A stretch of DNA of 64,000 nt. Origin: Aedes albopictus (lineage: Eukaryota > Arthropoda > Insecta > Diptera > Culicidae). Shown piece after piece: positions 1-64,000 of this stretch; within the stretch, counting starts at the first letter, position 1; every line of letters starts with the position of its first letter. The stretch lies in the NCBI RefSeq assembly GCF_035046485.1, contig NC_085137.1, positions 312,739,164 to 312,803,163 on the forward strand, written 5' to 3'. The notes under the pieces were generated by a model that worked only from the letters and a program-made list of their open reading frames with translations, was not told where the DNA came from and searched no databases. The position numbers and the translations under genes were made by a program.

Positions 1-660
1 CTGTGGAGCTGATCCATAATATGGCATTTTGTAAACAGTGAAATATTCCTTTTTTACGCGAAAATGACTTGCGATTATACTTAAAATGGATCGGGAATGA
101 AAAGTTCGAATCAAAACATAGCCAACGGTGCTTTCAAAGTCGTAGTTTTTGTTTTCTTTTATTTTTAATTGAATTTTGAAGGTCAAAAATACCACTAAGT
201 GATCCATGACTGTGTACCCACGGTATTAATAAGCCATTATCTTAAAATCAAACATGGCATAGCTGCACGCGCCGTGCAGCACGAGCTACAAACGATTGTG
301 ATGGCAATTACCTGCATTACAATTTATTGCAGTTTATCGTCGGCTCCGAAAGTTCTCGGAACGAAGGCGGCAGCGGCGCAAAATATGACGTCCAGCGAGA
401 CGAGAAGTGTGACAATCTTCCCCCGCGTTTGCTGTTGATGGGCGGGTAAAGGTGCTAAACGGGTGAATAAGTGATGCGCGTGGGAAAATGTTTACGATCG
501 TTTGATAAGCTTTCCTAGGAATCTAATCTTGTAATTTGAGAGTGTATACGTAATCAGCAAAGGTTCTATACATTGGCGGAACGATTCAAGATGATATTTT
601 CATTTTTTTTTTATTTTGGTGACTTCTGACAATGTGTATACTCATTTGAATTCTTAAGCT
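1..660. other. Unassigned sequence
   Basis: AT-rich sequence in which I see no convincing coding exon, repeat ends or RNA gene. A 79-codon frame at 199-438 has no recognisable domain and is treated as chance. Confidence 0.4.
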
Positions 661-779
661 CAACCTCGTCTTACTCTCTCATGTATCCGGAGCAACCTGG
701 GGGTACCCAGAGTTAACGCAAAAGATATGCATCCTGGGCTACTCGCTTTAGCCTTGAGTCCAGGTCAGATTCCTATCAA

Positions 780-1640
780 CTGTCTTAATTTGCTTGTTGA
801 GGCTTCGTTGAACTTATTCTGGATGTCAGTGCGCCAGTAGAGCAACATCATCAGCCAAATCGATGTCGTTCAAATGCTACTTAGCGATGGTATGCAAAAA
901 TATGATGATGATTAACCTGGGCTTGTTAGGGGAATATCTGTAAATAAAAAGAAAATCGCGTTAAGTACTGTTCCTTTGAATTCCACTAAGAATTTGCATC
1001 TTTTGACAGATACGTATTTCGACCTCAACTGTAAGGTCGTCTTCAGTGTCTTGTACTTGACTCGACTCGAGTCAAGTACAAGACACTGAAGACGACCTTA
1101 CAGTTGAGGTCGAAATACGTATCTGTCAAAAGATGCAAATTCTTAGTGGAATTCAAAGGAACAGTACTTAACGCGATTTTCTTTTTATTTATGCAAAAAT
1201 AGCCTACAATTCGGAGCACAATCAATTGTCCCCACCGTGACTTCGTCGATACCGCTGAAGAACAGTAGCGGTGATAGAATGCACCTTGCCTCACACCAGC
1301 GACTACCCAGATGAGATCTGACAAAGCTTCGTTATGCTGGGCTCTGTATATAAAAGCCTCGTACTGCACTCTTGGTATTCGTTGATCTACTCCAAGATGA
1401 TACGGAGCGTGACAATATGACTGTTTCAATCTCCTGCAATGGAGGTGCCTCAAAGTTTACATGCGTGATACGCCGTACCATAGGCGGCTCATGCCAAGAT
1501 GTGGGTGGTTGATTGAACGTCAAAACTTGAAGAAGTTGTTGGAAGTGCTTAAACCAACATTTCACCTAATCAGCTGGATCGGTAAGTAACTGTCCAGTAG
1601 CGTCTTTAACTAACATATCTACGGTTGCACCGGTTTTCTC
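780..1640 (-). pseudogene. Non-LTR retrotransposon RT fragment, split by a foldback
   Basis: Read on the minus strand, this is a decayed reverse transcriptase. In order it shows an N-terminal RT stretch (LVKDATGQLLTDPAD, about 1640-1590), a frame with HFQQLLQV and PPLQE (1565-1430), a GVRQG motif (about 1283-1297), and the catalytic LADDVALL motif (about 841-867). Removing the insertion at 903-1189 leaves a motif spacing typical of an RT palm. Frameshifts and stops abound. Clade is uncertain (RTE/BovB-like or a relative). It abuts the R1-clade remnant to its right. Confidence 0.6.
941..1191. repeat. Perfect palindrome, 125-bp arms (foldback element)
   Basis: Arms 941-1065 and 1067-1191 are exact reverse complements around a single C at 1066. 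The palindrome interrupts the RT fragment. A 12-bp direct repeat, TATGCAAAAATA, lies at 891-902 and 1190-1201. Removing one repeat and the sequence between restores the RT reading, so it is a likely target-site duplication; the insertion would then be 903-1189, with 38 bp outside the left arm. No coding capacity. Confidence 0.85.
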
Positions 1641-1739
1641 CCCTTCGTCAGCCAGAAAACCCAATGATGCTTACTTGTCCCGCCTACAGCAGCGTTTGGC
1701 TCCCTTTTGCTGTTGGTTGATCCGCTAATTTCTCTGTAG

Positions 1740-1888
1740 GGGGCTGTCCATAAACCACGTGGTCATGAGGGGGGGTTTGTGACCATTTTGTGTGGACAAA
1801 TAAAAAAATTTGTATGGACAAATGACCACGCGGGGGGGTGTGGTTGCAAAGTCCCAAAAAAATGACCACGTGGTTTATGGACAGCCCC
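1740..1888. mobile_element. MITE with 27-bp TIRs and TAG duplication
   Basis: The ends GGGGCTGTCCATAAACC... and their reverse complement bound a 149-bp element. TAG flanks it at 1737-1739 and 1889-1891, a 3-bp duplication as in PIF/Harbinger-type or other 3-bp-TSD MITEs. It interrupts the C-terminal part of the minus-strand R1 element. G/C runs lie just inside the TIRs. No ORF of its own. Confidence 0.85.
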
Positions 1889-1891
1889 TAG

Positions 1892-2155
1892 TCCAAGTAC
1901 GATTTGGAAGACCGTGGGAGTAACGGAATTCCACTTGTCCGCTCCCGTACACATCCTTTCCAAAATGTTGTCCGGAGTGATATCTCTACCGTATATCTCC
2001 TGCATACTCGACCTTTGCTCCGCAAAGAGTGGGCATTCAAAGACCACATGCTCCGCGGTCTCGTCGCAGTCTGAGCATTCTGGACATGCAGGGGAGCCAG
2101 AAGCCCTGATGTACTCCCGTGGTGATGTTGTAGCTCCTCTTGCCTTCCTCGGCAG
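1892..2155 (-). pseudogene. R1-clade ORF2 C-terminal Cys/His domain
   Basis: Minus-strand codons give CPECSDCDETAEHVVFECP at about 2086-2030, the C-terminal zinc-binding motif found downstream of RT in R1/I/jockey-group ORF2 proteins, thought to contact nucleic acid. Upstream, LPRKARGATTSPREYIR precedes it. The frame enters the MITE at 2155 at its N-terminal side and the MITE at 1888 at its C-terminal side, so the apparent ORF ends are artefacts of insertions. Confidence 0.7.
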
Positions 2156-2334
2156 GGATGCCATATATACAGATTTATCTGTATTATACAGATTTTTAAG
2201 CATCTGTACAGAAACAGATTGCGTTTATATGAAATACAGATTTTTCATTTGTATGGAATACAGATTTTAAACCTAAATTTTGTATGGATTACAGATTTTT
2301 GAACGAGTGATACAGAAAACCATCTGGCATCGCT
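2155..2334. mobile_element. MITE with GGGATGCCA-type ends and internal TACAGATTTT repeats
   Basis: The left end GGATGCCATATATACAG is mirrored by CATCTGGCATC on the right. The interior holds about five copies of TACAGATTT(T) spaced 25-45 bp apart. It interrupts the R1-clade ORF2 remnant. The exact ends and target duplication are not clear. Confidence 0.55.
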
Positions 2335-2570
2335 GTTCTTCGGTGTCATAGATTAGCACCCTATTCTGGAAGTAGCTCTCCAGTCACCGGCATAAGCTAA
2401 CCGGGATTCCTGTATGGCGGACTCGAAAGCGGCCCAGCTGACGCTGTTGAACATACTCTCTACGTCCAGTGTGACAATCGCGCAATCGCTTTTTTTTGGA
2501 GCGCTATCTCGGCCGTTTTGGTTACAGCTCTAATAACATCCACCGTCGATCGACCCTTCCGGAAGCCAAA

Positions 2571-3035
2571 CTAGTTATCCGAGAGGCTAGAGTCATCAGG
2601 TTTCTCGGTATATACCATCAGCCTCGACAGAATCTTTTGTTTTTTCCGGCAGTGTCCAGAAGGCAGATAAATATGTCTGTATGCCGACGGGCTGCCAAGT
2701 GGCTTCCCGGGTTTTGGGAGTAGATCCAATTTTTGCCTTTTCCACCTCTCCGGAAATTTGACTCTGTCTAGACACATCTGCATAGCCATTCTGAACATGT
2801 CAGGGCTAGCCTGACAGCCGTCTTGATGGCTATTGTTCAACTGTTGCGATGAGCTCGTCGTTCGTACCTCGCTTTGGCCGGTTTGGTCATAGGGGCGGGG
2901 GCCCATGGCCTTGTCTCGTGGCGCGGAAACAGCGTTTCCACAATCTTCTGCAGCATCCGGGGGAGCGTTCCGAGGGTGCTGACACGCCCTTCGTTTTGAC
3001 CATGAGTACTCTGTAGGCATCACCCGAAGGATCAT
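2571..3035 (-). pseudogene. R1-clade RT fingers/palm fragment
   Basis: Minus-strand translation contains PDMFRMAMQMCLDRVKFP, then RWKRQKLDLLPKPGKPLG and PSAYRHIYLPSG, matching the N-terminal RT region of R1-clade ORF2 (compare VWKRQ...LLPEAKKPPRDPSTYR at 61690-61790). The frame ends at a stop shortly after LMVYTEKPDD, where an intact element would continue into the FGFRKGRSTVD motif. Nonfunctional. Confidence 0.75.
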
Positions 3036-3860
3036 GTTTTCTGTCTGTCAGAGATTTTCGAAGCACGCCCGCTTACGCGCCTTAAACTCTTAGCCAGTTT
3101 AGCTGCCCTGTAGGCCTCACTTCGCTCCATTCTACCCTCATAGGAGCGAGATCTTTTCATCCTCCTATAGCTCTTAGGCAGAAAGCGCGGAGTTCTACGA
3201 TTTATGGTCACCACCAGTATACCGGTTTGCGTCCATTTCTGGGTAGGGATCGCCTTGGCGTCACATGCACGTCTTATGGTTTCGACTAGACCATCGCTGG
3301 ATAAATCGTCGGTGTTATCCTCCATAAGCAATCGCTCCCCAAATTCCGGCTTGTCGAAGCGCGAGGGCAGCCATCCCCGATGGCGGTCGATGACCTTCAG
3401 CTGTGGCCGTCTTCCTCCGTGTTTCACCCTGCATCGAATCGCCAGATGGTCACTGTATGTGTATCCATCGCCAACCCTCCAGTCCGAGCATAGACCCGGG
3501 GTCCAGATGGTCACATCAATGATGATCTTTACACCGTTCCTACTGAAGGTACCGATGACCACTGGAGTAAATCCCACTAGCGCGCTTGATTGTAGATGGG
3601 AATCCAGTATTGTGGAGAGGGGGAGGTTGTTTGGGGGGGGGGGGGTGTTGTCATTACAATTGCAGTAGTACACTCCGTGGATCTTCGCTATTGCGAAGCC
3701 CTCGTGCAACGTTGAATTATTTCCTGGACAGGAAACCGACTGGTCGTACAGATCGCCGTTAGATTGGCCATATCCGCTACCCAGTTCCCGTTACCGGGAG
3801 GGATGCGGTATGGGTCCGATAGTAGAGCGATGTCTGTACTTCACTGTGAGGCTGACTGCC
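3030..3860 (-). pseudogene. R1-clade APE-type endonuclease remnant
   Basis: Minus-strand reading starts near DIALLSDPYRIPPGNGNW (about 3855-3780), continues through a frame change to EGFAIAKIHGVYYCNC (about 3709-3660) and reaches YSDHLAIRC, the SDH motif of the apurinic-like endonuclease. This domain nicks target DNA for target-primed reverse transcription. A G-run at 3632-3645 coincides with a deletion that removes conserved residues between those motifs. The region toward 3032 is basic and links to the RT. Confidence 0.7.
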
Positions 3861-4079
3861 ACAGCAACTGTTATACGACTTCACAGTGGTTTAGTTTTGG
3901 CTGTGTAGCCTGCAATATCGTCAGATGGTTCGACTGCCTGCCGAACCCTTTCGCAGGTGGATCGATGCACTTAATGCATCTACTTCGCACTGCAATACCT
4001 CATGAGCTAATGCCTTGTAGGAGGTGCCTTTCATGGCCACCTCCTTCTGTAGCACTAGCATCGTCTATCTAGTCCTGGT

Positions 4080-4600
4080 GTGCCGAATGCTTCTTACATC
4101 CGCATTTCGAGCAGGAGACCGTTCTCCTTCTTGGCCAGAGCTAGCGATATGTGGAGCTTCAGCAGGCCATGTTTCAGGTACTTGCTGATATTTGTCCGCC
4201 CGCTCGTGAAGACGATCAGTTTGTCCAGCTGTTCAGCAGCTACCACCATTTTTGGTAGTCCGCTTCTGTTGCGATTCAGCGCCGTTCATCTGCGCTTCCT
4301 CAGCCGGCGCCGCCTAGTGCTGTTCCTGTTGGACCTCCTGCAGCTAGCTCACTGGTGGGTACACCAGCCCCTCGTAATTGCGATCTTGCCAATTCTCCTC
4401 GCGTAAACGAGTTCATTGTCGTTCCCTCTGCCGCTCCACTCTGGATCACATGGTTAATGAATTTAGTAGTCATTTCTGGTGGTTGTGTGCATGCAAGCAG
4501 GGAGGCCACCCGAGGGTTGGCACAGGCCCTTATGGGGACTGAGCTCATAGCCGGATCAGAGCTAATCAGGAGTGTTCATCTGAATTTACTTCCACCCAGT
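4080..4600 (-). pseudogene. R1-clade ORF1 (gag-like) remnant
   Basis: The minus strand gives PKMVVAAEQLDKLIVFTSGR followed by SKYLKHGLLKLHISLALAKK, a heptad-like helical segment resembling the ORF1 N-terminal region of the R1-clade copy at 58835-59250 (IDFASTKSNISKDLKTALLR). A Gly/Ala-rich lead-in lies at 4548-4300. No CCHC knuckles are readable downstream, so that part seems lost. Assigned mostly by position upstream of the endonuclease. Confidence 0.45.
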
Positions 4601-4619
4601 TAGTTGCCTGAGCTGGGTA

Positions 4620-6470
4620 CTGGTCAGGAGCGCATTTTAAGGCCACTTTACGGTTTTATGGGACGGAAGACAGCGCCGACTTAGCCCATCCGCCGTTTTA
4701 AGTCAGTGTCACCCGGCCTTTTAAGAGGATAGAATACCGTCGCTACAATAAATACAATTGTCGCTACATATAGCCCAGTCCAGCTATTAACTGTGGCAAC
4801 TTCAAAGTTTAAAATACATTCTCCGGAACAAGTAAGCTCGTTTATATTCCAGTCGAGATCTCTGCACCACGGCGGAATCAATGCACTTTCCTATAAATAT
4901 ACAATATCATATTCCAGTAAGATCCAGTGCCTGAAAATGCAAATCTGACTTTCTTCCCAACTGAGACATCTATCAGCTACCAGTAGATTGAATTACTTCT
5001 GACGTAGTTACGCCACGCATAACGGTCAAAGCCGTTTGCAAATGAGGTCAAGACTGGGGGTAAGTTACTGTTAGGTCGATTGCCTGCTTTCTTTATTTAT
5101 GCAATTTAAAATAACGGAGGAGACACGGGTTAAAGAATGGAACGCCTTAGCTATAAATAACATTATCCTTGGTAATTGATCATGTTTGAATATGGATACT
5201 CGTGCAGATGTCTGCATGTACTTTGTACTCTCTGTTACTCCTGCTACATAGAACCGTAAGTGTGGGTAACTACAAAAAATGAGAAATGCATTTTGCATTC
5301 GTATTTTAATTGCTAGGTACATCCTAAGCTAATCGTAGATGAAGGTCTTCAACCCAAATTATAGTATTTCTACCATCCAAAGCTTTCGGCCAACATGATG
5401 ATCGATTGGTACCAGAAGGTCGCGGCGAATGTCCCTGAAAGTTGTTCCTGGCCGATATGAAACCGGTATCGTTCATCGACCAAGTGGCTCGAGTATATAT
5501 TTACCGGAATAAATCTATCAACCGATTAGACTATAAACTCGTTTGTTGGAGCGCTTTATCGCGAACCACTTGTGCGGCGATCTTCACGACAGGTACAGAG
5601 ACGAGCGTTGACTAACCGGGCGTTAAAAATCGCATTCCCACAAGCTACGCACCGAAATGGGTCCACATTTCGGCACCTGTTCATTCGCCTGTCCAATGAA
5701 CTTAGCGATTGGTGATTGCATCGAATGCAAGCATTTTGATTTCAAATTCAACACACTGACTGACTGATTGCACGCGTACACCGGTTTCGGACCGGATAGG
5801 CTGATAAACACGTCCATTGTACGGCTTAAAGTGTCAAATAGCTAATCCAATTAATGACCCGAAACAACCGGTTTGGCGAGTGTTAGCTTGCGGATTGCTT
5901 AGAATTCGTCGACCAAATCAAGCCGGTAACGGATCTTACTACGTGATTGTTGGTAACCGAAGTTCAAATGCGTGGCGGGTGGTTAACCTTGCTAAGACAA
6001 TGCGACAACAGTTTGGAAAAAAATAAGAAATGGCGCTTCGATCACAGATAAATGACTCATTTTCCAATGAGTCATAATATTCAACTTCAACCTGATACAG
6101 ACCCGCTGTCCGAGAGGCATACAGCGCAAGAATTTCTCCGAAGAGTGTCAGGCAGCAGCGCAACTCAAGAATCCATACGCAATGAGCTTATCGGTCTGTA
6201 ATTCCACCGTCTTCTCTTTCCATATGTGTAAACACTTGTTGTCCAAACAGAATCAGCCCAGCAGCAACGGCAGCGATGAGTACAGGTCGTCATCGTCGTC
6301 GGTCGTATCGGATCGCCTCATCGTAGTTCCTATCGGTTGAAATCCTTCGCGGTGTGTTTGCTTACAATTCATCGACCGTAAACGCGCGCCCATCGTCGCC
6401 TTACGCGCGGTCGTCATGAGCTCAGCCCTGGGCAGCAACAACGCTGCCGCCGCCGACTAGGGGTATGCGG
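4620..6470. other. Unassigned sequence
   Basis: About 1.8 kb without recognisable TE ends or coding exons. A short GAT/GTC-rich stretch near 6290-6305 gives an Asp run in one minus frame, but there is no domain. Could be diverged host or repeat sequence. Confidence 0.3.
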
Positions 6471-6545
6471 TACATTTTGGAGTGGTACAACTTTTTTTTT
6501 CCGTGCCATAAGGCTCTATTGAGAAAGGCAAATGCTCCAGGTCTA

Positions 6546-7279
6546 AAAAAGCACTTTTTCTCAAAACGATCGACAAAGCGAAGAAAATAAGAACGTCCGA
6601 TTGTTTATTTAGTCATTTATGACAATCGGACACGAGGGTTTGGTTCGCTCGCAGACAGACGTTCTAGCTCGAACAAATTTATTCAAATTTTCTATATAAA
6701 TTTTCACTAGCGACATCTAGGCAACCGATTGCCACAGTGCAGTTGACAGTTTGAGAAGCCACGTGCTTCCAGCCGCTTAGTTACCACCCAATTCACCACC
6801 CACCGAGAAATAAAATCAAAACAAACACTGTCAAAATCATTCCTACATTTGCGTCACATTCACAAAGATTTTCCAATGCGAGTGAAGTTCTTCCAAATGC
6901 AGTTCTATTCAAGCAAATCTATGTAATATAAAATGTATAATGTGTAAAATAGTTGACAAGAGTCCTGCGCTAATTTGTGCAAAAGATTTTAGACATTAAA
7001 TAAAAGTCATTTACTCTACACAAATTATGTGGAAACATTATTAGCGTGCAACACGTGCGATCTTTTCCCGCCATCCGGCAGGAAGACGACCGTGGTGACA
7101 GTTGTTGGTCGCAACGCACATGTGAGGCAGCGATTGAATATGAACGTCGCTAACGCCATCTGTTCGCTGATTGCCACTTGGCAATTTGTGGCGGCCATGT
7201 TTTTTACACAAGCTGCTGAGTCAAACTTGAACGTCTGTCTGCGGTTCGCTTTTTTGTCATTCTGGAGAAAAGTGCTTTT
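6546..7279. mobile_element. Non-autonomous DNA transposon with imperfect long TIRs
   Basis: The left end AAAAAGCACTTTTTCTC and right end AGAAAAGTGCTTTTT are inverted, flanked by TA on both sides. A second inverted block, GCAGACAGACGTTC (about 6652 and the complement near 7240), lies inside, and weaker complementarity continues for ~150 bp. No transposase is encoded. The TA duplication suggests the Tc1/mariner group. Confidence 0.6.
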
Positions 7280-7289
7280 TTAGTTTTGG

Positions 7290-7840
7290 ATAATATGGGA
7301 TTCTCATTTGAGCCATAAATACAGTTAGTAGTTAGTAACCCCTTCGCGAAAAGCCAGGTTTCCTCTGTGGAGAGCAGATACATTAGGTGATAACTTTGTG
7401 CAACGTGCCAGTGCAGTGTAGGGAATCCCATTTCCTCCCCGGCAAGCATGCTGGGAGAGGTCATGGATGAAGGCCATAAATAAGTACATAAATGGGCTTT
7501 CTGCCATAAAGATGGCTGCACATCAGCAGCTTGACTATGTCATTGGCTTTGCGTCCTCGAAGTCGAACATCAGCGAGGACCTCCAGCGGATCTTACTGAG
7601 CCTTCGTTAGTCGACGATGACGGCCAAGCAGGACTTCATCATAGTCTGGGAACTACGGCAGCAATAATACCTGCGAAGCTGAAAGTGTTAAAGTCTACCC
7701 AGCCAAAGCAGCCGTTAGAGAAGGAGTAACCAAGTGGCGCTTACAAACAAGGCCAAGTGATTGTTGACACAGAAAGTAAAAGCCAGTTACGCCAATTGAA
7801 CCCCGGCATGCGAAAAGCTGGGCAATTCACGCATTTCAGA
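7290..7840 (+). pseudogene. R1-clade 5' region and ORF1 N-terminal half
   Basis: The sequence parallels the 5' part of the R1-clade copy at 58835-59480: a CCCCGGCAAGC segment, then the ORF1 block that in the other copy encodes IDFASTKSNISKDLKT (here CTTTGCGTCCTCGAAGTCG at about 7547), and further on AAAGCTGGGCAA (about 7820). Stops and indels destroy the frame. It resumes at about 14296 after a nested RTE insertion. Confidence 0.6.
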
Positions 7841-7844
7841 TCCC

Positions 7845-9686
7845 ATTGAGATCAATAGCCTCTGCTTAGCAACTTCTATCCCTACCACCGCGTGGCACCG
7901 GCCAGACTGCTAGCAACCTTAGGGAAGATCGGGTAACCAACCCCAGTGGGAATCTTGGTCGTAGGCTAAAAAGGAAGAGGAGGTTTAAGAACCATTGTAA
8001 TGTGGAACTACCGATCTCTCAACTTCATTGGGAGCATCCGTATATACTTGCCGATCTACTAAAGGACCGCGGGTTCGGCATCGTAGTGCTGCAGGAGGTG
8101 TCTTGGTCAGGATCCATGGTTTGAACGTTTAGAGGTAATCATACCATCTACCAGAGTTACGGCAACACACATGAGCTGGGAACAGCTTTTATCGTGATGG
8201 ACGACATGCAGAGGCGTGTGGTCGATTTGTGGCCGATCGACAAAAGAATGTGCAGGTTGAGGATCAAGGGCCGATTTTTCAACTTCAACATAATAAACGT
8301 GCACAGCCCTCATTCCGGAAGCACTGATGATGACAAGGACGCATTTTACGCGCAGCTCGAACGTGAGTACGATCACTGCCCAAGCCACGACGTCAAGATC
8401 ATCATGGGTGACCTAAACGCTCAGGTAGGCCAGGAAGAGGAATTCAGGCCAACGATTGGAAAGTTCAGCACCCACCAGCTGACGAACGAAAACGGCCTAT
8501 AAATTTCGAGCCAGTAGTGTGTGCCACTTTTTCGTCCAAACACTGCCGCATGCAAAAACATGGCCATATGTAGCACATTTTTCCAACACAGCCTCCAGCA
8601 GATGAAATCGTAAATCGACGACGTTCTGATTGACGGACGGCACTTCTCCGACGAGCGTTACCGGACGAGGACGAGCTCAATGAAGCCCCTCTAGAGGACT
8701 GCTGGAGTGCCATAAAAGCAGCAATGAACAACGCAGCTGAGACCAACGTTGGGTATGTGGAACGTAGCCGAAGGAACTATTGGTTCGACGCTGAGTCTAG
8801 AGAGATTTTGGAAGAGAAGACCGCAGTAAGGGCGGTAATGCTGCAGCACGGGACCCGACAGAACGTGGAACAATACAAACAGAGGCGGAAGCAGCAGACC
8901 CGCTTCTTTCGGGGGGAAAAAGCGCCGCCTGGAAGAAGCGGAGTGCTAAGAAATGGAACTGCTGTGCAGTTCCCATGAAACGCTATCTCCGATAATTTTT
9001 CGTCGTCTGTCACCTAACACGAATGAGTTTGTGGGAAATTATCAAGCCGGCTTCATCGACGGCCGGTCGACAACAGACCAGGTCTTCACCGTACGGCAAA
9101 TCCTCCAGAAATTTCGTGAATACCAGGTCCCAACGCATCACCTGTTCATCGACTTCAAAGCGGCATACGGTAGTATCGACCACACAGAGCTATGGAGAAA
9201 CATGGACAAAAATGGCTTTCCTGGGAAGCTGACTAGACTGATTAAAGCAACAATAGATGGTGTGCAAAACTGAGTAATCGATTCGGGTGAACTATACAGT
9301 TCATTTGAATCTTGCCGGGTACTGCGACAAGGTGGCGGACCCTACTCTTCAACATCGCTCTGCAATGTGTTATGCGGCGAGTCAGGCTCAACAGCCGCTT
9401 TTCACAAAATCCGGTCAATTTGTGTACTTTGTGGACGACATGGACTTTATCGCCAGAACATTTGGAACGGTGACAGAACTGTACACCCGCCTGGAACGCG
9501 AAGCAGCAAAGGACGGACTGTTGGTGAATGCGTCCAAAACAAAGTATGCTGGCAGGCAGAACCAAACACGACCGGGTTCGTCTATGTAGTATTGTGACGA
9601 TAGACGTGGATACCTTTGAGGTGGTGGAGGAATTCATCTACATCGGATGCTTACAGACGGCTGACAACAATGCTAGGCATGAAATA
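7845..9686 (+). pseudogene. RTE-clade element, 5' part (copy A1)
   Basis: 5' UTR-like sequence (CTATCCCTACCACCGCG at about 7878) is shared with the copy at 39290. Then comes an endonuclease (IINVHSPHSGSTDDDKDAFY, IIMGDLNAQVG, about 8280-8440) and, after a deletion near 8500-8650, RT segments: GNYQAGFIDGRSTTDQVF (9020-9080), HHLFIDFKAAYGSIDH (9130-9180) and YFVDDMDFIAR (about 9425-9455). Family role: bifunctional endonuclease/RT. The catalytic motif reads VDD rather than the ADD of the other copies. Many stops. Interrupted at 9686 by the CR1 element and resumed at 14171. Confidence 0.8.
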
Positions 9687-9687
9687 T

Positions 9688-9718
<31 letters not shown>

Positions 9719-9720
9719 TT
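9687..9720 (+). repeat. (TTTA)n, 3' tail of the CR1 element
   Basis: About 8.5 TTTA units directly abut the 6-bp target duplication. On the element's own strand this is an AAAT-type simple tail at its 3' end, as expected for CR1-like elements rather than a pure poly(A) tail. Confidence 0.85.
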
Positions 9721-9917
9721 GTCGTCAATCAAACGTAGACCAATTTCAATACATATCATGCTTAATATCTATTTATACATATTTTATATTTATAATTGTT
9801 ATTAGCTCAGTTTTTTATCATTAGAGGCCACATCTTTCTGCTATTTTATTTAGCTTCTACGATTTCGAATGTTTTGAAAATGTTTCTTCAACTGCGTTCT
9901 AGTCATATTTAGGTCAA

Positions 9918-12774
9918 TCATTTCATTTCACAATGCCGATTATAAGTGTACATCATTTGATTTAACGGTCCATATTTTGCATAATCAGCATGATGACGTT
10001 CCGCTGTAAACAAATTTCTCTCACGTAGATGCCGGCTGGGAGCATAAAAATTTAATTTGGACAATAATTCAGGTGAATCAGTACGCTGTGAGACAATATC
10101 AGTAACAAACGATACCATTGCGTAGTCACGTCGTTCTTTCAATGTCTGAATGTTGATCAGCAAACAACGTGCTTCGTATGAAGGCAGAGGAAATACTGTC
10201 CATCCTAACTTACGTAGTGCGTACAATAGAAACTGCTTCTGAATTGACTCTATGCGTTCTTCATGTTTTTTTCATGTAAGGAGACCAAACAACGCTGCAA
10301 TACTCTAATATTGATCTCACATACGCAATGTATAATGTTTTTATAGTGTATGGATCCTGAAAGTTATAACCAAAACGTTTTATAAACGATAACATATTAT
10401 ATGCTCTATGGATAATTGTATTATAATGTTCTACAAACGTTAATTTTGTGTCTAAAATTATACCCAAATCTCTTATTTTTTCACATTTTTCAACAATTTG
10501 ATTGCCTAGCTTTATTGAGACATCTGATGGACATCGTTTTCTACTGTACGTTATATGATTGCACTTTTTTACATTTAATTCCAATAAACTTTTAGAGCAC
10601 CAAACATGAACAATTTGAATTTCATTCTTAAGTACATCGGCGTCATGTTTATTTCTTATTTCTAGGAACAGCTTCATGTCATCAGCATATATAAGAACAT
10701 TTAGTTTTTTTAGTATAAAAGAGATATCGTTAACGTATAAAATAAAAAGAAGAGGCCCCAAGTGTGAACCTTGGGGAACTCCAGATGTGACCTTAATTGG
10801 TTTTGATTTTTTCTCATTGAATCGCACTATTTGTTGACGATCAGTTAGATAAGACTTGATCCAGCTGAGGAGCCCCGTTGCAATTCCCATCTTTTCAAGC
10901 TTGTAAATCAACATAGGAATGTCCAGTCTATCGAATGCTTTGCTGAAGTCAGTGTAGAGAGCTTCGACATGATTACCGTTTTCCATTGCATTCAAAGAGT
11001 AATTGACAAACTCAAGCAGGTTAGTGGCTGTTGAACGGCCTTTGAAGAAGCCATGTTGAGAATTAGTTATTCTATTTTTAATCTGAGCGAAAACATTTCT
11101 GTTGATGATTGATTCAAAAAGTTTTGGTATGCATGAAATAATAGCAATTCCACGATAATTTCGAACATCACATTTTTTACCAGACTTATAAATAGGTATT
11201 AGGAAAGATTTTTTCCATTCCATCGGGAATTTTCCAGATTCCAGCGACATGTTGAATAACCAAAATAATGGAGTTGTAAGTTCAACTGCTAATGGTTTTA
11301 AGAAAGATGGAGGAATTCCGTCTGGTCCAGAACCTTTTGTGATATCTAGGTCATTTAATCTAGCCAAAATGTCTTTGACATTAATGTGACTGACACTAAC
11401 ATCGTTTGGAAAATCGGGAAAATAAGAAAAGTATTCAAAATCACGATCATTATCTGAAAAATTTGTGTAAGTTTCTTGGAAGAATGATGCAAAAAGATTG
11501 CAAATGTCTTCTGAATTATGTCCTTCTTTTTCGTCTAATGTCATTTTGGACGGGAAACTGGCTGACTTTAACTTGGATTTAACATAATTGAAAAAGTTCT
11601 TTGGACATGACTTAATTTCACTTTCAGTTTTTACATTATAATCAGAAAGAGCAGAAGACATTGCTGTATTAAGTTGATTGCAAATGTTTAAATACTTCAT
11701 CAAATTTTCTTGATTTTCGTTTTTTCTATATGTTTTATGAGCCTTCTGCTTTCGATTTTTCAAATTCAGAATTTGTTTGTTGAACCAAATTGGATTTTTG
11801 GAATTGTAATTTCGTCGCTTTTTCGTAAGTGGAACTTCTTCTTGAATAATACCCGATAATATTTCGTAAAAAATTCCCACAGCGCAATCAATACTTTGTT
11901 GACTCCTTAAAATAGATTGCCAGTTTGTCCTATTTAATTTAGCCTTAATATTGTCAAATTTAGCTTTGTTAAAATCCAATACATTTTCATATTCACATTC
12001 GATGGGAATGCTATTATTATGTACAAATACAGAATACTCAATTGCCGTATGAAATACTTCGTTTTTCCATAGAGGTGCAAGAGATTCAATTACACAGAAA
12101 TCTTCGTGTGTGTTCGTCAGTAAAAAATCTAAGAAATTGTTTTGTTCGTTTTTCACGTGATTTATTTGATTAAGACCTAGAAAGGCAATTTTCTCAAAAA
12201 TAAATTGTAATGTATCATTGTCACCAATAACTGGCAATAAAATACTCTCATTTTCTGCATCAGGAATAAAGTCTGCATCACGCTGATTAAAGTCACCATA
12301 TATGTGTATTTTATATTCAGGAGGAAGCCGAGATACAATTTCATCGGCTGTTTGAAAGAACTTTTCATAAGTTGATTTGCATGCTTGATCAGGTGGGAAA
12401 TAAACTGAGGCGAAAATGTGAGTTTCACCATCAATATTAGTTTTGACCCACACGTGTTCAAACTCTTTAAATTTTGGTGAAATTATGTGTTCCGAATTAT
12501 ACTTAGTTAAGATTGCAATGAGCACTCCTCCTCCAGATTGTCTTTGGCTTAATACTAGATCACGGTCGTCTCTAAACACGTTATAATCGCTACCAAAAGC
12601 TTCCTCGTTTTTGACACTGTCACTCCAGCTAGTTTCAGTGCCCAGTATAACTGAATAATTTGAACTCAATATATTTTTATGGATTGCATTCAACTTTGAT
12701 GCGCTACTCATACGATTAAAGTTCTGGCAATAGATAACTATTTCAGTAGCAGGTGAGTTCTGCGGATACCGTTA
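9918..12774 (-). pseudogene. CR1-clade ORF2: endonuclease + reverse transcriptase (one frameshift)
   Basis: The open frame begins after a stop near 12776; the first ATG is 12711, but conserved sequence (IVIYCQNFNRMSS) lies upstream, so translation may start before it or by reinitiation after ORF1. The APE-type endonuclease shows GTETSW (~residue 24) and IYGDFNQRD. The RT shows SGPDGIPP, NYRGIAII, GFFKGRSTATNLL, YTDFSKAFDR, SGVPQGSHLGP and the catalytic YADD at 10678-10689. After SPYMKK, seven A's instead of six (about 10266-10272) shift the frame to an early stop at 10261. Continuing in the other frame (HEERIESIQKQF) gives another ~115 codons to 9918. Probably about 950 residues when whole. 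Confidence 0.85.
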
Positions 12775-12809
12775 ACAGCAGCATTTGAAGAACATCCAGG
12801 GAACATTAG

Positions 12810-14066
12810 TTAAGGTTGTCTATCACTCGCTAGCTGAGAATGTCCATTATAAACTCCGTTGGGATTAAGAATTTCTCCTCTCTGGAACTGTATAGGTCGA
12901 TGAGCTATATCTGCCGTTGTGCGTTGCCGTGGGGGTTTTGAAAATTTTTCCTTAGCTGCAGCCAATAGTACTCTGTCTGAAGGGAGATCGTTGGCCGCCT
13001 TGCGTGGAATATCCCGGTTGCCGTAGTTTGCGTTGAATTTTTTGGTGGTGGTGTTGTTATTAAGATTGTTACGTACATTACTGTATTGCTGTCTTTTATT
13101 TTTTCGTCGTCGCCTAATAGCTTTATCTTTGGATTTTTGTTGTTCTGCGCGACGCAGCTGACGAGTGTCATATTCTGTCCAGTCAGAGCGCCAGACATTC
13201 TTTGACCCAAGGCTGCGCCAGCCAGATTTTTCAAGCGTACAGTGGGATTCCTTTTCGGTTAACTCATGTAGCAAGTTTGGTGGCGATTCTGCTTGTATAG
13301 GATGTGTTTCAACGATTTTGGCTTCTAATGTACTCACGACAGTCGTCAAAGATTTAATTTCACTTAAAATTTCCTCACTAAAAGAACTGGTAACTGATTG
13401 CAAGTCAGACAAAGCATCGTGTGGGTGACTAGCGTTGTGGTCACTGCAATGCGCAGCCATATCAATGGTGAGACTGCTCAGCATTTGCACTTCGCTACAA
13501 ATTTTCTTCATCTCCCCAGACAAATCTTTAGTCAAGTCCTCCACGTAATCATTGATATGTTGCTTCGTGGATTTCATGGAGATGTTCAGCAGCCCGGTCA
13601 AATGATTTTTTATGGAGGCCAACTCGTCAGCCGATTTATCCGTACTTTGTACTGTATGGCTGTTTTCAATTTTGCGCGATAATGCCGATACAGCATTCGT
13701 TAGGCTGGACGTCGTACTTTCATTTATGCTAGCAGCTGTTTCTTTGAGCTGTAGCTCAATATTATCAAACAGTTCGCCAACCGCACTTAATCTCTTCAAA
13801 TCAGCAGCTACCCTGAGATTTGCGTCAGCTTGTGCACTGATTGTTTCAATTAATTTCTGCTGTTGGTGTAGCACCTTGCGGGTGTCAATGCCAGTTTTCA
13901 AATTATGCTGGCAGTCGGCGCACAAGGGAACCATATACGACGTGATAAAGTTCTCCTGGTGTCGTTGCACCCCGATACACGCCGCGTGATATCATTTAAA
14001 GCAGAATTCGCACTTCCATAGGAAGCGGTCGTCGCTTATGCCACAAGCTTTTATACTGCACTGCAT
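12810..14066 (-). pseudogene. CR1-clade ORF1: PHD-like zinc-finger protein (one nonsense codon)
   Basis: Starting at ATG 14066, the protein opens with a PHD-like Cys/His finger: C-x4-C (CSIKAC), CEFC, HAAC, then CADC. A TGA at 13992-13994 replaces the expected Trp in CEFCFK-W-YHAAC. After the stop the frame is open for 386 codons: a long heptad-rich helical region (residues ~30-240, probable coiled coil and oligomerisation), then a basic Arg/Lys/Asn-rich tail (KDKAIRRRRKNKRQQ), likely for RNA binding. The predicted role is binding retrotransposon RNA. ORF2 follows with a ~35-nt gap. Without the single stop, length would be about 418 residues. Confidence 0.8.
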
Positions 14067-14170
14067 TTTTTACCGATCGCGCGCGATGTGTGCAAAAAAA
14101 ATTAAAATAAAAATTAACTACGGAGCGCTTAAAAATACGTCTACTTCTGACGACGACTGAACCGGAACCG

Positions 14171-14295
14171 GAAATACGAAGGTGCACCATCAGTGGTAAT
14201 CGTCTCTTCTACGGGCTCTAGAAGAAACTGCGGTCTAAAAAGATTCACCCATGCACCAAATGCATCGTGTATAAGACGCTGATAATATCGGTGGT
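14171..14295 (+). pseudogene. RTE-clade copy A1, 3' continuation
   Basis: Beyond the second GAAATA copy the RTE element resumes: AAAAGATTCACCCATGCACC and the following bases match 42470-42530 of copy A2 (encoding the KIHPCTKCTMYKTLIR segment after the RT). It ends near 14295, where R1-clade ORF1 sequence resumes. Confidence 0.75.
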
Positions 14296-15050
14296 CCTGA
14301 ATTAGATTTTGAAGTTGGCGTACGCAATATTCGAGGCTGTTCTACCGGTGAAATCATTCTCGAATTCTAGCGCGACAAAATCCATACAAGGGCACCGCTT
14401 ACAAGTATCTGACGAAAAAGGTCCTTGGTGAGGGAGCTGAGGTGAGGGTTCTCACCGCTGAAGTGACTCAAAAAGTTAAAAACCTGGACGAGACCATGGA
14501 CGTGGAAGAGCTTGTCACATCACTGCGGCGACAGTGCGAGGTTCAGGTGGCTTTGGTTCCGCTCTCTGTGGAGCTTTGCCAGGAAAGCACAAGGTGGGCT
14601 AGTCGGTATGTTTACTGGGCACGAGGTACCCATTGTGTCTTCAAGTGTATTGATCCGGGACGCAAATCGTGGGACTGTTAAGGCTCTAACGGGTTTAAGC
14701 TCTGCAGCCGATATAGAGGTTAGGCCATAAGACGCAAGGCTGCACAAATCCCTTCTATCCCCGCTTTCCAGCGAGCCTCAGCTGACCAGTCACAGTTGCA
14801 GCTAAACCACAGTTTAGCAGTCCTGCAACTTCGGCGTCGTCAGGCAGTCGCTGGTATCGCCATCATAGCGGATCCATACCGATCACCCGCTGATTAAGTC
14901 CAGAAGGTGGTATCTACATCTTACAAGTCTTCTTCTGCAGTTGCTACGCGCCTCCATGGTGGTCCATCGAGCAGTTCACGCAGATGCTGGACTAAATGAT
15001 GGCTGAGGTGTCAGTTCAACCTGGTGGTAATAGCCGGACAAATTTAACTG
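14296..15050 (+). pseudogene. R1-clade ORF1 C-terminal half and endonuclease start
   Basis: This continues the R1 element interrupted at about 7840. GTCCTTGGTGAGGG (14420), a VEELVT..LRRQC segment (14500-14550) and the CCHC-knuckle region (FKCIDPGRKSWDC, about 14640-14680, with the His position lost) parallel 59890-60220. An endonuclease start, IADPYR and CSCYAPP-like codons at 14865-14960, follows and stops near 15050. Frames are broken. The 3' part is missing. Confidence 0.65.
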
Positions 15051-15059
15051 AGTAAAACA

Positions 15060-16348
15060 ATTGCACATCGCATACCCCTAACGATTACCGTCATCGCCTT
15101 CGTTCTCGAATGAAGTTCAGGGAAAGGAAAAAAAAGTGTACTGAAATATCATGTGAAAAGTAAACACGACCAGAGTTGAGCAAATAAGCTCAAATGCAGT
15201 CACGGGCTGCTTGGTTGTCCCCCGTGAACCCCCTCGACGGACGGACGACACAGACGGTGACGAAGAAGTTCGCCCGCCGAGACGCGAGACTTCAGACGTC
15301 CGCACTGGGAAGAAGTAGCGCACACTTCAGAAACCGTCCTCAGCACTGATCGATCCTCGGGGGTACACACACAAGTGCCGGCTCTTCCGACGACGCACCC
15401 CCTCCGATCCGATCCTCCTCACCCAATCAACAGCGAACAACAACGGAGGATGCACTCGATCCAACTGCCACCACGCGGTTACAGTCTAACGCCGTGGGTA
15501 AATATTATCCGCTCTTTATTATTCTTTCCCCCCCCGCCACGGTGGGCAGTGTGAGTCGGTGAGTGCAGGGAGACANNNNNNNNNNNNNNNNNNNNNNNNN
15601 NNNNNNNNNNNNNNNNNNNNNNNNNNNNNNNNNNNNNNNNNNNNNNNNNNNNNNNNNNNNNNNNNNNNNNNNNNNNNNNNNNNNNNNNNNNNNNNNNNNN
15701 NNNNNNNNNNNNNNNNNNNNNNNNNNNNNNNNNNNNNNNNNNNNNNNNNNNNNNNNNNNNNNNNNNNNNNNNNNNNNNNNNNNNNNNNNNNNNNNNNNNN
15801 NNNNNNNNNNNNNNNNNNNNNNNNNNNNNNNNNNNNNNNNNNNNNNNNNNNNNNNNNNNNNNNNNNNNNNNNNNNNNNNNNNNNNNNNNNNNNNNNNNNN
15901 NNNNNNNNNNNNNNNNNNNNNNNNNNNNNNNNNNNNNNNNNNNNNNNNNNNNNNNNNNNNNNNNNNNNNNNNNNNNNNNNNNNNNNNNNNNNNNNNNNNN
16001 NNNNNNNNNNNNNNNNNNNNNNNNNNNNNNNNNNNNNNNNNNNNNNNNNNNNNNNNNNNNNNNNNNNNNNNNNNNGGCAACTCATAATGGACCCTCAATC
16101 GGACTGGTAAAAGGAACAGCAGCCACACATCAACATCCTCGTGCTCATCATTCTACCATGGACAGGGTAGGAAAGTGACAGCAGCACATAGGCTGCCAGT
16201 TAGATATAGTAGAAATAGAACAGAATACATTTAGGCGCTGCACATAAGTGTAAATGCAGCTGCCAATTGGAATCGCTCACGTAGTGCCCTAGTGGACAAA
16301 AGAGCTGTAAATTAGGTTAAGTGGTTAAGAATAAAAAAAAAAAACTGT
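15060..16348 (+). mobile_element. Probable poly(A)-tailed retroelement spanning an assembly gap
   Basis: Left of the gap is GC-rich, UTR-like sequence (15110-15575). Right of it is a 3' UTR-like sequence ending in AAGAATAAAAAAAAAAAA (about 16329-16347), i.e. an AATAAA-like signal merged with a poly(A) tail. Size and position suggest a jockey-clade (Juan-like) element whose coding part falls in the gap. No coding motif is visible, so this is inference only. Confidence 0.3.
15576..16075. other. Assembly gap, 500 N
   Basis: Exactly 500 Ns, a conventional placeholder length, so the true size is unknown. Frames reported across it are meaningless. Confidence 0.99.
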
Positions 16349-16357
16349 CGTAGTTGA

Positions 16358-16870
16358 ATTTCTGAAGGTACCAGAACTTTTGGAGAAGTTCTAAGAGAAA
16401 TTGCTGGAAGAACCACAGCGGGAGAAAGCTTGAGAAAACCTAGTCACAACTTCCGGAGGAAGTCCAATAGATGCTCCTGGAGGGATTCCATGGGAAATTT
16501 CTGAAATAATCTCTGAATAAAATCTCTAAAGAAATTTCTGGAAGAATCACCGGAGGAACTTCTGAAAAGAACCCCGGTAGATTGTCGGTAATTCCACATT
16601 GAATTGATGAAGGAATCCCAATAGATTTTTTTAGAGGAATCCCTAGAAGATTTCCAAAAAGTATCATAGTAAGAATATCCAAATCCTAGGAGAAATTGCT
16701 GGATCAATATCTGCAGAAATTTCTAGTATATACAACCCCATCAGGACTGCCTGGAGAATCCTAAGAAAAGTTTATTGAAGAAATAACGGAAGGAATCCAT
16801 AAAGGAACCCTTCTCTAGAATCAGTGTATGAATAGATAGAGGTATTTCTGGAGGAATCCATGGAGAAGTC
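16358..16870. repeat. Degenerate satellite of GGAAGAATTCCTGGA-like units
   Basis: Short diverged units such as TCTGGAAGAATCACCGGAGG, GGAGGAATCC and TAGAAGATTTC recur with an irregular ~24-27 bp period. No terminal repeats or ORF with recognisable content. The frames inside are by-products of the periodicity. Confidence 0.6.
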
Positions 16871-17440
16871 TGTTTATTGTTCTTACCAATAACCAAAACG
16901 CCAAAACGTACGACAGGTATATAAGTAGTTCCGGATGTGCTTAAGTTATGTTCAAATGTGCCATTAATACATATTGGATTTATTGTGTGCAGTTTTAAAT
17001 TTTAAATGACTAGAAAAATTCTAGGGGGTGCCAAATTTACTCTAGGGGGTGCCAGGCACCCCTGGAACCTCCCCTAGCTACGCCAATGGTGATTTGCGAT
17101 GGCGGTGCCATTCAATAGCAAGAATATTTACGTTTACGAAATAATGTTAAGGACAGACTTGTTGGAATCGCAAAATGGCCGACTTTGACTTCTACTCACG
17201 ATTTCAAGCGCACAAATCTCTTCGTATATAAAACTAGCGCAACTGATCTTATATTTTAAGTTTATTTCAAGTGAGAATAGAATAATAAAATGCACTGTTG
17301 TTTGAAGCTTGCTTCTTGAGATTTGTGCTTTTGAAGTTTTGATGCACTGTTGAAGCGAGATTTCAAGACGTTTGTCCTTAATGGTTCGTCATCTTCGATG
17401 TCGATGTCGACATGTCGACATGTGTTTCATTTTGATCAAA
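16871..17440. other. Unassigned AT-rich sequence
   Basis: Contains TCTAGGGGGTGCC repeated at about 17022 and 17042, near CACCCCTGGAACC; possibly the end of a diverged repeat. No coding signal. Confidence 0.3.
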
Positions 17441-17594
17441 TGGAAAATAAGTTTTTTTTTATCTGTATTAACGAGATTTTTAGCCCTATGCTAGTTCATC
17501 TCGGGACCCACGCTTTACTTCCCTTCCGAAGGAAGAACCCACATTTTGTGAGTTTGTCGGGAGTGGGATTCGATCCCAGGTCCTCGGCGTGATA

Positions 17595-17808
17595 CACTGA
17601 AACCTCCATTTAAGTCGATGCATGGCTGATCGAAAATAATTTTTACCGTACAGGGAATGACTAAACTATACAGTTTTATATTTTTTGACAAATCTCCTTT
17701 GTCATGCGAAGTGTTAAGACTTTTATATTGTCTATAGTTTTGTCATTGCCTGCATGGTAAAAATTATTTTCGGTCAACCATGCATCGACTTAAATGGAGG
17801 TTTCAGTG
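17595..17808. mobile_element. TA-target MITE, TIR CACTGAAACCTCCATTTAAG
   Basis: A 214-bp element with ~60-bp TIRs beginning CACTGAAACCTCC; TA at 17593-17594 and 17809-17810. No ORF. TA duplication and TIR style suggest Tc1/mariner mobilisation. It sits in the tRNA-like part of the SINE, directly abutting the next MITE. Confidence 0.85.
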
Positions 17809-17810
17809 TA

Positions 17811-18804
17811 CCGTAAAACGGGGTATCTTTGATAATGCGGGTTACTTTGATAGTGCGACAGGCGTTGTAAAGTTTATCTTATAACTATGGTTCCTTCAAC
17901 CAGCTAAGAAAAAGGCAAACGTAGATCGATTCTATACATATGAAAGTTCATCTTAGACGTATTTTCATTAAAACCTAGTTAAAATACAACTTTTTGGACA
18001 AAAACTAAAAATTGTTGATATTTTTGTCATTTGTCAACCCCTTCAAACAATCTGCTATACGACTTCGTTGCAATTATTTTTTTAATGAATGGACTCTTAT
18101 TCTCGTTAGAATCATCATAGTAGATTCCAACTCTGGTCTTGAATCTCTTAACGAAGTGTGTTTTTACGAAATGGAAGCAGTTTTGTAAATTGTGACATAA
18201 ATCTCCATACGTTGATAAACGCCTAAAAGTATGCAATGTCCATGTAATATCATGTAGATAAATCAGTGTTGTTTAAAATTTGTTATTAAAACATTAAAAA
18301 ACAACCCAAAAAATAAAAGAACTACCATGAATAGCATGTAATCATATGTTGATGTACCGTTAAACATATATTTTTACAAAGATAATGATTTTTGATAGCT
18401 AAATTCACCTTGTTTTCCACTCAGTACTCCACAAACACATACTTTTATATGAAGAATTTTGTAAAAATCAATGTTTTGATATAAAAAAATTATCTGATAT
18501 ATTCCACAAGGCTTCTCTCATCATGTTTATATTCCTAAGATTTCAATCTGTGATTATTTTTTAGGATTTAATGTGTTTTTCAGGGCATTATCAAAGTCAC
18601 CCCAAAATGAAAATCTGATTCTTGCTCATATGGAAAACTAAAAGTCACCCAAATAATTTGAGGTTATCGAATCTTTCAATTGCAATTGATAACTGATACC
18701 CCAGTACTTGTTTTAAAAATATAAAACTCGGGGAAATACTGTTACATGGAAAAATATCAAGGAAATTCGCTGAAAAACTATCAAAGTTACCCCATTTTAC
18801 GGTA
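17811..18804. mobile_element. TA-target MITE, TIR CCGTAAAACGGGGTATCTTT
   Basis: A 994-bp non-coding element bounded by CCGTAAAA(C/T)GGGGT(A)... TIRs and TA at 17809-17810 and 18805-18806. An extra copy of the TIR-like string (ATTATCAAAGTCACCCC) lies inside near 18590. It shares its left TA with the right TA of the preceding MITE. The 69-codon minus frame at 18027-18236 has no domain. Confidence 0.8.
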
Positions 18805-18999
18805 GTCAAGTGTTCTAACCATCACACCAGGTCCGCTCCACTGGAAAATAAGTTTTTTTTTATTCGAATAGATTTTACATCCTTCACATCTCTTACAAAA
18901 GTGTATCTGGAGCATGTGACTTTTCCCTCTATCCACTAACAAAAACTCCTTCCCATGCAGGGATAGGGTGCGACTCAAAACTCTTTGCGTGCCGCACAC

Positions 19000-19735
19000 T
19001 CTGCTACGAGACAGCACAACAAACTAGAAGGAGACGAGTACGCGCAATCGGTTGTGTGTTGCTCGCTTACTTTGCCGCGCGCTGGAGCTCTCCTGTCTCT
19101 CACGCTCTGTCGTATGCACTCTCTCGGTGCTTGTCTCCGTGCTTTGCGCTTGGCTTGATATTACGCACGATTGGAAAAATTTCGAATCAAACGACCCATC
19201 ACTTGTCAATCCTTGACAAGCTTAACAACTTTGCCGAAAACACAAACTCTTCAATTAATTTATTAATTGATTTTTTTCTGTTTGGAGACAAGCGCAGTCC
19301 CAAGCACCGTGCATTACTCCCTGCGCCGTAGAGCTAGTGCTGCGATTGTCTCTCGCACAATTACGAAAGCTCTCACTCATACGTCTCTTGTCTCTCGGCA
19401 AAACGGGAGACGAGCACTTGCGATTGTGTGAAGCACACGCTTTTTTCGCACCGCACGGTGCATGCCGCCAATCCCTGTTCCCATGACAGTCGTTGTGAAG
19501 TAGAGGTGATCTCGATCTCTGGTAGCAACGCATGTCATACTGAAATTTCTCCCCTTCCTCGATGACCATAAGGGCGTGATCGGCATCGTTATTGGCAGTG
19601 TTTGGAAGCCGGAGTGGTAAATGAACCACTCAGAAATTTTTCTTCCCTTCTGTTGGTTCTGTTTCATTACCAGGCGCGACCATGTTCTCTCGTCGAGTCG
19701 TATGGATCACGAAGAATACAAACAAGTTACTTCGT
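19000..19735. other. Unassigned; weak inverted similarity
   Basis: Segments rich in GTCTCTC/GAGACGAG (19080-19140 and 19340-19410) look weakly related in inverse orientation, and 19185-19245 resembles the ATCAAACG...TTGCCGAA motif of the palindromic complex near 26490-26550. No firm element ends. Frames here lack domains. Confidence 0.3.
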
Positions 19736-19740
19736 CTTAA

Positions 19741-19941
19741 GCTAGTATGACACTCTTTGACCAATGCCAAATATTTGATCACTTTTGACAGTTAAATTTT
19801 GACCAAGGTGTACTTGGCAAACAAAAATATTTGTCACTCTCGAAAAAGGAATAGGGACAAACAGAGCCAAACAACCTGCCAAAATTTATCTGTCAAAAGT
19901 GGTCAAATATTGGCGTCTGGGCAAAGAGTGTAATAGCACCC
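19741..19941. mobile_element. MITE, TIR with CACTCTTTG core
   Basis: Left CACTCTTTGACCAATGCC and the reverse complement of the right end (CACTCTTTGCCCAGACGCC) align for ~50 bp, continuing into CACTTTTGACAG. Outer bases GCTAGTAT / ATAGCACC also partly pair. Exact ends and duplication unresolved. Confidence 0.55.
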
Positions 19942-20022
19942 TTACATAAGCTGCGGCGATAATCAAGCATGGCTAAGTGTAACACTTTCTGATGCGCTCT
20001 CATCGTTGTTTTGGAACATTTA

Positions 20023-20253
20023 AAGACCAACAATTGAAAAGGCCACAACAACATTTTATAAACAAACATGTTTCTATCGACTTGAGGCCTTTTGAACTCC
20101 ACCCACACACCTCACCACAACTAACAGTTAGCGCAAACATCAAGATTTCTGTTAATAGTGGTGAGGTGCGTGGGTGGAGCCCAGAAAGCCCTAAGTCGAC
20201 AGAAACGTGTTTGTTTACGCAATGTTGATGTGGCCTTTTCAATTGTTGGTCTT
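20023..20253. repeat. Foldback element, ~105-bp arms
   Basis: AAGACCAACAATTGAAAAGG at the left is the exact complement of the right end. The arms stay about 85% complementary to the centre near 20138 (TTAACAG/CTGTTAA). No coding capacity; the frames on both strands are images of each other. Confidence 0.75.
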
Positions 20254-20341
20254 GATTTGTGAATTCTTGGGAGCATCACTTTTTCACGGTTGGACACCAA
20301 TTGTTCGTTGCTGCTGGCTGCGCAGCTAACCATGACGTTGC

Positions 20342-20410
20342 GATGTGCACTAGACCCTCTCTGAAGCAATGCCTTCTTGGTGGTTCCGGAGAGACGAAGC
20401 GCTTGGTGAC
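20342..20410 (+). mobile_element. Fragment of R1-clade 3' region
   Basis: CTCTCTGAAGCAATGCCTTC followed by TTGGTGGTTCCGGAGAGACG matches 58190-58235, in the 3' part of the R1-clade copy. Short scrap with no coding content. Confidence 0.6.
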
Positions 20411-20903
20411 CATTGGAATGAGGCCTGTTCAATTTTTAAAAATGTTCACTGATTTTCAAGTCCGCCCTTGGCATCCAAAAAGAAGTAACTGGTCAAAATT
20501 TCAGCCAAATCCATTTCAATTAAGAGGTGCATCAAATCAATTTAGTGTTTTTCGACTTATTTTCGAACATCAAAAAATCGTAACTATACTAAACTTGTGG
20601 AAAATTTATTCATAGTCATACTTATTTGCAACCAATTCTCCGAACAACGTATGCCAATAAAATTAGAGAAAACATATGTAATTATCACATTTGTAATCCG
20701 AAGAACCTTAAAAAGTTGAATTTTCGATTGAATTTGTTCCCATTCTCGGGAAGCGTTTCTGAGCGCATCACTTCATCTTTTGTTACATTCATCGAGTGTA
20801 ATAGAAGCTGGGTATATATGTACCACTCAGTAACTAGCGATAAAACTCCAAACACTGGTTATAGAAAATTCTCGAAGGTACTCATTGACCTGCTCGCTAT
20901 TCC
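20411..20903. other. Unassigned sequence
   Basis: No element ends or coding features recognised; the 95-codon frame at 20626-20913 runs into the next MITE and has no domain. Confidence 0.35.
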
Positions 20904-20905
20904 TA

Positions 20906-21210
20906 CACGCTAAGACCGCTCAGAACCTAGAATGTGTAAGACCTACTCATAAGTGCATAATTTACAGATCACACAAAAATGTGTAGCAGTTACACATTCA
21001 CAAAAACAGCTCATACACACTTCTAGATGTGAAATGTCGTTTGTTTTTGCTTATCAAGGTCACTAGTAAACCTAGCTAGATTGCCGTACAATTTTTTTTT
21101 GCGAATTTCACGATTTTGTGGACTCAGGAGCTGATTTTGTGAATATGCAAGGGTTACACATTTTTGGTGTCTGGAAATTATTCACTTTAGTGCTGAGCGG
21201 CTTTAGCGTG
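20906..21210. mobile_element. TA-target MITE, TIR CACGCTAAGACCGCTCAG
   Basis: The left end and the reverse complement of the right end (CACGCTAAAGCCGCTCAG) align for about 120 bp, including AAAAATGTGTA and TTCACAAAA blocks. TA lies on both sides (20904-20905, 21211-21212). ~305 bp, no ORF. Confidence 0.75.
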
Positions 21211-21499
21211 TAAGCTCCGTTTGTTGGTTCACTGTGCAATTTAGATTGCTCTGGTAATTCACGGAGGAGCAACTACGAATTATACGATCATCTATACTCA
21301 TGCTCATGCTTAATGTTGTTCATTTCATTTAGTTGAAGTATGAAAAAAAAAACCCTAGCGGTGATGCCGCCTTTCTCGTGCCTTCGAAAACCCATTCCAA
21401 CATAACTCAAGTGACATGTTGATGAATATCTCACTTTCACACGAAACCATATCGTTTTTCTGGTTCTTGATATTTGAGCCTTAACTCTTGAAAAAAGCT

Positions 21500-22345
21500 T
21501 GGACTCCAGACTTCTTCCCCATACCAAATATGCCCACTTGAATGGTTTTAGAGCCCAAAACTCAATTAAGCAGCCGCAATCATGAATTTTGAGATGCCTG
21601 CTTGAGTGTTCTGGTCGTCATTGTTGAACTCCGGTTGTCTGTCTCATACCAAATATACCCATATTGCATGGTTTTGTAGCCTGACACTCTATTAAACAGC
21701 TACTCCATTAAACAGCCACCATCTTGTATATTCTGGTCGCCATTTTAGGAGTTCAGACATCTTCCCCATGCCAAATATACACATAGTGCATGATTTTAGA
21801 GTCTAAAAAACCATTGAAAAGCCGCCATTTGGAATCTGGAGTCGAAATCTTGGATGTTATGGTCGCCATGTTTGAACTCCGGACATCTTATCAATACCAT
21901 ATATATTTATATTGCATGGTTTTAGATGCTAAAACTTCATTAAACAGTCACCATCTTGAAATTTAAACTATCATATTGGATTTTAGACCGCCATCATGGA
22001 TATTCTGGTCACCATTTTTGGAGTTCTTCCCTTGCTTTTTCCGCTTACTAAATATACTCATATTGCGTGATTATAGAGCCTTAAACACCATTAAACAGCC
22101 GCCATGTTGAATTTGAAGCCGACATCTTGGATTTTAGACCGTCATCGTGGATATTGTGGTCGCCAATCATGGACTCCGTAAACCTTCCCCATACCAAATA
22201 TAGCCATATTGCATGGTTTTAGAGCCTAAAACTCTATTAAACAGCCGACACCTTGATTTTGAAGCTGCCATCTTGAATGTTTGGCTGCCATCTTGAATTT
22301 TGGGCCGACATCGTGAAATTTCAGGTTTCCAGTGTTGATTTCTGC
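21500..22345 (+). repeat. Satellite array, ~123-154 bp units
   Basis: The core ACCAAATATACCCATATTGC followed by ATGGTTTTAGAGCC...ATTAAACAGCCGCCAT recurs at about 21523, 21646, 21769, 21893, 22047 and 22193. The first three intervals are ~123 bp, the last two ~150 bp because of an extra GATTTTAGACCGCCATC segment. Units are 70-90% alike by eye. Confidence 0.8.
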
Positions 22346-22614
22346 ACAAAATTCATCAACCTTGCTAAAGGTAACAAAAATTGCCGCAGTTTGATGTGTC
22401 GCATGATGGGGCTTGGTTCAGTTTTGTTTACGGCCTGTTATACCGGTGCTAGTCTGAAATGGTCATAACTCCGGAACGCCTTGACTGATCCTGACCATTA
22501 TCAATAGCAAACAATGCGGTAAAATTCCAGCTCGATTCGAGCTATAATCCGACCAATAGGAAGTGCCTTAAAAGGGAGTGAACTTTTTCTGCGCACAAAC
22601 ATACATACATACAA
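22345..22614 (+). mobile_element. Dispersed repeat body (left part)
   Basis: GGTCATAACTCCGGAACGCC, then a CATACATACATAC run, forms the left part of a repeat whose right part continues after the foldback as AGACATCATCTCAATTCGTC (23331) and ends near 24040. The right part is shared with 36602-36700, so it is a dispersed mosquito repeat. Confidence 0.5.
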
Positions 22615-23314
22615 GGGTGGGTCATCGGAACCGTTTTCTCAGATCAAAGCTTTTTTGGTTCCGTTTCGGGTCCTGAGTATCTGTGCAAAATTTGAGCACG
22701 ATCGGTTGCGTCTACACTTTGCGCATTGCAATTGAAATTTGTATGGGATTTTGTATGGGAAAACATAATTTTTGCATTTTTGTCATAAGTTGAACGAGTT
22801 TGTCTGAAACTTTTTAACCAATACTATTAAATGATAGCCTAGGGTGTTCTGAAAAACTTTGTTGAAGACCGCAAAGCGATCCGATGCTTGTGAAAATAGT
22901 TATAACCAACGAACCGCACGCATGTGTTTATGTTTTAACATGTAAATGAATAACAATAGCAACAAAATCATGCTGTTTCGCCAAGCAATGCTAACGCTAT
23001 AACTCTTTTTTCATAAGCATCAGATCACTTCGCGGTCTTCGACAAAGTTTTCAGGACACCATAGGCTATGTTTTCACTTTAACGGTTACACGGTTTTAGA
23101 AAAATTCGAGCTTGTTATGAGAGAAATGCAAAAAAGTGTGTTTTCCCATGTAAAACCCCATACAAACTTCAAACGCAATGCGCAAAACGTAGACATAATC
23201 GATCGTGCCCAAATTTTGCACACTTATTTGGGCCCTGAAATGTGATCAAAAAAGCTTTGATCTGATGGGATACCAGTGAATTTTTCATTTTTCCATATAA
23301 ACAATGACCCACTC
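22615..23314. repeat. Foldback element, ~350-bp arms
   Basis: The two halves are inverted copies around ~22965. GGGTGGGTCAT pairs with ATGACCCACTC; GATCAAAGCTTTTTTG, TGTGCAAAATTTG, TTTGCGCATTGC and GAAGACCGCAAAGCGATC all recur inverted. About 80% complementary. A short matching scrap lies at 33068-33110. No ORF. Confidence 0.8.
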
Positions 23315-23377
23315 TAACATACACACATACAGACATCATCTCAATTCGTCGAACTGAGTTGATTGGTATATGTGACT

Positions 23378-23966
23378 CAGAGCGTTAATGATTAATCATA
23401 AATTTAATCATGATTAATGATTAATGATTAAGATTAATCAAAAATCAGTAATCATAATCACCAAAATTTCTCATTTAATCATTAATCATTAATCTTAATC
23501 ACACTGATTTCGCAATTTAATCATTAATCAGTAAACATAATCATAAGAAAAAAAATTAATCAATCATTAATCATTCATCACCAAAAAATTTTCACCATAT
23601 AAAATATATGATCCAATTTGAATTGGTTCAAATGCTGTTCTTCTTGATTATTTTTTCAATAATCTCCCAGACAGAGATATCTTTTACTTTTGGAACTTCA
23701 AAAATATTTTAAACAATAATTATATTTTAATCATTTCCTGTTTTTTTTTATGATTGATTAATCATGATTTTTAATCAATGAGCCATTTTTAATCATTAAT
23801 CATAATCAATAATCACAGATAAAATCAATTTTAATCATTAATCATAATCATTAATCATCCCAAAAATCAAATTAATCATTAATCATAATCAATAATCACC
23901 GAAATTTGAATTTTAATCACCAATGATTAATCATGATTAAAATATTTGTTAATCATGAACGCTCTG
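23378..23966. mobile_element. hAT-like MITE built from TTAATCAT repeats
   Basis: TIRs begin CAGAGCGTT(A/C)ATGATTAA. An 8-bp duplication ATGTGACT flanks the element (23370-23377 and 23967-23974), as expected of the hAT superfamily. The 589-bp interior is almost wholly made of ATTAATCAT/ATGATTAAT permutations on both strands. No coding capacity. A truncated relative is at 34952. Confidence 0.85.
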
Positions 23967-24116
23967 ATGTGACTTGACCCTCCGAACCTTCTATCGAAAA
24001 ATCGTTTTTTGAGTGAACTTCAGTGTACGAGAAAGGCAAAACAACAAAATGTATGTGTCACTCTGCTTGAAAAAAGATAAATAAGGATTTTAATTCAAAT
24101 GAGTGTAATCAGTTTC

Positions 24117-24296
24117 GTACCTTTTGATTCCGCCCTATTTTGCTCATCCTTTGACAGATACGCGTATTTCGACTACCACTTGTTTTCTTCCTCAATGTCA
24201 GTCAGTGGATAACTGACACTGAGGAAGATTGCAAGTGGTAGTCGAAATACGCGTATCTGTCAAAGGATAAGCAAAATAGGCGAAATTAAAATGTAC
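24117..24296. repeat. Foldback element, ~85-bp arms
   Basis: Arms starting GTACCTTTTGATTCCGCC (left) and GTACATTTTAATTTCGCC (reverse complement of right) pair through TTTGACAGATACGCGTATTT to a centre near 24206. GTAC occurs at both ends (possible 4-bp duplication). It shares the TTTGACAGATACG...TATTTCGAC block with the palindrome at 941-1191. Confidence 0.8.
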
Positions 24297-24299
24297 CGT

Positions 24300-25320
24300 G
24301 ATTTCGGGTGAAATTGATCGACGTGAGGACCATTTTAATTATTTGTTAAAAATAACGCTATCAACTTAAAACAATTTGTAAAAAATGTCCATCATCTGGC
24401 TCAAGGGTTATTGAATGATGAGTAGGTAAACATGTTTTACAGCCAATTAGAAACATATTTCTGTATAAAATTCAATATTTTACGAAACTTCGTGTTTGGT
24501 GAACTTTTAAGACACTTTCAAACTTTTGTTACCGAAATTGTATCACATATGTAATGAATATTCGAATGAATGTTTCTAGCTGTCTTAGTATTCGCTAAAC
24601 CCGACTGCGTCGTCAATAGCTCTACAAATATTGACATTTATGTATAAATTTGTACTTTTCTGGAAGGTATAACATATTTAGTATGGAAATTGCATACTTT
24701 CATGCGTTTTCTTTAGATTTATTAACTTCAAACTTAAATAATTAAAAAAAAAGTAAACTTTTGAAAGTTTTGCATAGCTTTTCGCATTCCGGGGTAGTTA
24801 GTTTAGGTGGAAAAAATATTTTCAGCATTTACAACAACATTTCACTGACTGATCAATTTCACCCCGAAAGTAAAATTCTTGATTTTTTTATTTCAAATGA
24901 TATTTTTTGTAAAAAAATAATTTGCAGTAGAATTTTCAACCTCCTTGACTGATGAAAACCATGGTCGTACTTGTTTTAAAGCATTTAATTTAACCATATC
25001 GATAAGCAGCCATTTCGTCCTCCTTAGTCACGGTTAGTCGACGACTAAGGAGCTTTATTTTTAAGTCAAAAAAGATTTTTTTCAAAATGGTTATTGTGAT
25101 TATTAGACGCAACCTGAGATTGGCAGATTCTAATACAATGCGGTATGAAACATATGCAAATATTGTATTAGGGCCTTGCAAATACAAAAATTGGTAGGTG
25201 GCAGTATACCAAAAATTGTATTGGCTTCCTAGAATCTGGAAAAGGAACATTTCACATGTGTGCGTGTGCTCGTCGCACTGGTTTCTCATTATTTGTTCTA
25301 TTTTTAGACTGATAATGGCA
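24300..25320. other. AT-rich sequence with inverted GGTGAAATTGATC motifs
   Basis: TTCGGGTGAAATTGATC at about 24304 is mirrored by GATCAATTTCACCCCGAAAG at about 24852, and again at about 31321-31340. A small hairpin, CTCCTTAGTC...GACTAAGGAG, lies at 25018-25052. Possibly MITE remnants. No coding feature. Confidence 0.35.
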
Positions 25321-25359
25321 GCAGCGGCGGCAAATACTAATACATGTTTAAAAAGAAAA

Positions 25360-25445
25360 ACGAGCGGCAGCGGGAATCAAACCGAGACACTATCATGATT
25401 GATACACAGTATCTGCGCTCTAACCAGCACGGCTATAACTGCACA
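25360..25445 (-). mobile_element. tRNA-like SINE head
   Basis: The minus strand from ~25440 reads GCCGTGCTGGTTAGAGCGC (box A-like) and, 40 nt later, GGTTTGATTCCC (box B-like). A convincing cloverleaf with paired acceptor ends is not present, so it is read as a SINE-type or tRNA-derived relic rather than a working tRNA gene. Confidence 0.45.
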
Positions 25446-25525
25446 TGGATAGACGAGAGGCTGAAAGCCATCATAATCAATACAAACGTGGCTTGGTGAT
25501 GGAAGTGATACAGCCGCCACACTGC

Positions 25526-27918
25526 ACAATGGGTCCAGAGCCGTATTTGCGAAGACAAAACTGTTTAAGCTTAAGCTTTAAGTTTTTAGACACAAATTGT
25601 GTTTTAGAAAGTTTATTTTCAATTGTTGACCCTATTCCCCATTATTGTTATGTTAGGGTGGTTCGTCTGGTTAAACTGATTCAAAAATCTGCTTTCTAAT
25701 AATTTTATTTGCGATTTCATGATGGATGGTGATAGATCGTTTAATTAGAAATTCCACCAATAAGCGGCGCCAGAGGTCAAGCAAATTTTAAATTTCATAT
25801 ATCTCAGGACTCTCACCACTTAGAAAGTTGGTGTCTTCGACAACGTTGTTAAGTGAGTGAAGGGCTTACAGTTAATGGTCCATTTGTTTCGAAATTTCGC
25901 CACTAGGCGGCACTGGTTACACATTTGCAAAATCATTCAAATGATTGAATTTTTTCGTGAAGTAATCAACAAGCTGTAAGTTTGTTTTCTTTGAACGTGT
26001 CTAAGTCAAGTCAAATGTTTTTCAAAGAGCTATGTATTAGCCATAAATGTGCGACATTTCATTTCATTCGGTTCACTTGATCCAGAGATATAGCAATTAA
26101 ACGAAGAACACTCAAATATGAACTACTTTATTGGAGTTGCTTCAATTTTATGTAAAGTTATCCAATCGAGCCCAAATTTGTACCGTTTATAGCTAACTAG
26201 TTGTGCAACTGGCAGGAAAAAAAATGAGAATATTTGGTGCATATTTGAAAAAGTTACAGCTTGCTGAATATATTCAAAATAATAAATAAAAGTTGCAGGC
26301 TTCAATTAATTCGTAACTAGCGCCGCCTACTGACAGAACCATGAACCAATCAGCTAATCAACTGAGCGGCCTTAACCAACCTAACAACATCTCCGAAGAC
26401 ATCAACTTTCTAAGTGATCTGAGTCCTGAGATATATGGAATATAATATTTGTTTGCTCACTAGCACCGCCTAGTGGTGGAATTTTGAATCAAACGGCTCA
26501 TCATTTGTTAGTTCTTGACCAGCCAAATAATATTGCCGAAGACACCAACTCTTTAAGTAATCAGGATCATGAGATATTTGGTATAAACATTTCATCAGTG
26601 TTACGTCTGTTTGTCTCTGGTATGACAGATATCACAGACAGTAAGACGTAGCACTGGCGAACTTTCCATACCGTACATCTTAGCACCATGATGACTTAAA
26701 TATTCGGTATACTTGGCAAAGTTGTTAGGCCAGCCAAGGTCTTACTGGTGATGGGCCGTTTGATTCAAAATTCCACCACTAGGTAGCGCTGACGATAAAT
26801 TAATTTTTATATTCCATATATCTCAGAACTCTGATTACTTAGAAAGTTGGTGTCTTCGGCAATGTTGTTTGGTTTATTAAGGCCTTGCAGTTGATTAGCT
26901 GATTATTTCAAGATTCTGCCAGTAGACGGCGCTAATTGCAAATTAGTAGAAGCATGTATCTTTTACTTATTATCTCGAATATATTCAGCAACCTGTAACT
27001 TTCTGTAATGTGTAGGGAATATTCTCAAATTTTATCTGCTAGTTGCACAACTAAATAGCTATAAATGGTACAAATTTGAGCTCGATTGGATAGTTTTATA
27101 TGAAGTTGGAGCGACTCTAGTAAAATGTTTCATATTTGAGTATTTTTCGTTAAACTGCTATATCTCTGGATTAAGTGAACCGGATGAAATGAAATTTTGC
27201 ACATTTATGACTAATATATAGCTCTTTGAAAAACCTTTGACTTGACTTAAATATGTTCAAAGAAAACTAAATTACAGATTTTTGATTGGCTTTACGAAAA
27301 AAAACATTCATTTCCATAATTTTGCAAATGTGTAACTAGCGCTTCCTTGTGGCGAAATTTCGAAACAAATGGACCATTAACTGTAAGCCCTTGACTTACC
27401 AAACAACATTGTCAAAGACACCAACTTTGTAAGTGGCCAGAGTTCTGAGATATATTAAATTTAAAATTTGCTTGACCTCTAGTGCCTCCTAGAGGTATAT
27501 ACAAAAGCATGCTAAGTTTCAAAAATTTCCTAAAACATTCTTAGCAAGTTGTATCCTTTTATAAAGTCCACCAAAACTATTCAAATTTTGATTACTTTGA
27601 TTTAATTGGTGCAAATTTGGGTTTGAGTCTTCATGTATCGTTGGACTCGACTAAAATATGACCAAAGGCAAAAAAAGTTGCAATTTATTGAAAACTTTTC
27701 GAAAAGTTCTAATGATTCGAATGTTTTTTTTTGCAAATTTGCAATAACTTTGTAAAACATTTTGATATTGTATAGAGAATAATTAATCAGCAGATTTTTG
27801 GATAGGCCACACTTGATTGACCGTGCTCATTTCACAATAATGAAAAAAAAATAAAAGAAATGACAGAACTTGGCGAATTTTTGTCTTCGTAAATACGACT
27901 CTAGACCCATTGTGCACT
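25526..27918. repeat. Large imperfect palindrome with repeated internal units
   Basis: CACAATGGGTCCAGAGCCGT (25526) is mirrored by its complement ending near 27918. GAGGTCAAGCAAATTTTAAA (~25776) is mirrored at ~27456-27478. Inside, the unit containing CTTAGAAAGTTGGTGTCTTC occurs forward at ~25818 and ~26838 and reversed at ~26386, ~26529 and ~27403; the GTCAAGTCAAATGTTTTTC block at ~26009 is mirrored at ~27232. The centre is near 26630-26720. No transposase. Confidence 0.7.
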
Positions 27919-28149
27919 GAAAAGCCCGCATCCGGCAGTGAGCTGTTTGCAAATGGAAAATTCCATGTAGACAATAGAACGCGAAGCTCAGCAGCGAAGC
28001 GAAAGTTATTTTTAGACGTAACCCGGTTCAACTTCTCGGGTTTGAATGGAGGTGTTTGTGTGTAGTGGTATGGAAGCTATGGAACCGTGTAGCGCATCTT
28101 AATACAACGAATGGATTATGATTTAATCGGCAAAGACCCACGCGACGAA

Positions 28150-28965
28150 ATAAGGACTACGATTGGAAACTTGGAACATGGAATTGCAAGTCACTAGGTT
28201 TCGCAGGATGTGACACGATGAACTACATCCCCGCCACTTCGACATCGTGGCGTTGCAGGAACTTTGTTGGACTGGACAGAAAGTGTGGAAAAGCGGGCAT
28301 CGAGCGGCTACCTTCTATCAAAGCAGTGGACCACCAATGAACTGGGAACAGGATTTATAGTGTTGGGCAAGATGCGACAACGTGTGATCGGGTGGCAGCC
28401 GATCAACGCAAGGATGTGCATGTTGAGAGTTAAGGGCCGTTTCTTCAACTACAGCATCATCAACGTCCACTGCCCACACGAAGGGAGACCCGATGACGAG
28501 AAAGAAGCGTTCTACGCGCAGTTAGAGCAAACATACGATGGTTGCTCGCCGCGTGACGTGAAAATCGTTGTCGGCGACATGAACGCGCAGGTAGAAAGGG
28601 AGGAAATGTACAGACCGGTAATCGGGCGAAACAGCCTGCACGCCGTATCGAATGATAACGGCCAGCGATGCGTAAACTTTGCAGCCTCCCGTGGTATGGT
28701 AGTCCGAAGCACCTTCTTCCCCCGCAAAGATATCCACAAAGCCACCTGGAGATCACCCGACCATCAAACAAAAAACCAAATCGACCACGTTCTAATCGAC
28801 GGTAAATTCTTCTCAGATATAACCAACGTCCGCACATACCGCAGTGCGAATATACATAGATTCGGATCACTACTTAGTTGCTGTATGCATGCGCTCAAAA
28901 CTTTCGACAGTTATCACCACGCGTCGAAGTCGAACGCCGCGGCTCAACATCGAGCAACTTCGTAA
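28150..28965 (+). pseudogene. RTE-clade endonuclease region (copy B1)
   Basis: Reading across small indels: DWKLGTWNCKSLGF (about 28156-28200), FDIVALQELCWTGQK (about 28235-28285), then NELGTGFIVLGKMRQRVIGW (from ~28333), IINVHCPHEGRPDDEKEAFY, KIVVGDMNAQVEREE, KATWRSPDHQTKNQIDHVLI. These are the conserved Asn, Glu, Asp and His blocks of APE-type endonucleases that nick target DNA. Frameshifts near 28210, 28330 and 28855 (just before SDHYLVAV) break the frame. Confidence 0.8.
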
Positions 28966-30010
28966 CGTAGAAGTGGCTCAAGACTACGCGCAGCAGTTAG
29001 CAGTGGCCCTACCAACGGAAGAGCAGCTTGGCGCAGCTACACTTGAAGATGGCTGGAGGAACATCCGATCCGCCATAGGTAGTACCTCGGCTACAGCACT
29101 AGGCTTCGCGACTTCGAATCACAGAAACGACTGGTACGACGGCGAATGTGAACAGTTGAAAAACGAGAAGAATGCAGCATGGGCGAGAATGCTGCAACAC
29201 CGTACGAGAGCGAATGAAACACGTTACAAACAGGCGCGAAACAGGCAGAACTCAGTCTTCCGGATGAAGAAGCGCCAGCAGGAAGAACGAGATCGCGAAG
29301 CGATGGAAGAGCTGTACCGCGCTAAGGACACACGAAAGTTCTACGAGAAGCTGAACCGCTCGCGCAGAGGCTTTGTGCCACAAGCCGACATGTGCCGAGA
29401 TAATCACGGGAATATTCTCACGAGCGAGCGTGAGGTGGTCGAGAGGTGGCGGCAGCATTACGATGGGCACCTCAATGGCGACGTTGCAAGTACCGAAGGT
29501 GGTGTGGTAACAGATCTAGGAGTATGTGCACAGGACGAGAGACTTTCGGCCCCTGACCTTCAAGAGATTGAGGAGGAGGTTGGCCGGTTGAAAAACAACA
29601 AAGCCGCTGGAGCAGATCAACTACCAAGCGAGCTTCTAAAATACGGTGGAGAAGCACTGGTGAGAGCACTACACTGGGTCATTACCAAGATTTGGGAGGA
29701 GGAAGTATTACCGGAGGAATGGATGGAAGGTATCGTTTGTCCCATCTACAAAAAGGGCGACAAGTTGGATTGCGGGAACTACCGCGCGATCACACTACTG
29801 AGCGCTGCCTACAGGATACTCAGGCTGGATTCATGGGTGAACGCGCTACAACGGACCAGATGTTCGCCATCCGCCAGGTGTTGCAGAAATGCCGCGAATA
29901 CAACGTGCCCACACATCACTTGTTCATCGATTTCAAATCGGCGTATGATACAATCGATCGAGAACAGCTGTGGCAGATTATGCACGAATACGGATTCCCG
30001 GATAAACTGA
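28844..30010 (+). pseudogene. RTE-clade endonuclease C-terminus, linker and RT fingers (copy B1)
   Basis: From SDHYLVAVCMRSKLST the frame runs through a basic, helical linker (NAAWARMLQHRTRANETRYK, RKFYEKLNRSRRGFVPQADM) into RT fingers: LKNNKAAGADQLPSELLKYG and GIVCPIYKKGDKLDCGNYRA. At about 29818-29822 a deletion of about 60 bp relative to copy B2 (SQILCRRLSPIAKEFVGQYQ lost) shifts the frame to a stop at 30010. Confidence 0.82.
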
Positions 30011-31029
30011 TACGGTTGATCAAGGCGACGTTGGATCGAGTGATGTGCGTAGTTCGAGTATCAGGGACACTCTCGAATCCCTTCGAATCTCGCAGAGGGT
30101 TACGGCAAGGTGGTGGTCTCTCGTGCTTGCTGTTCAACATTGCTTTAGAGGGTGTAATAAGGAGAGCGGGGATAAACACGAGTGGAACGGTTTTCACGAA
30201 GTCCGTTCAGCTGCTTGGTTTCGCTGATGATATTGATATTATCGCTCGTAAATTTGAGACGATGGCGGAAACGTACATCCGACTGAAGAGTGAAGCCAGA
30301 CGAATCGGATTAGTCATTAATGTGTCGAAGACAAAGTACATGATGGCAAAGGGCTCCAGGGAGGAATCACCGCGCCCGCCACCCCGAATTTATATCGACG
30401 GTGATGAAATCGAGGTGGTTGAAGAATTCGTGTACTTGGGCTCACTGGTGACCGCCGACAACGACACCAGCAGAGCAATTCAAAGGCGCATTGAGGCAGG
30501 AAATCGTGCTTACTTTGGACTCCGCAGAACTCTACGATCGAATAAAGTTCGCCGTAACACGAAGTTAACCATCTACAAAACGCTGATTAGACCGGTCGTC
30601 CTCTATGGGCACGAAACATGGACCCTACGTGCAGAGGACCAACGCGCCCTTGGAGTTTTCGAACGGAAGGTGTTGCGTACCATCTACGGCGGAGTGCAGA
30701 TGGAAGACGGGACTTGGAGAAGGCGAATGAACCACGAGCTGCATCAGCTGCTCAGAGAACCAACCATCGTCCATACCGCGAAAATCGGGAGGCTACGGTG
30801 GGCGGGTCACGTCATCAGGATGTCGGATAGCAACCCGACTAAAATGGTTCTCGAGAGGCATCCGACTGGTACAAGAAAACGTGGAGCGCAGCGAGCTAGG
30901 TGGGTCGACCAAGTGGAGGACGATCTGCGGACCCTACGCAGAGTGCGGAACTGGAGACAAACAGCCATGGACCGAGTGGAATGGAGGCGGCTACTATGTA
31001 CAGCAGAGGCCACCCCGGCCTTAGCCTGA
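29823..31029 (+). pseudogene. RTE-clade RT palm and C-terminus (copy B1)
   Basis: After the deletion the frame is open to 31029: TDQMFAIRQVLQKCREYNVP, LFIDFKSAYDTID, SRRGLRQGGGLSC, then the catalytic GFADDIDIIARKF at about 30216-30254. A thumb/connection region (EEFVYLGSLVTADND, RPVVLYGHETWTLRAEDQ) and a Trp/Arg-rich C-terminus (RNWRQTAMDRVEWRRLL) follow. RT palm motifs are intact, but the upstream deletion and frameshifts prevent a full protein. Confidence 0.85.
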
Positions 31030-31058
31030 CCGGTAAGGTAAGTAAGGATTATGATTTA

Positions 31059-32980
31059 TCACATTTTCTGTACGTTTTTAATACATAAATTGGTAGAAAA
31101 GGCATATCTCAATTTTTGGTAGCTTTTCTTGTTTTGCGTGTACCACCACCCACGTGGTGCACATTTTCCAAAAATAAATCACTTCACTTCACTGCACGAC
31201 CTCCCCCTCAGGAGGCAAAATTTAATAAAACGTTATTTGAGAGCATTTTGGGTAATTCAAATTGATAAAAAAATTTTGACGATAAGTATTCAAAAGTTAT
31301 TCGCCAAAACCTGCGAAAAGTGATCAATTTCACCCGAAGTGAACGAAACTGATTACACTCATTCGAAGAGGGTATTCTGCTTAGAGGGTTCGAAAAGTCG
31401 ATACAAGATAGGATTTTAATTTTTATATCGCGCTGACGCACCACAGATTTCCCTACTTTACGGGGGCAAAAACCATCTTAGCTCTTTCGTCTAATAATGC
31501 ATTTGTCCCTTAAAGACCGCAGCGCACGACCGGCTTCATGTTGTCAGCAGATTGATCAATACTAGAACGCTGATTGGTGCTACTTTACGATGAAGACATA
31601 ATCTGACAATCGTGGCCAAGTGCTTGTCTAATAGACCCAAAGCAAGAAAGGTATCCAAATTAAAACGCGCCGCAAAGTTTATTGGCGTTGCTGAAAAGCG
31701 TGACCAAATTAGCCCCGCCGTTGACGTCGTTAGACGTCCTTCATCACCCCCAGTCATCTGAGTGGCTTTCAAAAAGGGGTGTTGGTTTCAGATTATCTAC
31801 GTCAACCGTGGTAGTAATCAGAACTTATTTTACATGTTTCTGGAGGAAGCACAAAAAGAATCGGTGAGCGTGTGACTCCAAGTGTCGACTCCAAAGAGCT
31901 GTGCGGATTATGAAGTAATCATCAAAATTTATCGACTCACGACTCCACGTCAATCATGCGTCCAATGTGCCACAGTTTGCTGTTTCGATGGATGTCGTGA
32001 TTTTGATTTTTTTTCTCTTAATGATTGCGTGAGAAGGACGCGCGGTCAGGTTGGCGTTGTATATTGTGCCTCTTTGTGGAGATGTTGACGACGATAACAA
32101 TCCGTGTTGGTAAATAAGAATTTTAAAGACGTTTTTTTTTTCGGTCGAAGCTGTTCGCCCACGCCCACTGAACATCGTCTTCTAGAGACTAATGAGTGGC
32201 CTTTCCCAAAGCTGTAAAAACAACACATTTCATCCTGACTGATGCACTGACACCCGTTTGTTAATCTACCTGAGATCTTTTGTTTGAACTGTCTCGACTC
32301 GCCTCGTCAACGATTAACTTGAAACAACATCCATCGAAAGGTGTTAGGCTTGCAGTTTTATTCTACCTCGCTTCAAGCGGACCAACGCAACGGCTGCACG
32401 CTCAGTAAATCCTTTATCAAAACAGTCTGATGTCTCGCACAGGTCAGCACTGTTTCCTAGCTAAACGATGCAAATCATCTAGGAAAACAATCGGCACCAG
32501 AAGCTGAGGAGCTGCTGCTGTTGCTGCTGCTTGGTAGGTGCTAGCGATCAGGTTGTTTGGGGGCAGACGTCGATCCTAAAATAACATCCTGCTGCCGTCG
32601 CCACACTGCCGTCGTCGTTGTCGCCTTCGAGTTCTTTTGTTTCAGCTCACGATTCGGTCAGGTGAGCGATCGGATCACAAGGGTCCTCAACAAAGGCCGC
32701 CTCTGGGGAAGTGAAATGTTTTTCTTTCGTCTGAGCCAGAACAATGGGCACGACGAAGCTGTTTGGAGAAATTGTGGTCATTAATCCTGGATTATGTCCT
32801 GATCGTTTGAGCTAACAGGCAGTGTTGTGATGGAGCGTCCTGGTAGGGGTGAGAACGTCTAAGTCCTTCTTTGGTAAGAAAAGTGGAGATAAGCTGAGCA
32901 AAAGTCACCACTGTGGGACAACAAATGCTAGAAGTTAATGATCCAGCGAGTGTTTTCAGTAACGAAAGCTCCAATGTTCA
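31059..32980. other. Unassigned sequence
   Basis: No coding exon or firm repeat ends. CTG/GCT-rich microsatellite-like DNA at 32508-32532. GATCAATTTCACCCGAAGTG and ACTGATTACACTCATTC at 31321-31365 are the reverse complement of sequence near 24090-24325. Confidence 0.35.
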
Positions 32981-32989
32981 GACACGAGG

Positions 32990-33063
32990 TAGGAGGGGCC
33001 TAACGCACCGAACCAGCCAAGGGCTGAAAGTCTCTTTAATAAAGACAAATCAATCAATCAATC
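32990..33063 (+). mobile_element. Possible retroposon 3' end with (AATC)n tail
   Basis: GGGCTGAAAGTCTCTTTAAT precedes AAAGACA and an AATCAATCAATCAATC run, the layout of a LINE or SINE 3' end. Assigned only from the tail form. Nothing upstream was tied to it. Confidence 0.3.
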
Positions 33064-34190
33064 CTTCGTAGACCGCAAAACGATTGGATGCTTGTGGAAA
33101 AAGTTATTGATTTATTACCGATTAGTGATCCAATGAACGGCTTTTTGTTTTGTTTTATCGGCAGCACTGCTGCTGCCGTTGTTGCATGGGTTGGCGGGAG
33201 GCATCACCACCCCCAGAAACAGAAACAGCCAAGGCAGCAGCTACACTGAACCAACACCCCATCCTTTAAGAATATGACAACTGATACGGTCGCGCCCTTA
33301 ACGAAAATAAGTCAAAAATCGGATGACGAGCATACGCTTCGATTCGATTGGATGATGAGCAAGCGTATGCTTGTCATTCGATGTCAGTACGACAACGACA
33401 TTAAAATCCAGCTGAAGATCTTATTCGTATCGAATGTGTTTCATCTGTCGAGTAAATGAAACAAGATTGAAATAGTAATGAAATTAAATATGGTTTTGAT
33501 TTTATACATAAAAAATTGAAAGGATATACGATCAGAGAAACGAGAGGCGTGTTCACTCAATTGTATTAGTTATTTCTTTTGCGGAATACAAAAATTAATA
33601 AACATTTCATGCACGTGGTGTAAATTATTTGCTTTATAATACATAATACCGAGAATAATGCCAGGTTCCGTCGCTGTACAAATGGCCAAACGCGAGGCCC
33701 AACGATGTCAAGCAAGATAGGATGATCCGTTGTCGTCTTTCCGGGCGGACTCCATTGCCCGTGAGCCGTGATCCAAATCATGATTAGACCGTGCGTCGAA
33801 TTTCCCCTGAAATTATCATAGACTTCGATGTAAATGCGCAATGTTTTGTTAATATTACCTACCTTAGGTATAGCGGCAATTACACGGGAATAATATTAAT
33901 ACACAAAAACGAATTTATTAGTAAAAAACGAACTGCCTCTAATTTTCAAAGTTACGCTAACAATGGCTGCCGGACAAAAGGAAACAAGAGTGCGAATCAA
34001 TACCCGCGCCAGGACCACTCGGAGAGAATCAAACAACAGATCAAGCATAACTTTTCAATCTGACGTAACTAGAGAATGTAAACAAATCCGGGTTAACTGC
34101 TGCATGCATGATTCATAAAGCAAACTGAAGAATCCACATCACTGTTTGATGATGTATTGCTTAATTTGTTTAACTAAGGATATTTTTCGA
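33064..34190. other. Unassigned sequence
   Basis: Contains a small scrap (33068-33110) like the foldback at 22870-22910. A minus-strand frame at 33566-33841 is open for 91 codons and contains an acceptor-like TTTCAG; see findings. No firm gene call. Confidence 0.3.
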
Positions 34191-34576
34191 AACGACGTAT
34201 CTAACTATTTTTATGATTACAACTTTACTGATAGATACACCGTTTTGGTATATGAGAAAACCAAAAGACGTATCTAGCCAAAATCAAAAGTAACAGATAC
34301 ACCAAACTGGCACCATACAAAAGCGACGTATCTGGCATGACGTATCTCCAACCAACCCGGTGTATGTGTATTTTTGTCAAAATTCATTGTGAAAATGATA
34401 TGGAATGAGTAGGTTTTGTTTTTTACCTAGTGCGTGCTATATCCCTGGTGATGTTAAGCACGAAAAAACTTATGAAAAGTCTTTTTATAAAAAACTATTT
34501 TAGTGAAATGGTCGTCAACATTGACCATGAATTTACTCAGATCAGTGAAAAATTTAGATACGTCGATTTGAAAAAT
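34191..34576. mobile_element. MITE, TIR with CGACGTATCTA
   Basis: TATTTTTCGAAACGACGTAT at the left pairs with ATACGTCGATTTGAAAAAT at the right. GACGTATCT recurs inside near 34265, 34323 and 34338. ~386 bp. No ORF. The target duplication is not clear. Confidence 0.5.
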
Positions 34577-34951
34577 TATGCTTGAGATGGTCTCTATTCA
34601 GAAACGCATATGACAACAGAATAATACGCGTTATGGGGCACGAGTGAATCGAGCATCATCCAGTATGCGGATGATCCTCGTTCGGCTGAAACTCATCCGA
34701 TGTTTGAATGACGAAGCATTCTGTAAGCATTGCAATTGTTAGACTGTGACTAACTGACGATCATTCGAAGACGCGGAGATGCGTCATTCGGGTGGAGCCG
34801 TCATACGGAAGAAGGAGTATTCTATTTTAGATGAGTATGAATGATAATTCATTCGTTCCAAGGAGGATGTTTCCGTTCAGTGTAAAGAGCTGCTAATAAA
34901 ACAAAACAAAAAGCCAGGCCCCTGACATGGCCTATATCAATGCATTGGAAT

Positions 34952-35200
34952 CAGAGCGTCCATGATTAACGAAAAATTTAATCTTGATTAATCATTGATG
35001 ATTTAAGTTTCAATTTCTGTGATTAATGATTAAGATTAATGATTAATTTGATTTTTAGGATGCTTAACGATTAAATTATCTTCTATGTATCTGTGATTAG
35101 TGATTATGATTGATTATTAGAAATGGCTAATTGATAAAAAATCATGATTAGTCATGATTAATTAATCACAAAAAAACTGTAAATGATTAATAAAAAAACC
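34952..35200. mobile_element. Truncated hAT-like TTAATCAT MITE
   Basis: Starts CAGAGCGTCCATGATTAA, matching the TIR of the element at 23378-23966, and continues in ATGATTAATGATT permutations to about 35195. No right TIR is found, so it is truncated or decayed. Confidence 0.65.
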
Positions 35201-35810
35201 CGATTTAATCCACCTATGGTGAACAGAACCCTTCTTACACTTATTAAAATTATTGTTATATTATTTGTATTTAACATATTTGTTTTGTGTAATTGACCAA
35301 AAGTTCTAGAAAATATTGTGGATTTGGCATCTAGTGGATTGGTTAATAGCATCATGGACCATGGACTAAACTACCAGAAATGCCAGACACCTTCTAGAAT
35401 ATTGTATGGAATATTTAAAAATTAGCTTACAAATTCTGGAATATTGTATCTTTTGTTAACTGCCAAAAGATCTTGAATCGATTAACAAATCGGTAAGAAA
35501 ATCAGCGAGATACACTTTGTCTAATATCTCTTAGTTAGTCGATTAAATAAGCTCCGAAGTACTTGGTATTCTTGGTTATGGTGTAGAAAGGACAAAAAGG
35601 ATATATCTACTAAGTTAATCAGTTTTGGCATTAGCTAGTTATTTTGGCTGTCCGGTTCTTGCATTTTTCCCACAATATATAAATTCAAAGCTTTCATTTA
35701 ACATATTGTTAGTATACACTTTGTATGCGGTCAGCATTATTTATTGAAAAATAATTTCCCATAGACTGGTCAAAAACTCATGCAAGATAACAAGCGAATA
35801 TAATAATAAA
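35201..35810. other. Unassigned AT-rich sequence
   Basis: Nothing recognised. Phrases such as GAGATACACTTTGTCTAATATC hint at decayed satellite units of the next array. Confidence 0.3.
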
Positions 35811-36525
35811 ACAAGAATTTATTTGAATACTCTTCGTAAAATATCTCAGTAATCAAATGTCGATTCGAAATAAAATTTCAGGGCCTTTTACAAGGATATT
35901 GTAGCTTTCATTTGGTGCTTATAGAACCCAAATCGGTTGACAGACGGCTGAGATATTTATTATGGTACCCTTGGTCAAAAATCTCTCAAAAAGTTAACCT
36001 GTATTACTCCCAAGTACTCTTTGAAAGATATCTCGGTAACCAAATGTCCAATCCTAATGAAATTGTATAGGGTTCTACTAGAATGTTGTAGCTTTCATTT
36101 GGTGCCAGGAGAACCGAAATCGGTTGACAGACGGCTAAGATATTTATTATGATACACTTGGTCAAAAATCTCAAAAGGTTTAGTTGTATAAATCCTAAGT
36201 ACTCTTCGAAAGATATATCTGTAACCAAATGTCCAATCGAAATAAAATTTGTAGGCGATCTACTAGGATGCTGTAGCTTTCATTTGGTGCCAAGAGAACC
36301 CAAATCGACTGACAAACGGCCGAAATATTTATTATGATACAATTGGTAAAAAATCTTAAAAAGTTTAGATGTATGACTCACAAGTACTCTTCGAGAGATA
36401 TCTCGGTAACCAAACGTCCAATCGAAAAAAAATTCAATAGCGTTCTACTAGGATGTAGTAGCTTTCATTTGCTTCCAAGAGAACTCAAATCGGTTGAGAG
36501 ACGGCTGAGAAACGTGCGTGACTTT
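35811..36525 (+). repeat. Tandem satellite, ~185-bp period, about four units
   Basis: AGTACTCTTCGAAAGATATC or a variant occurs at about 35825, 36013, 36198 and 36383; each unit also carries GTAGCTTTCATTTGGTGCC and GGTTGACAGACGGCTGAGA. Spacings are 188, 185 and 185 bp. Later units are closer to one another than to the first. Confidence 0.85.
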
Positions 36526-36536
36526 TTTTTGTAACG

Positions 36537-36568
36537 CACATACACACACACACACACATACACACATA

Positions 36569-36600
<32 letters not shown>

Positions 36601-36602
36601 TA
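36537..36602 (+). repeat. (CA)n/(CACATA)n microsatellite
   Basis: Sixty-odd bases of CA with interspersed TA, linking the 185-bp satellite to the module at 36603. Confidence 0.9.
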
Positions 36603-36730
36603 CAGACATTTGCTCAGTTCGTCGAGCTGAGTTCATTGGTATATGAGACTCGGCCCTCCGGGCCTCGGATCGAAAGTCGGTTTTTCGAGCGATATTTATA
36701 CCCTTCTTATGGGTGTAAGAAGGGTAAAAA
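36603..36730 (+). mobile_element. Dispersed 3' module: CAGTTCGTCGAGCTGAGTT
   Basis: CAGACATTTGCTCAGTTCGT, CGAGCTGAGTTCATTGGTAT and GAGACTCGGCCCTCCGGGCC, ending in GGGTGTAAGAAGGGTAAAA, match 23331-23377 plus 23975-24035 once the hAT MITE is removed. It is therefore the terminal part of one repeat family present twice here. Confidence 0.6.
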
Positions 36731-37139
36731 ATATTAATAAAAATATATTTGGAATTTCGAATATATAGTTTCCTGTTCCCAAGTAGAGCGCTCAAGTAGA
36801 ATTCCTCATTTTTCCGCAAGTATTTTGACAACTGAAGCATAATTTTTCCTTACGGAATAATAGACAGAATAATGGACTATTTTCCGCAAAGAACTTTGCA
36901 ACTTTGAACTGCATGGGAGATATTACCGATGTTACACTTTGCTTGTCGCCTGCGAACTGCTCAAGTAATTTTGTAGTGGAATCATTACATACTTGACCAT
37001 TACTTGTTCTATCTTTTTGTTCAGTACGTTCAAAATGGTACTGCATAAATTAAAACGGGCATAAAAAAGAGGTTATTTGTGCATAACTTAAGTCAGGGCT
37101 TTAATGAGCGAATGTAGTTTGCCAGAACAGATCTTGCGC
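36731..37139. other. Unassigned sequence
   Basis: No recognisable element or exon. Confidence 0.3.
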
Positions 37140-39170
37140 CTGAAAATTTGAGATGGGGCCAAGGGGATTTCCAAGAAGTTCCAAGGGTCTTCAGGTGTGT
37201 TTCATTGGGTTATTTTAGGCGATTTCAGGAGCATTTTAACCATCGCCAGCACCACGCTAATGCTGAATACAAAAAGCGAGAGTTTTTCAACGTGTTGTAC
37301 AAAATACAACAGCGCGATCGCTCGAGGGTTAAGGGCGTTTATGAGCATTTCAGATAGTTTCAGAGGCGTTCAAAGGGGTTTAAGCGTTTATTAAAATTGA
37401 TTAAGATGATTTTAAGGGCGTTTTAATGGGATTACGGAGGTTTCAAGGACGTTTCGAAGCATTTCAGATGACCCTATCAGGGGAGTTTCAGGAACATTTT
37501 GGGGTTTCAGGGGCATTTGAAATGGAAATAAGGGAATTTCAAGGGCGTTTCAATGAGATTATGTAAGTTACAGGGGTATTTTAAGGCATTTCCGGGGCGT
37601 TCCAAGGGTTTTCCTTAATGAGTCACTGAAAATCCTCTGAAATTTTATGAAACACATCTCAAATCCGCCTGAAACCCCCACGGACCCCACGTAGTTCACC
37701 TGAGACCGTCCGAAAGCACCGAAAGCGCCTACGTAACTACGTACTCGTCAAAAATAATCTGAAATTTCCTAAATTGCCCCCGAAATCCCATGAAAACCCC
37801 GTCGGCCTTATGTACACTCCCGTGCAAAAGTTTGGGGTCACCCCCTCAAAAACATGGAAATGTTTTTCGGTCATATCTCAGTCATCTTTCATTTAATCCA
37901 GTCGTTCTCAGACTCTATCGAAAGATAAAGAGTTAGATTTGATTCGTAGGTACTTTTCACAAATTTTCTATGAAATTTTTAGTATAAAAAGTTTACCTAT
38001 GTTTTTCCTAAATCTGTAGGAAAAATTGTTTTCCGTGTAATTCAAAATTGGGTCGACTAAATTTTGAAATTTATGTTGCATTAGAACCCTATTTCTATCC
38101 TCTTTGAGAGCCATTCACTAGATTTTAGCGGAAAAATTCATAACATAATTTAAATTATCGAGTTAGGTTTACAAGTCACCGTGCAAAAGTTTGGGGTCAC
38201 CCCTAAGGATGCTGCATCGTGCAAAAGTTTGAGTTCACCTTTCAAATGAAGTTTGAGTCGGATTTTTGTTCGAATCATCATTTCTTTTTGGTGCAACTTC
38301 AATTCTTCAAACTTTTTGTACTAAAGTTTTCATACGAAATTTGTGGAAAGTACCTACGAATCAAATCTAACTCTTTATCTTTCGATAGAGCCTAAGAACA
38401 AGTGGATTAAATGAAAGATGATTGGGATATGACCGAAAAACATTTCCATGTTTTTGAGGGGGTGACCCCAAACTTTTGCACGGTAGTGTAGCGCACCTGA
38501 GACACTCCGAAACCCTCGATAGCGCCTGCGTAATGCCTTTGAAACCCACCGTAAAACCTCTGAAATATCCTGAAATGCCTCTGAAATCCCCGCCGAACCT
38601 CCTCTGAACCCCGCCGAAAATCCTTTGATATTTCCTGAAATGACCCCGGAAATGCCCCTAAGACCTGCTCCATATATCAATAACCCTAGCGTGATCTCCA
38701 GGTAAATACTCCCCTGAAATTCCTTTGGATCTCCTGAAACGCCTCTAAGACATCCTAAAACGCTCCTGAGACCCCCTGAAAGCCCCTAGAACCCCCTAAA
38801 ATGACCTTTACGTCAAGGTACCACCAGAAACCCCCTGAATCCTTCGAAACACCCATGCGACCCCTTCAAACCCCTTGAGCCCCTGAAAATGCCCCTAAGA
38901 CCTTCCGGTGCGCCCTGGTTCCCCATGGAATGCCCCAGAAACGGCACGGAGACCCGTTTGAACTCCCCTAGATCCTTCTAAGGCCACCTGAAGCACTCAC
39001 GAGACCTTCTAGAATCCCTGAAGCCCCTTGAGGGGACCCTAAACCTCCTTAAATGCTCCTATCTGCTGGTGCCTTTTTGAAACACTCCTGCTATCTCCTG
39101 GTACCCCGCTGAAAACCCTTTTAACCCCCTGCAATCAACCTTTTCTCGTCCCTATAAACGCCCCCTAGCC
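37140..39170. repeat. Degenerate GTTTCAGGGG-type satellite in two opposed blocks
   Basis: From 37140 to ~37620 units read GTTTCAGG(G)GCATTT / GGGCGTTTCAA. From ~37620 to 39170 they read CCTGAAACC / CCCTGAAATGCC, the complementary strand, so the array switches orientation near 37620. The Tc1-like element at 37815-38488 interrupts the second block. Frames inside reflect period, not coding. Confidence 0.7.
37815..38488. mobile_element. Tc1-like MITE, TIR CACTCCCGTGCAAAAGTTTG
   Basis: 674 bp with TA at 37813-37814 and 38489-38490. TIRs run at least 85 bp with few differences (GTGCAAAAGTTTGGGGTCAC). Two further copies of GTGCAAAAGTTTG(G/A)G lie inside at about 38181 and 38218. No transposase ORF. 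Confidence 0.88.
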
Positions 39171-39533
39171 GCCGTTGCCATAGTTACCGTGATTATTATA
39201 TTTTATATACACAATATTGGAGAGCATAAAAAAGATACATACACTGAAATTTCATAGAAATAACCTGCAAAAAACTAGCCTCTACCCATTAACTCCTATC
39301 CCTACCACCACGCGGTACCGGCCGGAAACTATGAGCAACCTTAGGGAAGATCGGGTAACCAACCCCGGTGGGAACTTTGGTCGTAGGCTGGCAGGGAAGG
39401 GGGGGTTTGCTTCGGCAAACCTGAGCGTCTGTTCTCCAGGAGGAGTGGCTCACAACAGCGTCTGATCCCCATGTAAGGGGCGGCTGATCTACGTCCGAGT
39501 GCTAGGGAAGGACTCTAAGCTCAACTGTGCACT

Positions 39534-40760
39534 ATGGTCCTCCGGAAAGTAGGGGGTTGGTGTCAGGCCCTACGAGCCAGCCGTAAAAAAACCATTGTAA
39601 CGGAAAATCAGCAACAGAATAATACGAACCGAGACCAACGGCAACGACCCCAGCGAACAAAAAGGACTTGCGATTGGAAACTCGGTACGTGGAACTGCCG
39701 ATCTCTCAACTTCATTGGGGGCACCCGCATACTCGCCGATCTACTGAAAAACCGCGGGTTCGGCATCGTAGCACTGCAGGAGGTGTGTTGTGGATCCTGT
39801 CCGAACGTTTAGAGGTAATCATACCATCTACCAGAGCTGCGACAACACACGCGAGCTGGAAACAGCTTTCATCGTGATGGGTGATATGCAGAGGCGCATG
39901 ATCGGTTGGTGGCCGATCGACGAAAGAATGTGCAGGTTGAGGATCAAAGGCCGATTCTTCAACTTCAGCATAATAAACGTGCACAGCCCACACTCCGGAA
40001 GTACTGATGATGACAAGGACGCATTTTACGCGCAGCTCGAACGCGAGTACGATCGCTGCCCAAGCCACGACGTCAAGATCATCATAGGAGATTTGAACGC
40101 TCAGGTAGGCCAGGAGGAGGAATTCAGACCAACGATTGGTAAGTTCAGCACCCACCAGCAGACGAACGAAAACGGCCTACGACTCATTGATTTCGCCGCC
40201 TCCAAAAATATGGCCATACGTAGCACCTTTTTCCAACACAGCCTCCCTTATCGTTACACCTGGAGATCACCACAGCAGACGAAATCTCAAATCGACCACG
40301 TTCTGATTGACGGACGGCACTTCTCCGACATTATCGACGTCAGGACCTATCGTGGCGCCAACATCTACTCCGACCACTATCTGGTGATGGTCAAACTGCG
40401 CCCAAAACTCTCCGTCATCAACAATGTACGGTACCGGCGACCGCCACGGTACAACCTAGAGCGACTGAAGCAATCGGATGTCGCCTCAGCATACGCGCAG
40501 AATCTCGAAGCCGCGTTGCCAGACGAGGGCGAGCTCGATGAGGCCCCTCTAGAGGACTGCTGGAGTACAGTAAAAGCAGCCATCAACGACGCAGCCGAGA
40601 GCACCATCGGGTACGTGGAACGGAATCGACAGAATGAATGGTTCGACGAAGAGTGCAGAACGGTTTTGGAGGAGAAGAACGTAGCGAGGGCGGTAATGCT
40701 GCAGCAAAGGACCCGACAGAACGTGGAACGTTACAAACAGAAGCGGAAACAGCAGACCCG
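39534..40760 (+). pseudogene. RTE-clade endonuclease and linker (copy A2)
   Basis: The first frame (39534-39812) carries a basic leader then KLGTWNCRSLNFIGGTRILA and GFGIVALQEVC. One frameshift near 39795 moves to the frame that starts in-register at about 39800. It then shows LETAFIVMGDMQRRMIGWWP, IINVHSPHSGSTDDDKDAFY, IIIGDLNAQVGQEEEF, YTWRSPQQTKSQIDHVLI and IYSDHYLVMVKLRPKL: all APE-endonuclease blocks. The linker ends RYKQKRKQQTR at the LTR. Apart from the frameshift it is remarkably whole. Confidence 0.85.
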
Positions 40761-41174
40761 TGTAACATGCGCAGCGCACATGTTATTCACATTCCTTTCG
40801 ATCATACATTTCCAGCAGACCACACCAGTGGAATCATGCTGAGAAGGTAAATTCAAACCGACATTGTACCTTCAGTTCAATGTCTCGCACTCTTGGCGAC
40901 AAACGAAAAGTGTCGCATTACAAATTTATTGAACCACGCTGTTACCAGCTGTGGGTAAAGTCATGCAGTTTTGAGGGACTCTGTCTCTCCCGCTTTCGCA
41001 TGAACAACGATCGCTGATTGGTGATCGTTGTACATAGCGCTTTTATATATCGGTACTTCAAGTGTCTCCTGATAGGAACCATGGAAGATATTTTTTGAAA
41101 GTAATAAACATTCTCATGTCTGAAGTCAAGACAAACAGTCTATCCGTTGGAAGATCCGAAAAACAAACTTGACA
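40761..41174 (+). mobile_element. Solo LTR (Ty3/gypsy-type, 4-bp TSD)
   Basis: The 414-bp insertion begins TGTAACATGC and ends CTTGACA, i.e. TG...CA, with CCCG duplicated at 40757-40760 and 41175-41178. The uninterrupted sequence exists in copy A1 near 8898-8905. Inside are a TATA-like TTTTATATATC near 41041 and AATAAAC near 41103, as expected of an LTR promoter and poly(A) signal. An inverted repeat ACAACGATC/GATCGTTGT lies at 41007-41034. Strand is inferred from TATA-to-AATAAA order. No internal retroviral region remains. Superfamily is inferred from the TSD length. Confidence 0.8.
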
Positions 41175-41178
41175 CCCG

Positions 41179-42295
41179 CCTCTTTCGGGAGAAAAAGCGT
41201 CGCCTGGAAGAAGCGGAGTGTGAAGAAATGGAACAGCTGTGTCGTTCCCAAGAAATACGGAAGTTCTATCAGAAGCTCAACGCATCCCCCAACGGCTTCG
41301 TGCCACGAGCCGAAATATGCAGGGATAAAGTAGGTGGCCTCTTAACGAATGGACGTGAGGTGCTCGTAAGGTGGAAGTATCACTTCGATCAGCACCTGAA
41401 TCGCGTGGAGAACGTAGGCACGGGAGATCACCGCAACGGAGGAAACGACGACGCCAGTGCAGCTGAGGACAGAAATGAAACAACTCCCACGCTAAGGGAA
41501 GTTAAGCTCAAAACCAACAAAGCAGCTGGTAAGGATGGTATCGCAGCTAAATTCATCATGATGGGCCCAGAAAAGTTGGCCACCTGTCTGCATTGGCTGA
41601 TAGCCAGGATCTGGGGAACCGAACAGCTACCGGAGGAGTGGAAGGAAGGGATAATCTGTCCCATCCACAAGAAAGGCGACCATTTGAAATGTGAGAATTT
41701 CAGGGCGATAACTATTTTGAATGCTGCCTACAAAGTGCTTTCCCAAATCATCTTCCGTCGTCTGCCTCTTAAAACGAATGAGTTCGTGGGAAGTTATCAA
41801 GCCGACTTCATCGACGGCCGGTCGACAACGGACCAGATCTTCACCGTATGGCAAATCCTCCAGAAATGCCGTGAATACCAGGTCCCAACGCATCACCTGT
41901 ACATCGACTTCAAGGCGGCATACGACAGTATCGACCGCGTAGAGCTATGGAGAATCATGGACGAAAACGGCTTTCCTGGGAAGCTGACTAGACTGATTAA
42001 AGCAACGATGGACGGTGTACAAAACTGCGTAAGGGCTTCGGGTGAACTATCCAGTTCGTTCGAATCTCGACGGGGACTACGACAACAGGGGCTCAACAGC
42101 CGTGGACCGATTTTCACAAAATCCGGTCAATTTGTGTGTTTTGCGGACGACATGGACATTATTGCCAGAACATTTGGAACGGTGGCAGAGCTGTACACCC
42201 CCCTGAAACGCGAAGCATCAAAGGTCGGTGAATGCCTCAAAAACAAAGTACATGCTGGTAGGCGGAACGAAATACGACCGGATCCGTCTGGGTAG
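41179..42295 (+). pseudogene. RTE-clade RT (copy A2), palm partly deleted
   Basis: After the LTR the frame resumes at the residues REKKRRLEEAECEEMEQLCR and passes through RT fingers (KTNKAAGKDGIAAKFIMMGP, IICPIHKKGDHLKCENFRA), FIDGRSTTDQIFTVWQILQK, LYIDFKAAYDSID and SRRGLRQ. Compared with copy B1 about 19 residues after RRGLRQ (the SCLLFNIALEG block) are missing in frame. The catalytic CFADDMDIIARTF remains at about 42139. A frameshift near 42230 ends the frame. The ATG at 41147 lies in the LTR and is spurious. Confidence 0.85.
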
Positions 42296-42299
42296 TAAT

Positions 42300-42755
42300 G
42301 TAACGATAGACGGGGATACTTTCGAGGTGGTGGAGGAATTCGTCTACCTCGAGGATCGGATCCATACTGACGGCTGACAGCAACGTGAGCCGTGAAATTC
42401 GGAGGTGCATCATCAGCGGAAGTCGGGCCTACTACGAGCTCCAGAAGAAACAGCGATCGAAAAAGATTCACCCATGCACCAAATGCACCATGTATAAAAC
42501 GCTAATAAGATCGGTGGTCCTCTACGGACACGAGACATGGTCCATGCTCGAGGAGGACCTGCAAGCACTCGGAGTTTTCGAGCAACGCGTGCTAAGGACG
42601 ATCTTCGGCGGTGTACAGGAGAACAGTGTGTGGCGAAGAAGGATGAATCACGAGCTCGCTGCACTTTACGCCGAATTCAGCATCCAGAAGATGGCCAAAG
42701 TCGGAAGGATACGGTGGACAGGGCATGTTGCAAGAATGCCGAACAACAACCAATT
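42300..42755 (+). pseudogene. RTE-clade ORF C-terminal region (copy A2), truncated
   Basis: FEVVEEFVYL, then YYELQKKQRSKKIHPCTKC, YKTLIRSVVLYGHETW, LGVFEQRVLRTIFGGVQ and GRIRWTGHVARMPNNN. The match stops at about 42755; the family C-terminus (DQVEDDLRTL-type) is absent here but its counterpart survives at 50405-50650. Confidence 0.8.
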
Positions 42756-44900
42756 ATGTTGTAGGTACGAGTTGCATTTTGTAAGAGAATTAGGGGGGTC
42801 ATAAGTAATTTGTGCCTCAAAGACCTGAAATACTCACATTTTAGGGTGATGCCAAACTTTTTTGGGTGCTGCAATGTTCAGTATGGGTGTTGCAATATGC
42901 GATTCCATATTTATGGCGGGTAAATCGTTAAGATCACCGGTCCTCCGCGATGCTCGACAATAAGCGTGTTCGAGACCAGCGAAAACTATGAGATGTACCT
43001 AGGTCGACGCACCAAAATCCGAATATTCTACTCAGATTTGTAATATGTACTCTTGTACGCCTGTGGTATCAGAAGAGGGCAATTAACAAATCCTGAGGTT
43101 TATAATGTGTGCATGGTGGCCTCAGAGTTGGATTGTTGTGTCAAGAAAATGCAGAAGCGACGCGTAGACATGATCAAACACCAAAGACCAAAGCTATTGG
43201 TAGCTGACCTTTTCAATATCTTTTTTCTTTGTGTATCAAACATCAAAGCTTCTTGATTCTAGTTTCCCACAATAGTCGCATCTCGTCCGCGTCCGGCAAA
43301 GAATAATACCAAAGGTCCTCCTCTTAATCCCCAACTGCCAGTCAAGTCCAACAAGTTCATTTTCCAATTTCAATTAATATCCAACAAATCCGAAATTCAT
43401 TATCCCATCATGCTCCATCGCCTGATTCTCACTCAGCTTGATCGTTAACCGCAACCAGCTCTGACTCGGCTTCTCTTTCGGAGGGAGGTCGACCCCACCC
43501 CTTCCTCCCACCACACACCCCTCACTTGGGTCCAACTTGAATCCCATTCCCAATAGACACGCTCGCCGATGATTGCACTGATGAGTGGTGACGTGCGGCT
43601 TTCGTAGTTGATCACGACCGGACCGACCGACCGATCGCACGCCGACCACCATCCAGAGACTTCCAGGGAGTTGTCCCCCTCCGCCCTCAGCTCCATCCTA
43701 TTCCAATCGAACAGACAATAAGGAATAAGCCACCGCCGCCACGCCAAAAGACCTCACCGAAATCACCTACTCGACCACCGCGCCACTGCTGCTGTTGTTG
43801 CTGCTGTTGCTGCTCACTTGCCAGCAGAATGCCAGAATCTCTGCGCAGTAATCTCGGCTGGCGGCATGGCACGTTTTGTCCAAATGCGTTCCCTCCTGCC
43901 GAGTCCGCCGCCTGCCGAGCATGGCGTGTGTACCTTGCGTCGTTTGCTTCATTCAAGTGTTGGGGCACAGTGGTTCAGACTCTGGTGCAGAATGTTTGAT
44001 TGAAATTCGGGGAAGGCCCGATCATCTGGATGCAGGCGTGGCGTGCTGCTCTTTTGGGACAATATGTTCGTGACTGCAAATGGTAATGTTTTGTTATGAG
44101 CGATTGTGCAGTTTCATATTCTCTGGTGAACGTGCCGATGGATAAAAATATGTGAGCTTGTTCCATATTATTACTGTTAAAAAATCTTGTTTGAAAATTC
44201 GTTAAGTATTTACCATAACTTGGCAAATATTGAAAGTCTAATGTGTCTCCGTGAGCATTAGTTTTAGTTTGATATCTTTGTCAAGTTTCTGGACCACCCT
44301 GAGCCGGTATCGATCGGATACGTACTTCTTTTTTCGGTACACGATGTTTTGCGATCGTTGATGAACATATAATGGCATCTACTCGGCACGGTTGGTCTCG
44401 TTGCTGGTCTGATGGCAGCGGGAACAGTAGTGGTGTACGGTGGACCTCTCCTGCCCCTGCCTGTGTTGTTGTCGTTGTCTTTTCTGTTTCTTATTTTTTG
44501 TGGTTTCTTCTCGCGTGGTCCACCGGTTGTCGCTGTCGCGTCGCCTGCCTTGCTCCCGCGCGTGTCGTGCTGTGGTTGCGGCGGCGGCGGTGGTCGAAAG
44601 TGTGGGAACAGAAATAAGATTTGATTTTCAATCACATTTCTTCTTTTGAAACGGCGCAGCCCGATGACGGTAGTGGTCAAGGTGCCTACGCTACGCCGGT
44701 TTACGTAGATTCTCCCGATGGCAACGTCGTAGCTGGGATGGGACTGTTCTGATTAGTACGTGTACTAGCAATGTAATTCAATGTAATTAAATATTTCAAC
44801 GTTTGCATCGCAATGAATGACACAGCATTTGCAGTTCTATGTGACTGACTGCGTTTCTTCCCTAGTGGCATTTAAACTAGAAGAGGTTCTTAAAACCATC
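42756..44900. other. Unassigned, partly GC-rich sequence
   Basis: Includes a CTG/TTG microsatellite (43787-43816) and a GACCGACCGACCGATCG run near 43618. GC-rich stretches around 43480-43960 and 44370-44600 could be regulatory or host sequence, but no frame carries a recognisable domain. I see nothing callable. Confidence 0.3.
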
Positions 44901-44916
44901 ATAATATCAAAATAAA

Positions 44917-46300
44917 ACGTATTAGAATTAAGGACATCGAAGGTTATTAAAGTTCAACAGTTATAATGAATTTGACGTGCTTTTCTGCTAACAAACCATC
45001 CCGTAGAAAGCTTAATAAGTGCTGCAGAGCTATTATTCACCCTGTTGGATCATATTACTGTAAGGAAATTTTTGTAAGTCCACAGGTTTTACGTCTTTGT
45101 CTTATTATATATTACATTTAGGATACAGACAAACATGCAGGCAGATTTGTTGGTTGTTATTTCATATATTTTCTTATACATTCTCAAGGGTTCTAAGGTC
45201 AATCAATACTACTACCAAGATCGATTGTAATAATACTTCTCTAATTCTTATAATCACCTACCTTTTGTAAGTTTCCTATATTATATCTTATTTCATTATG
45301 TATATTCTATAAACTTTCATTACATTACATTCTTTCATTTCATTATACTACATTATATTCAATTATTTGATAATCATTATACTAATGTTCTACCAAACCA
45401 TCTAGGTCGTGATGTGACTCGTCAGCGAACAACACTCATTCATATTATCTACAAATTGATACCTTATTTCGTGTCACTACATTACATTTCATTACATTAT
45501 ACGTCTTCATTTATTTTTACAGATTATACCATACTTCGATATTACACATATTTCATCATAATAAATTATACTATTGACTATATAAAACTATATGGGGTTG
45601 GGAGGGTGCATCAGGGCATCATTGAAGTTGTAACTGTACGACGGAGTAGAAGCCAGGACGTAAAATGCCTCGTCACCGAAAAATATTCATTTACTTCATC
45701 TATAATTGATATCTTATTCCATTTTGCTATATTATATTACATTATGTTATTATATTTTATTGATTATACCATATTTCAAGATTATATTTCATCATAAATT
45801 TTCATAAAATATTATATTTAAATCGTTATATAACCATACATCTACCTATATGGGGTTGGGAGGGTGCATCAGGGCATCATTGAAGTTGAAACTGTACGAC
45901 GGAGTGGATTGCCAGCCGGAGTGTGGTGAGAAGTAACTATAACATCCTTGTAGATGGGTTCTTCTATCCCAACAGTTGCAATGGATTTGACGCGCCCTTC
46001 TTGTAACAAACCATCCCGTAGAAAGCTTGACAAGTAATGTAAATTTCATTATTCATCCTTTTGGATCATACTGTTGGAAGGAGATTCTCTTAAACCCGCG
46101 GATTTCGCGTAAGTGTCTCTACTTACGGGTCCGCCACACCCCCTTTTGGCCCTTCATACAGCGGTATGTTGAAGTCAGGGTGGTAATGAAATTGATCTTT
46201 ACTGTTAGGTGGAACTGCATGCAGAGCAAGACTCAAGCTAGGATGGTGGCTACCTACATACATACATACATAAAACGTATTAGAATTTATGACGGTCCTC
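44917..46300. repeat. Duplicated repeat segments around AT-rich DNA
   Basis: AACAAACCATCCCGTAGAAA with ~100 bp around it occurs at ~44990 and ~46005. GGTTGGGAGGGTGCATCAGG with ~60 bp occurs at ~45597 and ~45855. TAAAACGTATTAGAATT occurs at ~44914 and ~46271. Between them lies ATTACATTATA-type low-complexity DNA (45090-45590, 45690-45845). Element type unknown. Confidence 0.6.
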
Positions 46301-46589
46301 AAAACCCCTACAAGAATAATTGGTCATCAAAATGTTACTTGGCTTACATCAAGGGTTATTATAGCACAGTATCGGGTTTCCCTCGTATAACGCTGAAGAG
46401 CGGTTGACGGTTTTATCAATTTTCAATAGACCATTTACATCTTCGGTGTATGCAGCTCAACAGACTTTTAAGAATAGTCCTATCGAGAACCTTTCCGACG
46501 AGGTGGAAAGTTTCGCGATAGACAAACAAATACTCAAAGAGCAAGCACACTTTACTTACCTTACCTTACTGGTCAGACTAAGGCCTAAG

Positions 46590-47236
46590 TCTTGGCCTAA
46601 GTGTCTTCTGATGTACGTAGGAGTCGTCTCCAGTCTACTCGGTGAGTCTGCGATAAGTCCACAAATCGTCCTCCACTTGATCGACTCACCTAGCTCGCTG
46701 CGCACCACGTTTTCTTGTATCGGTCGGATGACTCTCGAGAACGGTTTTAGTCGGGTTGCTATCCGACATCCTGATGCCCTGACCCGTCCACCGCAGTTTC
46801 CTGATTTTCGCGGTGTGGACGATGGTTGGTTCTCTCAGCAGCTGATGCAGCTCGTGGTTCATTCGCCTTCTCCAAGTCCTGTCTTCCATCTGCACTCCGC
46901 CGTAGATGGTACGCAACACCTTCCGTTCGAAAACTCCAAAGGTGCGTTGGTCCTCTGCACGTAGGGTCCATGTTTCGTGCCCATAGAGGACTACCGGTCT
47001 AATCAGCATTTTGTAGATAGTTAACTTCGTGTTACGGCGAGCTTTGTTCGATCGTAGAGTTCTGCGGAGTCCAAAGTAAGCACGATTTCCTGGCACAATG
47101 CGTCTCTGAATTTCTCTGCTGATGTCGTTATCGGCGGTCACCAGTGAGCCCAAGTACACGAATTCTTCAACCGCCTCGATTTCATCACCGTCGATATAAA
47201 TTCGGGTTGGCGGGCGCGGTGATTCCTCCACGTGGG
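46590..47236 (-). pseudogene. RTE-clade ORF C-terminal region (copy B2)
   Basis: Minus-strand frame: PPTRIYIDGDEIEAVEEFVY, LGSLVTADNDISREIQRR, RPVVLYGHETWTLRAEDQ, MEDRTWRRRMNHELHQLLRE, then PTGTRKRGAQRAR-like codons. Closely matches 30380-30900 of copy B1. Upstream it is fused directly to the RT fingers because the palm is deleted. Confidence 0.85.
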
Positions 47237-47640
47237 CACGTTGTATTCGCGGCATTTCTGCAACATCTGGTGGATGGCGAACATCTGGTCCGTTGTGGCG
47301 CGATCACCCATGAATCCAGCCTGATATTGCCCCACGAACTCTTTTGCAATCGGTGATAGACGACGGCATAAAATTTGAGAGAGTATCTTGTAGGCAGCGC
47401 TCAGTAGTGTGATCGCGCGGTAGTTCCCGCAATCCAGCTTGCCGTTCTTTTGTAGATAGATACCTTCCATCCATTCTTCCGGTAATACTTCCTCCTGCCA
47501 AATCTTATTAATGACCCAGTGTAGTGTAGTGTTTTAGTTACTCGTTTGCTAGTTGATCTGCTCCAGCGGCTTTGTTGTTTTCCAACCGGCCAACATCCTC
47601 CTCAATCTCTTGGAGGTCAGGGGCCGAAGTCTTTCGTCAT
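47237..47640 (-). pseudogene. RTE-clade RT fingers (copy B2)
   Basis: Minus strand: EEVLPEEWMEGIYLQK-like codons, LDCGNYRAITLLSAAYKIL, SQILCRRLSPIAKEFVGQYQ, AGFMGDRATTDQMFAI and LQKCREYNVPT. This copy retains the block lost from B1 at 29820. A short rearrangement lies near 47510-47545. The frame then enters the deletion junction. Confidence 0.8.
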
Positions 47641-47696
47641 GTGCACATACTCTTAGATCTGTTAACACGCCACCTTCGGTACTTGCAACGTCGCCA

Positions 47697-48296
47697 GGAA
47701 TGGGAACACTGACTTTCAACGAGTTACACTCACTTGCTATTTTCTCAGCTCAGAAGCGTGTAATCAAGAAACGATGTATGGACGACTTTTGCATTGTGGT
47801 TTTGTCTAAGACTTTGCCAAATAGAGTAGGGGTCGCACACGCATACCAAAGTCGTGACAAAGTTGTAAAAGCGACTCTCCACGAGGTGAGTGTAATTTAC
47901 ATTCACCTCGTGGAGAGTTGCCTTTGCAGCTCCCTCATGACTTCGGTATGCGTGTGCGACCCCTACTCTATTCGGCAAAATTTTAGACAAAACAAGTCGT
48001 CTGTACATTGTTTCTTGATTGCACGCTTCTGAGCTGAGAAAATAGCAAGTGACTGTAACTCTTTGAAAGTGAGTGTTCCCATCCCAAGGAGAATACATTT
48101 TACTAAGGTGGCGCAGATAAACATTGCAAACCACTGGTTGTCTCTCCCATTCTTCTGGTGTTCTTATGGAACTGAAATAGTGACGTCACTATTTTAGTTG
48201 CATAAGAACACCAGAAGAGTGGAAGAGACAACCAGTGGTTTGCAATGTTTATCTGCGCCACCTTAGTAAAATGTATTCTCCTTGTTCCCATCCTTG
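47697..48296. repeat. Older foldback element, ~195-bp arms (foldback 1)
   Basis: GGAATGGGAACACTGACTTT at the left mirrors AAAGTGAGTGTTCCCATCC at ~48067-48084. The arms meet near 47892 (GTGTAATTTAC) and differ at roughly 15% plus an indel. AACGTCGCCA occurs at 47687-47696 and 48297-48306; 8-10 bp of this is the target duplication. Foldback 2 is inserted close to its right end. Confidence 0.8.
48085..48284. repeat. Younger foldback element, 100-bp arms (foldback 2)
   Basis: A 200-bp near-perfect palindrome centred at 48184/48185 (GTGACGTCAC), ends CAAGGAGAATAC/GTATTCTCCTTG, with a few mismatches. TTCCCATCC is duplicated at 48076-48084 and 48285-48293 (9 bp, as in Mutator-like or foldback elements). 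It lies within foldback 1. Confidence 0.88.
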
Positions 48297-48306
48297 AACG
48301 TCGCCA

Positions 48307-49590
48307 TTGAGGTGCTCATCGTAATGCTGCCACCACCTCTCGACCACCTCACGCTCGCTCGTGAGAATATTCCCGTGATTATCTCGGCACATGTCGGCTT
48401 GTGGCACGAAGCCTCTGCGCGAGCGGTTCAGCTTCTCGTAGAACTTTCGTGTGTTCCTTGCGCGGTACAGCTCTTTCATTGCTTCGCGATCTCGTTCTTC
48501 CTGCTGGCGCTTCTTCATCTGTAAGACTGAGTTCTGCCTGTTCCGCGCCTGTCTATAACGTGTTTCATTCGCTCTCGTACGGTGTTGCAGCATTCTCGCC
48601 CATGCTGCATTCTTCTCGTCTTTTAACTGTTCACATTCGCCGTCGTACCAGTCGTTTCTGTGATTCGGAGTCGCGAAGCCTAGTGCTGTAGCCGAGGTAC
48701 TACCTATGGCGGATCGGATGTTCCTCCAGCCATCTTCAAGTGTAGCTGCGCCAAGCTGCTCTTCCGTTGGTAGGGCCACTGCTAGCTGCTGCGCGTAGTC
48801 TTGAGCCACTTCTACGTTACGCAGCTGCTTGATATTGAGCCATGGCGTTAGACTTCGACGCGTGGAAATAACCGTCGAAAGTTTTGAGCGCGTGTATACA
48901 GCGACTAGGTAGTGATCCGAATCGCACTGCGGTATGTGCGGACACTGGTTATATCCGAGAAGAATTAACCGGCGATTAGAACGTGGTCGATTTGGTCGGG
49001 TGATCTCCAGGTGGCCTTGTGGATATCTTGCGGGGGAAGAAGGTGCTTCAAACTACCATACCACGGGAGGCTGCAAAGCTTACACATCGCTGGCCGTTAT
49101 CATTCGATACGGTGTGCAGGCTGTTTCGCCCGATTATCGGTCTGTACATTTCCTCCCTTTCTACCTACGCGTTCATGTCGCCTACAACGATTTTCACGTC
49201 ATGCGGAGCGCAACCATCGTATGTTTGCTCTAACTGCGCGTAGAACGCTTCTTTCTCGTCATCGGGTCTCCCTTCGTGTGGGCAGTGAATGTTAATGATG
49301 CTGTAGTTGAAGAAACGGCCCTTAACTCTCAACATGCACATCCTTGCGTTGATCGGCTGCCACCCGATCACACGTTGTCGCATCTTGCCCAACACTATAA
49401 ATCCTTTTCCCAGTTCATTGGAGGTACCACAGTTTTGATAGAAGGTAGCCGCTCGATGCCCGCGTTTCGACACTTTCTGTCCAGTTCAACAAAGTTCCTG
49501 CAACGCCACGATGTCGAAGTTGCGGGGATGTAGTTTTTCGTCACACCCTGCAAAACCTAGTAACTTGCAATTCCATGTTCCAAGTTTCCA
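48307..49590 (-). pseudogene. RTE-clade endonuclease and linker (copy B2)
   Basis: Minus-strand order: DWKLGTWNCKLLGFAGCD (about 49595-49545), NELGKGFIVLGKMRQRVIGW, IINIHCPHEGRPDDEKEAFY and KIVVGDMNA (49165-49473), further endonuclease codons in broken frames to 48960, then VAQDYAQQLAVALPTEEQ, NAAWARMLQHRTRANETRYR and SRRGFVPQADMCRDNHGN (48249-48809). Plus-strand frames over this span are shadows. Nonfunctional from several frameshifts. Confidence 0.82.
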
Positions 49591-49952
49591 ATCGTAGTCC
49601 TTATTTCGTCGCGTGGGTCATTACCGATTGTATCGAGTCGTATTTTCTCCTATGTTATTCGCATTGGGAATATTTACGGGTAGCTTATTTAGCCTACGCC
49701 AACACTCCTGTCTCGCCGGAGGGCCATCGTGCTAGTTCTGTTTAACGTCCCAACCAACACTGGGACGACCACGCTGATGGGGCTGCCACCTTGGATCTAG
49801 CTGGGCGTGGTGCAGCGTTTCTTACTCAACCGCTGGAAGCCAGAACAGACGCTGTTTGAGCCACACCTCCTTGGTGAACAGACGCTCGGGTCGTACCTCC
49901 TCAATCTAGCTGAAGTCAGAAGGACAACAGTGTCCAGGCTGCACTACCAACT

Positions 49953-50100
49953 AAGCACACAACTCTTAGCTGGCGGTCTTTGTCATCGCATGACCCATGG
50001 AAGCATGAGGTAGGAACTTGTAGGGCCAGAGCTATGTTGGACGCTCTACTTATCGACTCACCGTTTTGCAGCCCTTGATTGAATCTAGATAAGTCGAAAT
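49953..50100. other. Flank of RTE copy B2
   Basis: Short unassigned sequence between the RTE copy and an R1-clade scrap. Confidence 0.3.
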
Positions 50101-50404
50101 GACATTGTCAGCACTGCTAGAGAGTCTTCCTAGGTTTGGAAGCGGCAGACCGTGGCCCTATTGCCAAAGGCTGGTGACCCGTCGGCATATAAACCAATAT
50201 GATTGTTCGACATGGACGTAAGGAAAGCGCCTTTTTGCGCCAGTTGGGCAGGTATTTCTTGAACACTCTCAAGGCTGAGCATATCCGAGTACATCCTGTG
50301 CAAGATTCTCAGAATCTTCTTCCAGAATCGAGTACTGATATGCAACGCACAGATGAGTTGGAAGTGCTTTCACAAATCTAAGAAGTTCCCCAAGGTTAAA
50401 TCCT
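50100..50404 (+). pseudogene. R1-clade RT scrap
   Basis: GTTTGGAAGCGGCAGACC, then codons for VALLPKAGDPSAYKP, match 61710-61790. The later block AGAATCGAGTACTG followed by GTGCTTTCACA matches 62085-62135. About 300 bp of RT with the middle missing. Confidence 0.65.
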
Positions 50405-50757
50405 GTTAGGAGGACCTACAAGGACTCGAAGTTTTCAGCGTGTGGCGGTGAAGGATGACTGATGGCTACGAGATGGCTGTACTCTACGGCGTACCTAACA
50501 TCCAGAAGATCGGGAGGATACGGTGGGAAGAGCATGTTGCTAGATATCCGGAAAACAACCCTATAAATTTGGAATTCGTCATAGATCCGATCGCCACAAG
50601 GAGCGCAGAGATGACGATGGCCAGACCAGTTGAAGCGTGATCTGTCGATCGTTTGGCGTGATCGAATCCGGAGATCTGAAACTGTAAATCTTGTGTAATA
50701 GCGGGAAATTGTTGGCTCAATGTTATAACTACTTAATGTTGAAAAAAATAAATGAAT
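50405..50757 (+). pseudogene. RTE-clade 3' end (A-type)
   Basis: GGAGGACCTACAAGGACTCG begins the EDLQ.LEVF block; IQKIGRIRWEEHVARYPENN follows, and GCGCAGAGATGACGATGGCC leads into KRDLSIV-like codons and a stop. The end has AATAAATGAATGC. It supplies the C-terminus missing from copy A2. Confidence 0.7.
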
Positions 50758-52155
50758 GCTAATATTGTGGAGGAAACACTACGTTAATGTGGGCATAATA
50801 GAAAGAATGATGGTACCTTGATTATGTAAAGCATGTGACTTCCTCGCTCCGCCACTGGTTGCGTGTGCCGTCGTGACTTGTTTTTCGGTCGGAATGAAAA
50901 ATGTATGTTGAAGGACAGAGCAAACAAGGGTCGGTGGCATTCTTGTTCCAACCGAAAACAACAGCCCAAATCGTCGAAATTCCATTGGTCGTGTCGTGTT
51001 CATGCACGATCCGTACCAAAATCAAGCAGGGTTCTCCAAATTCCACCCTTAGCCCTCACATTCCTAAGGACTTTGTTTCGTTCCACGAATTTGAGCCCGA
51101 CCGCCGCCGCAGCCGCTAATTCCAAAGTCATCAACTGCTTCTCCGGCGGCAGCCGTCTAAAACCTTCCGCTGCTAATGAGTCCCTTCCCGAGATTCCCAT
51201 GCGGTGAGCAACGGCGGCGGTCAACGTTCCCCTATCCTGTGTCTATAGGACGGTATGCGGCGCTAATTTCCATCATCACGCAGATCATCACCTCTCCGTA
51301 CTTGTTTAACGTTCGCTGCGGCTTCACCGACACACCGCCACTGGCTTCTCTGCTCTGAGCAGCACATCTGTTGACGGCCAAACAGCTATTTTCCGCATTG
51401 AAGTTGTCGGCACTCGTCGGCGTTCGCGGTCCTTCTCCTATGACGATCGTTCGGGAAGCATTCCATGCTGATGATGCCGTTGCCGCCTCCACCGCCGCCG
51501 ACGCCAACCAGAAAGAAAGGCGCGCACAAACAAACTCGGTATAGGTAAGCAATGCGCGCACGCGGGTGATCGGCGATCGGCTGCTAGCCGCGGGCAAAAT
51601 AGGCAATAAAAGAGCTAAATTTATCGCCGTAAATTGCTATGGGAACGAACCGTCTTGGCTCCTCGTTGGACCATTATGTCCGACCGCGTCTTGTCGGTCT
51701 ATTTGCACAAATGCAGCCATGAGGCGGTCGCAGCTCGTCGCCGGTGGCATGATGTGCTCTAATGTTTGCTATTCATCGGTCAATATCCGACGCTCGTTAG
51801 GTGGAATAGGCAAGGGTCCGATAGGACGAATTTATAAAAAGGTTTGCGGTTACGTGGACATTATGATGAACACAGATATGCATGTATGCAGTGGGGGGCA
51901 GGTACATTCCCGCACATGTGTTTAGGGTCTCTCTTTTAAGGAACGGTCAATAAAAGCTCCATTTTTAAAACCTACGTCTAGAACCTGTAGACTTTATTGG
52001 TATATTTTTTTGTCCAATGGTTCGTATAAAAACTTAACCTAAAGTTTTCCAAAACATAAATTAAAACTTACGGCAGTGTCGCTGGAAACTTTATCTTAAG
52101 AGAAGTAGTAACGCTCGGAGCTTGAGTAAAGTTTCTTTGTAAGCAACAAGGTTAC
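50758..52155. other. Unassigned sequence
   Basis: GC-rich in parts (51060-51600) with long frames on both strands but no recognisable domain or codon pattern. Possibly host non-coding DNA. Confidence 0.3.
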
Positions 52156-52159
52156 AATA

Positions 52160-52308
52160 GGGCACTTGCTGGCTTTGTTTATAGTGTGCCCAACAAACCC
52201 ATTTGATTTAGCTAGGAAAGACCTTGTAACGTGTTTGGCGATACAAACCGTTTTCCAGCAAAATCAAATGATTCTGTTGGGCACAATAAATGAAGCCATC
52301 AAATGCCC
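52160..52308. mobile_element. TA-target MITE, TIR GGGCACTTGCTGGCTTTGTT
   Basis: 149 bp. Left end and reverse complement of the right end (GGGCATTTGATGGCTTCATT) align for ~50 bp through TGTGCCCAACA and CATTTGATTT. TA at 52158-52159 and 52309-52310. Non-coding. Confidence 0.82.
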
Positions 52309-52548
52309 TATATAAGTTATACACTGACAAAAAACTACTGTTTCGAAGTCAAAAGTTATAGACAAGTACCGGGAGACTCCCAGCACACGGTGTGCTGAAA
52401 CATGATTATTATCGAACTTGCATGAACCTCATATTTTTTTTCGTTAAAAGTTAGTATTAACAGTATAGAAATCGATGCTGAAGACTAGAAAATCTTTCAT
52501 CGGGGAAAATTAAAAAAAAAAATCGATTTGAGTATTTTAAGATTTTTC

Positions 52549-52946
52549 CATACAAAATATGTTGAAAGGGAAAACAAACTTACTTTGTCTTTGATCAAAA
52601 CTAGGGGTTTTCAGGAGTTGTTTCAGAAGCAATTATAAGAAAAAAGATCAAGAACTGAAAATTTATCACAAATCTGTATTCGGTGTGCATACAATGTAAC
52701 CAGTCCACTTTGGTATGCCGAATGTCATGCACGAAACCACGTGGTGTCGTTAGGAATATATCGTTCTCCTTACGGATTAAGAAACAAAGAATTTCGTTAA
52801 CGAATAAAAACCGAGGGATGTTTTGTGAATTTTCTATTTATTACTACATACTATTTATTGTAACAATATTTCAACATCTGTTTAAAATCGCATACAACAC
52901 TCTTTCATACAATATGAAGGCTATTGTACGAAACTACACAGTTTAG
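52549..52946 (+). repeat. Left terminal inverted repeat
   Basis: Complement of 55158-55564. Includes GTTTTCAGGAGTTGTTTCAG, TCATGCACGAAACCACGTGG and TTTAAAATCGCATACAACAC. Overlaps the last ~14 codons of the transposase. Confidence 0.85.
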
Positions 52947-55037
52947 CAGTTTCTTCGGAAATTGAAGACTCGTTTTGGGAACTTTGTACTTTTCCCATTT
53001 TTTTGCAAAATCTTTATGTATGGCTTCGGTTGTTTGCTCCGAGAATTTTGCCAATCCAGTTTGCATGCTAGAACAAAACTCTCCAACATGTTGATGTATT
53101 GTGTGGAACTTTGGAGTCCTTGGCAGCTTTGCCAATTTCCAAGCTTCACAAAACTCAATAATGTGTTGCTGGAAGTCATCTTGCAGCTTGGCTCCGAAAC
53201 AAGCATCAACTACCTTCTGTAATCCGTTAAGTACGTATACATATTTCTTCAGGTTTGGGTCTTGGTCGTTTAGGATTTCTCGCTCCGCTTAAAGATTGTG
53301 ACAATGTCTTCCAGTGAACCCGAATTGGGCATGTCGTGTTGCACCTGAAGCTGCCGTCCAGGATTGTGCAATATCATCATTGCATTCAGCAATGCCATTA
53401 TATACTGTATTAACCATTCCCAAGAGCAGGTGTAATGACGGAGGTGCACAGACATCGACAATATTGGTGGAACCGTCCCCGTGAAACAAAGGTGTATTCA
53501 CACAGTTCAAATAGAACTTGGCATTGTTCTTGATCCCCCCTTCGGCGTTCCATAAAGAGCTATTATGCTGGATTGAGTCGATCGTGCGTAGCGTCTTTCT
53601 TATTCACGGTGCAGAAAGCGCATGGGTATGTTGAACTGTTACTCATCACACCTGCGACAATGTTTATAATCTTCAGGTCGCCTTGAAAAGACATATTTGT
53701 TATATTTTACGTTGAATAATTTTGTTATATTTCACGATGAATGCATACCTGTTACAACTGCATCCAGGGTACCAAGTTCCAATTTTTTCCAGATTTTTGA
53801 AACATTGTCGTAGTTTTCTTGGACATTTTCAACCAATGCAAGAATGAAGCACCGTTTTACTCCAGAATCCCTGAACTCTGGCTGACCGGCTTCATAATTG
53901 TTTTCCATATTCAAGATTATCTTCAACGAACCTTGTCCTCCGTCAATCCCTATTAGTATGCGTGCGTCCTGAATATTACGACGATTTTCAACATATGCTA
54001 TCAAGCCATGGACACTTCGACAGAAGATCAGACATTCCTTGTTAAGGTTGCCGCCTGAAGTTGAAAAAAACATTGACTCAACTTCAAAAAAAATATCAAG
54101 TTCGTGTGCGGAACTTGTAAGAAAGCTCTGCAAACCATGCTGTATCGCCACTGATTTCGATTCGCCAAGAGCTTGAGCAAGTTTCCGAGTCTGAAAAACA
54201 ATGAAAAATTAAAAAAAAAACGCATTTTTTAAAAACAAGTCCCACAAACCTTTCTGTGCTCAGATCCAGTTTATTTTGAATTTTCAAGATCTGGTTATGT
54301 GACAGACGCCGCTTTTCCGGATTTTTTTTCGCACTTCCTAGAATCTTTACTTTGGTCGGCTTTCCTCTGGAATTCTTCAAAACTACATCGCCGTTTGGAG
54401 CATTACTGGATCTCAGTGATTGTGCCAGAAGTTTACCGGTATCGTTACCAGCAAGGCGCACTAGATTTTTCTCTTTTGTGTCTTTTGAACAATGATGCGA
54501 TTTCCCTCGATGAACTTCTGATAAGCACTTTGAGCACAACTTAAGGTTGAAATTAGATTTTGGATTTGCTTTGTTTGGCCTTGACTTTGGTTTGCTCACC
54601 GGTTTGCTCAACGGATTTTGGCAGGCCACCGTACACAAATTGCACGTATGTTTCGTTGACGTTTGTCCTCTCGTGACTACCGACGACACATCTTTACTAT
54701 AATCATGTAGTTTTATAGTTTTATGTGGTAGCCCTGATATAGAAAACATATTACTATGCATAATCATTTAAATAAAAAAAAGTTTATTATTACCTTCCGA
54801 CCGCCTGTAGACAACCATGTAGCACTTGGCACACAAAATTTTCGGGTAAATTTCTTCATTATCATTGTAATTAGGCAAAAAGAATTTCACTAAGGTTTGC
54901 TTTACTATGTCATATAGTTTTCTGGGAGATTTAGTTTTACGGAAACACAAGGCGCAAACTAAATTGCGGCAGGTTTCGTGGTCCAGCTTCATGTCCGCTG
55001 CAATCAAGTTACTGGGAGACAATGGGCGTGCAACCAA
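52905..55037 (-). pseudogene. Transposase-like gene, four exons, one frameshift and one stop
   Basis: Exons 55037-54794, 54733-54246, 54190-53746 and 53681-52905; introns of 60, 55 and 64 nt, all GT-AG with pyrimidine-rich acceptors, and the joins keep phase. N-terminus: paired Cys motifs (CRNLVCALC, CAKC), then HTCNLC and LCSKCLSEVHRGKSHHC, likely zinc binding. Core: GIDGGQGSLKIILN (Asp ~53943), DVCAPPSLHLLLGMVN (Asp ~53455), FSEQTTEAIHKDF (Glu ~53026), a possible DDE triad of an RNase H-fold transposase; the C-terminus follows. Lesions: an extra base at about 53588-53596, and TAA at 53289-53291. About 650 residues if whole. Start is ATG 55037; an in-frame ATG lies at ~54992. Superfamily unknown to me. 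Confidence 0.72.
54191..54245 (-). other. Intron 2 of the transposase-like gene
   Basis: A 55-nt intron. A donor GTTTGT five bases upstream would leave the wrong phase; using GTGGGAC (54245) joins TTT to ACT and keeps STERF-TRKLAQAL in frame. The acceptor TTTTTCAG sits in a T-rich tract. Confidence 0.65.
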
Positions 55038-55157
55038 ACCTTTTTTCTTAGATTGATTATTTTATGTTACCATAGTAACGCATACTGTACTGAAAATGGT
55101 TGCCTAAATAATTATTAGCTCAATTGATCAACCTTTAATGTGTCACCTAGTTACAAG

Positions 55158-55564
55158 ACTGTGTACGTAGTTTCGTACAATAGCCTATGTATTGTATGAG
55201 AGAGTGTTGTATGCGATTTTAAACAGATGTTGAAATAATGTAACAATAAATAGTATGTAGTAATGTAGTAATAAATAGGAAATTCACAAACCATCCCCCT
55301 GTTTTCATTCATTAACAAAATTCTTTGTTTCTTAATCAGTAAATAGAACGATATATTCCTAACGACACCACGTGGTTTCGTGCATGACATTCGGCATACC
55401 AAAGTGGGCTGGTTACATTGTATGCACACCGAATACAGATTTGTGATAAATTTTCAGTTCTTGATCTTTTTTTCTTATAATTGCTTCTGAAACAACTCCT
55501 GAAAACCCCTAGTTTTGATCAAAGACAAAGTAAGTTTGTTTTCCCTTTCAACATATTTTGTATG
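55158..55564 (-). repeat. Right terminal inverted repeat
   Basis: Complement of 52549-52946. It presumably carries the promoter-side end, because the gene starts 120 bp inside it at 55037. Differs from the left arm by scattered substitutions and a small ATTACTAC-type duplication. Confidence 0.8.
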
Positions 55565-55606
55565 CAGCAATCGAAAGCATTCAAGTAAAAAGTTATAGAC
55601 AAGTTA

Positions 55607-56720
55607 GTGTGCTCAATTTATTACCATTCCAGCCTTGAGGGCCAGGCGGATGAATGCATTCTTGCCTAGTTATTTTTCCCAGAATCATGTGTGGGAACTT
55701 GAACCCATTAAATGTACTTAATACATTTTCAATAATTTGTGAACCATTTCCTCTCGCAAATTCCCAACACTCTAACGTTTCCCGCTTTGCCACCTAGTGA
55801 CTAATCAGCTGTAGAATTTCACACCCACTTGGCCAGGAATGACGTTCAAACTTACCTCGCCTAGGTACGTGTACCTCCAGAAGCAGGCTGGATACCTAGC
55901 CGAGCGGCAACAGTTCTCGGATTATCTCACACATTGCTCCACTTGTTTACTCTGCCCCGCCCCCATCTCCAGCCTGTCTGCTGGCTGGATGTCCGATGCA
56001 CACGACGACGACGACGACGACGACGACGACTGTGTCGAACGTGGTCTTTCTTAAGCCGCCGCGCGCCGCCGCTGATGCACCGTGGTGAAATGCGATCCCC
56101 CATATTGTCCGTAAGCCCCGCTAAGGCTGCGCAGTGCGCGCTTATCAACAGTAGTCGAGTCGGATGAAGTCATGTCTAGTAACGTAAACTGATGTAACAT
56201 TGATCAGTGAGGACAAAATAGCACGTTGAAGCAAAATCAGTACTGTTTCCAATCAAAAATGGTTGAATGACTTTCACGTATTATGTGAATTTACGAAACC
56301 AGAATATAAGTCAGTTCAGTTTTGGAGTCAGTGAAAATAATGTACAATACATTTAATATTGCTTTTGTAAAGACCACGTTGCTATATCCTGAATCGTCAT
56401 AATTCTCTCCGTCTGAAATACTGATTCATTGAACGCCTTTATTTACTAACTTGCTACTTGATGACGATCTCGTAACGGTGAGTCTACCGCAAATGAAACA
56501 TTCGCCTCCACTGGTTTCGGTTCCGGATACCTACATATGATCCGTCGTTGATCGGCCCTCTCGGAAACGCACCTGGTATTCTCTGACGAAGGTCTCCTCA
56601 ATCGGCCAAACAGGATTCCGGACAAATTATTGTGCACTGAATTTAGAAGTGGTTTTCCTCTTGCATACACTAGTTTTGAAGGGTTGTTGCCCGGCCTTCT
56701 CATAACATGCCTTGTCTATC
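55607..56720. other. Unassigned sequence with (GAC)n
   Basis: A perfect CGA/GAC run occupies 56002-56030. Otherwise no element end or exon recognised. Frames across the triplet run give Asp or Arg homopolymers and are not evidence of a gene. Confidence 0.35.
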
Positions 56721-56724
56721 GTAT

Positions 56725-57010
56725 CCTTCAAGCTTTTGCCACCTTCCGGATGCTAGGTTCGTCGTAGAGTGCAGCGAGCTCGTTGTTCATCACTTGTTGT
56801 CTGCCGTTAAGAAGGATCCGATGTAGACGAAATCTTCTACCACCTCGAAAGTGTCCACGTATATCGTGACACTGTTGCTTAGGATTGCCCTGTCGTCCGC
56901 GCTGCCTCCAGCCAGCTTGTACTTCATTTTTGACGTGTTCCTCGAGATTTGAAATACAAACAATTTCACGTTTTGCGGATGACATGGATGTTATAGCTAG
57001 AACGTTTGGA
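56725..57010. pseudogene. Rearranged RTE-clade scraps on both strands
   Basis: The minus strand (56950-56725) encodes pieces of FEVV.DFVYIGSFLTADN and MNNELAALYDEPSIRKVAKA. Immediately next, the plus strand (56960-57010) encodes FADDMDVIARTFGTT. The two normally lie on the same strand, so a local inversion joined them. Confidence 0.65.
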
Positions 57011-57059
57011 ACAACTGTACACTGTACAGTGTACAGCAGGGTAGCAGGGAGTATAGTTT

Positions 57060-58524
<1,465 letters not shown>

Positions 58525-58834
58525 GAGGCGAAGGGGCAGCAGGGACGAAAGTCCTGGGGCCTGACGCAACCCCCGCTTGCGAGTCAGCCGCGTAGTCGCC
58601 GGCTAAGAATATGACTACTAACCCCAATTCAAGGTGTCAAGCGACCCGTGCTGAGAAATGAGTGATCGAGGGGGTGAAAAAGATGCTCGATCTTTAACGG
58701 AGCCTGTGGGGTACCTGGGCAACCCCCCCCCCCCCCCCCCCTCACCCAGTAAGCTGTCCCTTACCGCGTTAATGCAGGGCTCTGGCGTGGTGGACCTTAT
58801 ACCTTATTTCCCGTGCGACTCGTGAGATGAAAAA

Positions 58835-60420
58835 ATGAGTAAAAATTCAAGAAATCAAAATTTAGGTGGAAGTAGTGGTTCGATCAACCCCTTCAAAAGA
58901 AGCGGGTTGATGAGATCTCCGACAAGGAGAAGTGAGGAGATAGGCGCTGGGAGTTGCGTACGCAGCTCAAGCGTGGGTGCTCCAGTCCACTTCCCGGCAA
59001 GCCAGCCGGTGGAGGTTATGGACGGAGCGTGGTTGTTGAGGGCCGTCAACCCCGAGAATCCAAAGGACGGTCCTCAATAGAGGTGGCTGAGCAGCAGCTT
59101 TGAAAAATCATCGACTTTGCGTCCACTAAGTCGAACATAAGCAAGGACCTGAAAACGGCCTTGCTTCGACTTAGGGCGTCGGTCGACGATGCCAAGCAGG
59201 GGCACGCGGCACTCGCGTTGCTGACTGCTGCAGCAGCGAAGCCTGCAACTGAGAAAGTGCCGAAGTTTACCCAAACGGAGGCCTTCTCCTTCGCAGGAAG
59301 TCCGAATAAGGCGGAAGCGACTGCTCGCGACAAACGGGGCAAGCAATCGCAGAAGCGGGCGAGGCAACCGTCAGGCGAGGAGCTGTCTGGCGGTGCTCGC
59401 AAGGCCAGGCGAATCATTACCCCGAAAGTCGGTAATAATGCCGGAAGGTCGAACCCCAGCCAGGGTTCCCGGAAAGCTGGGAAGGGTGCGCCTGAAAAGG
59501 CTGGCCCGTCCCGGAACGATGGGAACAAGGGGTTTCGACCGCTGGTGGGCCCTCAACAGCCACAGAGTAGGGCGATCCAAGGGGAGGACCCCCCTTGGAC
59601 GAAGGTAGAGCGGAAGAGGAAGAAGAAGGCGAATCCGCAGGTAGTAGCGCACGATGCCAAGCCAAGGCGTAGGAGGGCAGGTGCCAAGCGCGAGAAAGGC
59701 GACGCGATCGTTATCAAGACGGAACAGTCCAAGTACTCGGACGTCTTGAAGATGATGCGAAGCGACGCCAAGCTTGAGAGTCTTGGAGCCGACGTACGCA
59801 GTATTAGACGTACTCGTATGGGCGGGATGATCCTGGAGCTGAAGCGCCAGAAGGAGCACAAGGGCGCCGCCTATAAGAGGCTGGCAGAAGAGGTCCTTGG
59901 TGAGGGTGTGCAGGTGAGGGCTCTGACACATGAGGCGACTCTTATGGTCAAGGACATTGATTAGATCACCGAAGTGGAAGAGCTCGTCACGGCACTGCGG
60001 CAACAGTGCGATGTGCAGGTGGCCGCCGCAGCCGTTAAGCTACGGAAATGGCCAGCAGGGACACAGATAGCTTTGGTTCAGCCACCTGTGGCGGACGTCA
60101 AAAAGTCCGTTAAAGTAGGGAGCATAAAGGTGGGTTGGTGTGTATGTCACCTGACATTCCACGAGCCACCAGAGGTTTGCTTCAGGTGTCTGGAACCAGG
60201 ACACAAGTCGTGGGACTGCAAAGGCCCCGACAGGCGCAAACTGTACAGGCGATGCGGCGCTGAAGGTCATAAGGCCCAAAGCTGCACGAGTCCGCCCATC
60301 TGCATGATCTGTACCGGGAAATCCTCGAACAACAGACATCCGATGGGTGGTCCAAGGTGCCCGGCCTTCAAGAAAGCCGCAGTGAACAACAAATCACAGT
60401 GTGATGCGGCTCAGCAACTG
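58835..60420 (+). pseudogene. R1-clade ORF1, gag-like CCHC protein (copy D)
   Basis: The frame from ATG 58835 (MSKNSRNQNLGGSSGSINPF) is basic and Ser-rich. A frameshift near 59078 leads to a helical segment (SNISKDLKTALLRLRASVDD) and a long basic region (QKRARQPSGEELSGGARKAR). TAG at 59962-59964 interrupts before VEELVTALRQQCDVQV. Zinc knuckles: CFRCLEPGHKSWDC (60178-60219), then a second whose first Cys is lost (YRRCGAEGHKAQSC), then CMIC...H...C. Predicted to bind element RNA and form RNPs. Confidence 0.82.
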
Positions 60421-60439
60421 CTTTGTCAGGCAGATTCTG

Positions 60440-60800
60440 AGTGGAAAATGGATATCGCCATCCATCATAGCAGACCCATACCGAGTACCCGCCGGCAACG
60501 GCAATTGGGTTGCGGATGGGTCCAGAAAAATGACGGTGTTATGGACAACGGGTATATACCCTGTCCAGGAGTGGGTGTCTACTACCTATGAGGGTTTCGT
60601 GATCGCCAAAGTAAACGGGGTCTTCTTCTGTAGCTGTTATGCGCCTCCGCGGTGGCCGATTGAGCATTTCACGCGAATGCTGGACTGTATCACGACCGTG
60701 CTAACAGGGCGAACGCCGGTGGTAATAGTGTGTGATTTTGATGCCTGGGCCGTGGAATGGGGAAGCCGCAGCGGGATCAGATCCTGCTAGAGACGATCAC
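60440..60800 (+). pseudogene. R1-clade endonuclease remnant (copy D)
   Basis: IAIIADPYRVPAGNGNWVAD begins at about 60455 across a frame change, followed by WTTGIYPVQEWVSTTYEGFV, IAKVNGVFFCSCYAPPRWPI and TRMLDCITTVLTGRTPVVI, where DFDAWAVEWGSR replaces the usual DFNAWAVEWGS. The SDH-type C-terminal block is unreadable after 60790. Truncated and nonfunctional. Confidence 0.78.
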
Positions 60801-62274
60801 CATACTAGACAAAGCTGGCTAACGTCGGCACCAAGAGTACCTTCAGTCGGAATGGTGCGAAGTCGATTATTGACGTTACTTTTCGTAGTTCTGGCCTAAT
60901 AAGTAGTTCGAACTGGAGAGTAGATGATAGCTACATTCACTGACATAGTGGTTCGCTACAGTATCGACTACAATAACAGCAGGCAGCGGGTAGAGGAAGA
61001 GGCGGCTAGGCCAAGGCCAAGCCCTCGCAGGTGGAAGACATCATACTTTGACGAAGAGGTATTTAGGGAGGCACTCCGCTGTGAGCGAAACCTACACTCG
61101 CGTGCTCGCGATGCGACCATGCTTGAACGAGTCCACCCACCCTAGAAATGGCAAACCAGAGGCTTACTGGTGGACTCAAGCGATTACGGATCTGCGCCGC
61201 GCCTGTCTACCAGCTAGGAGGTGGATGCAGCGAACACGATCTGAGGAAGAGCGAAACGAACGACGGGTAGTGTTCACCGCTGCAAAAGCCACGCTGAAGA
61301 CCGAGATAAGGACAAGCAAGAAGGCCTGCTTCGAGGATCTCTTGCAGAGTGCCATTGCGAATCCGTGGGGTGATGCCTACAGGATCGTGATGATCAAAAC
61401 GAGACGAGTAATAGCTCCTATAGAGCAATCTCCAGAGATGTTGGAGGGAATCATCGAGGGGATTTTTCCGCGCCATGATCCTGATCCTTGGCCTCCTTTC
61501 GTAGAACAGCCGGGGACTGGGACTGGCGATGAGGAGAGGATCACCGATGTGGAACTTGCAGGGATAGAAGAGTCCCTTAGCGTAGGTGTAAGGCCCCAGG
61601 TCCGGACGAAATTCCGAACCTGGCCTTAAAAGTAGCTATTACAGAAGCTGCCGAGATGTTCAGGTCTGCTATGCGAAAATGCATGGACGAAGGAGGGAGT
61701 TTTCCCAGATGTTTGGAAGAGGCAGAGCCTGGTTTTATTGCCAGAGGCGAAGAAACCACCCAGAGACCCGTCGACATATAGACTAATTAGCTTGATCGAC
61801 AAAGCGGGGAAGGTGCTCGAAAAGAGCATCCTCAATAGAATGTTGAGGCACACCGAGGGTGTATATAGTCTATTGATCAGCCAGTTCGGCTTCAGGAAGG
61901 GGAGGTCAACCGTAGACACTATCCTGTCGGTTCAAAAGGAACCGCCGAAATAGCGCTCCATCGTAAGAGAAGGTAGATTCGCTACTGAGCGGTAATGACT
62001 CTGGATGTAAGGAACGCGTTCAGTAGCGCCGGTTGGCCAGCTATTGCCGATGCGCTCCTGCGTCTGGGAATACCTGGCTACTAGAATCGAGTACTAGTTT
62101 ACGACACAAAGGTGGATCGGGAGTGCTTTCACATAACCTCAGTAGTCCTGCAAGGTTCCATCCTTGGTCCGGTGTTATGGAATGTGATGTACGACGAGGT
62201 ATTGAGGTTAGAGTTTCAAGAGGGGGTGGATATCGTCGGCTTTGCTGAAGACATTACGCTGGAAGTCTACGGTT

Positions 62275-62426
62275 CCAAGTAACACACTTGTTACGGAAAA
62301 GTTACGGCAGTCATTGTGACTTACAAATACAAATAAATACTTACTTGCTAGAAGTAAGTCACAATGATTTCTGTGCAACAAAAACCTGCGCCGCTGTGAC
62401 TCTTCAGTGACAAGTGTGTTACTTGG
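62275..62426. mobile_element. MITE, TIR CCAAGTAACACACTTGT, in R1 RT
   Basis: Perfect 17-bp TIRs and GGT on both sides (left 62271-62273, right 62427-62429), a likely 3-bp duplication; one extra T sits at the left end. A second inverted block, GTCA(T/C)TGTGACTTAC, is inside (62311-62327, complement 62355-62370). Removing it restores the RT frame VYGETIEEAE. Confidence 0.75.
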
Positions 62427-62619
62427 GGTGAAACCATCGAAGAAGCAGAGTTGACTACTGTCCACTCCAGGTTGTGGAGGCGTGGATGAGATCCAGGAAA
62501 CTGGAGTTGGCACACCATAAAACTGAGGTGGTGGTTGTGAACAACCGAAAGTCGGAGTAGCAAGTGGTGATCAATGTAGGCGATTGCACTATCAATTCGA
62601 AGCGCTCCGTCTAACACTT

Positions 62620-62774
62620 CCCAGCAAACACACGATCGTATATGATGTTACATAGGATGCAAAAGTGGAGGCGATTTACGCACTCTTTACACGCAGGTAA
62701 ATGGAAGCATGTACGTATATGGCCTCCACTTTAGCATCCTATGTAACATCGTATACGACTTTGTGTTAGCTGGG
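62620..62774. mobile_element. MITE, TIR CCCAGC(A/T)AACACA
   Basis: CCCAGCAAACACACGATCGT at the left aligns with the reverse complement of the right end (CCCAGCTAACACAAAGTCGT), continuing through ATGTTACATAGGATGC and AAGTGGAGGC. ~155 bp, inserted just before GVMIDEKL of the R1 RT. Duplication too short to define. Confidence 0.75.
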
Positions 62775-62954
62775 TTCGGTGTGATGATCGACGAAAAGCT
62801 TACCATCGGTAGCCACGTTGATTACGCCTGCAAAAGAGCCACCACAGCTATAGCTGTGCTGTTTCGGATGATGTCCAATAGTTCTGCGGTGTATACCAGT
62901 AAGCGCAAGCTTCTGGCTAGTGTAGCTTCGTCCATACTAAGGTATGGCGGCCCT

Positions 62955-63262
62955 GCGTTCTCCTCGTCGTTCAGATGTGCATCGAAGTGCTGCATCCATC
63001 ATTCAATCACCTCACGTTCACCCGTCAAAAGGTTCCCGTTCTTATCCATGCATAGTTCGACTCACGGCACGAAACCGTTGTGGGATGTGTCGAGCTTCAG
63101 GTAGATAATTCAGAAGTCATATGCGAGTCTACTCTTTTGGCTTCTGTTCTTCTCTTTCTTTTTTTTTATTATTATCGATTAACGTTCAACCGGGTTCCAT
63201 GCTGCAGCATCACCGCTCGTACTACGTTCTTCTCTTCAAAAATCGCTTCGATTACATGGTAG
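62955..63262 (-). pseudogene. RTE-clade linker scrap
   Basis: Minus strand: FEEKNVVRAVMLQHGTRLNV (63230-63190) and, after a low-complexity T/A insert, YLKLDTSHNGFVP, DKNGNLLTGEREVIE and WMQHFDAHLND (63105-62965). These match 40660-40740 and 41265-41400 of copy A2. Joined head-on to the R1 copy D truncation. Confidence 0.72.
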
Positions 63263-63264
63263 AT

Positions 63265-63757
63265 ACTGTATTTTTACTTCTTCAGACAAAAAGTTACATA
63301 CGACCAACTTCACCCCGATCAACTGTAGCCATAGTAAGTGTGCGGCACACTTGAACAAAGTTTGTCGACTCAGCAGCAGCGCGGTGCATTTTTCCGCTGC
63401 TCGGTAGTTGGGGCATTGCATCTATGTACCTTCATCTACATCTTCATCGACTTCCTTTCGTTCGTTTCTGTTTGCACGTCTGGCACGGACGAAACGGACT
63501 TAGGTACTACCGGGAATTTATCAGTCACCGACGGGCGAAGACGTCGGCGGGCGTCGACGCCAAAGTGGCTTAGAGGTGTATCAAATATGTAATGCTCTGT
63601 CGAGTGGCATGCGATATGACCTGACCACCGTCCGCTGTAGTCTGGTCGGCAACTGGTGTACAGTATAAAGCGTAATGGTATCCAATCGTTGTCAGTGCCG
63701 GCGCTCGGACTAGTTAACAACTGGTCCTCCCACTGGCTGTTGCTATAAACAGTAACG
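63265..63757. other. Unassigned sequence
   Basis: No element end or exon recognised. Confidence 0.3.
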
Positions 63758-63759
63758 TA

Positions 63760-64000
63760 CAGGGGATGGCCAAAATGTTTGGGATAGGCAACTTTTTTTC
63801 TCCCACAAAAAAAATTCAACATGCAGTTACTTTTCATAGAGTGCATGAAAAAATCTCAAATTTTGACTATTTGTCAACCTATTATATGTGCACCATTGGT
63901 ACAAATTTGGGCTCGATTGATCAATTTTTCGCGAAGTTATGACCGTTCGGGTAAAACACTATTATTTAGACAACTCATTTTTGAGCTGTCATATTTCGGA
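63760..64000 (+). mobile_element. Left end of a Tc1/mariner-like element (runs off window)
   Basis: After TA at 63758-63759 begins CAGGGGATGGCCAAAATGTT, a TIR-like start of the mosquito Tc1/mariner type. The other end is outside the window, so no TIR pairing can be checked here. Confidence 0.5.

Follow-up and report, generated by a model that had tools for sequence, protein, structure and literature searches.

A decayed, right-truncated transposon of Aedes albopictus and its probable place in the RAG1/Transib/Chapaev group

The window considered here is a 64,000-nucleotide stretch of the Aedes albopictus genome (contig NC_085137.1). Positions 52386..55564 hold the remnant of a right-truncated transposon with its gene on the minus strand, delimited by comparing its ends with those of other copies and by its terminal tip. 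Translation of the window predicts four exons with GT..AG introns throughout, all on the minus strand, in agreement with the original prediction. Exon 1 (54794..54992) encodes a putative ZAD-like zinc domain, recognised by translation and fold, with the motifs CALC (54945-54956) and CAKC (54822-54833), and is followed by intron 1 (54734..54793). Exon 2 (54250..54733) contains a second Cys/His cluster (CNLC 54633-54644, CSKC 54525-54536, SHHC 54489-54500), conserved in relatives, and an RGKP motif (54351-54368). Beyond intron 2 (54191..54249), translation and conservation place the first catalytic Asp in exon 3 (53749..54190), at codon 53942-53944 within GIDGGQGSLK. Intron 3 (53682..53748) leads into exon 4 (52905..53681), to which the same evidence assigns the second Asp (53677-53679), a C(2)C pair (53611-53622), a middle His (in 53418-53444), an H(4)H pair (in 53085-53108) and the catalytic Glu (53025-53027); its stop codon (52905-52907) lies inside the left terminal inverted repeat (TIR).

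The completeness implied by the original prediction does not hold, as the gene of this copy is broken at three places. Splicing intron 2 at the consensus donor puts exon 3 out of frame with exon 2. Exon 4 changes frame somewhere in the interval from about 53560 to 53605 and carries an in-frame stop at 53289-53291. Read exon by exon, the two-ended coding copies found elsewhere (L015, L017 and L016/L065) each contain stops or frame changes too.

The element had been described as bearing TIRs of about 400 bp at 52549..55564; long TIRs are indeed present, with ends that lie elsewhere. Three abutting pairs of inverted-repeat arms, 94-97% complementary, join 52541-52937 to 55167-55572, and an alignment of copy ends, as had been proposed for fixing TIRs and target duplication, shows other copies continuing 163 bases outward past both 52549 and 55564, which places these points in the interior. 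The terminal tip of those copies, CACGGTGTGCTGAAACATGATT, occurs once in the window, at 52386 (0.00 expected in shuffles), and comparison with the other copies gives the left-end tip CACGGTG at 52386..52392 on the plus strand. The left TIR is thus full length at about 550 bp (52386..52937, plus strand), its inner part defined by the inverted repeats and its extent matching the 552 bp of copy L015, a 3341-bp element whose TIRs are 97% identical. The right TIR (55167..55564, minus strand), traced by the inverted repeats and the copy alignment, lacks its outer 163 bp: the arm ends at 55564 and joins other DNA, and the window's copy is therefore right-truncated, with 398 aligned bases of the TIR pair left, 93.5% identical. 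Elements with these ends terminate in CACGGTG..CACCGTG. A TA target duplication at 52549/55564 (CATA/TATG) was considered and dropped, since the longer copies show both points to be interior.

Two further repeats adjoin the element. A 22-base direct repeat (52346-52367 and 55583-55604, 95% identical) flanks it on both sides; it perhaps belongs to a different repeat, or is a trace of the loss of the right end. An imperfect inverted repeat at 52182-52288, with 50-base arms, a 7-base loop and 76% complementarity, is perhaps another small element.

The motifs quoted in the original prediction are all present in the window, and a catalytic triad can be assigned from conservation in an alignment of 82 rows. 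The first Asp (D1) lies in GIDGGQGSLK (Asp in 80 of 82 rows), the second (D2) is the Asp of DLKIIN (81 of 81 rows covered) and the Glu is the second of SEQTTEAIH (71 of 75 covered), corresponding to residues 312, 378 and 596 of the window's read-through protein. The middle Asp had originally been sought elsewhere, an assignment that the invariance of D2 displaces. The C(2)C pair is kept in 81 of 81 covered rows and the histidines of H(4)H in 74 of 78 and 73 of 77; every one of these catalytic, Cys and His residues is present in the window's copy. The transposase of a relative gives a structure match to RAG1 and Transib by a large margin. Modelled fold and conserved triad together indicate a transposase of the DDE type, its core RNase H-like and of RAG1-like fold, much as first proposed, and the same match supports the earlier remark that the protein was loosely like Transib/RAG1 or Chapaev.

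Sequence similarity reaches less far. For the window protein, sequence searches of protein families, NCBIfam and the PDB gave no match; in the PDB, the single protein and a 5-row profile yielded chance matches only, and HzTransib was not matched there at E up to 10. Among relatives, DUF1280 (PF06918) matched one protein, P0076, above the cut-off and, with E allowed up to 1, 11 of the 56 members, the window's own pieces being without a match; a DUF1280 search of the genome returned none, and its controls were equally silent. The fold of exon 1 appears to resemble ZAD (zf-AD). With E allowed up to 1, 13 of 56 relatives match zf-AD by sequence, the best at 6.8e-8, but exon 1 of the window does not. 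A match of exon 1 to the RAG1 importin-binding family PF12560 (E 0.041) is taken as chance, because that family is absent among the best 25 of 40 families matched by the 56 members. In viral contigs, 41 pattern matches yielded 0 relatives.

A tree of 32 rows, from which 5 of 35 chosen relatives had been dropped because the core-motif pattern was unmatched, groups the window protein with one from Wyeomyia (99/94), with the L070 family next to both (99/96). L070 is the sole other lineage from the same genome in this tree, and for this reason a nearer one may exist there. In the first search the best-scoring named protein was P0001 of Aedes albopictus (LOC115259282), with 92% identity across 33% of the query length; its gene model comprises a fragment of a window-type transposase and a tail resembling a retroelement integrase. 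Among the 120 relatives listed none is named as a transposase and one is annotated Protein doublesex. The latter (P0026, Pseudolycoriella hygida) is a gene model in which the greater part of a window-family transposase is fused to a DM DNA-binding domain; the model may be wrong, the transposon may have inserted at doublesex, or the fusion may be genuine.

Copies were searched for in the 1.34-Gb genome that contains the window. The inner TIR was found at 14 places, while the outer 156 bases of the TIR gave 1152 first-look candidates, 40 of which were scored and all 40 matched (10 at 91-100% identity, 30 at 83-86%). Of 14 regions, L051-L064, thirteen have the outer 150-180 bp in common at about 84% identity, some with an additional 33-base stretch, and are without a match to the window transposase; the fourteenth, L059, is coding but decayed. 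Stop-to-stop frames reach at most 136 codons in eight of these regions, and the TIRs of L051 are about 467 bp long. Regions L051, L052, L053, L054 and L056 are non-autonomous, with long TIRs and short open frames inside that resemble pieces of a non-LTR reverse transcriptase.

Two-ended elements with these ends, 12 in number, allowed target duplications to be read, 11 by script. The duplication is exactly 5 bp in 9 of the 11, with none adjacent in the other 2, and among 110 mismatched flank pairs used as a control none had 5 bp and the match never exceeded 3. The twelfth element, L057, has an eroded tip and shows GGAGG when read by eye. Ten duplications, including those of L057 and of L058 (which adjoins a C run), have G or C at 32 of 50 positions, against 43% G+C in the window. 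Elements with these ends thus leave 5-bp, GC-rich target duplications, to which the window's own copy, having lost its right end, contributes none. The presence of TIRs, tips and target duplications in the copies also rules out a domesticated host gene.

Coding copies are less uniform, a clean 5-bp duplication being present in 1 of 3 two-ended ones: L065 has CATTT and the same tip, L015 was scored as none, with CCTCG on both sides and two extra bases at the left, and L017 has no duplication. These two bases (352-353 in L015) stand between the apparent duplication and CACGGTG, and the left end of L076 shows the same, one copy in each family. The left TIR of L065 is interrupted by an insertion of about 490 bp (about 488-978). 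Searching the genome at protein level returned 77 matches, some of them free of stops, and revealed several further lineages of window-type transposase. These lineages, the restriction of what is held in common with the abundant elements to the outer 150-180 bp at about 84% identity, and the single clean coding copy would fit movement of those elements by another transposase, whether Transib or some other lineage, the 5-bp stagger then being foreign to the window family. The tip and CATTT of L065, a coding copy of the window family itself, argue against this, as do the CCTCG repeats of L015, offset by two bases, and such an origin is judged unlikely.

One further lineage forms a related family with CACGGTG ends, represented by L069 (G000:C3:55260000-55264300), L070 (C3:395163400-395168400) and L071 (C2:161935400-161940200). 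Its copies are 98-99% identical to L070, and in L069 a frame of 623 codons stays open; such near-identity suggests recent activity, and hence an enzyme that could be tested. In 15 two-ended copies the duplication is exactly 4 bp in 10, 3 bp in 2, 1 bp in 2 and absent in 1, while 210 mismatched control pairs gave two cases of 4 bp and one of 5 bp. A transposase match coincides with nine of the 15 copies, and 7 of these nine have 4 bp.

In the available text of PMC12730594, the CMCT clade (EnSpm/Mirage/Chapaev/Transib) has a DDE core in which C(2)C and H(3-4)H come after the second Asp and before the Glu, with mostly 5'-CA..TG-3' termini and target duplications of 2-5 bp. The window family has C(2)C and H(4)H between D2 and Glu, CACGGTG..CACCGTG termini and, in 9 of the 11 scored, duplications of 5 bp. 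Together with the RAG1/Transib structure match and the DUF1280 matches among relatives, DUF1280 being the Chapaev transposase in the sections seen of PMC3985635, this signature provides a named group for an element first called unassigned. Placing the element in a superfamily of its own, apart from every named one, would agree with the silence of the sequence searches, and neither a ZAD-like domain nor a 5-bp duplication is mentioned for Chapaev in the accessible parts of PMC4411706 and PMC4079192; the wide margin of the RAG1/Transib fold, the DUF1280 matches of relatives and the finding of every CMCT feature tested make it very improbable.

Chapaev is compared here by published description. 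Both have CAC..GTG termini and a Cys-rich N-terminal zinc region, and the DUF1280 matches among relatives suggest that the DDE core may be related to DUF1280 as well. Since PMC7728395 (in part) records Chapaev elements in the Culicinae, a Chapaev-like mosquito element is to be expected. Ordinary Chapaev, with the 5-bp duplication as a minor variation, is a substantial possibility, if one falling short of even, and the 4-bp hallmark of the related family in the same genome speaks for it. It is opposed by the 5 bp left by the window family's ends, where Chapaev generally has 3-4 bp in the excerpt of PMC4079192. The N-terminus of the window family looks ZAD-like; that of Chapaev carries a Chapa domain according to the portion consulted of PMC4411706.

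Transib shares the 5-bp duplication, as far as the passages seen of PMC8355894 describe it, with 9 of 11 elements of the window family and its 1 clean coding copy in 3. N-RAG-TP of Aplysia, which is encoded by a transposon and is described as RAG1-like at its N-terminus, is comparable by description only, and differs in being described as wholly RAG1 N-terminal-like sequence (same source). The window element departs from Transib in its N-terminal zinc domains, TIRs of about 550 bp and introns. Its CACGGTG tip is likewise distinct, the tip of Transib being CACWATG. RAG1, which cleaves antibody genes in humans, and ProtoRAG (BbRAGL) differ in that a RING was not found here, no RAG2-like gene was noticed in the element and sequence similarity is not significant. 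Insect ZAD (zf-AD) zinc-finger proteins appear to share the fold of exon 1, which is here joined to a transposase. With the CMCT signature present, a duplication outside the usual Chapaev range and the 5 bp of Transib, the element is assigned to the RAG1/Transib/Chapaev group as a variant that is neither strict Chapaev (as described in print) nor strict Transib.

The locus is therefore best explained, with good confidence, as a dead, right-truncated cut-and-paste transposon of this group (CMCT clade), for which observation supplies the gene layout, a relative's fold, the conserved residues, the tips, the copies and the target duplications, and to which a mechanism may be added. The transposase would pair up, probably aided by the ZAD-like N-terminal zinc domain as a dimerisation module, bind the roughly 550-bp TIRs and cleave at the CACGGTG tips through a DDE active site like that of RAG1. 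Cleavage would probably proceed through a nick and then a hairpin, the route taken by RAG1 and Transib. Insertion with a 5-bp stagger would then produce the 5-bp, GC-rich target duplication. From the common ends and duplications, the window-type transposase or a very close relative may also mobilise the many non-autonomous elements that have its outer 170 bp.

The stagger is the unusual part, as the pair of families, at 5 bp and 4 bp, spans the hallmarks of Chapaev (3-4 bp) and of Transib/RAG (5 bp). Among the literature matches listed, seen as titles and beginnings of abstracts with subscription papers and Repbase Reports largely outside coverage, a ZAD-type transposase, the window family and the 4/5-bp contrast were absent. 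A more speculative and rather unlikely extension is that a clade of ZAD-bearing, RAG1-like mosquito transposases switched its stagger between 4 bp and 5 bp while keeping CACGGTG, forming a living bridge between the Chapaev type and the Transib/RAG type, and hinting that the N-terminal zinc region of RAG1 and Chapaev began as a ZAD-like dimerisation domain. This group of transposases goes unnamed in protein annotation. Where the Transib/RAG stagger and the N-terminal zinc region of RAG1 came from has long been asked in connection with the beginnings of V(D)J recombination, and two related families with the same tip, leaving 4 and 5 bp in one genome, would allow the change of stagger to be mapped to residues.
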